Of a DNA stretch of 38,507 nucleotides, positions 1-38,507 are shown piece after piece (the stretch's first letter is position 1; each line of letters opens with the position of its first letter). The stretch comes from an uncultured Oscillospiraceae bacterium (lineage in GTDB: Bacteria; Bacillota; Clostridia; Oscillospirales; Oscillospiraceae), in assembly GCA_947631865.1 (NCBI GenBank), contig CANRNF010000023.1:1-38507 (forward strand). The letters are read 5' to 3'. The position numbers and the translations under genes are program-made. Under the pieces are notes generated by a model. That model searched no databases and had not been told where the DNA came from. It saw nothing but the letters and a program-made list of their open reading frames with translations.

Positions 1-31
1 CCACCAGTCCTGTTTCGCACAGAACTGGTGG
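1..31. repeat. strong hairpin (inverted repeat) at window edge
   Basis: CCACCAGT pairs with ACTGGTGG and an inner CTGT pairs with ACAG around a short TTCGC loop, giving a stem of about 12 bp with one mismatch. No T-run follows directly, so it is not an obvious terminator. It may belong to the mobile element or to sequence left of the window. Confidence 0.5.
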
Positions 32-121
32 CTTGACCCGATACTTTTTGTGTCTACTAACCCTTGACTATTTCACTCAGGGGCGTTTCTTTTCTCTGTC
101 CACTTTTTATGGGGCGGTACA
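1..121 (-). mobile_element. probable terminal fragment of an IS3-family-like insertion sequence
   Basis: Read on the minus strand, the DNA from 121 leftwards begins TGTACCGCCCCATAAAAAG and continues GTGGACAG, which resembles the ends I know from IS3/IS150-type elements (TGTACTG-CCCC-TAAAAAGT-GGACA). The boundary at 121/122 coincides with the point where a dispersed intergenic repeat (122-139) breaks off. No transposase reading frame is visible in these 121 bases, so the body would lie left of the window, or this is a solo relic. Identification is from memory of IS end sequences. Confidence 0.35.
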
Positions 122-139
122 CATCAGAGGGAGGCTTTC
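122..139. repeat. truncated copy of a dispersed intergenic repeat
   Basis: The 18 bases match, with one difference each at the second base and near the end, the outer arm of the composite repeat at 10789-10806 (CGTCAGAGGGAGGCTTCC). Here the arm lacks its partner and instead abuts the IS-like end at 121. Confidence 0.5.
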
Positions 140-162
140 TTTTTATATCGTGGTCATTTCCT

Positions 163-1665
163 TTAATACCCAAATCCCCGGTCGATGATGTCGCCGTCCA
201 CGGCGTTGATAGTGAGAAAGCTGGTCTCGGCGGCGTCGAAGACCACCTGGCCATTCTCATCCGTGACGGTCCCGAAGAAGTCCCAGGCCGGCACCAGCAG
301 CCCCACGCCCGTCTTATCCATCTCCGCGATGCGGGCGTAGCCCAGGCGTATCTCATCCACATGCACGCGGAGCTTAAGCCCGTCCTGCCGGGCCGCATAG
401 CCTGGGTAATTATCCAGCGCGGACATGCTGGGAATGGCGGTCGCGCCGCCGTCCCAGGCCACCGTCAGCAGCTTTTCGAACACAGCCATGGCCTCGTCAA
501 AGGGCAGAAGCGCTGCGTCCTCCGTCACATGCTCGCCCATCTCGTGTGGCGACTCCCACCACAGGCCCGCGACGCCGCTGTCGTCCACATAGAACGTCAT
601 GGTCTCGTACAGCCAGGGCTGCTGATAGACCGGTCCGTCCGTCATGGCGTCGCCGGTGGCGGTGGTGTAGGTGATGGGAAGCCCGCCCGGCGCACGAGTG
701 TACTGCAGCACCCAGCAGCACTGATCCGGCCTGCCGCCGAACTCGCCGGCGACCTTTTTGCGCGCGGACTGAAAGGCCATATCCTCTATGCCCAGCGCCT
801 CCACGATGGGGTCGCACAGGGCCCGGGCCTGATCGGCCGTGCAGGTCACATCCTCGATGGCATCCAAGTCTATCCCCTCGTAAGTGCGCTCCCAGTTCTC
901 CGGCAGTATGAAATGGAGCAGCCTGCCGCTGTCCATGACGCCCCTGGTATACAGGGCGCTGGCGCCGCCCAGGCCGTCAAGGACCCGGACGCGCAGATAC
1001 TCGCTGTCGCTCTTGCCCTCGATGAACAGGGAGCCGTCGATATCGTTCGTCCTGAATTTCCCGTCGATAGGCTGGGGCTCCACCGTCTCCGGGGCAGTCT
1101 CCAGCTCCTTTTCCACCGCCGCGATCTCCTCCCGGACCGAATCGGGCCCGTTTTCGGGCGCCACCCCGCTCTCCAGCTGGTCGTTCAATATCCCCTGCAG
1201 CTGCCGCAGATATTCCTCCAGCTCCGCCCTGGTGTGGGGAAGCCGCGTCTCATAGAGGGTAGTCTGCACCAGTTCGTCCAGCAGCACGTCCGCCTGCTCC
1301 TGGGTGATGGTCCCGTTCCGCACCCGGATGAGGGGCGCGGCGGCCGCGTCGGGAACGACCACATCCGCGTCCACATCCACCGTGAGGCTGCCGTCGCTGC
1401 TGGAAAAGCCGCGCTCCACATGGGTGGGGTCCCCCAGCCGGGCGGCCAGGCTCTCACTTCCGGTATAGGCCGCCGCCTTCTCGTAGAGGGCGCTGTTGTC
1501 CGGGCCGGTGGTGATGGCCGGCTTGTATGGCCCCAGGACCTCCGGCTCCGTATTGGGTGTGAGCTCCTCCGGCTCCGGAGGTGTTTCATCCCCCGCCCGC
1601 AGGCCCGCGCCCATATTCAGGACCAGGGCCAGGAGCAAAAGAATGATGATCGCCGTTCTTCTCAT
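163..1665 (-). CDS. secreted DUF6034-like protein, partner of a two-component system
   Basis: A 500-residue protein with an N-terminal hydrophobic signal segment (about residues 4-24) and no lipobox Cys, followed by an acidic Pro/Glu linker. The body (VDVDADVVVP near residue 115, then an EQAD... helix, and the C-terminal INAVDGDIID) resembles the DUF6034 family of exported Clostridia proteins. That family has no known activity, and I assign it from remembered sequence patterns. The ATG at 1665 has AAGGAGG 10 bases upstream. It is the last gene of an apparent operon, 28 bp after the histidine kinase stop. By position it could be the output or a sensory partner of the kinase; this is inference. 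No terminator is visible downstream. Confidence 0.7.
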   Translation of the reverse strand: MRRTAIIILLLLALVLNMGAGLRAGDETPPEPEELTPNTEPEVLGPYKPAITTGPDNSALYEKAAAYTGSESLAARLGDPTHVERGFSSSDGSLTVDVDADVVVPDAAAAPLIRVRNGTITQEQADVLLDELVQTTLYETRLPHTRAELEEYLRQLQGILNDQLESGVAPENGPDSVREEIAAVEKELETAPETVEPQPIDGKFRTNDIDGSLFIEGKSDSEYLRVRVLDGLGGASALYTRGVMDSGRLLHFILPENWERTYEGIDLDAIEDVTCTADQARALCDPIVEALGIEDMAFQSARKKVAGEFGGRPDQCCWVLQYTRAPGGLPITYTTATGDAMTDGPVYQQPWLYETMTFYVDDSGVAGLWWESPHEMGEHVTEDAALLPFDEAMAVFEKLLTVAWDGGATAIPSMSALDNYPGYAARQDGLKLRVHVDEIRLGYARIAEMDKTGVGLLVPAWDFFGTVTDENGQVVFDAAETSFLTINAVDGDIIDRGFGY

Positions 1666-1693
1666 GGGATAGTTCCTCCTTTTCGTGATGGGC

Positions 1694-3127
1694 TCATTCT
1701 CCCACCGGCGGGGGAGGCGAATCTATCAATTCGTTGTCATGAACTTGTAATTTCAGCAGCACCCGCACCCTGGTGCCCTGGTCCGGGGCGCTGGTCACCT
1801 CTATTTTGGCCCCGTGGGCGTCGGCGATGGCCTTGCCCAACGCCAGCCCCAGGCCGCTGCCCCCCTGCTTCTTGCTGCGGGACTTGTCCGCCATGTAAAA
1901 GGGCTCAAAGATGTGGGGCAGGGCCTCGGGCGGGATGCCCCGGCCCCGGTCCAGCACCTCGATACACCCGTCCCGGACCGTGAGCCAGACGGCGGCGTCC
2001 GGGTTGCCCGGGTCGTAGGCTTTGGCGGCGTTGTCCGCCAGGTTCACCACCAGCGAGCGCATCAGGTCCCTGTTGACCGCGATGGTCCCGCCGTCGCTGT
2101 CCGTATAAAGGGCCACGCCCCGCGCCGCCAGCAGCGGCTCCGCCGACGCCCTCACGTCCTCAATAAGGGCGTCCGCGCTCACGGGCTCCACCGGGATGTC
2201 CTGCCGGAGGGTGAGCAGCTTCAGAAGGGTCTGGGTGAGCTTTTCCAGCCACCGGCACTGGTCCTCTATCCGGGCCAGGGATCTGTCCCGCTCCTCCGCT
2301 CCCATATTGGCGGAGCGCAGAAGTTGAGTATGCAGGAGCATGGAGGCCAGGGGCGTCTTGAACTCGTGAGTCACCCCGCCGATGAAGAGCTCCTGCCGCC
2401 GGGCGGTGTCCTCAAGCTCCGCCACCCGGTCCTGCACCGCGGCGGCCATGGTGTTGAAATCCGCCGCCAGCGCGGCTATCTCGTCGCCGCCGGACACCGC
2501 TGCCCGGCAGCCATACTCGCCCCCGGCGATGCGCCTTGCCGCGGCGGCGAGGCTTTCCAGGGGCCGCGCCCCCCGCCGCATGAGAAGGGTGATGAGCGCC
2601 GCGCCCAGGGCCGCGCCGGCGAGGCTTACAAGGACGAACACGCCGGTCATGGTCCGGGCGGCACGGTAGATGTCGGACACGTCCTGCACGGTGTAGACCC
2701 CGTAGGGCTCGCCGCCCACATCTACCCGGCTTCCCGCGATAAAAAGCCGCGCCTCCCCGTTCCGGACCGGCAGGGTCTGGATGCCGCCGGTCAGCGCCTC
2801 CATGGGCAGCAATGCCGCCGGGTCCACCTCCTGTTGGATGAACACCGTGTCCTCCCCGTGGACGAGCACGCTCCCGGCGTCCGCGAATTTGGAAAAGCAG
2901 TACCGCACCAGGCTGTCCCGCACCGCGGCCGGGTCGGAGCTCAGCAGATAGTACCCGGTCATGGTCTCGAAGGAGGCCGCCAGGGCCCACTGCCGCTCCA
3001 TGGTCTGCTGTTCCGCCCGGTCCAGGATGGTCCTCTGGGCGTACAGCAGAAGCAGCCCTGAGCACACTGCCACCACCGTCACCAACACCGCGGCGCACAG
3101 CGCCGACGCCTTTTGCCACAGCTTCAT
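1694..3127 (-). CDS. membrane sensor histidine kinase (HAMP, HisKA, HATPase)
   Basis: A 477-residue two-pass membrane kinase. TM1 is at about residues 9-30, an extracytoplasmic sensor region at 31-158, TM2 at 160-183 and a HAMP linker at 184-240. The HisKA box GVTHEFKTPL carries the phospho-acceptor His254. The ATPase domain shows the N box (NLADNAAKAY), G1 (DRGRGIP) and G2 (GSGLGLAL) motifs. It should autophosphorylate and pass phosphate to the response regulator encoded just upstream. The ATG at 3127 lies one base after that regulator's stop, with GGAGG inside its end, so the two are probably translationally coupled. The signal is unknown; the roughly 130-residue outer domain has no motif I recognise. 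The DUF6034-like gene follows by 28 bp. Confidence 0.93.
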   Translation of the reverse strand: MKLWQKASALCAAVLVTVVAVCSGLLLLYAQRTILDRAEQQTMERQWALAASFETMTGYYLLSSDPAAVRDSLVRYCFSKFADAGSVLVHGEDTVFIQQEVDPAALLPMEALTGGIQTLPVRNGEARLFIAGSRVDVGGEPYGVYTVQDVSDIYRAARTMTGVFVLVSLAGAALGAALITLLMRRGARPLESLAAAARRIAGGEYGCRAAVSGGDEIAALAADFNTMAAAVQDRVAELEDTARRQELFIGGVTHEFKTPLASMLLHTQLLRSANMGAEERDRSLARIEDQCRWLEKLTQTLLKLLTLRQDIPVEPVSADALIEDVRASAEPLLAARGVALYTDSDGGTIAVNRDLMRSLVVNLADNAAKAYDPGNPDAAVWLTVRDGCIEVLDRGRGIPPEALPHIFEPFYMADKSRSKKQGGSGLGLALGKAIADAHGAKIEVTSAPDQGTRVRVLLKLQVHDNELIDSPPPPVGE

Positions 3128-3128
3128 G

Positions 3129-3791
3129 TCAGCGGTCCTCCAATCGGTAGCCCCGCTTGGGGATGGACTTGATGGCGTCGCCCAGGTCCAGCTTCTTCCG
3201 CAGGCCGGCGATCTTCATGTCGATCGCCCGGGTCTCCCCCACGAAGTCATAGCCCCATATCTCGGACAAAAACTGCTCCCGGGTGACGGTGAGGTTCTTG
3301 TACTTCAAAAGCAGCAGGAGCACGTCGAATTCCAGCGGCTGCAGCTCCACCGGCTCCCCGCCTTTGGTGACGGCGCGGGTCTCGCTGTTGAGCTCCACGT
3401 CCCGCACCCGGTAAACGGTATTGAGCCGCCCGGTCCGGCGCAGGACCTTCTCGATGCGGACCATGAGGGCGAGGGTGTCGAAGGGCTTGACGATATAGTC
3501 CTCCGCCCCGTCCCGCAGGCCCTTTATCTCCGAGGCGGAGTCTGTCTTGGCGGTCATGTAGATGACGGGGATGGAGTACCGCTCCATGTATCCGAACAGC
3601 TCGAACCCGTCCATCCCCGGCAGCATGATGTCCAGCAGGGCCAGGTCGTAGGCGTGGTCATCTTCCAGGGAGTCCGCCGCCTTTCGCCCGTCGTCAAAGA
3701 GGGCGTAGTCGTACCCCACGAACTGCAGATTCAGCGCCACCGCGCTGGCGATGCCCTCGTCGTCCTCCACCACCAGGATGCGGTTTTTCAT
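3129..3791 (-). CDS. OmpR/PhoB-family response regulator
   Basis: A 220-residue regulator. The receiver domain (1-115) has the acidic pair EDD at 8-10, the phospho-acceptor Asp in LLDIMLPGMDG near residue 54, the conserved Thr in YMTAK near 80, and Lys in VKPFD near 103. The C-terminal winged-helix domain (about 125-218) contains LQPLEFDVLLLLLK and RAIDMKIAGLRKKL, the usual DNA-recognition region of OmpR/PhoB regulators. The start ATG at 3791 has GGGGGAG seven bases upstream. It is the first gene of the regulator-kinase-DUF6034 operon. An 11-bp-phased direct repeat upstream (3850-3866) suggests autoregulation. Confidence 0.95.
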   Translation of the reverse strand: MKNRILVVEDDEGIASAVALNLQFVGYDYALFDDGRKAADSLEDDHAYDLALLDIMLPGMDGFELFGYMERYSIPVIYMTAKTDSASEIKGLRDGAEDYIVKPFDTLALMVRIEKVLRRTGRLNTVYRVRDVELNSETRAVTKGGEPVELQPLEFDVLLLLLKYKNLTVTREQFLSEIWGYDFVGETRAIDMKIAGLRKKLDLGDAIKSIPKRGYRLEDR

Positions 3792-3824
3792 CTCCTATCT
3801 CCCCCCATAAAGCTCTTCAGGCCC

Positions 3825-3866
3825 ATTATACCAGAGTTCCCAGAAGATAATGTAATTTAGTTGTAA
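3825..3866 (-). promoter_or_regulatory. promoter and tandem OmpR-type box for the 3129-3791 operon
   Basis: On the minus strand a perfect TATAAT (3825-3830) lies 34 bp before the regulator's start. No good -35 hexamer is present at the usual spacing. In its place are two direct repeats, TTACAA (3861-3866) and TTACAT (3850-3855), exactly 11 bp apart start to start. That is the geometry bound by PhoB/PhoP-type dimers at activated promoters. The regulator itself is the natural candidate to bind; this is inference. Confidence 0.5.
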
Positions 3867-3878
3867 TTCCTGCGGACA

Positions 3879-3911
3879 CAAAAAGACGGCATGGCCGAGG
3901 CCATGCCGTCT
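3879..3911 (-). terminator. Rho-independent terminator after the serpin gene
   Basis: On the minus strand a 12-bp stem, AGACGGCATGGC / GCCATGCCGTCT, with a CTCG loop is followed by TTTTTGTGT. It begins 18 bp after the serpin stop codon and separates it from the next two-component operon. Confidence 0.9.
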
Positions 3912-3928
3912 ACGTTTTTCCTTGCGAT

Positions 3929-5218
3929 TCAGCCCAGGTCCGTCACCGCGCCGATGAAGAGGGGCACCCGGCTCTCGCCGTCCATGAGCACGTAGAGGAA
4001 GGGCCTGTCCAGCACGACCTCCTCCATGTGGTCCATGGCGCCGGCCGCCCGCACCTCCACGGCGGTGGCCGCCCCGGCCTGGGTGCCCTTCTCGTCCACC
4101 CGGATGAAGGTCCTGTGCTGCACCTGGCTGACGTAGAGCGCCCCGTCGGCCCCGTCCGCCATGTTGGAGAGGTCGGCTTTTGCCGGATCAAAGAGATCCG
4201 CCATGCCCATGTCCACGAGGACGCCGGACAGCTCCCCGCCCCAGCTGGCCTCAAATTTGGGCAGCGCCGCGCTCACCGGCTCCGCAAGGGACTTCGTGAG
4301 CAGCTTTCGCAGGCTTTCCGCCGTGAGGCCCCGGGCGTATTCCTCCACGGTCACGCCCTCCTCCGGCAGCAGCGCCGCGAAGGCGTAGTCCCGGCCCTCA
4401 TAGTTCTTCACGAACCCGGCGGCGTGCTCGTCCTGGAGAAGCTCGTCCTCCAGGGACCACATGAACTGCGCGTCCTGGCTCTCCCCGGCGGCATTGGTAA
4501 AAGTCCCGTCCCGGACCTGGTCCTCCCGGTAAATATCCTCCCAGGTGCCGTCGAAGACCAGGGCGTTCACCAGCACCAGCGCCGCGGCAGGGTCAAGCTC
4601 ATCCAAAATGCTCTCGATGCGCCCGGCGGTGTGGTCCTTCACCCAGCCGTTGATCTCGTCCCGCGCCCCGCCATCAAAGGGACGCTCTGTGACCGACGCG
4701 CCGTAATAGTCCGCGTTGGTCTGGAGAAAACCCTCCTTCACGGCAGCGCCCGCGTCCTGGTTGAGCCATATGCCGTTGGCGACGGCCGCCCCCCGGCCCA
4801 GGCTCTCCCGGTAGGCCAGGAGGAATTCGTTCACCGCCTGGATGTCTCCGCCAAAGGCGCTCTCCATCTGGGTAAGGGTGTCCCCCGCCGCGCCGTTGGC
4901 CATCATGGCCAGGGCCTCCAATACAGACAGAGGCGACACCAGGGGATCCTCGCTCTCCAAGCTCGCCTTAAAAAGATCCAGCCCAAAGCCGGTGGCCGCG
5001 AGGGCCATGTCCTCCGTCACTTCCCCGCCCTCCACGGGCCGGGCCGTCACAGACGCGGCCAGATCGACGCCCTCCACGTCCTCTGTATCCTTCACGTCTT
5101 CCATACCCTCTGTATCCTCCACAGGCTCCGGCTCCGGGGGCGCCTCTTTCCCCTGCCGCTGTCCCGCGCAGCCGGCGAGACACGCTATGATCAGCGTCCA
5201 TGCCAACAGTTTCCTCAC
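3929..5218 (-). CDS. lipoprotein serpin (serine protease inhibitor)
   Basis: A 429-residue serpin, normal for the fold, preceded by a lipoprotein signal: the hydrophobic stretch ends in the lipobox LAGC at about residues 14-17, predicting surface anchoring. Serpin landmarks are the early FKASL...PLVSPLSVLEALAMMANGA region, the VLVNAL-F-G-W strand, the hinge EKGTQAGAATAV (376-387) and the C-terminal DRPFLYVL. Counting from hinge residue P17 (E376) places P1-P1' near A392-G393, so an elastase-like small-residue specificity is possible; this is inference. I chose the GTG at 5218, not the longer upstream frame, because AAGGAGG sits 8 bases before it and the lipoprotein signal starts there. It is likely transcribed alone, between terminators at 5268-5302 and 3879-3911. 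Bacterial serpins are known in gut bacteria such as Bifidobacterium. Confidence 0.93.
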   Translation of the reverse strand: MRKLLAWTLIIACLAGCAGQRQGKEAPPEPEPVEDTEGMEDVKDTEDVEGVDLAASVTARPVEGGEVTEDMALAATGFGLDLFKASLESEDPLVSPLSVLEALAMMANGAAGDTLTQMESAFGGDIQAVNEFLLAYRESLGRGAAVANGIWLNQDAGAAVKEGFLQTNADYYGASVTERPFDGGARDEINGWVKDHTAGRIESILDELDPAAALVLVNALVFDGTWEDIYREDQVRDGTFTNAAGESQDAQFMWSLEDELLQDEHAAGFVKNYEGRDYAFAALLPEEGVTVEEYARGLTAESLRKLLTKSLAEPVSAALPKFEASWGGELSGVLVDMGMADLFDPAKADLSNMADGADGALYVSQVQHRTFIRVDEKGTQAGAATAVEVRAAGAMDHMEEVVLDRPFLYVLMDGESRVPLFIGAVTDLG

Positions 5219-5239
5219 GCAAACCGCCTCCTTACATCC

Positions 5240-5269
5240 ATTGTAACCCATTGGACGCCTTTTTTGCAA
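5240..5269 (-). promoter_or_regulatory. candidate serpin promoter overlapping the preceding terminator
   Basis: On the minus strand TTGCAA (5264-5269) and TACAAT (5240-5245) are 18 bp apart. The -35 overlaps the T-tract of the upstream terminator. Transcription would start near 5233, almost at the Shine-Dalgarno, so the leader would be very short; this lowers confidence. Confidence 0.35.
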
Positions 5270-5302
5270 AAAAGTTCCCGCGTTTTGCAAAAACGCGGGA
5301 AC
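5268..5302 (-). terminator. Rho-independent terminator ending the Bce-like operon
   Basis: On the minus strand GTTCCCGCGTTTT pairs with AAAACGCGGGAAC and is followed by six T. It lies directly after the stop codon of the small lipoprotein gene. Confidence 0.9.
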
Positions 5303-5307
5303 ACGCC

Positions 5308-5769
5308 TTATTCTATCGTCAGTTCCAGGCTCCCGGTGAAATCCTCGGCCCGGAAGTTGAAGTAGTTGCTGCCGGGGCTGAGGTACACGGTCTGGGAGAA
5401 GTCCCCCTCCCCCGCTGCCACCTCCACCGGCTCCGACGCGCCGCAGCTCCAGATGAGCTTGCCCTGGCCGTCCTCACAGCGGATAGCCCCGGAGACGGTC
5501 ACGTGCTCGCTCTCCCTCTTTTCAAGCATGGTGCCGCCGAAAAGGCCCTCCTCGCCCGTGAAGTTAACATAATTCGCATGGTACGTGCCTGTATATTTAT
5601 CCTCGCCAAATTTCCGCTCCCCCTGAAGGGCGGGGCCGGCGGTGAGGCCCACGTTGCCCAGGACCTCCACCGCCTGGCCGTACACGTCCAGGACCGCCTC
5701 CTTGGTGCACCCGGGCAGCAGGCACCCCGCCATGAGGGCCAGCAGGCAGATGAATACGATGACTCTCAT
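5308..5769 (-). CDS. small lipoprotein of unknown function
   Basis: A 153-residue protein starting at the ATG at 5769, 11 bp after the permease stop; the longer frame upstream overlaps the permease and has no signal. A short Arg plus hydrophobic segment (MRVIVFICLLALMAGC) is followed by two possible lipobox cysteines, AGC at 16 and PGC at 21, so it should be a membrane-anchored lipoprotein. The rest is rich in beta-type sequence (TGTYHANYVNF, SGAIRCEDGQGKLIWSC) with two Cys that could form a disulphide. I do not recognise a family. Its place as the last gene of the ABC operon suggests a role in peptide sensing or resistance, which is inference. Confidence 0.75.
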   Translation of the reverse strand: MRVIVFICLLALMAGCLLPGCTKEAVLDVYGQAVEVLGNVGLTAGPALQGERKFGEDKYTGTYHANYVNFTGEEGLFGGTMLEKRESEHVTVSGAIRCEDGQGKLIWSCGASEPVEVAAGEGDFSQTVYLSPGSNYFNFRAEDFTGSLELTIE

Positions 5770-5780
5770 CCCGCGCCCCC

Positions 5781-7802
5781 TCACATGCTCACCAGCCGGT
5801 AGTAGGTCCGGGCGGTGAGGGCGTACACCACGGCGTAGGCCGCCGCGAACACCCCGAATGTGCCCAGCACACACCAGATATAAAAGTCCGTGCCCACCAG
5901 GCTGAAGATGGCCAGGACCCGGTTGATGATGGGGAAGGCAAAGCCGGTGTGCACTCCCGCCACTACCAGCGGCAGGAAGAACACGATGAGCACCTGGCTC
6001 TGGATGGCGCGCTTCACCTCCAAGCGGCTCATGCCCACCTTCTGCATGATCTGGAACCGCTCCCGGTCGTCCCGGCCCTCGCTCATCTGCTTGTAGTAGA
6101 TGATGAGGATGGCCGCCATGGTGAACAGCAGCCCCAGGAACATCCCCAGGAAGAAGAGGCTTCCGTAGATGCTCACGAAGTCCTGCCGCTCCCAGGCCCG
6201 GATCTCATAAGTCCCGGCGAGATCCACGCTGTCGTCCTCCGCCGCCTTATTCCAGGCGGCCCGGATGGCCTTGCGGGCGGCCAGGGCCGTGTCCTCGTCG
6301 TGGCCGGGCACCTCGAAGCCGTAATACTGCATCGGCTGAGCGCCGCTTGCCTCCAGCCTGGACATCCCGGCGCTCTCCCACTCGGCCGCGATGACGCGGA
6401 CAAGCTCCTCCCTATCCGCCACCACGATGTACCAAGTGCTGGTGAGGTTCGCGGTGGCGTCACCGTTTTTCATCATCTCATCCACCTGCGCCTTGACGGT
6501 GTAGGTCTTGCCGCAGAGCGTCAGGGTATCGGCGGTATACTCCGCCCGGTCCACCCGGAGCAGTATCTCGTCCGGGGCCAGCGTATAGTCCTGGCCGGTG
6601 ACACGGTTATAGTCGGCCAGGTCCACCACCATCACGTCCGCCAGCAGGTCCTGATCGCTGGTATCAAAGGAATAGTCCCGGGTAGGGTCCAGGCCCTTCT
6701 CCATCCGGTGGGCCGCGAGGCTCGCGTACTCGTACCACACCTCGTCCTCGGGGACGATGCCCGCCCCCGCCACGGCCCGTTTCACCATGGCGACGGTATC
6801 GGCGTTGGCCATGGGGATGTTCACGTCGCAGGGATAGCGCTCTGAAAGGCTCTGCTCCATGCCCAGCATGAGGCAGCTGGTCCCCGATATCATCACCAGC
6901 ACCATGGTAGAGAGGATGCAGATGTTGGCGAGACCCACTGCGTTCTGCTTCATCCGGTACATCATGCCGGAGACGGCGGTGAAGTGGCGGGTCTTGTAGT
7001 AATAGCGCTTGTTCTTTTTGAGGAGCTTCAAAAGGGCGATGCTCCCGGCGGTGAAGAGAAGATAGGTGCCTATGATGACCAGCACCACCGCCACGAAAAA
7101 CAGCAGCATGGCCTGCAATACGTTGGTGGTGGTGACGGAGATATAGTACCCCGCTCCCACGCATATAAGGCCCAGCACTGCCATGAGCCACTTGGCTTTC
7201 GGCTCCCGCTCCCCGGCGTGCTCCGCCTGGAGAAGCTCCACCGGCCGGGCCACGTACACCCGCCGGATGCCGTAGAGGAAGATGAGCAGGAATATGGCCG
7301 CGAAGAGCCCCACCGTCACCGCCAGCACCCAAACCAGCAGCCGGGGCGAGAGCAGAAAGCCCAGGGGCGCGGCCACGCCCAATATCTTCGCCACCACGAG
7401 AAAGAGCGCCTTGTTGAGCGCCATGCCCGCGATAAGGCCCAGTATAAGGCTCAGGAGGAACACATACAGCGTCTCCAGTCCGATGATCTTCACCAGGTGG
7501 CGCTTTTCCATGCCCAGGACGTTGAAAAGCCCGAACTCCCGCTGGCGGCGCTTCAGGAGAAAGCTGTTGGTGTAGAAAAGGAAGATGACCGCGAACAGGC
7601 CCACCACGACGACCCCGTAGCGGAGCACGACCTGGATGGTGGTGGCGCCGGTCATGGACTCCATGTTCGGGTCTACGGCCAGGGCCAGGATGATGTAGAA
7701 CATGGCCACGGTGAGCACCGCCGCCAGGAGGAACGGGCCGTAGCTGCGGCCGTTCTTCCGCAGGTTCTGCAGGGCCAGCCGGGAATATAAGCCCTTATTC
7801 AT
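5781..7802 (-). CDS. BceB-type FtsX-like ABC transporter permease
   Basis: A 673-residue permease with the BceB/VraG layout. The N-terminus is LALQNLRKNGRSYGPFLL with a first TM. TM helices follow at about 55-75, 105-135, 150-180, 205-222, 230-260 and 285-310. A large extracellular domain spans about 320-530, and three C-terminal TM helices lie within 540-673. LKRRQREFGLFNVLGMEKR is the typical FtsX cytoplasmic motif. BceB-type permeases free cell-wall intermediates from antimicrobial peptides such as bacitracin and act as the sensor for the partner kinase. The start ATG overlaps the ATPase stop by 8 bp, indicating coupling. Confidence 0.93.
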   Translation of the reverse strand: MNKGLYSRLALQNLRKNGRSYGPFLLAAVLTVAMFYIILALAVDPNMESMTGATTIQVVLRYGVVVVGLFAVIFLFYTNSFLLKRRQREFGLFNVLGMEKRHLVKIIGLETLYVFLLSLILGLIAGMALNKALFLVVAKILGVAAPLGFLLSPRLLVWVLAVTVGLFAAIFLLIFLYGIRRVYVARPVELLQAEHAGEREPKAKWLMAVLGLICVGAGYYISVTTTNVLQAMLLFFVAVVLVIIGTYLLFTAGSIALLKLLKKNKRYYYKTRHFTAVSGMMYRMKQNAVGLANICILSTMVLVMISGTSCLMLGMEQSLSERYPCDVNIPMANADTVAMVKRAVAGAGIVPEDEVWYEYASLAAHRMEKGLDPTRDYSFDTSDQDLLADVMVVDLADYNRVTGQDYTLAPDEILLRVDRAEYTADTLTLCGKTYTVKAQVDEMMKNGDATANLTSTWYIVVADREELVRVIAAEWESAGMSRLEASGAQPMQYYGFEVPGHDEDTALAARKAIRAAWNKAAEDDSVDLAGTYEIRAWERQDFVSIYGSLFFLGMFLGLLFTMAAILIIYYKQMSEGRDDRERFQIMQKVGMSRLEVKRAIQSQVLIVFFLPLVVAGVHTGFAFPIINRVLAIFSLVGTDFYIWCVLGTFGVFAAAYAVVYALTARTYYRLVSM

Positions 7803-8562
7803 GGCTCTCCCCTCCCGTGGCCAGCAGGGTGAGGGTGTCGGCGATCTTCTGGTACATCTGCTCGTTGGTGTTGTCCCCCCGGTAGAGCTGGTGGAACAGT
7901 TCCCCGTCCTTGATGAAGAGCACCCGGCCGGCGTGGCTGGCCGCCTTGGTGGAGTGGGTGACCATGAGGATGGTCTGTCCCTCCCGGTTCAGGGAGGCAA
8001 ACAGCTCTAAGAGCGCGTCGGAGGACTTGGAGTCCAGCGCCCCGGTGGGCTCGTCCGCCAGCAGCAGCTTGGGGCTCGTGATCACCGCCCGGGCCACGGC
8101 CACCCGCTGTTTCTGGCCGCCGGAGACCTCGTAGGGGAACTTGTTCAAAATATCCGTGATGCCCATCTTCTGGGCGATGGGCTGCAGGCGCTTGGCCATG
8201 TCCACATAGCCCATGCCCGCCAGCACCAGGGGCAGGAAGATGTTGTCCCGGATGTTGAAGTTGTCAAGCAGGTTGAAGTCCTGGAACACGAAGCCCAGGC
8301 TGTCCCGGCGGAAGGCCGCCAGCTCGTCCTCCTTCACAGACGCCAGGTCCTTTCCCTCCAGCAGCACCCGGCCGCCGGTGGGCTTGTCGAAGGCCGCCAG
8401 CAGGTTCAGAAGCGTGGTCTTGCCGGAGCCGGACTCGCCCATGATGGCCGCGTATTCCCCCTGCTCCAGCTCAAAGGACACGTTGGAAAGGGCCTTCACC
8501 TGATTTGCCCCGAACCGGCCCGTATAGGTCTTACTCAGGCCCTCCACTTGCAGTATCGTCAT
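7795..8562 (-). CDS. BceA-type ABC transporter ATPase
   Basis: A 255-residue ABC ATPase of the MacB/LolD/BceA group. It shows Walker A GESGSGKTT near residue 40, the Q-loop in FVFQDFNLLDNF, signature VSGGQKQR near 143, Walker B LLLADEPTGALDSK near 164, and switch His in VTHSTKAAS near 199. The second of two closely spaced ATGs (8562) is preferred because GGAGG lies 8 bases before it but only 2 bases before the first (8568). It powers the permease encoded downstream. It is separated from the sensor kinase by 284 bp holding a BceR-type box and a dispersed repeat, so the transporter genes probably have their own inducible promoter. Confidence 0.95.
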   Translation of the reverse strand: MTILQVEGLSKTYTGRFGANQVKALSNVSFELEQGEYAAIMGESGSGKTTLLNLLAAFDKPTGGRVLLEGKDLASVKEDELAAFRRDSLGFVFQDFNLLDNFNIRDNIFLPLVLAGMGYVDMAKRLQPIAQKMGITDILNKFPYEVSGGQKQRVAVARAVITSPKLLLADEPTGALDSKSSDALLELFASLNREGQTILMVTHSTKAASHAGRVLFIKDGELFHQLYRGDNTNEQMYQKIADTLTLLATGGESHE

Positions 8563-8651
8563 ACACATGACCTCCTTCCATTACGCGTCCCATCCTAACA
8601 GAAGCCTCCGGGAGCCGAAATCGAAACGGGTGACATTTCGGCCCCCGGAGG

Positions 8652-8665
8652 TGACAATTTTGTAA
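8652..8665. promoter_or_regulatory. BceR-type operator upstream of the ABC genes
   Basis: TGACAATTTTGTAA fits the inverted-repeat consensus TNACA-N4-TGTAA described for BceR-like regulators in Bacillus and relatives. It lies about 90 bp before the ATPase start, the usual place for a promoter induced by the matching two-component system encoded at 8847-10513. A stem (CTCCGGG-GCCGAAAT with its complement, about 8608-8651) follows in the leader. A TAGGAT near 8591-8596 on the minus strand is a possible -10, without a clear -35. Confidence 0.55.
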
Positions 8666-8676
8666 GGTAGCTGTTT

Positions 8677-8843
8677 GAAGGCCCCCTTGTGTAAAGGGGT
8701 ACCCCAGGCCTTCTCCAAAGCCCCCCTTGTGCAAAGGGGGGTGGCCCGGCCTCCGGCCGGGTCGGGGGGATTGTAAAAGACCACAATCCCTCAGTCAGCG
8801 CTTCGCGCTGCCAGCTCCCTTTACACAAGGGGGCCTCCAAAAG
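8677..8843. repeat. dispersed hairpin-rich intergenic repeat, type A
   Basis: Outer arms (GGCCCCCTTGTGTAAAGG and CCTTTACACAAGGGGGCC) are complementary. Inside are a second CCCCTTGTGCAAAGGGG hairpin, GGGGGATTGT facing ACAATCCC, and CAGCGC-TTC-GCGCTG. The same order of blocks occurs at 30771-30907 and in part at 25813-25850. It begins 4 bp beyond the kinase stop codon and sits between kinase and ABC genes. It has no credible coding content. Confidence 0.85.
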
Positions 8844-8846
8844 GTA

Positions 8847-9839
8847 TCATTCTACCCCCAGCTCGTCGCTGTGCAGGTCCAGGCAGAAGACGCTGCCCTG
8901 GCCCGGCGCGGACTCCGCCCAGAGCCGGTGGTGGAGCTTGTCCGCCGCCTGTCTGCAGAGGTAGAGCCCCAGGCCCGTGGCGGTCTTGTCCGCCCGGCCG
9001 TTGTAGCCGGTGAAGCCCTTCTCGAAGATGCGTGGCAGGTCCTCGGCCGCCACGCCGATGCCCGTATCCGCCACGCGCAGCACCTTCTCCGCCGTCACGG
9101 TGATGGTGACGCCGCCGGTGGGGGTGTACTTCACCGCGTTGTCCAATAGCTGCTCCAATATGAACGACAGCCACTTCTCGTCGGTGAGGGCCACGGCGGC
9201 CGTGGGCTCGTAGGTGAGGGCGAGCCGCTTTTGCACGAACAGGGCCGCGTACTTGCGCACCGCCTGGCGGATGACGCCGTCCAGCGTCACGGGGCGTATC
9301 ACAAGGTCCGACGCCCCCTCCCCCAGCCGCAGGTAGGTCAGGGCCATCTCCGCGTACTGCCGCACACGGAAAAGCTCCGCCTCCAGGGCCCGGTGCTCCG
9401 GGGTGTCCTCCTCCTGCAGGGTCATCTGCATGACGGCGATGGGGGTCTTGATCTGGTGGACCCAGGCGGTGTACCAGTCCAGGTTCTCCCGCCGGGCCCG
9501 GTCCGTCTCCCCTGCCAGGTCCGCGTAGGAGGCGCGCATCTTCTCCGCCATGGCCCGGAAATCCTCCGCCTCGGGGCCCTCCGCCTCCGGCAGGTCCCCC
9601 GCCCACACGGGCAGGTTTTCCAATGCCTCCAGCCGCTTCTCCCGTCGGGTCCGGAAGCGCCCATACCCCGCCCACAGGAGCACCGCCCCCGCCAGGACAC
9701 ACAGCCCCCCGGCGTAGAGCGCCGTCTCTGCGGGCACGTTATACAGCCACAGCACCGCCGCGAAGATGGCCGTGAACAGAGCCAGCGCCGCCGCGCCCCG
9801 GCGGCAGCTTTTGAGATACAGCCAAAACTCACCCTTCAT
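8847..9839 (-). CDS. BceS-type intramembrane-sensing histidine kinase
   Basis: A 330-residue kinase with two close TM helices (about 16-34 and 40-57) and only a few residues between them, the hallmark of kinases that sense through a partner transporter. The phospho-acceptor His128 lies in WVHQIKTP. The ATPase domain shows DNAVKYTPTGG, VADTGIGV and ATGLGLYLC. I start at the ATG at 9839, which overlaps the regulator stop by 4 bp (ATGA); the longer frame inside the regulator gene is a shadow. By family knowledge the partner sensor is the BceB-type permease at 5781-7802. Confidence 0.93.
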   Translation of the reverse strand: MKGEFWLYLKSCRRGAAALALFTAIFAAVLWLYNVPAETALYAGGLCVLAGAVLLWAGYGRFRTRREKRLEALENLPVWAGDLPEAEGPEAEDFRAMAEKMRASYADLAGETDRARRENLDWYTAWVHQIKTPIAVMQMTLQEEDTPEHRALEAELFRVRQYAEMALTYLRLGEGASDLVIRPVTLDGVIRQAVRKYAALFVQKRLALTYEPTAAVALTDEKWLSFILEQLLDNAVKYTPTGGVTITVTAEKVLRVADTGIGVAAEDLPRIFEKGFTGYNGRADKTATGLGLYLCRQAADKLHHRLWAESAPGQGSVFCLDLHSDELGVE

Positions 9840-10513
9840 GGCGTGCCCACCATATAGCCCGCGCCCACCCGGGTGGTGATGAAGTCGGAAAGCCCTGCGT
9901 CCTCCAGCTTTTTCCGCAGGCGCGTCACATTCACCGTGAGGGTGTTCTCCTCCACGTAGGCGTCCATCTGCCACAGCCGGGTCATGAGGGTATCCCGGCT
10001 CACGATCTTCCCCTTGTTCTCCATGAGGGTCTGAAGGATGCGAAACTCGTTTTTCGTAAGCTCCACCCGCCTGCCCTCATAGGTGAGGCTGGCGTCGTTC
10101 AGGTTCAGCACCGCGCCCCGGTGCTCCAATACCGGCGTCTTCCCGCCCATGTCGTAGGCCCGGCGGAGCACTGCGTTTAATTTCGCCGTCATCACGTTCA
10201 GATCCACGGGCTTTGGCAGGAAGTCGTCCCCGCCCATGGTCATGGCCATGACGATGTTCATGTTGTCAGAGGCGGAGGAGATGAACACCACCGGCACGCT
10301 GGACACGGCCCGTATCTTCTCGCACCAGTGGTAGCCGTTATAGAAGGGCAGCCCGATGTCCAGCAGCACCAGATGGGGGTCGAAGGCGAGAAATTCCCCC
10401 ATCACGTCCCGGAAGTCCCGGGCGCAGCGGACCTCATGGCCCCAGGAGCGGATCTGCCGGGCCATCACGTCCGCCAGGGCCCCGTCGTCCTCCACGATGA
10501 ATATCCTGTACAT
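9836..10513 (-). CDS. BceR-type response regulator (OmpR family)
   Basis: A 225-residue regulator. The receiver has EDD at 7-9, phospho-acceptor Asp in LLDIGLPFYNGY near residue 52, and KPVDLNVM with the conserved Lys near 102. The winged-helix output domain (about 130-225) contains ELTKNEFRILQTLMENKGKI and VNVTRLRKKL. LPFYNGYHWCEKIR is typical of BceR/GraR regulators. The ATG at 10513 has GGGAGG upstream; the longer frame reaches into the promoter. It is predicted to activate the ABC operon from the box at 8652-8665. Confidence 0.94.
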   Translation of the reverse strand: MYRIFIVEDDGALADVMARQIRSWGHEVRCARDFRDVMGEFLAFDPHLVLLDIGLPFYNGYHWCEKIRAVSSVPVVFISSASDNMNIVMAMTMGGDDFLPKPVDLNVMTAKLNAVLRRAYDMGGKTPVLEHRGAVLNLNDASLTYEGRRVELTKNEFRILQTLMENKGKIVSRDTLMTRLWQMDAYVEENTLTVNVTRLRKKLEDAGLSDFITTRVGAGYMVGTP

Positions 10514-10532
10514 ATGCCTCGCCTCCCCGGCT

Positions 10533-10562
10533 ACTTTAGCACGGCCCATGGTTGCAAGTCAA
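10533..10562 (-). promoter_or_regulatory. candidate promoter of the response regulator-kinase pair
   Basis: On the minus strand TTGACT (10557-10562) and TAAAGT (10533-10538) are 18 bp apart, 20 bp before the regulator start. The -10 is a modest match. Confidence 0.4.
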
Positions 10563-10570
10563 ATACTCAT

Positions 10571-10597
10571 AAAAAGGCCCCCTCAGACGAGGGGGCT
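10571..10597 (-). terminator. terminator formed by the arm of an intergenic repeat
   Basis: On the minus strand GCCCCCTC / GAGGGGGC with a GTCT loop is followed by CTTTTT. It lies downstream of the cytidylate-kinase-like gene and just before the Bce regulator promoter, so it probably ends that transcript. It is also the outer arm of the repeat at 10571-10806. Confidence 0.75.
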
Positions 10598-10806
10598 GTC
10601 GAGCGATAATGGGGTCCCCGCGCGAGCCCAGCGAAGCGGGTCGCGTGGGGAGAGGAGGAGCCGCGGGCCACTCGAGCTTTGCCGCTTGCGGCAAAGGGAG
10701 ACTTGGCAGCGCGTGCTCCGACGATGTGACTGGGGGAGGGAAAAAGTCTATCTCTCCCTCCGTCGCGCCCTAACGGGCGCGCCACCTCCCTCGTCAGAGG
10801 GAGGCT
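10571..10806. repeat. composite dispersed repeat (outer arms plus a type B hairpin)
   Basis: This fills most of the 313-bp gap between 10513 and 10827. The left arm CCCCCTCAGACGAGGGGG and the right arm CCTCCCTCGTCAGAGGGAGG are each palindromic. Between them is a type B hairpin (10615-10661, GGGGTCCCC...GGGGA), a CTTTGCCGC-TTGCGGCAAAG hairpin near 10676-10697, and GGCGCGCC-type palindromes near 10775. No gene is visible. Related type B hairpins occur at 14669-14705, 14740-14776 and 25862-25898. Confidence 0.8.
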
Positions 10807-10826
10807 TCCATAATGTAGGATCGTTC

Positions 10827-11411
10827 TTAGTACAGCGACGCGATGATGTCCACGCAGCGGTCGATGCCCAGGGTGCCGCTGTCCACGGCGATGTGGTAGT
10901 GCTGGGCCTTGCCCCACTCCATGTCGGTGTAGAACTGGTAGTAGGCCGCCCGGCGCTTGTCCTTGTCCTTGAGGCGCTTTTCCGGCGTCTCGCTGGTCTC
11001 GCCGTAGAGCTTCACGATGCGCTCGGCCCGCTTTTCCATGCTGGCGTAGACGAACACCTTCAGAAGGTCCGCCTTCCCCTCCAGGATGTAGTCGGCGCAC
11101 CGGCCCACGATGACGCAGCTCTCTTTTTCCGCCAGCTCCAGAATGAGCTTTCTCTGGACAGTCCAGAGGTAGTCCTGCACGGACAGGCCGTTCACGGACC
11201 GGTCCGCGAAGGCGGTGGCAAGCCAGCCGCCCTTGGGGGTGTACTCCCCCCGCTCGGCGATGTATTCCTTCGCGAGACCGCTCTCCTCGGCGATCTTCTC
11301 CAGAAGCTCGTTGTCGTAGCAGTGGATGCCTAATTTCTCCGCGGTCAGCTTGCCGACGGTGCGCCCGCCGCTGCCGAACTCACGGCTGATGGTGATGATC
11401 CTGTTTGCCAT
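10827..11411 (-). CDS. cytidylate-kinase-like protein
   Basis: A 194-residue protein of the cytidylate-kinase-like (Cytidylate_kin2) group common in Clostridia. ITISREFGSGGRTVGKLTAEK at residues 5-25 is a P-loop variant (GSGGRTVG), CYDNELLEKIAEESG follows near 32, and VIVGRCADYIL near 100 is typical. RLKDKDKRRAAYYQFYTDMEWG near 150 is a lid-like region. The family is presumed to phosphorylate a nucleotide or other small molecule, but its substrate is not established; it is not the essential Cmk. The ATG at 11411 is chosen for its AAAGGAG; the longer frame crosses the promoter at 11472-11500. It is transcribed alone. Confidence 0.9.
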   Translation of the reverse strand: MANRIITISREFGSGGRTVGKLTAEKLGIHCYDNELLEKIAEESGLAKEYIAERGEYTPKGGWLATAFADRSVNGLSVQDYLWTVQRKLILELAEKESCVIVGRCADYILEGKADLLKVFVYASMEKRAERIVKLYGETSETPEKRLKDKDKRRAAYYQFYTDMEWGKAQHYHIAVDSGTLGIDRCVDIIASLY

Positions 11412-11471
11412 GTGTATCGCTCCTTTCCCAAGGCGCGGGCCGGTCCGTACCGGCGCTGTTGGCCTATATAA

Positions 11472-11500
11472 AAAATACCACAAACCGCCCGCCCCGTCAA
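11472..11500 (-). promoter_or_regulatory. promoter of the cytidylate-kinase-like gene
   Basis: On the minus strand TTGACG (11495-11500) and TATTTT (11472-11477) are separated by 17 bp, with a leader of about 55 bases. It is divergent from the restriction operon promoter. Confidence 0.55.
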
Positions 11501-11533
11501 CAAAATCGCATGCTGCTTTCATAACACGCGCCC

Positions 11534-11562
11534 TTGCATCCACCCCTCTTATCAACTATAAT
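11534..11562 (+). promoter_or_regulatory. promoter of the restriction-modification operon
   Basis: TTGCAT (11534-11539) and a perfect TATAAT (11557-11562) are separated by 17 bp, 42 bp upstream of the ATG at 11605. It supports that start over the longer frame, which would begin upstream of the promoter. Confidence 0.8.
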
Positions 11563-11604
11563 TTATATAAGCGGCCCTTGCCGGGGCCAGGAAGGGATGG
11601 TGCT

Positions 11605-13557
11605 ATGAAAAAGTTCAGCTCGCTGCCTCAGGCCATCATGACTCTTGCCGCGCGGGCAGACCTTCCCTCGCTGACAGGACTTCTCATGCTGTGGCGCATC
11701 TATGGCGCGGACACCTTTCCAGACGCCCACACACCCTGGAACGACCTGGGGGACACGCCCCCGGAGCAGTACGCCGACGCCATCCGCCATCTGCTGCCCC
11801 CCGAGGCGGTGGATCTTTTGCCAAAGGGGTTTTGGGCCCTTTCCGGCAGCGCGCAGGAAGACGCCCGCTGTCTGCAGCAGCTGCATGATCTTCTGTCCTG
11901 TGCATCCCCGGACGAGCTCTCGCCAGCGGATATCTTTACGCACAGGCTGATCCTGGAGATGCCGGCCGGCTCCATATCGTCCGGGGATTTCTATACACCG
12001 GCGTCGCTGGTGGGCTTGATGTGCGGATTGCTGGACTTTACGGACGGCAGTCTGTACGACCCCTGCTGCGGCAGCGGCGCGCTCCTGGCCGGCGCCGTGC
12101 GTTCTTTTCCGGGAGCGAAGCTGCAGCTATACGGCCAAACGATGGATGAGCGGACGTATCGTCTATGCCGCATAAACCTGTTTCTGATGGGTCTTTCTGT
12201 CGATCTGGGCGGCCGGGCCGCAAACACACTGACAAAGGACCTGCACTCCGGCATGAAATTCGACTGGATCCTGGCGAATCCACCGTTCAATCTATCCAAC
12301 TGGTGCGGGGACGCCCTTCCTTCCGGGTCCGTGTGGCAGTACGGCGTCCCGCCGCGCTCCAATGGGAACTTCGCCTGGCTGCAGCACATCATCTGCCGCA
12401 TGGGAGCAGGGAGCCGCGCCGCGGTCGTCCTGCCGAACGGCGCACTGACGAGTCAAGTCCGCGCGGAGCGGAGAATACGGGAAGGCATTCTGCGGGATGG
12501 CCTGGTGGAGGCCGTCATCTCCCTGCCGCCCGGCTTGTTCTACAGCACGAAGATCCCCTGCAGCATCTGGCTTCTGCACAAGTCGGAACAGCCAGCGTCC
12601 AACGTGCTCATGATCGACGCCAGGGAGCTCCATCTGCGCGAAGACGGCGGGGATACCACCGCACTGACGGAGCTGGTCCTGCGCCGTCGGGCGGGCGAGT
12701 CGCTGCAAAGCGCCGCATGGTACGCCGTAGTCCCCACTGAGCGCATCGCGGCCAACCGGGCGCTTTTGAGCCCCAATCTGTATACGGCGGAGGAACCCAT
12801 CTCCTCCGCGTCCGTCCTCCAGGACCGCGAACAGTTCCTTTTGCTGACTGATCAGCTGTGCCGCCGGCTCAAAGACGACGACCTTGCCGGGAAGATCGGT
12901 ATGTGGGCCGGCGCGGCCGACTTTGAGCACTGGGAGCAGACGCCGCTGGCTACCCGATATGAGATCACCAGAGGGGTGGAAAAAAGCCGGGCGTTTTTTG
13001 GCCGCGGCGTGCCGATGGCGGACCTGAAGACCGTCCTTCGCCACCCGTTCCTCCCGGAGACACTGACGCAGGCCGTGGACATCTCCGGGACAGAAACGGA
13101 AAAGTTCCGGCTCCGGGCCGGCGATATCCTCATGGGCCGGACGAGCGAGACGACACAGCAGCTGGGCTGCTGCTGTGTCGTCCCTGAAGACCGCGCAGCA
13201 GTCTATAGCGGCTATCTGCACCGCCTGCGCCCCTATGAGGCGGGCCAGCCGGACAGCTTTTATATGGCCGGATTTTTCCAAAGCGCCGTTTACCGCAGAC
13301 AGGTGGAGCGGCTCGTCCCCGTCTATACCACCCGTGCAAACATGAACCTGGATATCCTCTCCCGGATCGTCCTGTATTACCCGGACCAGCCGTCGCAAAA
13401 GGCCTTGGGTGATACCCTGTATTCCATATATCTTTACCGGCAGCGGAGCGGCGACGCCGTCCTCAACACCGTGCTGGATGAATTTGCCCGTCTGCTGATA
13501 GAGCAGTTCATCACCTATCCCGTGCTGCGCCTGAAGGAGGAAAACGCAGAGATATGA
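11605..13557 (+). CDS. N6-adenine DNA methylase fused to a single HsdS-type target-recognition domain
   Basis: A 650-residue fusion. Residues 120-400 are an HsdM-type methylase: SGDFYTP (126-132), SAM-binding motif I DPCCGSG (152-158), catalytic NPPF (225-228) and VVLPNGAL near 275. Residues 467-610 match an HsdS specificity half: FRLRAGDILMGRT (501-513), and YTTRANMNLDILSRIVLYYP (574-593) corresponds to the conserved end of a TRD. Type I systems normally have separate M (about 500 residues) and two-TRD S subunits plus an HsdR helicase-nuclease. Here M and one TRD are joined and no HsdR is present. A homodimer could read a palindrome, as in type II enzymes; this is inference. The start has a weak SD (GAAGGGATGG). 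The stop overlaps the next ATG by 4 bp (ATGA). Confidence 0.88.
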   Translation: MKKFSSLPQAIMTLAARADLPSLTGLLMLWRIYGADTFPDAHTPWNDLGDTPPEQYADAIRHLLPPEAVDLLPKGFWALSGSAQEDARCLQQLHDLLSCASPDELSPADIFTHRLILEMPAGSISSGDFYTPASLVGLMCGLLDFTDGSLYDPCCGSGALLAGAVRSFPGAKLQLYGQTMDERTYRLCRINLFLMGLSVDLGGRAANTLTKDLHSGMKFDWILANPPFNLSNWCGDALPSGSVWQYGVPPRSNGNFAWLQHIICRMGAGSRAAVVLPNGALTSQVRAERRIREGILRDGLVEAVISLPPGLFYSTKIPCSIWLLHKSEQPASNVLMIDARELHLREDGGDTTALTELVLRRRAGESLQSAAWYAVVPTERIAANRALLSPNLYTAEEPISSASVLQDREQFLLLTDQLCRRLKDDDLAGKIGMWAGAADFEHWEQTPLATRYEITRGVEKSRAFFGRGVPMADLKTVLRHPFLPETLTQAVDISGTETEKFRLRAGDILMGRTSETTQQLGCCCVVPEDRAAVYSGYLHRLRPYEAGQPDSFYMAGFFQSAVYRRQVERLVPVYTTRANMNLDILSRIVLYYPDQPSQKALGDTLYSIYLYRQRSGDAVLNTVLDEFARLLIEQFITYPVLRLKEENAEI

Positions 13558-13907
13558 ACCGAAGAGATCAAAAATGGCTGGTAATGCTGTACACGATGAA
13601 CGAGATGGCCGGCGGAGGCGGACAGCGAAAGGACGTCCTGGCACACATCAACAGCCACGGATATTGGAAGAAAAACGACTCCAACGACGTCATCCGCCCC
13701 TCCCGCGCCGATCGCCATGAGTACGTCTGGCGCAACGACTTTTCTTATGAGCGGCGGCACCTGGTGGATGCAGGATATATGCAGCCGGGCGGGAAAGGCG
13801 TTTGGAAGATCACCGACAGCGGCAGGCGGCATCTGCCGGCGCTGATCAGCCAGGCCAAGGAGCAGGCAGCTGATACCGACGCCGGTTATACGGTCTCTTT
13901 TTTTTGA
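13554..13907 (+). CDS. winged-helix protein, N-terminal part of a probable wH-HNH nuclease
   Basis: A 117-residue frame coupled to the methylase by an ATGA overlap. It looks like the N-terminal winged helix of Mrr-type restriction proteins (LVMLYTMNEM..., GQRKDVLAHI, then WKITDSGRRHLPALI near 90-104). It ends within the 8-T tract at 13898-13905 by TGA. If one T is dropped, translation passes without a stop into the HNH frame, giving a 289-residue protein. The downstream part has no start with a Shine-Dalgarno of its own, so the two frames probably form one gene that is off, slippage-dependent or mutated here. A 117-residue stand-alone DNA-binding protein is the alternative. Confidence 0.75.
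   Translation: MNRRDQKWLVMLYTMNEMAGGGGQRKDVLAHINSHGYWKKNDSNDVIRPSRADRHEYVWRNDFSYERRHLVDAGYMQPGGKGVWKITDSGRRHLPALISQAKEQAADTDAGYTVSFF
13898..13905 (+). other. 8-T homopolymer at the frame junction of the nuclease gene
   Basis: Eight consecutive T end the winged-helix frame as TCT TTT TTT TGA. With seven T the reading would be TCT TTT TTT GAA AAG and stay open to 14424. The site could be a phase-variable slippage tract, a transcriptional slippage site or a plain frameshift. Confidence 0.8.
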
Positions 13908-14424
13908 AAAGCTCTGGGATGAGCAGGAGCTGATCGACGATTTTGAGCAGGATCAGCAACTGAACCGACAGCTATCCGCGGGAGAGATTCCGGAGCCAAA
14001 AACGCTGCCGGACCTGACAGACGACCCTATGCTGACCGCGGCCCCAGCAGCGCGCAGCGGAGGATGTCATGCCTATCCGCGCGATCCTGCCGTGTCCCTG
14101 GCCGCGCGGAAACGCGCGCAATATCTCTGTCAGATCGATCCGGCGCACAAGTCGTTCCTGCGCCGCGACGGGCAGGCAATGTATGTAGAAACGCACCATC
14201 TCATCCCCATGTCGACGACAGACTACTACCATGTGAACCTGGATCGGGAACAGAACATCGTCTGTCTGTGCAGCACCTGCCACAACCAGATACATTACGG
14301 CCGTAAGGAAGACGTAAAACCCATGCTGGAAAAACTGTTCCTGTCCCGGCAGCAGTCTATATGCGCCATCCTGGGGCAGGACATATCTCTGGACGAGCTG
14401 TTCCGGATCTACAAAGTCCTGTGA
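13906..14424 (+). CDS. HNH endonuclease domain, C-terminal part of a probable wH-HNH nuclease
   Basis: The +1 frame relative to the winged-helix ORF is open for 172 codons from the T tract to TGA at 14422. It opens with an acidic linker (EKLWDEQELIDDFEQDQQ) and then an HNH domain: YVETHHLIPM (His pair), LDREQNIVCLCSTCHNQIHYG with the central Asn, the CxxC and the final His. The first ATG (14029) has no Shine-Dalgarno and would cut off the linker, so independent translation is unlikely. HNH domains are metal-dependent nucleases used by many restriction enzymes. Given the methylase with its own TRD just upstream, this is the likely restriction partner. I mark it as a gene part rather than a pseudogene because the frame may be restored by slippage. 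Confidence 0.8.
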   Translation, partial: EKLWDEQELIDDFEQDQQLNRQLSAGEIPEPKTLPDLTDDPMLTAAPAARSGGCHAYPRDPAVSLAARKRAQYLCQIDPAHKSFLRRDGQAMYVETHHLIPMSTTDYYHVNLDREQNIVCLCSTCHNQIHYGRKEDVKPMLEKLFLSRQQSICAILGQDISLDELFRIYKVL

Positions 14425-14468
14425 GCGCCGTCGCTCTCCGGCGGGAGGGCAAATTTCACCCTTATCTC

Positions 14469-14497
14469 TTGCAACCTGCCACGCCATCGGCTATAAT
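14469..14497 (+). promoter_or_regulatory. promoter of tRNA-Leu
   Basis: TTGCAA (14469-14474), a 17-bp spacer and TATAAT (14492-14497), 11 bp before the mature 5' end. Confidence 0.85.
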
Positions 14498-14508
14498 AGC
14501 TCTATTGC

Positions 14509-14591
14509 GCGGGTATGGTGGAATTGGCAGACACGCTGGATTTAGGTTCCAGTGGGCGACCGTGGGAGTTCAAATCTCCCTACCCGCACCA
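14509..14591 (+). tRNA. tRNA-Leu, anticodon UAG
   Basis: The acceptor stem GCGGGTA / TACCCGC is perfect. The anticodon stem CTGGA / TCCAG encloses TTTAGGT with anticodon TAG, reading CUA and other CUN codons. The T arm is GGGAG-TTCAAAT-CTCCC and the CCA end is encoded (14589-14591). The longer variable region fits a class II tRNA. It lies between the restriction operon and pheS. Confidence 0.95.
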
Positions 14592-14784
14592 CCAGCGTCG
14601 GAATAATTCCGAAGATGTCGGGGCCCCGCAAGCGAGTCCCCTCCATCGGTCGTAATTATTCCTCCTTCTCCCCGCGAAACCCGTTTCACTGGGCTTTCGC
14701 GGGGACCCCGGAGAGAGTGGCCTGAGCCATTCCTCCTTTTCCCCATGAAACCCGCTGCGCTGGGCTTTCATGGGGACCCCGAAG
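14592..14784. repeat. intergenic repeat cluster with two type B hairpins (minus orientation)
   Basis: Between tRNA-Leu and pheS are an outer GGAATAATT ... AATTATTCC pairing (14599-14662) and two tandem type B hairpins at 14669-14705 and 14740-14776, read on the minus strand as GGGGTCCCC-stem-GCCC-loop-GGG-stem-GGGGA. Their inner stems are GCGAAA/TTTCGC and ATGAAA/TTTCAT: different sequence, same pairing. I see no pheS promoter or T-box in this stretch. Confidence 0.8.
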
Positions 14785-14810
14785 AACAAAGAAGCATTGG
14801 AGGCGTCAGT

Positions 14811-15863
14811 ATGAATCACGAGATCGCCGCGTTGACTGAAAAGTTCGAGGCGGAGCTCAAAAAGATCGAGAACGCGCTGGACCTGGAGAACATGCGCGTG
14901 GCCTATCTGGGCAAGAAGGGCAGCGTCACTGCTATCCTGAAGTCCATGGGCAATCTGTCCGCGGACGAGCGCCGTCAGCTGGGCCAGGAGGTCAACGAGC
15001 TCAAAGACCGGGTGGCGGAGCGCATCGCGGCCCGGAAAGAGGAGCTGCAGGCCCTGGAGCTGAAGCGGCAGATCGAGGCCGTGGACGAGTTCGACCTGTC
15101 CCTGCCCCCCGACCTGGACCGGGGCTCCTATCACCCCATCACTCTTGTCCAGCGCCAGTGCGAGAACGTGTTCAAATCTATGGGCTTCACCGTGGAGGAC
15201 TACAAGGAGGTAGTGAGCGACTACGAGTGCTTCGAGTCGCTGAACATCCCCAAGTTCCACCCCGCCCGGGACATGCAGGACACCTATTACCTGGAGAATG
15301 GCCAGCTCTTAAAGAGCCAGACCTCCGCGGCCCAGAACGCCATCTACCGGAAGTACCGCAAAGCCCTCATCGAGGACGGCACCCCCATCAAGGCCATCTT
15401 CCCCGGCCGGTGCTTTCGCAACGAGGCCACCGACGCCTGCCACGAGAACACCTTCTTCCAGATGGAGGGCGTGATGGTGGACAGGAACATCTCCATCTCC
15501 AACCTCATCTTCTTCATGAAGACCATGCTATCGGAGGTGTTCCAGCGGGACATCAAGGTGCGGCTGCGCCCCGGGTTCTTCCCCTTCGTGGAGCCCGGCT
15601 TCGAGCTGGACATCAACTGCCTCATCTGCGGCGGCGAGGGCTGCCCCTCCTGCAAGCACAGCGGGTGGCTGGAGCTGTGCCCCTGCGGCATGATACACCC
15701 CGAGGTGCTGCGCATGGGCGGCATCGACCCGGAGGAGTACACCGGCTTCGCCTTCGGCCTGGGGCTCACCCGCCTGGCCATGATGAAGTACGGCATCGCG
15801 GACATCCGCGACCTGAACGGCGGAAGCCTGGCCAGCATGTGCCAGTTCACCGGCGACCAATAA
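14811..15863 (+). CDS. pheS: phenylalanyl-tRNA synthetase alpha subunit
   Basis: A 350-residue PheS of normal length. The N-terminal coiled coil (1-85) contacts tRNA. Class II motifs are motif 2 around GRCFRNEATDACHENTFFQMEG (about 205-226) and motif 3 GFAFGLGLTRLAMMKYGI near 315-332. A CxxC-type knuckle (CLICGGEGCPSC ... LCPCG) near 267-290 is usual in Firmicute PheS. It makes Phe-tRNA as a heterotetramer with PheT, encoded 18 bp downstream. The ATG at 14811 has GGAGG seven bases upstream; the longer frame would run into the repeat hairpin. No T-box leader is visible, so it may be read from the tRNA-Leu promoter. Confidence 0.97.
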   Translation: MNHEIAALTEKFEAELKKIENALDLENMRVAYLGKKGSVTAILKSMGNLSADERRQLGQEVNELKDRVAERIAARKEELQALELKRQIEAVDEFDLSLPPDLDRGSYHPITLVQRQCENVFKSMGFTVEDYKEVVSDYECFESLNIPKFHPARDMQDTYYLENGQLLKSQTSAAQNAIYRKYRKALIEDGTPIKAIFPGRCFRNEATDACHENTFFQMEGVMVDRNISISNLIFFMKTMLSEVFQRDIKVRLRPGFFPFVEPGFELDINCLICGGEGCPSCKHSGWLELCPCGMIHPEVLRMGGIDPEEYTGFAFGLGLTRLAMMKYGIADIRDLNGGSLASMCQFTGDQ

Positions 15864-15881
15864 GAAAGGAGCGTTCGGCTA

Positions 15882-18242
15882 ATGTTTATCTCTATGAATT
15901 GGATAGGCGATTTCGTCGATCTCTCCGGTCTGGACAAAAACGCCCTCATCCACCAGTTCTCCCTGTCCACCGCCGAGGTGGAGAACGAGATATTCTACAA
16001 GGGCAGCGACGTGAGCGGCGTGGTGGCCGCGGAGATCAAGTCCGTGGAGCCCCACCCCGACTCCCGGAAGCTCCACCTTTTGAAGGTGGACGCCGGCGGC
16101 CCCGAGCTGGTGGACGTGGTCTGCGGCGCGCCAAACGTGCGTGTGGGCATGAAGACCGCCTTTGCCCAGGTGGGCGCACGTCTCGGCGACATCACCATCG
16201 CCCCCCGGCCCCTGGCCGGGTATATGTCCAACGGCATGTGCTGCTCGGAGAAGGAGATCGGCATCTCCGACGACCACTCCGGCATCATGGACATCACCGA
16301 CGACATCCCCAACGGCACGGACCTGAAGAGCGTCTACGGCATCGACGACATCATCTTCGAGGTGGACAACAAGTCCCTCACCAACCGGCCCGACCTGTGG
16401 GGCCACTACGGCATCGCCCGGGAGTTCGCCACCCTGGCCGGCCGGCCCCTAAAGCCCATCGAGACATTGGATCTGGCGCCCTACGACGGCCTCCCCAAGA
16501 TCGACATGAAGATCCTGGACCCCCTGTGCCAGCGGTATTCCGCCCTGCAGGTGGAGAACATCACCACCGCCGTGAGCCCCGTGAACATGCGCATCCGGCT
16601 CTACTACTGCGGCATGCGGGCCATCAACTTCCTGGCTGACCTGACCAACTATCTCATGCTGGAGATGGGCCAGCCCATGCACGCCTTCGACTCCCGCAAG
16701 GTGAGCCAAATTCGCATCCGCCGCTTCGATGAGCCCTTCACCTTCCAGACCCTGGACGGCGTGGAGCGGCACATCGACGAGAACACCCTCATGATCTGCA
16801 ACGGCGACACCCCCGTGGCCATCGCCGGCATCATGGGCGGCCTGGACTCTGAGATCGTGGCGGACACCACCACCCTGACCCTGGAGTCGGCCACCTTTGA
16901 CCCGGTGTCCATCCGCAAGTCCACGGTGCGCCTTTCTCACCGCACCGACGCGTCCATGCGCTATGAAAAGAGCCTGGATCCGGAGATGACCGTGGTGGCC
17001 ATCGGCCGGTTCATGAAGCTCCTTATGGACACGGACCCCGGCGCCAAGGTCACCTCCTCCCTCACGGACGAGTACGCCTTCCATTATCCCCCCGTGGAGC
17101 TCTCCTTCGACAAGGCCTTCGTGGACCGCTACACGGGCATCCAGATACCCAACAGCACCATCGTGAAGACCCTCACCGCCCTGGGCTTCGGCGTGGAGAA
17201 CAAGGGCGACGACTTCACGGTGAAGGTCCCCTCCTGGCGGGCCACCAAGGACGTGACCGTCAAGGCGGACATCATCGAGGAGATCACCCGCATCTACGGC
17301 TACGACAACTTCGACGTGCACACCGCCGTGTCCCCCCTGTACCCGGTGCGCCCCGCCGCGGAGAAGACTGTGGAGGATGAGATCAAAGACCTGCTGGTCA
17401 AGCGCTTCTCCCTCCACGAGCTGCACTCCTACGTCTGGGCCTACTACGACGAGTATAAGCGCTTGGGGCTCGAGGTGGAGCCCAACGTGGAGCTGGTGGG
17501 CGCCTCCAACCCCAACATCAAGACCCTGCGCCGGTCCATCATCCCCACCCAGCTGTGCCAGGTGAAGCTGAATACCGGCTTTGCCCCGGCCTTCGGCGTG
17601 TTCGAGATCGGCCGCGTGGTGAAGGGTCTGGACGCCGACGGCCTGTGCATAGAGGAGAAAAAGCTGGCCGTGACATTGTTCTCCAAGCTGGAAAACCTGG
17701 AGAGCCTCTACTTCAAGCTGCGGGATATGGCCGCCGTGCTGGTGGCAGACGTGCGCCACAAGAGTCTTTCCTATGAAAAGCTGGAGGCCACCCACTCCTA
17801 TCAGCACCCCAAGAACCTGAACGCCATCCTCTGCGACGGCGAAGTGCTGGGCGAGATCGGCGTGGTCCATCCCTCCGTCAGCCGGAAGATCGACAAGAAG
17901 GCCGCCATCGTCTACATGGAGCTGGACGTGACCAGGCTCACCCAGGTGGCGGGCGCCCCCATCGTCTACGAGGAGCCCTCCAAGTACCCCGGCATGGAGG
18001 TGGACATGACCTTCCTCGCCGACAAGTACGAGCCCATCGAAAAGGCCATCGCCGCCGTGAACTCTCCCATCATCAAGAAGGCCGTGGTCACCGGCACCTA
18101 TGCCGACGAGTCCGGCAAATCCATCACCGTGCGTCTGAGCTTCTCCCACAGCGAGCGGACCCTGACCCGCGAGGAGGTCATGGAGGTGGTGGACCGCATC
18201 GTGGACACCCTCAGCAAGGAGGGCGTCACCCTCAAGGCGTAA
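15882..18242 (+). CDS. pheT: phenylalanyl-tRNA synthetase beta subunit
   Basis: A 786-residue PheT, normal length. Domains in order are an N-terminal segment (MFISMNWIGDFVDL), the EMAP-type tRNA-binding fold (about 40-150), B3/B4 editing domain (about 205-380, FLADLTNYLMLEMGQPMHAFD near 246-266), B5 (about 400-480), the catalytic-like core, and a C-terminal anticodon-binding ferredoxin-like domain (about 690-786, YPGMEVDMTFLAD ... VRLSFSHSERTLT). It works with PheS and hydrolyses mischarged Tyr-tRNA(Phe). AAAGGAG lies 11 bases before the ATG. Confidence 0.97.
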   Translation: MFISMNWIGDFVDLSGLDKNALIHQFSLSTAEVENEIFYKGSDVSGVVAAEIKSVEPHPDSRKLHLLKVDAGGPELVDVVCGAPNVRVGMKTAFAQVGARLGDITIAPRPLAGYMSNGMCCSEKEIGISDDHSGIMDITDDIPNGTDLKSVYGIDDIIFEVDNKSLTNRPDLWGHYGIAREFATLAGRPLKPIETLDLAPYDGLPKIDMKILDPLCQRYSALQVENITTAVSPVNMRIRLYYCGMRAINFLADLTNYLMLEMGQPMHAFDSRKVSQIRIRRFDEPFTFQTLDGVERHIDENTLMICNGDTPVAIAGIMGGLDSEIVADTTTLTLESATFDPVSIRKSTVRLSHRTDASMRYEKSLDPEMTVVAIGRFMKLLMDTDPGAKVTSSLTDEYAFHYPPVELSFDKAFVDRYTGIQIPNSTIVKTLTALGFGVENKGDDFTVKVPSWRATKDVTVKADIIEEITRIYGYDNFDVHTAVSPLYPVRPAAEKTVEDEIKDLLVKRFSLHELHSYVWAYYDEYKRLGLEVEPNVELVGASNPNIKTLRRSIIPTQLCQVKLNTGFAPAFGVFEIGRVVKGLDADGLCIEEKKLAVTLFSKLENLESLYFKLRDMAAVLVADVRHKSLSYEKLEATHSYQHPKNLNAILCDGEVLGEIGVVHPSVSRKIDKKAAIVYMELDVTRLTQVAGAPIVYEEPSKYPGMEVDMTFLADKYEPIEKAIAAVNSPIIKKAVVTGTYADESGKSITVRLSFSHSERTLTREEVMEVVDRIVDTLSKEGVTLKA

Positions 18243-18257
18243 ACCCCGGAAACCTTC

Positions 18258-18285
18258 TTCCCGGCCTCCTCCAAGAGGCCGGGAA
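18258..18285 (+). terminator. possible weak terminator after pheT
   Basis: TTCCCGGCCTC pairs with GAGGCCGGGAA around a six-base loop. The following CTATAC is a poor T-run, so it may only attenuate before trmB. Confidence 0.35.
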
Positions 18286-18316
18286 CTATACTACCTACGA
18301 ACGGGAGAACTATCCC

Positions 18317-19015
18317 ATGCGCATGCGCAACAAGAAAAACCTCATCCCCCGGATGGAGAAGTGCGCCGCGGTGCAGGTCTTCGACCCGGCGGCCCAAAAA
18401 GGGCGCTGGGGGTCGCTCCTCCCCGGCTGCACCGAGGTCCGGGCAGAGATGGGCTGCGGCAAGGGCCGCTTCACCGCCGAGACCGCCAAGGCCGCCCCGG
18501 ATGTCCTGCTGGTGGCCCTGGAGAAGGTGCCCAACGCCATGGTCACCGCCATGGAGCGTGTCTGCCGGGAGGAGATCGGAAACGTCCGCTTCATCGACAC
18601 GGACGTGAAGACCCTGCCCGACATATTCGCCCCCGGGGAGGTCTCTGTCATCTATATCAACTTCCCGGACCCCTGGCCCCGGAAGCGGGAGGTCAAGCAC
18701 CGGCTCACCGCCCCCAGCTTCCTTGCCATGTACTGGGACGCCCTGCCCATCGGCGGGCGCATCGAGTACAAGACCGACCAGGCGTGGCTGTTTGAGTGGA
18801 GCCTGGAGCAATTCCAGCTTCTGGGCTACGAGCTCCGGGAGGTCACCCGGGACCTGCACGCCAGCGGCCCCGTGGGCGTCATGACCGACTATGAGGCCAA
18901 GTTCCACGAGCAGGGCGTCCCCATCTGCCGGTGCGTGGCCGTGAAGACCAAGGGGGCGCACGCCCCCCTCCCCGAGCCGGAGCGGAAGCCCCATCCCCCG
19001 GAGGAGACCCCGTGA
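18317..19015 (+). CDS. trmB: tRNA (guanine-N7)-methyltransferase
   Basis: A 232-residue TrmB, slightly long because of a Pro-rich tail. It has the SAM motif EMGCGKGRF near residue 45, the family signature INFPDPWPRKREVKHRL near 111-127, and TDYEAKFHEQGVPICR near 192-207. It places m7G at position 46 of tRNAs. The setting after pheST and tRNA-Leu keeps tRNA functions together. GGGAG lies 10 bases before the ATG. Its stop overlaps the acyltransferase GTG by 4 bp. Confidence 0.95.
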   Translation: MRMRNKKNLIPRMEKCAAVQVFDPAAQKGRWGSLLPGCTEVRAEMGCGKGRFTAETAKAAPDVLLVALEKVPNAMVTAMERVCREEIGNVRFIDTDVKTLPDIFAPGEVSVIYINFPDPWPRKREVKHRLTAPSFLAMYWDALPIGGRIEYKTDQAWLFEWSLEQFQLLGYELREVTRDLHASGPVGVMTDYEAKFHEQGVPICRCVAVKTKGAHAPLPEPERKPHPPEETP

Positions 19016-20190
19016 CCGCCCGGCGGGAGCGCATGGCCGCCCCGGACGTGCTGCGGGTGACCAGTGTGTTCATCGTGGCCTGGTTCCACATCTGGCAGCA
19101 GAGCTGGCTGGACCCGGGCTTCCATATCGGTTTATATTATGTAAACTTACAGCAGGTCGTCCGCCACGGCTACATGATGGTGGACGAGCTGTTGCTGTTG
19201 TCGGGATTTCTCCTGGCTCTGCCCTGGGCCCGGCGGCATATGCGGGGCGAGGCGCAGCAGACGCCGGAGGAGCACTACCGCCGCCGGTTCTGGCGCATCG
19301 TGCCCAGCTATTACCTCACGGTGTTCGTCATGCTCCTGGCCTGGGCCATCCCCCAGGGGCTCTATTCCAGCGCCTGGGCCCTGGGGAAGGACCTGTGGGC
19401 CCACCTCACCTTCACCCACACGCTCTTTTACGACAGCTACCTGCTCTCCCCCCTGTCCGGGGTGCTTTGGACCCTGGCGGTGGAGGTGCAGTTTTACATC
19501 CTCTGGCCCCTGCTGGCCCGGTACTTCGTCCGCAAGCCCGGCCAGACCTGCGCCGCGCTGGTGCTGGTCGCCTTCGCCTACCGGGCCTGGGTCTACGGGG
19601 AGCCTGACTGCTCCGTGTACTTCAACCAGCTCCCCGCCCAGCTGGACCTGTACGCCTGCGGTATGGCCGCGGCCATGGTCCTGGCCCGGCTGGAGGCCTC
19701 CGGCCGGCCCGCGGAAAAGGTCCGGCGCTGGCTGGCCCCGGCGGGGATGGTCCTGGCCTTTCTGGGGATGCTGCTGGTGATGTACGCCCAGCCCGTGGGG
19801 GACTACGAGGCCATCCGCCACGGCCAGATGAACTGGCGGCCCCTGCTGGGGCTCTTAGGCGGGGCGTTTCTGGTGTGCGGGTGCCTGGCCCCGGCGGGCC
19901 TGGCACGGGCGCTGGGAAATCCAGTGACACGGTTTTTCGCGGATATCTCCTTCAACTTCTACATGTGGCACCAGTTTTTGGCTCTGCGGTGGAAGGACTG
20001 GCACATCCCGCCTTACACCTCGGAGCTGCCCAACCAGGCCTACGAGCAGCCCTGGCAGTTCTGGTATACCATGGTGTGCTTCGTCTTCGCCGCCGTCATC
20101 GCCGCGGGCCTCACCTGGTTCTGGGAAAAACCCGTGCAGCGCTGGGGCCTGCGCCTTACGGAGGCAAGAGGCCCCGCCGAAAAGACATGA
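19012..20190 (+). CDS. acyltransferase family 3 membrane protein
   Basis: A 392-residue integral membrane protein of the acyltransferase-3 (OafA/YrhL) family. It has about ten hydrophobic helices, the early RVTSVFIVAWFHIW with its catalytic-type His, the RRFWRIVPSYYLTVF motif near 85-100 and the SGVLWTLAVEVQFYILWPLL motif near 152-171. Such proteins transfer acyl groups, often acetyl, to surface sugars or other exported molecules; the substrate here is unknown. I start at the GTG at 19012 because GGAGGAG lies 6 bases before it and it overlaps trmB by 4 bp (GTGA). An ATG at 19033 is the alternative. A terminator follows at 20197. Confidence 0.9.
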   Translation: MTARRERMAAPDVLRVTSVFIVAWFHIWQQSWLDPGFHIGLYYVNLQQVVRHGYMMVDELLLLSGFLLALPWARRHMRGEAQQTPEEHYRRRFWRIVPSYYLTVFVMLLAWAIPQGLYSSAWALGKDLWAHLTFTHTLFYDSYLLSPLSGVLWTLAVEVQFYILWPLLARYFVRKPGQTCAALVLVAFAYRAWVYGEPDCSVYFNQLPAQLDLYACGMAAAMVLARLEASGRPAEKVRRWLAPAGMVLAFLGMLLVMYAQPVGDYEAIRHGQMNWRPLLGLLGGAFLVCGCLAPAGLARALGNPVTRFFADISFNFYMWHQFLALRWKDWHIPPYTSELPNQAYEQPWQFWYTMVCFVFAAVIAAGLTWFWEKPVQRWGLRLTEARGPAEKT

Positions 20191-20196
20191 GCTATC

Positions 20197-20228
20197 GAGC
20201 ACCTGCCCCGGCGGGTGCTCCTCTCTTT
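20197..20228 (+). terminator. terminator after the acyltransferase gene
   Basis: GAGCACC pairs with GGTGCTC around TGCCCCGGCG, followed by CTCTCTTT. It lies 6 bp after the stop codon. Confidence 0.65.
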
Positions 20229-20251
20229 GGGCAGCGCGGCGGATGTGTCCA

Positions 20252-20279
20252 TTGCATTCTTTTTTCACAGTGCTATAAT
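20252..20279 (+). promoter_or_regulatory. promoter of the MMPL operon
   Basis: TTGCAT (20252-20257) and TATAAT (20274-20279) with a 16-bp spacer, 40 bp before the start codon. A short AAAGTAAAGTAAC direct repeat follows at about 20280-20291 and could be an operator; this is speculative. Confidence 0.65.
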
Positions 20280-20319
20280 AAAGTAAAGTAACAAACCACC
20301 TATAGGAAAGGAGGCGGCC

Positions 20320-22395
20320 GTGGCTATGGAGCGGTTTTACGGAGCCGTCGTGGCCCGGAAGAAGCTTATCCTGGCGCTGTTCATCCTGGCGGCGCTGGCG
20401 GGGCTTGTGCTCCGGGGCATGGTGGGCGTGAACTACGACATCAACGACTATCTCCCGGCGGGCACGGCGTCCACCGTGTCCCTGGAGGTCATGGGCGAGG
20501 AGTTTCCCGGCGGCATCCCCAACGCCCGGGTCATGGTCCCGGACGTGACCGTCCCCCAGGCGCTTGCCTATAAGGAGGCCCTGGCGGCGGTCCCCGGCGT
20601 GGAGGATGTGTCCTGGCTGGACGACAGCGCGGACCTGGCCCAGCCGCTGGACGCCCTGGACCCGGACCTCTTGAACAACTACTATCAGAACGGCGCGGCG
20701 CTCTACTCCGTCACCGTCTCCGAGGAGGACTACGTCTCCGCCGTGGACGGCATGCGGGCCGTGATCGGTCCCGACGGGGCCATGACAGGCCAGGCCGTTT
20801 CCCAGGCCTCCTCCGCCACCGCCACCATGGGCGAGGTGCGGCTCATCGGCGTGTTCGGCGTGGCCTTCGCGCTGGTGGTGCTGGCCCTGACCACCAGCTC
20901 CTGGCTGGACCCCCTGCTGGTGCTGGCGGGCCTGGGCGTGGCGGTGTTCATAAACGCCGGCTCCAACCTGATCTTCGGGGAGATCTCCTTCGTCACCAAC
21001 GCCGCGGGGAGTATCCTGCAGATGGCGGTGAGCCTGGATTATTCCGTGTTCCTTCTGCACCGCTTCGAGGAGTGCCGCACGGAGGGGCTGGACAACGACG
21101 CGGCCATGGTCCGGGCCCTGTGCCGCTCCACCAGCTCCATCCTTTCCAGCGGCCTCACCACCGTCATCGGTTTCCTGGCCCTGGCGCTCATGCGTTTCCG
21201 GCTGGGGCCGGACATGGGCCTGGCCCTGGCCAAGGGCGTGGCCATCAGTCTTGTGACGGCGCTGGTGTGCCTGCCCTGCCTGGTGCTGGTCACCTGCCGG
21301 TGGTCGGATAAGCTCCGCCACCGCCGGCTCCTGCCCGGCTTCGACGGCTTTGGCCGGTTCGTGCGGAAGGTGGCCATGCCCCTCGCGCTGGTGTTCGTGC
21401 TGGCCATCGTGCCGGCGTATCTCGCCTCCAACGCCAACGATTTCTATTACGGCTCCGGCAAGATGTTCGGCCCCGATTCCCAGTACGGCCGGGACACCGC
21501 CGCCATTGAGGACGCCTTCGGTGTCAGCGACACATACGTGCTGCTGGTGCCTGGCCGGGATACCGCCGTCCAGGCGGAGCTGTCCCGTGACCTGCAAGCG
21601 CTGGACCATGTGACCGGCGTCATCTCCTACGTGGACGCCGCCGGCGCGGCGGTGCCCTTCAGCTACCTGGACGAGGACACCCTCTCCCAGCTCATGAGCG
21701 AGGGCTACAGCCGCATGGTCCTCACCGTGGATGTGCCCTACGAGGGGGCGGACACCTTCGCTCTGGTGGAGGCGGTCCGGGCCGCGGCGGAGCGATATTA
21801 CCCCGGCGCCTACTATCTAGCCGGCCAGGGCGTGAACACCTACGACCTGATGGACACGGTCACCAGCGATCTCGTAAAGGTGAACCTGATGGCCATCGGC
21901 GCGGTATTTCTGGTGCTCCTCGCCGCCATGCGGTCTCTGTGGCTGCCCGTGCTGCTGGTGCTGAGCATCGAGACGGCCATATGGCTGAACCTGTCCGTGC
22001 CCTATTTCATGGGCACGCCTATCTTCTACATCACCTACCTGATCATCAGCTCCATCCAGCTGGGGGCCACGGTGGACTACGCCATCCTCATGACGGACCG
22101 CTACCGGGAGAACCGGGCCGCCCTGGGCCGGAAAGAGGCCCTGGTCCGGACCGTGTCCGGCACGGCGGTGTCCATCCTCACCTCCGGCAGCGTGCTCACA
22201 GTGGTGGGCCTTTTGATGGGGTACATCTCCAGCAACCTGCTTTTGAGCCAGCTGGGGTTCCTGCTGGGCCGGGGGGCGCTGTTCTCCCTGGGCATCGTGC
22301 TGCTGGTGCTGCCGGGGCTTTTGTGCGCCACGGACAAATTGGTCATGGGCCGCCGGCCGAAGGCGGAAGACCCTATGAAGGAGGAGAACCTATGA
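20320..22395 (+). CDS. MMPL-family (RND superfamily) exporter
   Basis: A 691-residue transporter with two similar halves. TM1 is at about 13-35, an extracytoplasmic loop at 36-175, TM2-6 at 176-325, then TM7 at 350-370, a second loop at 371-535 and TM8-12 at 536-675. Both halves carry the Asp-Tyr motif used for proton relay in MmpL proteins (SLDYSVFLLHRFEE near 240 and TVDYAILMTDRYRE near 585). The family exports lipids, lipopeptides or similar molecules; the cargo here is unknown. The GTG at 20320 has AAGGAGG five bases upstream; an in-frame ATG two codons later is possible. It overlaps the next gene by 4 bp (ATGA), so both proteins are probably made together. Confidence 0.92.
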   Translation: MAMERFYGAVVARKKLILALFILAALAGLVLRGMVGVNYDINDYLPAGTASTVSLEVMGEEFPGGIPNARVMVPDVTVPQALAYKEALAAVPGVEDVSWLDDSADLAQPLDALDPDLLNNYYQNGAALYSVTVSEEDYVSAVDGMRAVIGPDGAMTGQAVSQASSATATMGEVRLIGVFGVAFALVVLALTTSSWLDPLLVLAGLGVAVFINAGSNLIFGEISFVTNAAGSILQMAVSLDYSVFLLHRFEECRTEGLDNDAAMVRALCRSTSSILSSGLTTVIGFLALALMRFRLGPDMGLALAKGVAISLVTALVCLPCLVLVTCRWSDKLRHRRLLPGFDGFGRFVRKVAMPLALVFVLAIVPAYLASNANDFYYGSGKMFGPDSQYGRDTAAIEDAFGVSDTYVLLVPGRDTAVQAELSRDLQALDHVTGVISYVDAAGAAVPFSYLDEDTLSQLMSEGYSRMVLTVDVPYEGADTFALVEAVRAAAERYYPGAYYLAGQGVNTYDLMDTVTSDLVKVNLMAIGAVFLVLLAAMRSLWLPVLLVLSIETAIWLNLSVPYFMGTPIFYITYLIISSIQLGATVDYAILMTDRYRENRAALGRKEALVRTVSGTAVSILTSGSVLTVVGLLMGYISSNLLLSQLGFLLGRGALFSLGIVLLVLPGLLCATDKLVMGRRPKAEDPMKEENL

Positions 22396-24311
22396 AAACG
22401 CTGCGAAAAGTCCTTGCCCTGGCCGTGGCCGCGGCCATGCTCACCGTCCCCGCCCTGGCGGCGGAGGCGGAAGCGGACAGCGCCAAGGAGGAAGTGGTTT
22501 ATATTGACCTTGCCGCCGACGGTACGGCGGAGTCCATAGACGTGGTGAACATCTTCGACCTGCCGGAGGGCGGGACCATTGAGGACCGCGGCGCGTACAG
22601 CGCCGTGCGCAACATGACCACGGAGGACGACCTTACCCTGGACGGGGACACCGTGACGGCGGAGGCGGGCCCCGGACGGCTCTACTATGAGGGCCGTCTG
22701 GAAGGGGCCGTGAGTCCCTGGAAGGTGTCCATCGAACACAAATTGGACGGCGAGACCGTCCCGGCGGAGGACATGGCCGGGGCCAGCGGCGCCTGGGAGA
22801 TGCACCTCACCGTGGAGGCGGACCCCGCCTGCCAGGGCAGCTGGTTCGACGACTTGGCCCTGCAGATCGCGGTGACCCTGGACGCCGCCCGCTGCTCGGA
22901 CATCCAGGCCCCCGGGGCCACCGCCGCCAACGTGGGCTCTGACAAGCAGCTCACCTACACCATCCTCCCCGGCCAGGGCGCGGACATCACCCTCTCCGCC
23001 CAGGTCGCGGACTTCGAGCTGGACCCCATCGCCCTGAACGGTATAGCCCTCAGCCTGGACTTGCCGCTGGACGGCGGCAGCCTCACGGAGAAGCTGGAGG
23101 GCCTGCCCGCCGCCGTCGCGGATCTGGACGACGGGGCGTCTGCCCTCGCGGAGGGCGCGGCCGCCCTGGCGGAGGGAGCCGGGACGCTGTCCGAGGGCGC
23201 AAGCTCAGTAAGTGACGGGGCCGCGGACGCCGCCAGCGGCGCGGCGACCCTCGACAGCGGCGCTGCCGCCCTGAAGACCGCCGCGGACCGGTTTGCCGGT
23301 GGCCTGGCCTCTCTCACGGGCCAGTCCGCCGCGCTGACGGAGGGCTCCGCCGCGGTGAAGGAGGGCCTCGCCCAGCTGCAGCAGAGCGTGGCCGCTTCCG
23401 CCGTGACGCCGGAGCAGCTCGCCTCCCTCCAGAACGCCGCCTCCAGCGTGGACGCCGCGCTGGAGCAGCTGAGCGGCGGTATCGCCTCCCTGCAGGCGGG
23501 CCTGTCCTCCCTCCCCACCGACCAGCTGGCCGCCCTGCAGCAGCAGAACGCCGGGGCTATCGAGCAATTGAACGCCCTGGCCCAGATGGTGGACCCGGAC
23601 ACGGCGGCCGCCCTCACCGGCGCTGCCGCACTCCTGCAGGCCAACAGCGACGCCCTGACGGAGATATCCGGCGCTCTGGACGGAGTGGGGACCCTGGCCG
23701 CCGGCGCGGCGGACCTGCAGGCGGGATTTGACGCCTTCTCCTCCCAGCTCAGCGCGCTGTTGACCGGGCTGGGCTCCCTGCCGGACAACATGGGCGCGCT
23801 GAAGACTGCGGTGGACTCCCTGGCCACCGGCTATGAAGCCGTGGATGCGGGCGTCGCCGCCTATACCGCCGGCGCGGCCCAGCTGGAGCAGAGCTTCGGC
23901 GCTATATCCGCCGGCACGGCCCAGCTGGCCGCCGGCAGCGGCGCGCTGGTATCCGGCACGGCGGCATTGAGCGTCGGCGCGGCAGATCTGGCCGCGGGCG
24001 TGGAAGAGGCCGCTTCCGGCATCGGCGAGCTCCGGACCGGCTCCGACGCTCTCGCAGAGGGCGCCGCGGCCCTCCGGGAGGGGACGGACGGCATGGCCCA
24101 GCGCATCGACCAGGAGCTGGACGGCATCCTGGGCTGCCTCACCGGCGGGGACGAAAAGCCCATGTCTTTTGCCTCTGCGGAAAACGGCACGGTGGAGGCG
24201 GTGCAGTTCGTCATGAAGACCCCAGCCATCGCAAAGCCAGCCCCGGCCGCGCCAGTGACCACCTCCGCCCCGGAGCGCGGGTTCTGGGACCGGCTGGTGG
24301 AGCTATTTTGA
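22392..24311 (+). CDS. secreted Leu/Gly heptad-repeat protein coupled to the MMPL exporter
   Basis: A 639-residue exported protein. The signal peptide is residues 1-24 (LALAVAAAMLTVPALAA). A beta-rich domain spans about 30-225, and about 245-590 is made of heptads of the LxxGxxxLxxG type (EGAAALAEGAGTLSEGASS and many more), as in the C-terminal part of YhgE/Pip proteins and the heptad-repeat models associated with MMPL neighbours. A linker rich in Pro and Ala leads to a short amphipathic end (GFWDRLVELF). There is no clear C-terminal TM anchor. The start is the ATG at 22392, overlapping the transporter stop, with AAGGAGG upstream. The long coiled structure may bridge membrane and wall as a periplasmic-adaptor analogue, which is inference. 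Confidence 0.88.
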   Translation: MKTLRKVLALAVAAAMLTVPALAAEAEADSAKEEVVYIDLAADGTAESIDVVNIFDLPEGGTIEDRGAYSAVRNMTTEDDLTLDGDTVTAEAGPGRLYYEGRLEGAVSPWKVSIEHKLDGETVPAEDMAGASGAWEMHLTVEADPACQGSWFDDLALQIAVTLDAARCSDIQAPGATAANVGSDKQLTYTILPGQGADITLSAQVADFELDPIALNGIALSLDLPLDGGSLTEKLEGLPAAVADLDDGASALAEGAAALAEGAGTLSEGASSVSDGAADAASGAATLDSGAAALKTAADRFAGGLASLTGQSAALTEGSAAVKEGLAQLQQSVAASAVTPEQLASLQNAASSVDAALEQLSGGIASLQAGLSSLPTDQLAALQQQNAGAIEQLNALAQMVDPDTAAALTGAAALLQANSDALTEISGALDGVGTLAAGAADLQAGFDAFSSQLSALLTGLGSLPDNMGALKTAVDSLATGYEAVDAGVAAYTAGAAQLEQSFGAISAGTAQLAAGSGALVSGTAALSVGAADLAAGVEEAASGIGELRTGSDALAEGAAALREGTDGMAQRIDQELDGILGCLTGGDEKPMSFASAENGTVEAVQFVMKTPAIAKPAPAAPVTTSAPERGFWDRLVELF

Positions 24312-24324
24312 AGCATAAAATAAG

Positions 24325-24361
24325 AGAGGACGCGTTTTCCAACGCGTCCTCTGAACTTTTA
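24325..24361. terminator. bidirectional terminator between the MMPL operon and the toxin-antitoxin locus
   Basis: A perfect 12-bp stem AGAGGACGCGTT / AACGCGTCCTCT with a TTCC loop. On the plus strand GAACTTTT follows; on the minus strand CTTATTTTAT follows. It lies between the convergent stops at 24311 and 24359. Confidence 0.88.
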
Positions 24362-24610
24362 ATACCGATCGTATATCTGCCCGCGCGGGCCGGCATCGAT
24401 CACGCATACCACCAGTTCGCCGTGGTCCACCGTAAAGATGATGCGGTATGGTCCCACCCGGAGCCGCAGCATACCGGGATGGCCTTTCAGCTGCTTGATG
24501 TCCTCACCGCTTGGAGGCTACTCAATGGCCGAGACCACTCGCACTTTCTCGGTGCGCGGGAGCTTATCAATAAACTTCTTCGCACTTTTCTTCAGGACGA
24601 TCCGATACAT
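24359..24610 (-). pseudogene. RelE/ParE-type toxin gene interrupted by TAG
   Basis: The minus-strand frame from ATG 24610 to TAA 24359 encodes 83 codons of a RelE-type toxin: MYRIVLKKSAKKFIDKLP at the start, and IKQLKGHPGMLRLRVGPYRI then FTVDHGELVVCVIDAGPR in the second half, which are strong RelE-superfamily features. Codon 31 is TAG (24518-24520), at a surface-loop position where relatives usually have a residue such as Ala, Glu or Leu. The rest of the frame is intact, so this looks like one recent nonsense mutation. The ATG shares one base with the antitoxin stop (TGATG). Without suppression only a 30-residue peptide would be made, so the toxin is predicted inactive. Confidence 0.85.
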
Positions 24611-24825
24611 CAGGTCAGTCCCCACTCCCGTTTGCACTCTTCCAGGGTGAATGTCCGGTCTTTCTCCGGGTCCGGATCATTGTCATAGTTGTCAAGCATA
24701 CGCTGGCAAAAGCGGTCGTCCGCCTCTTCATCGGCCGTTATTCCCTGGATGTAGGCAAGGACATAACCGATTTTGTAATCCGGTACGCTCTCCAGCAGTT
24801 TGATGCACTTTTCTTTGTCGCTCAT
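24610..24825 (-). CDS. antitoxin of the RelE-type pair
   Basis: A 71-residue acidic protein (MSDKEKCIKLLESVPDYKIGY at the start, then a long run rich in Asp and Glu, ending ECKREWGLT). Helix near 5-30, then a disordered acidic tail, fits an antitoxin that wraps its toxin. It is intact, with AAAGGAG 10 bases before the ATG at 24825; the longer frame would include the promoter leader. It overlaps the toxin start by one base. Identification rests on size, acidity and the adjacent RelE-like frame. It may persist after toxin loss because it is harmless or regulates elsewhere. Confidence 0.75.
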   Translation of the reverse strand: MSDKEKCIKLLESVPDYKIGYVLAYIQGITADEEADDRFCQRMLDNYDNDPDPEKDRTFTLEECKREWGLT

Positions 24826-24873
24826 ACGCTCTCGCTCCTTTCCGACATTCCGCCAATGGTTTTCTTTTAAGCT

Positions 24874-24902
24874 ATTATACCCCACTCACCCGGCGAATTC
24901 AA
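24874..24902 (-). promoter_or_regulatory. promoter of the toxin-antitoxin locus
   Basis: On the minus strand TTGAAT (24897-24902), 17 bp and TATAAT (24874-24879), 49 bp before the antitoxin start. Confidence 0.75.
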
Positions 24903-24917
24903 TACGCTGTGGCACAG

Positions 24918-24950
24918 CGAAACCGCCCCCTCGGCCGAGGGGGCGGTTTT
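24918..24950. terminator. terminator after the recombinase-like gene
   Basis: AAACCGCCCCCTCG pairs with CGAGGGGGCGGTTT around GC. It lies 10 bp after the minus-strand stop at 24960. The T-run is short on both strands (TTTC on the minus side, TTTTC on the plus side). Confidence 0.6.
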
Positions 24951-24959
24951 CGGCGGTCG

Positions 24960-25802
24960 TCAGGCATTCCACGCGACCGTGAGCTGTTCTTCTTCCAATT
25001 GCCTTTCAAGGGCCTGGTCCACCAGCAGAGCGATGTTGTCCTCCACCGCCTTGCGGTTCTCCTGATAGAGCCGCCGCAGGCACCGGGGGTTGCCCTTCTC
25101 CACGGGCACCTGGGCCAGGACGCAGAGCTCCCGAATGGCGGTGGTGACGGACACGCGGCTCAGGGGCTCGCCGCCCCGGGCCAGGAACAGCGGCCCGGTG
25201 TAGAGCCCGTTCCTGTCCGCGTAGGCCAGAAGCTCCCCGCACAGGCACCGGGGCAGGTGGATGTTTTTCCTGTTTCTCCCCTCGCCTATGGTGACGTACC
25301 CAGCCTTCGCGGCCTCCACCGTCACCTTCTCCAGCTCCTGCACCGGCAGGTCCGTCCCGGCGAACAGCTTCACCAGCAGGTACACCTTTTCCCGGCCCAG
25401 CAATTTCGCGACTTGCAGGAGGTGGCGATACTCGCCGCGGCTCATCTCCGGCTGGGGCTTCTCTTCCGCCAGCAGGGTATCCCGGAACTGATATTCCCGG
25501 TGGCCCATGTAGGCCACATAGGTATTGGCCACGGAGATGTAGAGGTTCGCCGTCCTCGGCGCGCAGCCGTTTTTAAGCAGCGCCTCCCGGCACTGTTCCA
25601 GCGTGTCCCGCCGGATCATGCCGTCCTCGGGCAGGACTGACCCCAGCCGTTCCAGGCTCCGGCGGTACCGCTCCACGGTCTCCGGGGCCCGGCCCTTCAC
25701 CAGCAGATCCTCCAGGAACTCCTCTATATCCGCGGCCGTCATGGAAACGCCTGTATCATGTTGTCCCAGCCTCCCGGCCGGTCTGATATCCATGGTACCC
25801 AT
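24960..25802 (-). CDS. tyrosine-recombinase-like protein lacking catalytic residues
   Basis: A 280-residue protein with the integrase layout: an N-terminal SAM-like core-binding domain (about 22-110) and a C-terminal domain (about 118-265). The key residues are absent. The first catalytic Arg position reads Pro (AGTDLPVQEL, residue 153), the HxLRH box reads RCLRR (240-244) so both His are replaced, and there is no C-terminal Tyr; the protein ends EEEQLTVAWNA. Arg243 and Lys179 remain. It is open, with good codon use, so it looks maintained rather than decaying. A DNA-binding or accessory role is possible. The start at 25802 has GAGGAGG seven bases upstream. It lies immediately downstream of the surface-protein gene. 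Confidence 0.75.
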   Translation of the reverse strand: MGTMDIRPAGRLGQHDTGVSMTAADIEEFLEDLLVKGRAPETVERYRRSLERLGSVLPEDGMIRRDTLEQCREALLKNGCAPRTANLYISVANTYVAYMGHREYQFRDTLLAEEKPQPEMSRGEYRHLLQVAKLLGREKVYLLVKLFAGTDLPVQELEKVTVEAAKAGYVTIGEGRNRKNIHLPRCLCGELLAYADRNGLYTGPLFLARGGEPLSRVSVTTAIRELCVLAQVPVEKGNPRCLRRLYQENRKAVEDNIALLVDQALERQLEEEQLTVAWNA

Positions 25803-25812
25803 AGTAGCGCCT

Positions 25813-25910
25813 CCTCTTCAAAGGCTCCCTTGTGTAAAGGGAGCCGGCTCCGCGCTTGGGGTCCCCGCGCGAGCCCAGCGCAGCGGGTCGCGAGGGGAAA
25901 AGGAAGAAGC
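25813..25910. repeat. intergenic repeat: partial type A arm plus type B hairpin
   Basis: GGCTCCCTTGTGTAAAGGGAGCC (23 bases, 25823-25845) is a type A arm; it is followed by a type B hairpin (25862-25898, GGGGTCCCCGCGCGAGCCC ... GGGTCGCGAGGGGA). In this copy the stem has one G-A mismatch. It lies upstream of the recombinase-like gene. Confidence 0.75.
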
Positions 25911-25973
25911 GTCTTGACCGATGAGGGGACCTGGCTTGTCAGGGCCCCAAATCTTCAAGGCGCTTCTGACGTG

Positions 25974-26003
25974 AAAGGGGGCAGGGCATTCGCCCTGCCC
26001 CCC
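25974..26003 (-). terminator. terminator after the surface-protein gene
   Basis: On the minus strand GGGGGCAGGGC pairs with GCCCTGCCCCC around GAAT, followed by CTTTC. It lies 44 bp after the stop at 26047. The T-run is short. Confidence 0.6.
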
Positions 26004-26046
26004 ATTGGGTCATTGCTTATGTGTTTTTGCTGTTTTACCTTTTGCC

Positions 26047-29000
26047 TCAGGCAGCGGGATCGCCCTTGGTGAAGTGGCCGTTGACGAAGTCGCCATTGGC
26101 CGCGGTCCAGGTGATCTCACCGAAGTGGCCGCTGTTGCGGTCGGTACGGGCATAGGCGTCCTTGCCGGGGATAGCGGGATCATTGATCCAGCCGCTCAGC
26201 AGCTTGCCCTGCACGCCGCCCTCGGTGCCGGTCTGCAGCATGAACCAGGCGTCGCCGATCTTGTGGAAACCGGTCAGCATCTTGGCGTCGGCGTCCACGT
26301 AGTACCACAGGCCGCCCTTGCCATAGATCCACTTGCTCTTCTGCAGGACCTTGTCCTTGTAGTAATACCAAGTGCCGTCAGAGGCATGGACCCAGCCGGT
26401 GCCGGAAGCGGGAGCGGCGGGGATCTCAGGCGTCACAGGCGTGCTGCTGGCAGCCTTCAGGGCAGCCTTCGCGTCAGCCAGAGCCTTCGTCGCGGCTTCC
26501 ATCTCGCCCTTGGTGTTCGTGTCGGTGATCGCCTTCGCGGCGTCCAGAGCGGCCTTGAACACCTTCCAGGTCTCAGCGGTGTAGTCGGCTTCCTTCAGGG
26601 TCTCGGCGTCCTTGATGGCCTCTTCCAGAGCGGCCTTCGCGTCGGCCTTCTGCGCGGCGTCGGTCTTCACCAGGCCGGCGACAGCGGCGTTCAGGACCTT
26701 CGCGGCGTTGGTCAGCTCAGGCTGAGTCGGGTTGGCCTTGGCCAGCACCTTGTTGGCGGTGGCCAGAGCGTCCTTCAGGATCTTCCAGGAAGCGGCGGTG
26801 TAGTCAGCTTCCTTGTACTCACCAGCAGCCTTCACAGCGGCCTCCAGCTCGGTCTTGTCGATCTCATCGATCTCCACCAGAGCGGCCATGTCGGCCTTCA
26901 GCTCCGCGGTAAGCGCGTCGATCTCGTGCTGCAGGTAAGCGACCTTGCTGAGCTTGCAGGCGTCCAGAGCGGTCTTCGCGTCATGCATGGTCTCCTTCAG
27001 CTTGCCGTAGGTGTTGAAGGTGTAGACGGGAGTGCCCTCGTCCTGGGTGTCCTCCACACGGCCCACCATCTTCTCAGCTTCGGCGAATGCGTCGGCCAGG
27101 GCCTTGGTGTCGGCCAGCTTCTGCTCGATGTAGCTGCACAGCTCCAGGATATCGCCCACGCCGTAGATAGTGGTGCTGCCGTTGACGCCGTCGATGACCT
27201 TCTTGTGGTTGGCAACAGTGTTGCCCGCGGTGCGGTCGCTGATCAGGGCCTTCACGTTGCTGATGGCGGTCTCGATGGTGTCGAACGCGCCAGCCAGCCG
27301 GGCCTCCTCTGTGGAGCCCTTCAGATAGGCCTTGCCGTCAGCATTCGTCTCGTAGTCGGTCTCCACCAGCTTCGCAGCAAAGTTGATGATGATCCGGGCG
27401 GCGTTGACGCTGCTCTTCCACGCGGTGATCATGGGCTTGATCTCGAACTCCTCAGAGTCATAGACCTTATAGCCGGCCTTCATGCCCTTCTTATAGTCGG
27501 CCTTGGGGCAGTACCGGACCTCGACCTTATACTTGCCGGCCTTCAGGGCGGCGTCATTCGTGACCGGGATGTGCTTACCGCCACTGGTTCCAGCATGCAC
27601 AGCAATACCGCCATCCTGCGCGTCAGCTTCACCGACCGTGTCCTCGTTCTCGTTCACCACGGCCAGCCAGACAGCATAAGCATTCTTGGTGACAGTGTCA
27701 TAGTCCCAAGCCTCTTTCACATCCACAAAGAAGTACGGGGTCGTGCTGCTGCCAGAGATCAAAGTGTCATGTACTTTGCCGATCAGCTTGGTATCTTTGC
27801 TAGGCGCCGTGATATTAAAATTGCTTATCTTGTTCAACTCGTGAGCTGCCACAACATACTGAGCGGAGTCTTCCTTGAGGTCAGGGAAGGTATAGGTCGG
27901 GGTCGCGGTGCCAGGGTCATGCACTACGAAATCCTTGTAGCCGACTTCCACCCATTCCTCACCTTCATTGGTGGTAGCCTTCTTCTCATAGAAGTGGATG
28001 CACACGGTGTCGCCATCTCTGAAGTCGTCGATCTGATTCAACGCCGGACTAGCCTTCTCACTCGTTGCAGTGATAGGAATCGTTATTTTCCACTTCGAGC
28101 CGTCAGCCGTCCACTTCTTCGTGGAAAAGTCTCCGATGAGTTCAAAAATCGAATTGGCCTCATCCGCGGGCTTCTGATTCTTTACGTACTCGCCACCATT
28201 CGCGTCATCACCCGCGTACCAAAGGTTGCTGCTCTTGTTCGCACGCTGTACGTGCCAGGCGACGCCGTACTCGTGGCCGTCGATCGCAGGATAATTCTCA
28301 CCGTCTTTCTTGGGAACAGACTTGTCCTTCTCGTGCTCCACGACATCTTTGCTGTCCGCGAAATTGGTCACGGTGATGTCGACAGTAACAAAGTAAGCCT
28401 GCCCATTCTTCTTGACACTATCCTCATCCAGCTGGATGGTGGGATTGCCCACTTCCACCAGGGCGTTGTTCAGATGGCGCATGGCCTCGTTCACATTATA
28501 CAGGGTCACCTCAGGCTTGAAATCCTTGGTGCTGTTGGTCTTGTCGGCCAGCTGATTGGACAGTGCATAACGATAGTTGTTGGGGCCAGCATTGCCGGTG
28601 AGCGTAGCCCAGGGGATGTCCAGCACATAGTCACGGGCGTTGTAGACCTCCTCCGTGGGGATGGAGTTCAGCTTCGCCGTCACAGTGGCCAGATCCTGCT
28701 CATTGGGCTTGGAGGCCTCTTCCTCCTGGGCCAGAGCGTCCAGGGCCAGCATCGCCACTTCCTTATAGTCGGCGTAGGAGACCTCAAAGGCCGTAGCCAC
28801 GTCATAGTAGGAGTCGATGGCCCGCTGCAGCTCGTCCAGATAGGTGGCCTGATAGGACTTCGTCCAGACCGAATCGGTGGCCACGTTCAGCGTGTCGGAG
28901 ATCTCGTCCTCCAGGTCGGGCTTGACACCATACGTAGTAACAGCGGCATCATAGGCGGCGTGCCAGTGCTCCTCGATGAGGTCCTTCAGGCCGTCGATGT

Positions 29001-29646
29001 TCAGATGGTCCATCTCGTCGCCGTCTTCGTTATAGATGTCGTCCACCAGCGCATGCTTGCCGGTCAGGTACTCCTCCAGAGCGGCAGCGGCCTTCTCCAC
29101 GTTGGAGGTGTTGACGGTCAGGTCCACCTCGACGCCGTCGACGCCTTCCAGGTACTCCTGAGCGGTCTCCAGGACGGTCTCGAAGTCACCGGCCGCCTTC
29201 AGGAAGGGGTCGTTCTTCACGGGGTCCTTCACATACTCCTCGAAGAGTTTGGTCAGGTCCTCATCGCCAAAGTCGAAGTCGATCATGCGGAGAGTGCCGG
29301 CCTGCACGTCGGGAAGCAGCTCCTCAGCGACCTCAACGGCCTGATACAGAGCCCAGTGAGCTTCCTTGGTGACCACGCCCAGCCGAACCAGCAGGGGCAG
29401 GTCCTCTTCCTCTTCCTCAACGACCAGAGCGGCCGCCACCTCGGGGGCCTCCACGGCCTCTTCCTCGGCTGCGGGCTCCTCAACGACCTCGGCCTCGGGA
29501 GCCTCGGGCTCCACGGGGGCCTCGGGTGCCTGCTCCACGACTTCGGTCACGGTCTCTGCTTCGAACTCGTCAGCCGCAAGGGCCGGGACGCACAGAGACA
29601 GAGTCATGACCAGCGCCAGAAGCAGGCTGAGCATACGTTTTGTCAT
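26047..29646 (-). CDS. large cell-surface protein with FIVAR-like and wall-binding repeats
   Basis: A 1199-residue secreted protein. Signal peptide 1-25 (LLLALVMTLSLCVPALAA); a strongly acidic Glu/Ala/Pro/Val region at about 26-85; an alpha-helical part at 86-300; beta-rich domains at about 340-720; helical bundles at 730-925. Two FIVAR-type repeats follow (about 925-1070), each with KEADYTAxxWKxxKxAL. A C-terminal block (1083-1199) has WYYYKDKVLQKSKWIYG and LWYYVDADAKMLTGF, choline/glucan-binding-type wall repeats. FIVAR domains occur in large adhesins and wall proteins. AGGAGG lies 10 bases before the ATG. Its only visible promoter (29762-29790) lies between the inverted repeats at 29692 and 29935. 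Function as adhesin or surface layer component is inference. Confidence 0.88.
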   Translation of the reverse strand: MTKRMLSLLLALVMTLSLCVPALAADEFEAETVTEVVEQAPEAPVEPEAPEAEVVEEPAAEEEAVEAPEVAAALVVEEEEEDLPLLVRLGVVTKEAHWALYQAVEVAEELLPDVQAGTLRMIDFDFGDEDLTKLFEEYVKDPVKNDPFLKAAGDFETVLETAQEYLEGVDGVEVDLTVNTSNVEKAAAALEEYLTGKHALVDDIYNEDGDEMDHLNIDGLKDLIEEHWHAAYDAAVTTYGVKPDLEDEISDTLNVATDSVWTKSYQATYLDELQRAIDSYYDVATAFEVSYADYKEVAMLALDALAQEEEASKPNEQDLATVTAKLNSIPTEEVYNARDYVLDIPWATLTGNAGPNNYRYALSNQLADKTNSTKDFKPEVTLYNVNEAMRHLNNALVEVGNPTIQLDEDSVKKNGQAYFVTVDITVTNFADSKDVVEHEKDKSVPKKDGENYPAIDGHEYGVAWHVQRANKSSNLWYAGDDANGGEYVKNQKPADEANSIFELIGDFSTKKWTADGSKWKITIPITATSEKASPALNQIDDFRDGDTVCIHFYEKKATTNEGEEWVEVGYKDFVVHDPGTATPTYTFPDLKEDSAQYVVAAHELNKISNFNITAPSKDTKLIGKVHDTLISGSSTTPYFFVDVKEAWDYDTVTKNAYAVWLAVVNENEDTVGEADAQDGGIAVHAGTSGGKHIPVTNDAALKAGKYKVEVRYCPKADYKKGMKAGYKVYDSEEFEIKPMITAWKSSVNAARIIINFAAKLVETDYETNADGKAYLKGSTEEARLAGAFDTIETAISNVKALISDRTAGNTVANHKKVIDGVNGSTTIYGVGDILELCSYIEQKLADTKALADAFAEAEKMVGRVEDTQDEGTPVYTFNTYGKLKETMHDAKTALDACKLSKVAYLQHEIDALTAELKADMAALVEIDEIDKTELEAAVKAAGEYKEADYTAASWKILKDALATANKVLAKANPTQPELTNAAKVLNAAVAGLVKTDAAQKADAKAALEEAIKDAETLKEADYTAETWKVFKAALDAAKAITDTNTKGEMEAATKALADAKAALKAASSTPVTPEIPAAPASGTGWVHASDGTWYYYKDKVLQKSKWIYGKGGLWYYVDADAKMLTGFHKIGDAWFMLQTGTEGGVQGKLLSGWINDPAIPGKDAYARTDRNSGHFGEITWTAANGDFVNGHFTKGDPAA

Positions 29647-29691
29647 TGTCTCTTATCCTCCTAAGATAATTATTTTGCGAGCCCTTTCCCG

Positions 29692-29717
29692 TGCCACAGA
29701 ATAGGTATTCTGTGGTA
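29692..29717 (+). repeat. left inverted repeat of a putative invertible promoter segment
   Basis: Twenty-six bases (TGCCACAGAATAGG then TATTCTGTGGTA) match the reverse complement of 29935-29960 at 23 positions. The site is itself an almost perfect palindrome with a central GG. It lies in the leader of the surface-protein gene, 46 bp before the start codon. Confidence 0.8.
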
Positions 29718-29761
29718 ACAGCAAGGAAAATACTTCCTTTGAGCCCAACTTTACGGTGATG

Positions 29762-29790
29762 ATTATAGCCTCCCGCACCGAAAAAAGCAA
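29762..29790 (-). promoter_or_regulatory. promoter of the surface-protein gene
   Basis: On the minus strand TTGCTT (29785-29790), 17 bp and a perfect TATAAT (29762-29767). It predicts a leader of about 110 bases that includes the left inverted repeat as a hairpin. Confidence 0.75.
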
Positions 29791-29929
29791 GGGGAATTTC
29801 AAAAAATCTTGATTTTTTTGCATAACTCCCGGGCCGGAAGCCGCAAAAATTGGCCACAGACTGGGTAGTTGCGCCCATTTTCCCCTTTTTGGAGCGGCGC
29901 AGGCAGCCCGCCCTGTCCTCCGCGATCTC

Positions 29930-30747
29930 TTATGTACCACAGTATTCCTATTCTGTGACACTCCGTTTTTATAGATACGTGTGGTCCCGATGATGCTGCG
30001 GGCCAGGACGTCAGCAAGCCTTAAGACGCCTTTATACATCTTAATATTATTTGCGCGCGGCCATATGGCGGAGGTCGTGGAGAACACCATAAAAAGAGCA
30101 GCGCCCGCCCTTGCCGCCAGACGTTTCATGCTCTTCCAGATGTCGCTCGGCTCAATGGGAGCCCGATCTTGCTCAAAAACACCGGTCCGGACGCGATATT
30201 CACGTTTTTGCAGTATTTGAGCAGTATTTTGCATAGTTTTCCAGACAAAACGATGGTTCGGCGCTTTTCCTTGCATATTATTTCAGCTTTGCCGGCCCGC
30301 AGCGATTCGGCGGTTATGGCTTGAACTTCGCTCACACGGACGCCTGTTGCCGCCATGGTCTCCAGGTGGAGCGCCCGCCTCGCGCCCCCCTTCTTCCGCG
30401 CGGTATGCACCAGATTTTCATATCCGTTTTTCTTCAGCTCCCGGCCGGGACCCGCGATATCCCAGCGCTGGATGACGGATGGGCCTCTGCTGCTATTCGC
30501 GGTATCCACAAAAACCCAAAAACGTATTCACCGCCGCCAGGGCCCCGTTCACGGTCCCGGCGGCCTTGTTTTGGGCGACCAAACTCTCCTTGAACGCCAC
30601 CAATGTGGCCTTGTCCGTGACCTCGCCCCCGGCGAAGGCCAGCAGTTCGCCCACGACCTTGCCGTATTTCGCCACCGTGGCGGGACAATACTCCCGCTCC
30701 CGCATCTCCAATTGGAATGCGCTGAATGCTTCTCTGTCGATCTTCAT
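29930..30747 (-). pseudogene. tyrosine recombinase (integrase) pseudogene
   Basis: Pieces of one integrase occur in order in different minus-strand frames. N-terminal core-binding domain from ATG 30747 with GAAAGGAG before it (MKIDREAFSAFQLEMRERE, CPATVAKYGKV). Then the middle in a second frame, about 30210-30450 (ETMAATGVRVSEVQAITAES with the first catalytic Arg, and GKAEIICKEKRR with the Lys). Then in a third frame DRAPIEPSDIWKSMKRLA. The HDLRHMAAR box shows in yet another frame near 30065 and is followed by stops. The end returns in VLRLADVLARSIIGTTRIY, with the catalytic Tyr codon at 29971-29973. Reading it whole needs at least three frame changes, so it cannot make an active enzyme. It lies next to the inverted repeats, as expected for their former recombinase. 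Confidence 0.88.
29935..29960 (-). repeat. right inverted repeat of the putative invertible segment
   Basis: Reverse complement reads TGTCACAGAATAGG then AATACTGTGGTA, differing from the left repeat at three positions. Shared orientation marks (CAGAATAGG on opposite strands) show the two sites are inverted relative to each other. It starts 11 bp beyond the catalytic Tyr codon of the recombinase pseudogene. Confidence 0.8.
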
Positions 30748-30770
30748 TTGTACTATCTCCTTTCTTGTTG

Positions 30771-30907
30771 GAAGGCCCCGCACCATATGGAGCCCCCCTT
30801 GTCAAAGGGGGGTGGCCCGCAGGGCCGGGGGGATTGCCAGCCGAACGACAATCCCCCAGTCAGCGCCTGGCGGCGCTGCCAGCCCCCTTTCACAAGGGGG
30901 CCTTTTG
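30771..30907. repeat. dispersed hairpin-rich intergenic repeat, type A
   Basis: It has the same block order as 8677-8843: CCCCTTGTCAAAGGGG hairpin, GTGGCCCGCAGGGCCGG, GGGGGATTG facing CAATCCCCC, CAGCGCC-TGG-CGGCGCTG, then CCCCCTTTCACAAGGGGG followed by CCTTTT on the plus strand, which is terminator-like. It separates the recombinase pseudogene from the cvpA-like operon. Confidence 0.85.
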
Positions 30908-30962
30908 AGCGGCGCTGGTCCCGATCTGCATTTTCCAGCAGCGTTGAAGATAATACAAACAG

Positions 30963-30991
30963 TTGCGTTTATCGCCGTTTGCGGTTATAAT
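30963..30991 (+). promoter_or_regulatory. promoter of the cvpA-like operon
   Basis: TTGCGT (30963-30968), 17 bp and TATAAT (30986-30991). It lies inside the longest possible reading frame, which supports the GTG at 31032 as the true start. Confidence 0.8.
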
Positions 30992-31031
30992 AGCGGGGAT
31001 ATTATGTAACTTCGTGAGAGGGGGCGGGCCC

Positions 31032-31724
31032 GTGGAGGCCAGAACGGTATATGACCTCATATTGGCGGCGATCATTGTGCTCATCGCCATACGGGGCTGG
31101 CGGCAGGGCCTGCTGTCGGAGATACTGCGCCTGGCGGGCTGGGTGGCCGCGGCGGTGCTGGTGACCCGGTACGCCGGGGGCTGGGCGGAGAGCATCTACC
31201 GCACCGTCCTGGAGCCCCGGACCGTGGCCAAGGTGGCGGCGGCTATCCCCGAGGGGGCCATGGGCGCCATGAACGGCGTGGCGGCGGCCATGCAGACCAT
31301 CCAGAACATCATAAACTCCCTTGGCGGGTTCCTGGGCGGCCAGCTCATCACCCCCGACACCGCCACGGCTATCCTGAACATGGCGGGGCAGGACACGGCG
31401 AGCCTTGCCCGGGCCATATCCGCCACGGTGCTCCAGCCGGTGATGGTGAGCCTCATCCAGATGGTGCTGGGGGCGGTGATCTTGGTGGCCTGCCTGTTCG
31501 TGGCCCGGTTTCTGGCCCGCCTGGCGGCCTCCGGCCGGCGGAAAAAGGACTCCATCCTCAGTATGACCAACCGGCTGCTGGGCCTGGCCCTGGGCTTCGG
31601 CGAGGGGCTGGTCACCGGGTGGGCCTTCGTGTTCGTGCTGAGCCTGCTGGTGCTGTTCGTCAACACCTCCTGGCTCAATCAGGAGATCCTGCACAGCACC
31701 TATCTGGTGCGGCTGTTTTTATAA
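31032..31724 (+). CDS. CvpA-family membrane protein
   Basis: A 230-residue membrane protein. It has the typical CvpA opening (VYDLILAAIIVLIAIRGWRQGLLSEILRLAGW), with TM helices at about 8-25, 30-50, 140-165 and 185-210, and the RLLGLALGFGEGLVTGW segment near 181-197 characteristic of CvpA/YshB proteins. CvpA proteins are linked to colicin V secretion in E. coli and to envelope stress in others; the biochemical role is not settled. The GTG at 31032 follows GAGAGGGGG at seven bases. It is the first gene of a four-gene unit with the adenylation enzyme 14 bp downstream. Confidence 0.88.
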   Translation: MEARTVYDLILAAIIVLIAIRGWRQGLLSEILRLAGWVAAAVLVTRYAGGWAESIYRTVLEPRTVAKVAAAIPEGAMGAMNGVAAAMQTIQNIINSLGGFLGGQLITPDTATAILNMAGQDTASLARAISATVLQPVMVSLIQMVLGAVILVACLFVARFLARLAASGRRKKDSILSMTNRLLGLALGFGEGLVTGWAFVFVLSLLVLFVNTSWLNQEILHSTYLVRLFL

Positions 31725-31737
31725 GAGGTAGATAAAT

Positions 31738-33249
31738 ATGGTAACGAACGTACTGGACTATCTGGACGCATCCGCCGCCCGCTTCCCGGACAAGATCGCC
31801 TTCGGCGGGGACAAGTCCGCCCTCACCTTCGCCCAGCTGCGGGATATGGCCCGCCGGGGCGGGACGTATCTGGCCGGGCGCATCGGCATGAACGAACCCG
31901 TGGCGGTGTTCATGGAGAAGACGCCGGAGTGTCTCGCCGCCTTCTTCGCGGCGGTGAGCGCCGGGTGCTTTTACGTGCCACTGGACACCAAGATGCCCGC
32001 GGAGCGGATCAAGCTCATCTTCGACACCCTCCGCCCGGCGTTCGTGTTCTATGACGAGAAGAACGCCGAGGCGGCGAAAGCCGTGGCAGGGAGCGCCGGC
32101 TGCGCCCTCTTCAGCGAGGCGGTGAAGACGGAAGCGGACAGCGGGAAGCTCTCCGCCATCCGGGCCGCCCACGTGGACACGGATCTGCTGTACGTTCTGT
32201 TCACCAGCGGCTCCACCGGCGTGCCCAAGGGGGTCACCATCAGCCACCGGTCCATGGTGGACTACGCCGACTGGCTCCATGAGGCGCTGGACATAGACGA
32301 GCACTGCGTGCTGGGCAACCAGGCCCCCTTCGTCTTCGACAACTCCACATTGGACATCTACTCCACCCTCAAAAACGGGTGCACCACATGGATCATCCCC
32401 AAGAAGTGCTTCACCTTCCCCAAGACCATGATGCAGTTCCTGCGGGAGCACGGGATAGACACCATCTTCTTCGTGCCCTCCGCCCTTATCTCCATCGCCA
32501 ACTCCGGCATATTGGACACGGACCCGCCCACCCAATTGAAGCGGGTCTACTTCTGCGGCGAGGTCATGCCCAACCGGCAGCTCAACATGTGGCGGCGGGC
32601 GGTGCCGGGGGCCAAGTACTGCAACATGTACGGCCCCACGGAGATCACCGACGTGTGCGCCTATTACATCGTGGACCGGGAATTCGAGGACGACGACCCC
32701 CTCCCCATCGGCAGGGCATGCGAGAACAGCCGCATCCTGCTTCTGAACGACGAGGACAAGCTGGTTGGCCCCGGGGAGACCGGGGAGCTGTGCGTGCTGG
32801 GGACGTGCCTGTCCCTGGGCTACTACAATAACCCCGCCCAGACGGAGAAGGCCTTCGTCCAGAACCCCCTGAACGCCCTCTTCCACGAGCGGATGTACCG
32901 CACCGGCGACCTGGCCCGGTACAACGAGCGGGGGGAGATCATGTTCCAGGGCCGGAAGGACTTCCAGATCAAGCACCAGGGCTGCTACCGCATCGAACTG
33001 GGCGAGATCGAGACGGCGCTGCTGGCCGACCCCGGGGTGTCCAACGGCTGCTGCCTGTTCGACGAGGCCAAGGACGAGATCGTGTGCGTGTACATGGGCG
33101 CGTCCGAGCCGGGGGACCTGGCGAAAGCCCTGGCCGTGAAGCTGCCCAGCTACATGATGCCCAACCGGTACGTGAAGCTGGACAGGCTCCCCATGACCAT
33201 CAACGACAAAATAGACCGGGTGACCCTCCGGAAGACCCACATCGGATGA
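31738..33249 (+). CDS. stand-alone amino-acid adenylation enzyme (DltA-like)
   Basis: A 503-residue ANL-superfamily enzyme, close in length to DltA. Adenylation core motifs are A3 LFTSGSTGVPKGV near 155-167, A5 NMYGPTEITD near 296-305, A7 YRTGDLARYNERG near 386-398, A8 RKDFQIKHQGCYRIELGEIE near 405-424, and A10 Lys in MTINDKIDR near 487-495. It should activate an amino or other carboxylic acid with ATP. DltA loads D-Ala on the carrier DltC, but no dltB, dltC or dltD is here and no carrier domain is fused, so the substrate and acceptor are open. AAGAGG precedes the ATG. Its stop overlaps the epimerase ATG (ATGA). Confidence 0.85.
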   Translation: MVTNVLDYLDASAARFPDKIAFGGDKSALTFAQLRDMARRGGTYLAGRIGMNEPVAVFMEKTPECLAAFFAAVSAGCFYVPLDTKMPAERIKLIFDTLRPAFVFYDEKNAEAAKAVAGSAGCALFSEAVKTEADSGKLSAIRAAHVDTDLLYVLFTSGSTGVPKGVTISHRSMVDYADWLHEALDIDEHCVLGNQAPFVFDNSTLDIYSTLKNGCTTWIIPKKCFTFPKTMMQFLREHGIDTIFFVPSALISIANSGILDTDPPTQLKRVYFCGEVMPNRQLNMWRRAVPGAKYCNMYGPTEITDVCAYYIVDREFEDDDPLPIGRACENSRILLLNDEDKLVGPGETGELCVLGTCLSLGYYNNPAQTEKAFVQNPLNALFHERMYRTGDLARYNERGEIMFQGRKDFQIKHQGCYRIELGEIETALLADPGVSNGCCLFDEAKDEIVCVYMGASEPGDLAKALAVKLPSYMMPNRYVKLDRLPMTINDKIDRVTLRKTHIG

Positions 33250-34364
33250 GCGGCCCGGTGAAGCTGCTGGCCGTGTTCGGCACCCGGCCTGAGGCGGTGA
33301 AGATGGGCCCGCTGCTGGCGGAGCTCCGCCGCCGGGAGGCGTTCCAGGTGCGGGTATGCGTCACGGGCCAGCACCGCCAAATGCTGGACCCGGTGCTCCG
33401 GGTGTTCGGCGTCACGGCGGACCACGACCTGGATATCATGCGCCAGGGGCAGAGCCTCTTTGACGTGACCGAGGCGGTGCTCCGGGGCATGGAGCGGGTG
33501 CTGGCCGAGGAGCGGCCGGATATGGTCCTGGTCTACGGGGACACCGCCACCGCCTTCGCCGGGGCGCTGGCCTCCTTTTATAAAAAGGTGCCTGTGGCCC
33601 ACGTGGAGGCGGGCCTTCGGACCTATGACCTGTCCCGGCCCTGGCCGGAGGAGATGTACCGCCGGGCGGTGACGCTCATGAGCGCGGTCCACTTCGCCCC
33701 TACCAAAGAGGCAAGGGACAACCTGCTGCGGGAGGGCGTGGACGCCGGGCGGATATACGTCACCGGCAACACCGCCATAGACGCCTTGGCGACCACGGTC
33801 AAGAGCGATCATGCAAACCCCATACTGGATTGGGCGGCGGGCAGCCGCCTGGTGCTGGTGACCGCTCACCGGCGGGAGAACCTGGGCGCGCCCCTGGAGG
33901 GGATGCTCCGGGCCATCCGCCGGGCGGTGGAGGAGCGGCCGGACGTGAAGGCGCTGTACCCGGTGCACCTGAATCCCGCCGTGGGCGAGACGGCCCACGC
34001 CGTGCTGGACGGGTGCGCGCGTATCCGGCTCACCGGGCCCCTGGAGCCGGTGGAGTTCGCCAACATCATGGCCAGAAGCTACCTGGTGCTCACGGACTCC
34101 GGCGGCCTCCAGGAGGAGGCGCCCAGTTTGGACGTGCCCGTGCTGGTCATGCGGGACGCGACGGAGCGGCCCGAGGGCGTGGCCGCCGGGACGCTGCGCC
34201 TCGCGGGCACCACGGAGGCGAGCGTCTATGCCGCCCTCACCTCCCTGCTGGACGATCCCGCCGCCCACGAGGCCATGGCCCGGGCCGTGAACCCGTACGG
34301 GGACGGCCATGCCAGCCGCCGCATCGCTGACGGCCTGGAGAAATATTTCGAGACGAGGCGATAG
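33246..34364 (+). CDS. wecB: UDP-N-acetylglucosamine 2-epimerase (non-hydrolysing)
   Basis: A 372-residue enzyme of the WecB/MnaA family. It shows AVFGTRPEAVKMGPL near residues 9-23, VTGQHRQML near 40-48, GDTATAFAG near 97-105, AHVEAGLRTYDL near 118-129 with the next PEEMYRR, TAHRRENLG near 206-214, and TDSGGLQEEA near 285-294. It interconverts UDP-GlcNAc and UDP-ManNAc, a precursor of teichoic acid linkage units and capsule sugars. It starts at the ATG at 33246, overlapping the adenylation gene's stop by 4 bp, so the frame starting further upstream is not real. Confidence 0.96.
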   Translation: MSGPVKLLAVFGTRPEAVKMGPLLAELRRREAFQVRVCVTGQHRQMLDPVLRVFGVTADHDLDIMRQGQSLFDVTEAVLRGMERVLAEERPDMVLVYGDTATAFAGALASFYKKVPVAHVEAGLRTYDLSRPWPEEMYRRAVTLMSAVHFAPTKEARDNLLREGVDAGRIYVTGNTAIDALATTVKSDHANPILDWAAGSRLVLVTAHRRENLGAPLEGMLRAIRRAVEERPDVKALYPVHLNPAVGETAHAVLDGCARIRLTGPLEPVEFANIMARSYLVLTDSGGLQEEAPSLDVPVLVMRDATERPEGVAAGTLRLAGTTEASVYAALTSLLDDPAAHEAMARAVNPYGDGHASRRIADGLEKYFETRR

Positions 34365-34366
34365 AG

Positions 34367-34945
34367 ATGGAACTGCTGCATGGGTCCCCGGCGGATATGT
34401 CCGGCCGGGAGCCGGCGGAGGTCCGGGCATACGAGCTGCTGGACGAATTGGGGATAGACTTTTACCGCACCGACCACCCGGATACCCCCGCCACCACTAT
34501 GGAGGTCTGCGCCCAGGTGGACGCCATCCTGGACATACATATCTGCAAGAACCTGTTTCTCTGCAACCGCCAGCAGACGGACTTTTATCTGCTCATCATG
34601 CCCGGAGACAAGATATTCAAGACGAAGGAGCTGAGCCACCAGCTGGGCGTGAGCAGGCTCTCTTTCGCCGACGGGGAGCATATGGCGCGGTATCTGGGAG
34701 TCTCCCCCGGGAGCGTGACGGTGCTGGGGCTGATGAACGACGCAGAGAAGCACGTGCGGCTCATCATTGACGAGGACGTGCTGAAGGAGGAGTGGTTCGG
34801 CTGCCACCCCTGCCGGAACACCAGCTCCGTCAAGTTCCGCACCAAGGACCTGACGGAAAAACTCCTGCCCGCCCTGGGCCATGAGCCCACCATCGTGCGT
34901 CTCACGGGCGGGGACGCATCCGACGGACAGGCGAAAAGCGAATAA
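34367..34945 (+). CDS. YbaK/ProX-type aminoacyl-tRNA deacylase (PrdX-like)
   Basis: A 192-residue protein of the prolyl-tRNA-synthetase-associated editing family. It has FYRTDHPDTPATTMEVCAQVD near 26-46, ICKNLFLCNRQQTDFYLLIMPGDK near 61-84 with the conserved catalytic-type Lys, LGVSPGSVTVLGLMNDAEK near 108-126, and CHPCRNTSSVKFRTKDL near 145-161. Relatives (ProX, PrdX, YbaK) hydrolyse mischarged Ala- or Cys-tRNA(Pro). Its start follows the epimerase stop by 2 bp. It is the last gene before a strong terminator at 34965. Confidence 0.92.
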   Translation: MELLHGSPADMSGREPAEVRAYELLDELGIDFYRTDHPDTPATTMEVCAQVDAILDIHICKNLFLCNRQQTDFYLLIMPGDKIFKTKELSHQLGVSRLSFADGEHMARYLGVSPGSVTVLGLMNDAEKHVRLIIDEDVLKEEWFGCHPCRNTSSVKFRTKDLTEKLLPALGHEPTIVRLTGGDASDGQAKSE

Positions 34946-34964
34946 CAGGAAGTAATCCTATAGG

Positions 34965-34998
34965 AAAATAGGGACGGCTGCTGCCGTCCCTATTTTTT
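34965..34998 (+). terminator. Rho-independent terminator after the deacylase gene
   Basis: AAAATAGGGACGG pairs with CCGTCCCTATTTT around CTGCTG, followed by TTCC; six T run at 34993-34998. It ends the cvpA-like operon. Confidence 0.95.
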
Positions 34999-35123
34999 CC
35001 TGTAAATGGTAGTATTTGGTTGACATATAATTTGAAATACACAAAATTAGCCTACGCTAAAATACAGATTATTGAAAAATGCACAAATACCATACAACTT
35101 TTTGGATTTTTTCTAAAAATCGG

Positions 35124-35153
35124 TTGAAAGTAGACTCTCCGTAATGATATAGT
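35124..35153 (+). promoter_or_regulatory. promoter of the tripartite transporter operon
   Basis: TTGAAA (35124-35129), 18 bp and TATAGT (35148-35153), 60 bp before tctC. The preceding 120 bp are clearly AT-rich. Among them TTGACATATAAT (35019-35030) packs -35- and -10-like hexamers without a spacer, and GGTAGTATTTGG faces CAAATACCAT at 35006-35096; these could be regulator sites, unproven. Confidence 0.6.
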
Positions 35154-35212
35154 ACCATCAAGAAAGAACTCCCCTATCCCTTGAAAATTTTATTTATGAA
35201 GGAGACACAAAC

Positions 35213-36187
35213 ATGAAAAAGCGTTCCATCCGCCGTCTGTGCCTGGTCCTGGCGCTGGTCATGGTGCTGGGCATCTCCGGCGCCACCTCCGCTTTCGCCG
35301 CCGAGACCTGGACCGTCACCTGCCCCTATGCCGCTTCCGGCGTCGCCGCCGTGGTGAGCAACAAGGCCGCAGAGAAATCCGTCGAATATTCCGATAGCAT
35401 CACCCTGGTCGCCGAGGCGATCCCCGGCGGCGAGGCCACGATGAACACCTGGATCCTGGACCACACGGCCAACGATCCCAACCTGGTGTTCGTGGGCGAG
35501 GGCGTGCTGTCCATCACCGCGCTTCTGGACCCGGCCAAGCTGCAGTTCGATTATGAGGACCTGGCCTATGTGGAGAACCTGTACTCCTCCATCTTCGTCA
35601 TGTCCGCGGACGCCAAGCTGGAGATCAACAACATCGACGACCTGAAGGCCTATGTGGCCGAGGCCGACGAGATCTCCGTGGCCACCAACGGCGCCACCAG
35701 CTCCGAGGCGTTCCTGGTCGCCGCTCTGTTCGGCTCCATGGAGGCCGGCGACAAGCTGAAGCTCGTCCCCTATCAGTCCGCTGCCGAGGCCGCCCAGGCT
35801 GTCTCCAAGGGCGAGACCGATTTCGCCGTCTCCCACCAGTCCCAGATCCTGGAGGCCTATAACCAGGGGGCCGTCACCGTGGTCTGCGCCTTCGACGGCG
35901 AGGACCTGGAGAGCGAGTACTTCGGCACTGTCGAGGGCGTGGGCAAGTATGGCTATCCCTACTTCCGCAACCGCTGCCCCATCATGGCCGCTGCCGGCAC
36001 CGATGAGGAGAAGATCGCCGAGCTGAAGGAGCTCTATGACGAGATCCTGGCCGACGAGGAAGTGGTGGAGTGGCTGCACGAGACCATGCTCCTGGAGGTG
36101 GACCCCCTGACCAAGGAAGAGCTGGAGGAGCACTTGGCGAACGTGAAGAGCATCGCGGAAGAGTATATGGACGTTGTGGTCGGCTGA
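35213..36187 (+). CDS. tctC: tripartite tricarboxylate transporter substrate-binding protein
   Basis: A 324-residue exported binding protein with signal peptide 1-29 (LVLALVMVLGISGATSAFA). It has the TctC/Bug fold features: VTCPYAASGVAAV after the signal, a ligand-loop region LVAEAIPGGEATMNTW near 64-80, and the second lobe with ISVATNGATSSEAFLVAALFG near 152-172 and KGETDFAVSHQSQILE near 200-215. It captures a carboxylate, often a di- or tricarboxylate, for TctAB. It has GAAGGAG before the ATG. No lipobox Cys is seen, so how it is held at a Gram-positive surface is unclear. Confidence 0.9.
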   Translation: MKKRSIRRLCLVLALVMVLGISGATSAFAAETWTVTCPYAASGVAAVVSNKAAEKSVEYSDSITLVAEAIPGGEATMNTWILDHTANDPNLVFVGEGVLSITALLDPAKLQFDYEDLAYVENLYSSIFVMSADAKLEINNIDDLKAYVAEADEISVATNGATSSEAFLVAALFGSMEAGDKLKLVPYQSAAEAAQAVSKGETDFAVSHQSQILEAYNQGAVTVVCAFDGEDLESEYFGTVEGVGKYGYPYFRNRCPIMAAAGTDEEKIAELKELYDEILADEEVVEWLHETMLLEVDPLTKEELEEHLANVKSIAEEYMDVVVG

Positions 36188-36200
36188 ACCAATCCTGAGA

Positions 36201-36235
36201 GGGGAATGGGTGGAATGCCCATTCCCCTTTCTTTT
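36201..36235 (+). terminator. intercistronic terminator or attenuator after tctC
   Basis: GGGGAATGGG pairs with CCCATTCCCC around TGGAATG, followed by TTTCTTTTG. Between the binding protein and the membrane genes it may lower expression of tctBA relative to tctC, a common arrangement. Confidence 0.8.
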
Positions 36236-36259
36236 GTTTGAAAAGGAGCATCTGGTGAA

Positions 36260-36766
36260 ATGATGGATAAGATCTATGTTCGGCTGGACGCGCTGGGGGA
36301 AAAACTGAAGACAAAAGAATGCCGCATCCCGGTGAATCTCGCGGTGGGTGTGGTGTTTTTCCTGTTCTCCGCCGTGATCCTGCTGACCATGCCGCAGCAG
36401 GTGGCCATATCGGAGAAGGACGTGGTCAACGGCCGCGCGTTCCCCAAGCTGCTGATGGGCGTGATGATGTTCTGCTGTGTCCTGCTGGCCGCCAAGGATA
36501 TCTATAAACTGGTGAAAAAGCAGCCCATCGAGTGGAAGACCCTGAATCTGCTGGTGGAGATCAAGGCGCTGGTCATTCTGGGGATCCTGCTCATCACCTA
36601 CGTCCTTTGGCGGGCGTCGGGCTACTTTGTGCTGGGCGCGGTGTTCTGCGCACTGGCCTTTCTGATCTATTTCCGCTGCAAAAAGCCCAGTTATTACGCC
36701 ATCACGGTGGGTATGGCCGTGGGCATCTGGGCCGTGTTCCGCTTCCTGCTGAACGTGCGGCTGTAA
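36260..36766 (+). CDS. tctB: tripartite tricarboxylate transporter small membrane subunit
   Basis: A 168-residue TctB-like protein with four TM helices: about 25-45, 68-85, 107-127 and 130-165 (possibly split). NGRAFPKLLMGVMMF near 57-71 matches the family pattern around the second helix. It works with TctA as the membrane part of the transporter. The ATG at 36260 lies 11 bases after AAGGAG; a second ATG follows directly. It is 13 bp ahead of tctA. Confidence 0.88.
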   Translation: MMDKIYVRLDALGEKLKTKECRIPVNLAVGVVFFLFSAVILLTMPQQVAISEKDVVNGRAFPKLLMGVMMFCCVLLAAKDIYKLVKKQPIEWKTLNLLVEIKALVILGILLITYVLWRASGYFVLGAVFCALAFLIYFRCKKPSYYAITVGMAVGIWAVFRFLLNVRL

Positions 36767-36779
36767 AGGGGGAATAACG

Positions 36780-38291
36780 ATGCTGCAATATATCGCGCCC
36801 GCCAGCGGGCTGCTGTTCACGCTGCAAAACATCCTCTGGATCAACATAGGCGTGTTCATCGGCGCGGTCTTCGCCGCCATACCCGGCCTGACGGTCGTTC
36901 TGTGTGTGATCCTGTTTCTGCCTTTGACCTACTCTCTGTCGGCCATCCCCGGCATGATGTTCCTTCTGGGCATCTACTGCGCCGGCGGCTACGGGGGCAG
37001 CGTCTCGGCCATCCTCATCAATACCCCCGGCACGCCCCACGCCGCCGCCACCATGCTGGACGGACACCCCCTGTCCAAGGCGGGACGCACCAAGGCGGCG
37101 CTGAAGATCGCCCTGTATGCCTCCACCTTCGGCGGCATCTTCTCCGCCCTGGCTCTGCTGTTTTTGGGACCCCAGGTGGCGAAGCTGGCCGCCCAGCTGG
37201 GCACGCCGGAGTACTTCATGGTGTGCGTGTTCGGCCTCACCATCATCGCCGGCGTGTCCGGCAAGAGCATAATCCGGGGCGTCATCGCCGCCTGCCTCGG
37301 CCTTCTCATCTCCTGCATCGGCTCAGACCCCATGACCAGCTACGACCGGTTCACCTTTGGCATCCGGCGGCTCTACCTGGGTCTGGACGTGGCGGTGTGC
37401 CTCATCGGCCTGTTCGCTTTGGTGGAGATCGTCTCCCGGGCGGAGCAGAAGCCCGACGCGCTGCACATGGACGCCCGGAAGATGCGTGACAACGGCACCA
37501 TCACCAAGGAGGAGTACAAGCGCCTGGTCCGGCCCACGCTCATGGGCTCCCTCATCGGCGTGATGGTGGGCATCATCCCCGGCACCGGCGCCTCCGAGGC
37601 CAGCTGGTTCAGCTACAGCCAGGCCAAGAACATGTCCAAGCACAAGGAGGAGTTCGGCAACGGCTCCGTGGAGGGCATCGCCGCGGCGGAGTCCGCCAAC
37701 AACGCCGTCACCGGCGCTACGCTGATCCCCCTGCTGACCCTGGGCATCCCCGGGGACGGCACGGTGGCCATCATGCTCTCGGCGCTGATGATCAACGGCC
37801 TGAACCCGGGCCTCTCGCTGTTCACCACCCAGGGCGACATCATGTACGCCATCATGCTGGGCCTCATCTTGGTGAACATCTTTATGCTCCTGCAGGGCAA
37901 GATTTTGACCCCCATCTTCGCCAAAGTCGTGTCCATCCCCCAGGAGATACTGACCCCCATCATCGTCATCTTCTGCTTCGCCGGGGCCTACTCGGTGAAC
38001 AAGAACTATTTCGACGTGTGCGTGGCGCTGGTGTTCTGCGTGCTGGCCTGGATACTCAGGAAGCTGGATATGCCCCCGGTGCCCATCCTGCTGGGCCTGG
38101 TGCTGGGCAAGATGACCGAGACCAACTTCCGCCGGGCGCTGCTCATCTCCAACGGCAGCCCCAAGATCTTCGTCAGCAGCGTCTACTGCTGGATCTTCAT
38201 CGGCCTGATCGTGCTGGCGGTGGGTACCATCCTCCGCAATCAGATCAAGGAGAAAAAAGCGCGCGCCGCATCGGTTTCCAAGGAGGAATGA
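36780..38291 (+). CDS. tctA: tripartite tricarboxylate transporter large membrane subunit
   Basis: A 503-residue, about 12-helix permease. The TctA signature is clear in IGAVFAAIPGLTVVLCVILFLPLTY near residues 26-50, the conserved GGSVSAILINTPGTPHAAAT near 72-91 and the second-half repeat GIIPGTGASEASWFSY near 264-279 and LIPLLTLGIPGDGTVAIML near 312-330. These two PG-rich loops form the substrate/ion sites in the family. AAGGGGG precedes the ATG. The sulfatase gene begins one base after its stop. Confidence 0.96.
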   Translation: MLQYIAPASGLLFTLQNILWINIGVFIGAVFAAIPGLTVVLCVILFLPLTYSLSAIPGMMFLLGIYCAGGYGGSVSAILINTPGTPHAAATMLDGHPLSKAGRTKAALKIALYASTFGGIFSALALLFLGPQVAKLAAQLGTPEYFMVCVFGLTIIAGVSGKSIIRGVIAACLGLLISCIGSDPMTSYDRFTFGIRRLYLGLDVAVCLIGLFALVEIVSRAEQKPDALHMDARKMRDNGTITKEEYKRLVRPTLMGSLIGVMVGIIPGTGASEASWFSYSQAKNMSKHKEEFGNGSVEGIAAAESANNAVTGATLIPLLTLGIPGDGTVAIMLSALMINGLNPGLSLFTTQGDIMYAIMLGLILVNIFMLLQGKILTPIFAKVVSIPQEILTPIIVIFCFAGAYSVNKNYFDVCVALVFCVLAWILRKLDMPPVPILLGLVLGKMTETNFRRALLISNGSPKIFVSSVYCWIFIGLIVLAVGTILRNQIKEKKARAASVSKEE

Positions 38292-38292
38292 C

Positions 38293-38507
38293 ATGCCTTA
38301 CAATATCGTATTTTACTTCACCGACCAGCAGCGCTGGGACACCTGCGGCTGCTTCGGTCAGCCCTTGAATATCACCCCCAACCTGGATAAGCTGGCGGCG
38401 GAGGGCGTGAAGTTCGACAACGCCTTCTCTCCCCAGCCGGTGTGCGGCCCCTGCCGGGCCCTGTTCCAGACCGGCCGCTATCCCACGGAGACGGGCTGCT
38501 TCCGCAA
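38293..38507 (+). CDS. sulfatase, N-terminal part (cut by window edge)
   Basis: The first 71 codons of a type I sulfatase. YNIVFYFTDQQRWDTCGCFG (3-22) holds the metal-binding Asp residues in the usual DQ motif. NLDKLAAEGVKFDNAF is typical, and VCGPCRALFQTGRYP contains the C-x-P-x-R signature (CGPCR), so the active-site Cys would be turned to formylglycine by an anaerobic maturase (anSME), which must be encoded elsewhere. No signal peptide is present, so it is cytoplasmic. AGGAGG lies six bases before the ATG. It sits one base after tctA, so it is probably cotranscribed with the transporter. The rest lies outside the window. Confidence 0.92.
   Translation, partial: MPYNIVFYFTDQQRWDTCGCFGQPLNITPNLDKLAAEGVKFDNAFSPQPVCGPCRALFQTGRYPTETGCFR

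Follow-up and report, generated by a model that had tools for sequence, protein, structure and literature searches.

Two overlapping genes in the window, the 38,507-nucleotide stretch of gut-bacterial DNA analysed here, probably constitute a type II-like restriction-modification system that is self-contained and moves horizontally, and for which both cleavage and m6A formation are predicted. The first gene encodes a methylase fused to a single TRD and the second a winged-helix (wH)-HNH nuclease, and five further genomes of the window's class (G030, G521, G1219, G1238, and G215) contain the same two-gene unit. All window features given with coordinates below lie on the forward strand.

A methylase and a single TRD share one polypeptide

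The first gene (11605-13557) is an open reading frame of 650 residues encoding a γ-class N6-adenine methylase with one C-terminal TRD. The Pfam family N6_Mtase matched residues 125-399 (E 3.4e-61), and this methylase core (11977-12801) contains, by Pfam and alignment, the motifs DPCCGSG (SAM) and NPPF (catalytic). The HsdS-like TRD, located at about residues 436-612 (12910-13440), was recognized by PADLOC Specificity_I models with a best E of 2.3e-13; the Pfam family Methylase_S gave no match on the window's fusion protein and did match the fusion homologue of G521 (E 1.6e-9). An earlier note made from the sequence alone had proposed that an HsdM-type N6-adenine methylase and a single HsdS-type TRD are joined in one chain, and the N6_Mtase and Specificity_I matches bear this out. 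The PADLOC model MTase_I (PDLC03019) covers methylase plus TRD, and the NCBIfam matches on the fusion (hsdM and a specificity subunit) were all under the curated cut-offs.

Residues 1-124 form an N-terminal extension (11605-11976), delimited by alignment, on which no Pfam family was matched, the HsdM N-terminal domain included. An extension is also present at this place in G1219, G1238, and G215, where it agrees with that of the window at 17-23% of 116-120 aligned columns, so that any homology is putative; it is missing from the aligned fusions of G030 and G521. In the alignment the fusion continues for about 40 residues beyond the TRD, and this C-terminal tail (residues 613-650, 13441-13554) may, judging from its sequence, be the counterpart of the spacer or dimerisation helix of HsdS.

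The nuclease gene is divided at a T8 tract in the window

The fusion is joined to the wH frame by an ATGA overlap at 13554-13557, the coupling that the earlier note had described. The wH part of the nuclease gene (13554-13907, 117 aa), which starts in this overlap, was matched by Pfam Mrr_N above the cut-off (E 2.6e-8). The HNH part (13906-14424, 172 aa) is encoded in a different frame and was matched by Pfam HNH (1.9e-5) and HNH_2 (1.6e-5) as well as by EcoKMcrA (6ghc), with an E of 2.8e-8 that became 6.6e-12 with a family profile. The best PADLOC match for the nuclease was a type IV model, mREase_IV, and the predicted structure of the HNH part, with pLDDT values mostly under 50, was of no use, a lack that was counted against the preferred explanation. 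The proposed order of wH and then HNH was thus recovered; the 289-residue single protein that went with it was not, since the pieces of 117 and 172 aa lie in different frames.

The two frames part at a T8 tract (13898-13905), the longest homopolymer of the window. As the nuclease gene loses its reading frame here, the genome as assembled (150 contigs, 87% complete) encodes a methylase with a disabled partner, and we counted this against our preferred explanation. From the sequence, the nuclease in the window genome would be disabled, switched off, or misassembled, and the tract may serve the window strain as an on/off switch for the nuclease alone. Programmed frameshifting at the T8 tract was considered and rejected: no run of eight occurs in the nuclease gene of the five relatives, whose longest runs are 6-7, and four of these genes are in one frame, which makes it likelier that the gene is broken, that the assembly is wrong, or that the tract is a switch peculiar to the strain.

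The pair recurs and is accompanied by no HsdR on its contig

In all six copies, the window included, the wH-HNH gene of this kind lies directly behind a methylase-TRD fusion, so that the recurrence check suggested in the earlier note came out positive. The genes overlap by a 4-nt ATGA in five of the six copies and by 8 nt, with a GTG start, in G1238. The nuclease occupies one open frame of 283 aa in G030, 288 aa in G521, 283 aa in G1219, and 278 aa in G1238; only the end of a contig divides it in G215. Mrr_N was above the Pfam cut-off in G030, G1219, and G1238 and below it in G521; HNH exceeded it in G030 and fell slightly short of it in G521, G1219, and G1238. These sub-cut-off domains were counted against the preferred explanation. 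The TRDs align over their full length across the six copies with 27-72% identity, and the wH domains likewise with 34-73%, which is what a target retained in common by the two enzymes would predict. No fusion adjoins any of 17 loci in which the HNH module follows another N-terminal half. A genome-wide scan with strict peptide patterns returned two loci, the G030 and G521 records, and is too narrow for a census.

Family-profile searches of these draft genomes detected HSDR_N on the contig of the pair in none of the six. In G1219, G1238, and G215 (92-97% complete drafts) HSDR_N was found nowhere, so HsdR acting in trans is not a general requirement, a result that slightly raised our confidence in the preferred explanation; in the window genome (G000), G030, and G521 it was present on other contigs, an observation that was also weighed against the preferred explanation. 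Methylase_S was not found on the contig of the pair in the five genomes G000, G030, G1219, G1238, and G215; a separate copy lies on other contigs in G000, G030, G1238, and G215, and none was found in G1219. The unit is thus self-contained, and the constant association with hsdR or a separate hsdS that the earlier note had named as refuting its reading was not observed.

A phage origin was considered and rejected, as scans of viral contigs with the nuclease and with the wH alignment yielded no relative. The corresponding scan with the fusion alignment yielded 111 relatives, and the loci of the best 80 had no open reading frame matching three-sequence wH or HNH profiles, which a diverged copy could escape; one IMG/VR contig (L159) encodes a fusion of 722 aa with a helicase/ResIII frame behind it. 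Among the matches listed, only the HNH half and the adjoining linker were matched in plasmids and phages. A plasmid locus covering 86% of the query (H35) was examined as a counter-example and dismissed because it combines MrcB_N, not Mrr_N, with HNH; no methylase is annotated within 4 kb of it. Two of the four HNH-half relatives scanned carry SRA (L184) or MrcB_N (L192). One Streptomyces plasmid gene is annotated 'subunit M/S', and three Streptomyces plasmid M-S fusions that we inspected have no annotated HNH neighbour.

The unit occupies a tRNA-Leu slot and is under purifying selection

The promoter claimed for the pair was located at 11534-11562 (TTGCAT-17-TATAAT) and corresponds by homology to the promoter that precedes tRNA-Leu where the slot is empty; its -10 element is perfect and its -35 element agrees at 3/6 positions, for which reason a consensus scan missed it. 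The tRNA-Leu promoter occurs a second time (TTGCAA-17-TATAAT, 14469-14497) behind the insert, ahead of the tRNA-Leu (14509-14591) that forms the right edge of the slot. The slot is empty in 24 of 30 loci of the genus, empty slots measuring 116-172 bp; it is common to the window and G030, and the other four copies are sited elsewhere. In the window's genus the unit sits between the tRNA-Leu gene and the former promoter of that gene, placed for transcription from it. GC3 of the unit is 0.70-0.77 vs 0.92 for pheT, and the best reading is that the unit is mobile and moves horizontally.

The unit is under purifying selection, with ω values of 0.36 for the methylase, 0.37 for the TRD, 0.34 for the wH, and 0.46 for the HNH piece; ω is 0.44 for the whole fusion and 0.61 for its last 38 codons. 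These values are 4-8 times those of the flanking genes, which, together with a sample of six copies in total from a single class, was counted against the preferred explanation.

Proposed mechanism and rival explanations

Because the unit is self-contained without HsdR, an ATP-independent type II-like system is its best reading. The earlier note had reached the same reading, which holds as regards self-containment (HSDR_N on none of the six contigs) and fails as regards the novelty of the fusion. The first gene would supply a γ-class m6A methylase carrying its own single TRD. M.XmnI, M.DrdI, and M.XcmI are described as homodimeric γ-MTases with methylase and TRD in a single chain, and such enzymes likely read interrupted palindromes as dimers (PMC3874165), the mechanism that the earlier note had proposed for the fusion. 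By analogy, an interrupted palindrome is the probable substrate of the fusion, two copies of which would be joined head to head by their C-terminal tails. The second gene, probably translationally coupled to the first through the overlap, would encode an ATP-independent nuclease, in which the Mrr_N winged helix is predicted to bind DNA and the EcoKMcrA-like HNH to cut the unmethylated site, the m6A set by the fusion blocking cleavage.

In an unlikely alternative, the wH-HNH protein would act as a methylation-dependent nuclease of type IV against foreign DNA that is methylated, and the methylase would be a neighbour marking a motif that the nuclease does not read. The HNH half is closest to EcoKMcrA and to mREase_IV, and related HNH proteins have SRA or MrcB_N. 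In the published survey of wH fusions, toxicity of greater or lesser degree in Dam+ E. coli was recorded for six of seven tested wH-HNH proteins below 300 aa, of which none is listed as active in vitro, and 87% of more than 1,000 wH fusions had no methylase within three genes, a figure beside which 47 PUA-wH-HNH or wH-HNH cases within 10 kb of Eco57I-like MTases are listed (PMC11037411). EcoKMrr, which has a wH, is sensitive in vivo to 6mA and 5mC marks (PMC12707154). Set against this, all six copies overlap the same fusion family, an overlap that a stand-alone enzyme would not need, and the wH had no sequence match to DpnI or other solved methyl-sensing wH domains, although their folds may still be alike. 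Counted against the type II-like reading were the type IV PADLOC match, the SRA and MrcB_N relatives, and the association of methylation-dependent cutting with both Mrr_N winged helices and the wH-HNH enzymes published so far (PMC11037411, PMC12707154). Some of the other members of the nuclease lineage found in this analysis have methyl-sensor-type domains (SRA, MrcB_N), and the wH-HNH build has so far been linked to methylated DNA.

The overlap of the two genes would also suit a scheme in which only the fusion recognizes DNA, bringing in a wH-HNH protein without specificity of its own, as a split type IIG/IIB-like or an HsdR-less type I-like complex; the wH need not touch DNA, as that of FokI appears not to (PMC11037411), yet we regard this as quite improbable. 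A somewhat stronger candidate, though one we still doubt, concerns the window strain, which may hold a decaying remnant consisting of a lone m6A methylase and a dead nuclease, a view compatible with a type II-like system in the relatives. The out-of-frame nuclease points that way, as does the HNH piece, which is a little less constrained (ω 0.46). The nuclease frame is, however, open in G030, G521, G1219, and G1238 and interrupted in G215 by the contig end only, the window's HNH piece is free of additional stops and preserves the motif residues, and a homopolymer is an expected site of assembly errors.

A wider possibility, less probable than not, is that a wH (Mrr_N)-HNH nuclease has become a conventional restriction enzyme which its partner's m6A blocks, or else is steered by a methylase-TRD dimer that replaces HsdR. 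If so, the unit would connect type IV nucleases with homodimeric γ-MTases and with type I systems. Under the type II-like reading, the wH-HNH build could do the cutting in an ordinary self/non-self system, beyond being a detector of methylated DNA. The pairs of G030, G521, G1219, and G1238, with their open nuclease frame, would allow one to ask directly if one and the same wH fold senses methylation or the lack of it, and such a compact pair, whose wH-HNH cutter is uncharacterised, is also a possible source of restriction enzymes for work on uncultured gut bacteria.

Comparison with known systems

Compared by description, the fusion resembles M.XmnI, M.DrdI, and M.XcmI in having a γ-class domain (NPPF) and one HsdS-like TRD per chain and a separate restriction enzyme as partner, and differs from them in that its partner is a wH-HNH nuclease. 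The nuclease, likewise compared by description, resembles wH-HNH endonucleases such as SruGXI and HspR68I, which measure 224-283 aa and belong to a build described as 6mA-dependent type IV enzymes (PMC11037411), in its similar size and in the order of wH and EcoKMcrA-like HNH. Those of them that were tested have a link to Dam-methylated DNA, and most wH fusions lack an adjoining methylase, whereas the window-type nuclease gene overlaps a methylase gene in all six copies, which also separates it from stand-alone type IV enzymes. With EcoKMcrA it shares the C-terminal HNH half, the N-terminal half being Mrr_N and not the 5mC sensor NEco (PMC11037411).

As in type IV wH-HNH nucleases, wH and HNH form a single chain in the four homologues with one open frame, the window having them in separate frames. 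EcoKMcrA, to our knowledge, has no coupled methylase. Type I systems and M-S fusions share with the unit an HsdM-like core and a TRD in a single chain; unlike type I systems, the contig of the pair has no HsdR (0/6) and no separate HsdS match (0/5). The unit differs from type IIG enzymes in that the nuclease is a separate gene and not N-terminal to a γ-MTase in the same polypeptide, and it agrees with type II systems with separate M and R in that methylase and endonuclease genes are linked in all six cases.

The earlier note knew of no described family with this layout; such a claim is not supported for the fusion, in view of the homodimeric γ-MTases as described in PMC3874165, the PADLOC MTase_I model, and the 'subunit M/S' annotation; it does hold for the pairing, as no description of a methylase-TRD fusion coupled to a wH-HNH nuclease was found in the literature searched. 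The fusion and the wH-HNH nuclease have each already been described, and it is their pairing that remains unusual.

Domain organization of the fusion and its partner nuclease

The open reading frame of the fusion (11605–13557, 650 aa) matched N6_Mtase of Pfam over residues 125–399 (E 3.4e-61) and type I specificity models of PADLOC over residues ~436–612 (best E 2.3e-13), and a single PADLOC MTase_I model spanned residues 120–633 (E 1.6e-77); NCBIfam matches were all under their cut-offs. The top-scoring solved chains were HsdM-like methylases: 7vru, 3khk, and 7bst (EcoR124II). An N-terminal extension is present on four of the six fusions found and missing from those of the related genomes G030 and G521. 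It comprises roughly 100–150 residues (11605–11976 in the window; also on the methylases encoded at L182 5845–7914, L183 6024–8063, and L191 2435–4474, from genomes G1219, G1238, and G215, respectively), and no Pfam domain matched it in the window, G1219, and G1238 proteins.

The gene for the winged-helix (wH)-HNH protein begins at 13554 in an ATGA overlap with the fusion, and its first frame encodes 117 aa with Mrr_N; 172 aa from 13906, in a separate frame, bear an HNH domain related to EcoKMcrA. The frames diverge at a run of eight T (13898–13905), the window's longest homopolymer and its sole run of 8 in 38.5 kb, and no relative has a run of 8 in this gene. Both parts of the 289-residue protein restored in the earlier note are thus present, but in different frames, and the nuclease is interrupted in the window genome, with mutation, switch, or assembly as alternatives. 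An AlphaFold prediction for the G030 nuclease, built from two sequences, had a pLDDT of ~80 over most of residues 1–100, only 43–50 at residues 41–60, and mostly below 50 in the HNH part, and no claim is built on it.

Recurrence of the pair in Clostridia

The pair occurs in the window and five further genomes, which answers the recurrence check proposed in the earlier note, and all six copies are from the class Clostridia. When the fusion was used as query against 99 genomes, 18 had some match, the window's own counted, and besides the window the TRD was also covered only in G030 (71%, residues 104–648). There, as in the window, the slot between a cytidylate-kinase-like gene (our own reading of the protein) and tRNA-Leu contains a fusion of 550 aa and, in a single frame, a wH-HNH protein of 283 aa; the isolate name "Lapin" suggests a rabbit gut source. 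A search with the G030 wH-HNH protein against 391 genomes of the class matched 8, including the window's, and one further full-length match, in G521, lies in a locus where the fusion has 563 aa and the wH-HNH protein 288 aa. Both G030 and G521 are labelled as Oscillospiraceae. Profile searches covered samples that share members: among 400 family members 6 matched (full-length in G030, G1219, and G1238, split in two in the window genome G000, and confined to the HNH half in G1289 and G1309), among 370 order members 4 (G000, G215, and, in the HNH part only, G151 and G061), and among 398 phylum members 9 (G000 and 8 in the HNH part only). The fusion precedes wH-HNH in both G1219 and G1238. In G215, the wH part behind the fusion stops at a contig end whose last 60 bases reappear at another contig end bearing the HNH part. 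The ATGA coupling claimed earlier is found in five of the six pairs, the sixth (G1238) having an 8-nt overlap with a GTG start.

Type I partners and genomic context

The pair does not always accompany hsdR or a separate hsdS. A genome scan found HSDR_N on contigs 14 and 28 of G000, 22 and 37 of G030, and 6 of G521, the G030 matches and the second in G000 being weak, and none on the pair's own contigs (23, 18, and 11, respectively); none was found anywhere in G1219, G1238, or G215. Methylase_S, sought in the five genomes other than G521, was found on contigs other than the pair's in G000, G030, G1238, and G215 and not in G1219, in a scan that likewise fails to detect the TRDs fused in the pairs and so is no test for unusual TRDs. 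Elsewhere in G000 (contig 14, 3072–7794; L002, L059), HsdR lies together with an HsdM-like frame and two Methylase_S domains, apparently a canonical type I system.

The kinase-like gene was sought in 35 genomes of the genus and was present in 31, at 32 places, 30 of which were fetched. In 24 of these the slot is empty, tRNA-Leu lying divergently 116–172 bp (median 153) from the start codon of the kinase-like gene, and in the window and G030 it holds the pair; four were not scored (L072, with 153 bases remaining, and L077–L079, without tRNA-Leu inside 1.5 kb). Three aligned empty slots have one TTGCA-TATAAT promoter ahead of tRNA-Leu. The occupied slots have two: the copy continuous with the kinase flank now precedes the fusion (11534–11562 in the window), and the second precedes tRNA-Leu (14469–14497). 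tRNA genes also lie ahead of the pairs of G1238 (tRNA-Leu, L183 8706–8792) and G215 (tRNA-Arg, L191 2026–2102), a placement that may be chance.

A Pfam scan of ten proteins beside the pairs identified a response regulator and PheT (window), RACo and PLD proteins (G1219), EF-G and a PEP-hydrolase-like protein (G1238), and a PLP enzyme (G215); a 213-aa protein beside the G521 pair had no Pfam match. On either side of this pair the scan identified a coupling protein of conjugation and a serine recombinase (L057, 1–1851 and 6199–7809), which suggests a location inside an integrative conjugative element.

Between the window and G030, ω was 0.36 for the methylase, 0.37 for the TRD, 0.34 for the wH, and 0.46 for the HNH piece; taken over the entire fusion it was 0.44, and over the final 38 codons of the fusion 0.61, versus 0.06 for the flanking kinase and 0.09 for pheS. 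dS was 0.47–0.57 across the four domains, versus 0.28 for the fusion tail and 0.25–0.27 for the flanks, and GC3 was 0.70–0.77 for the pair versus 0.92 in pheT. These values are consistent with a foreign cassette under purifying selection.

The HNH half with other N-terminal halves

By itself, the HNH half is common with different N-terminal halves; 1391 plasmid records matched query P0004, none covering more than 80% of it. Seventeen such loci were inspected (L027–L029, L031, L033, L036, L037, L043, L044, L046–L050, L184, L185, and L192). No ORF matched the methylase and TRD profiles together in the first 14, L184, or L185, over fetched stretches of 1.5–4 kb, less at contig ends; a fusion farther off or with an unrelated TRD would escape this search. 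L192, assessed from its annotation, likewise showed no fusion. Coupling to the fusion therefore tracks the Mrr_N winged helix. Among five of these proteins scanned with Pfam, one had SRA (L184), one MrcB_N (L192), and three HNH alone. In L185 (4490–7752), 1.3 kb separates the HNH protein from a gene for an N6_N4_Mtase DNA methylase, so such HNH proteins may be partnered with methylases by other arrangements. On the IMG/VR viral contig L159 (3551–9143), an HsdM~TRD-like fusion of 722 aa is followed by an overlapping frame of 265 aa, which matched no Pfam family, and by a DEAD/ResIII helicase frame of 877 aa, a different fused system.

Predicted function and comparison with described systems

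The pair is compact and recurs, and we consider it probably a type II-like restriction-modification cassette with predicted activities, a reading made slightly firmer by the absence of HSDR_N from G1219, G1238, and G215. Most likely, the fusion would dimerise and methylate an interrupted palindrome, leaving the wH-HNH protein to cut the site where it is unmethylated. TRDs (27–72%) and winged helices (34–73%) align at full length across all six copies, which is compatible with one common target and is no proof of it. That the window strain carries a remnant is unlikely; this was weighed separately, because a remnant in one strain and the best reading of the family are not rival accounts.

The nuclease might instead be methylation-dependent. 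In PMC11037411, which describes wH-HNH enzymes of 224–283 aa, six of the seven proteins under 300 aa in Table 1 are toxic in Dam+ E. coli (four strongly, two mildly, one not), none of the seven is listed as active in vitro, and 87% of more than 1,000 wH fusions have no methylase inside three genes; EcoKMrr, a wH nuclease, is sensitive to 6mA and 5mC marks according to PMC12707154. On these findings we retain methylation dependence at a low probability, well below that of the cassette.

In the literature searched, as far as its text was accessible and with REBASE outside its coverage, no description of an M~TRD fusion coupled to a wH-HNH protein was found. The statement of the earlier note that it knew of no described family with this layout does not hold for the fusion itself: PMC3874165 describes γ-MTases that carry a catalytic domain and one TRD in a single chain, the same architecture as that of the window fusion.
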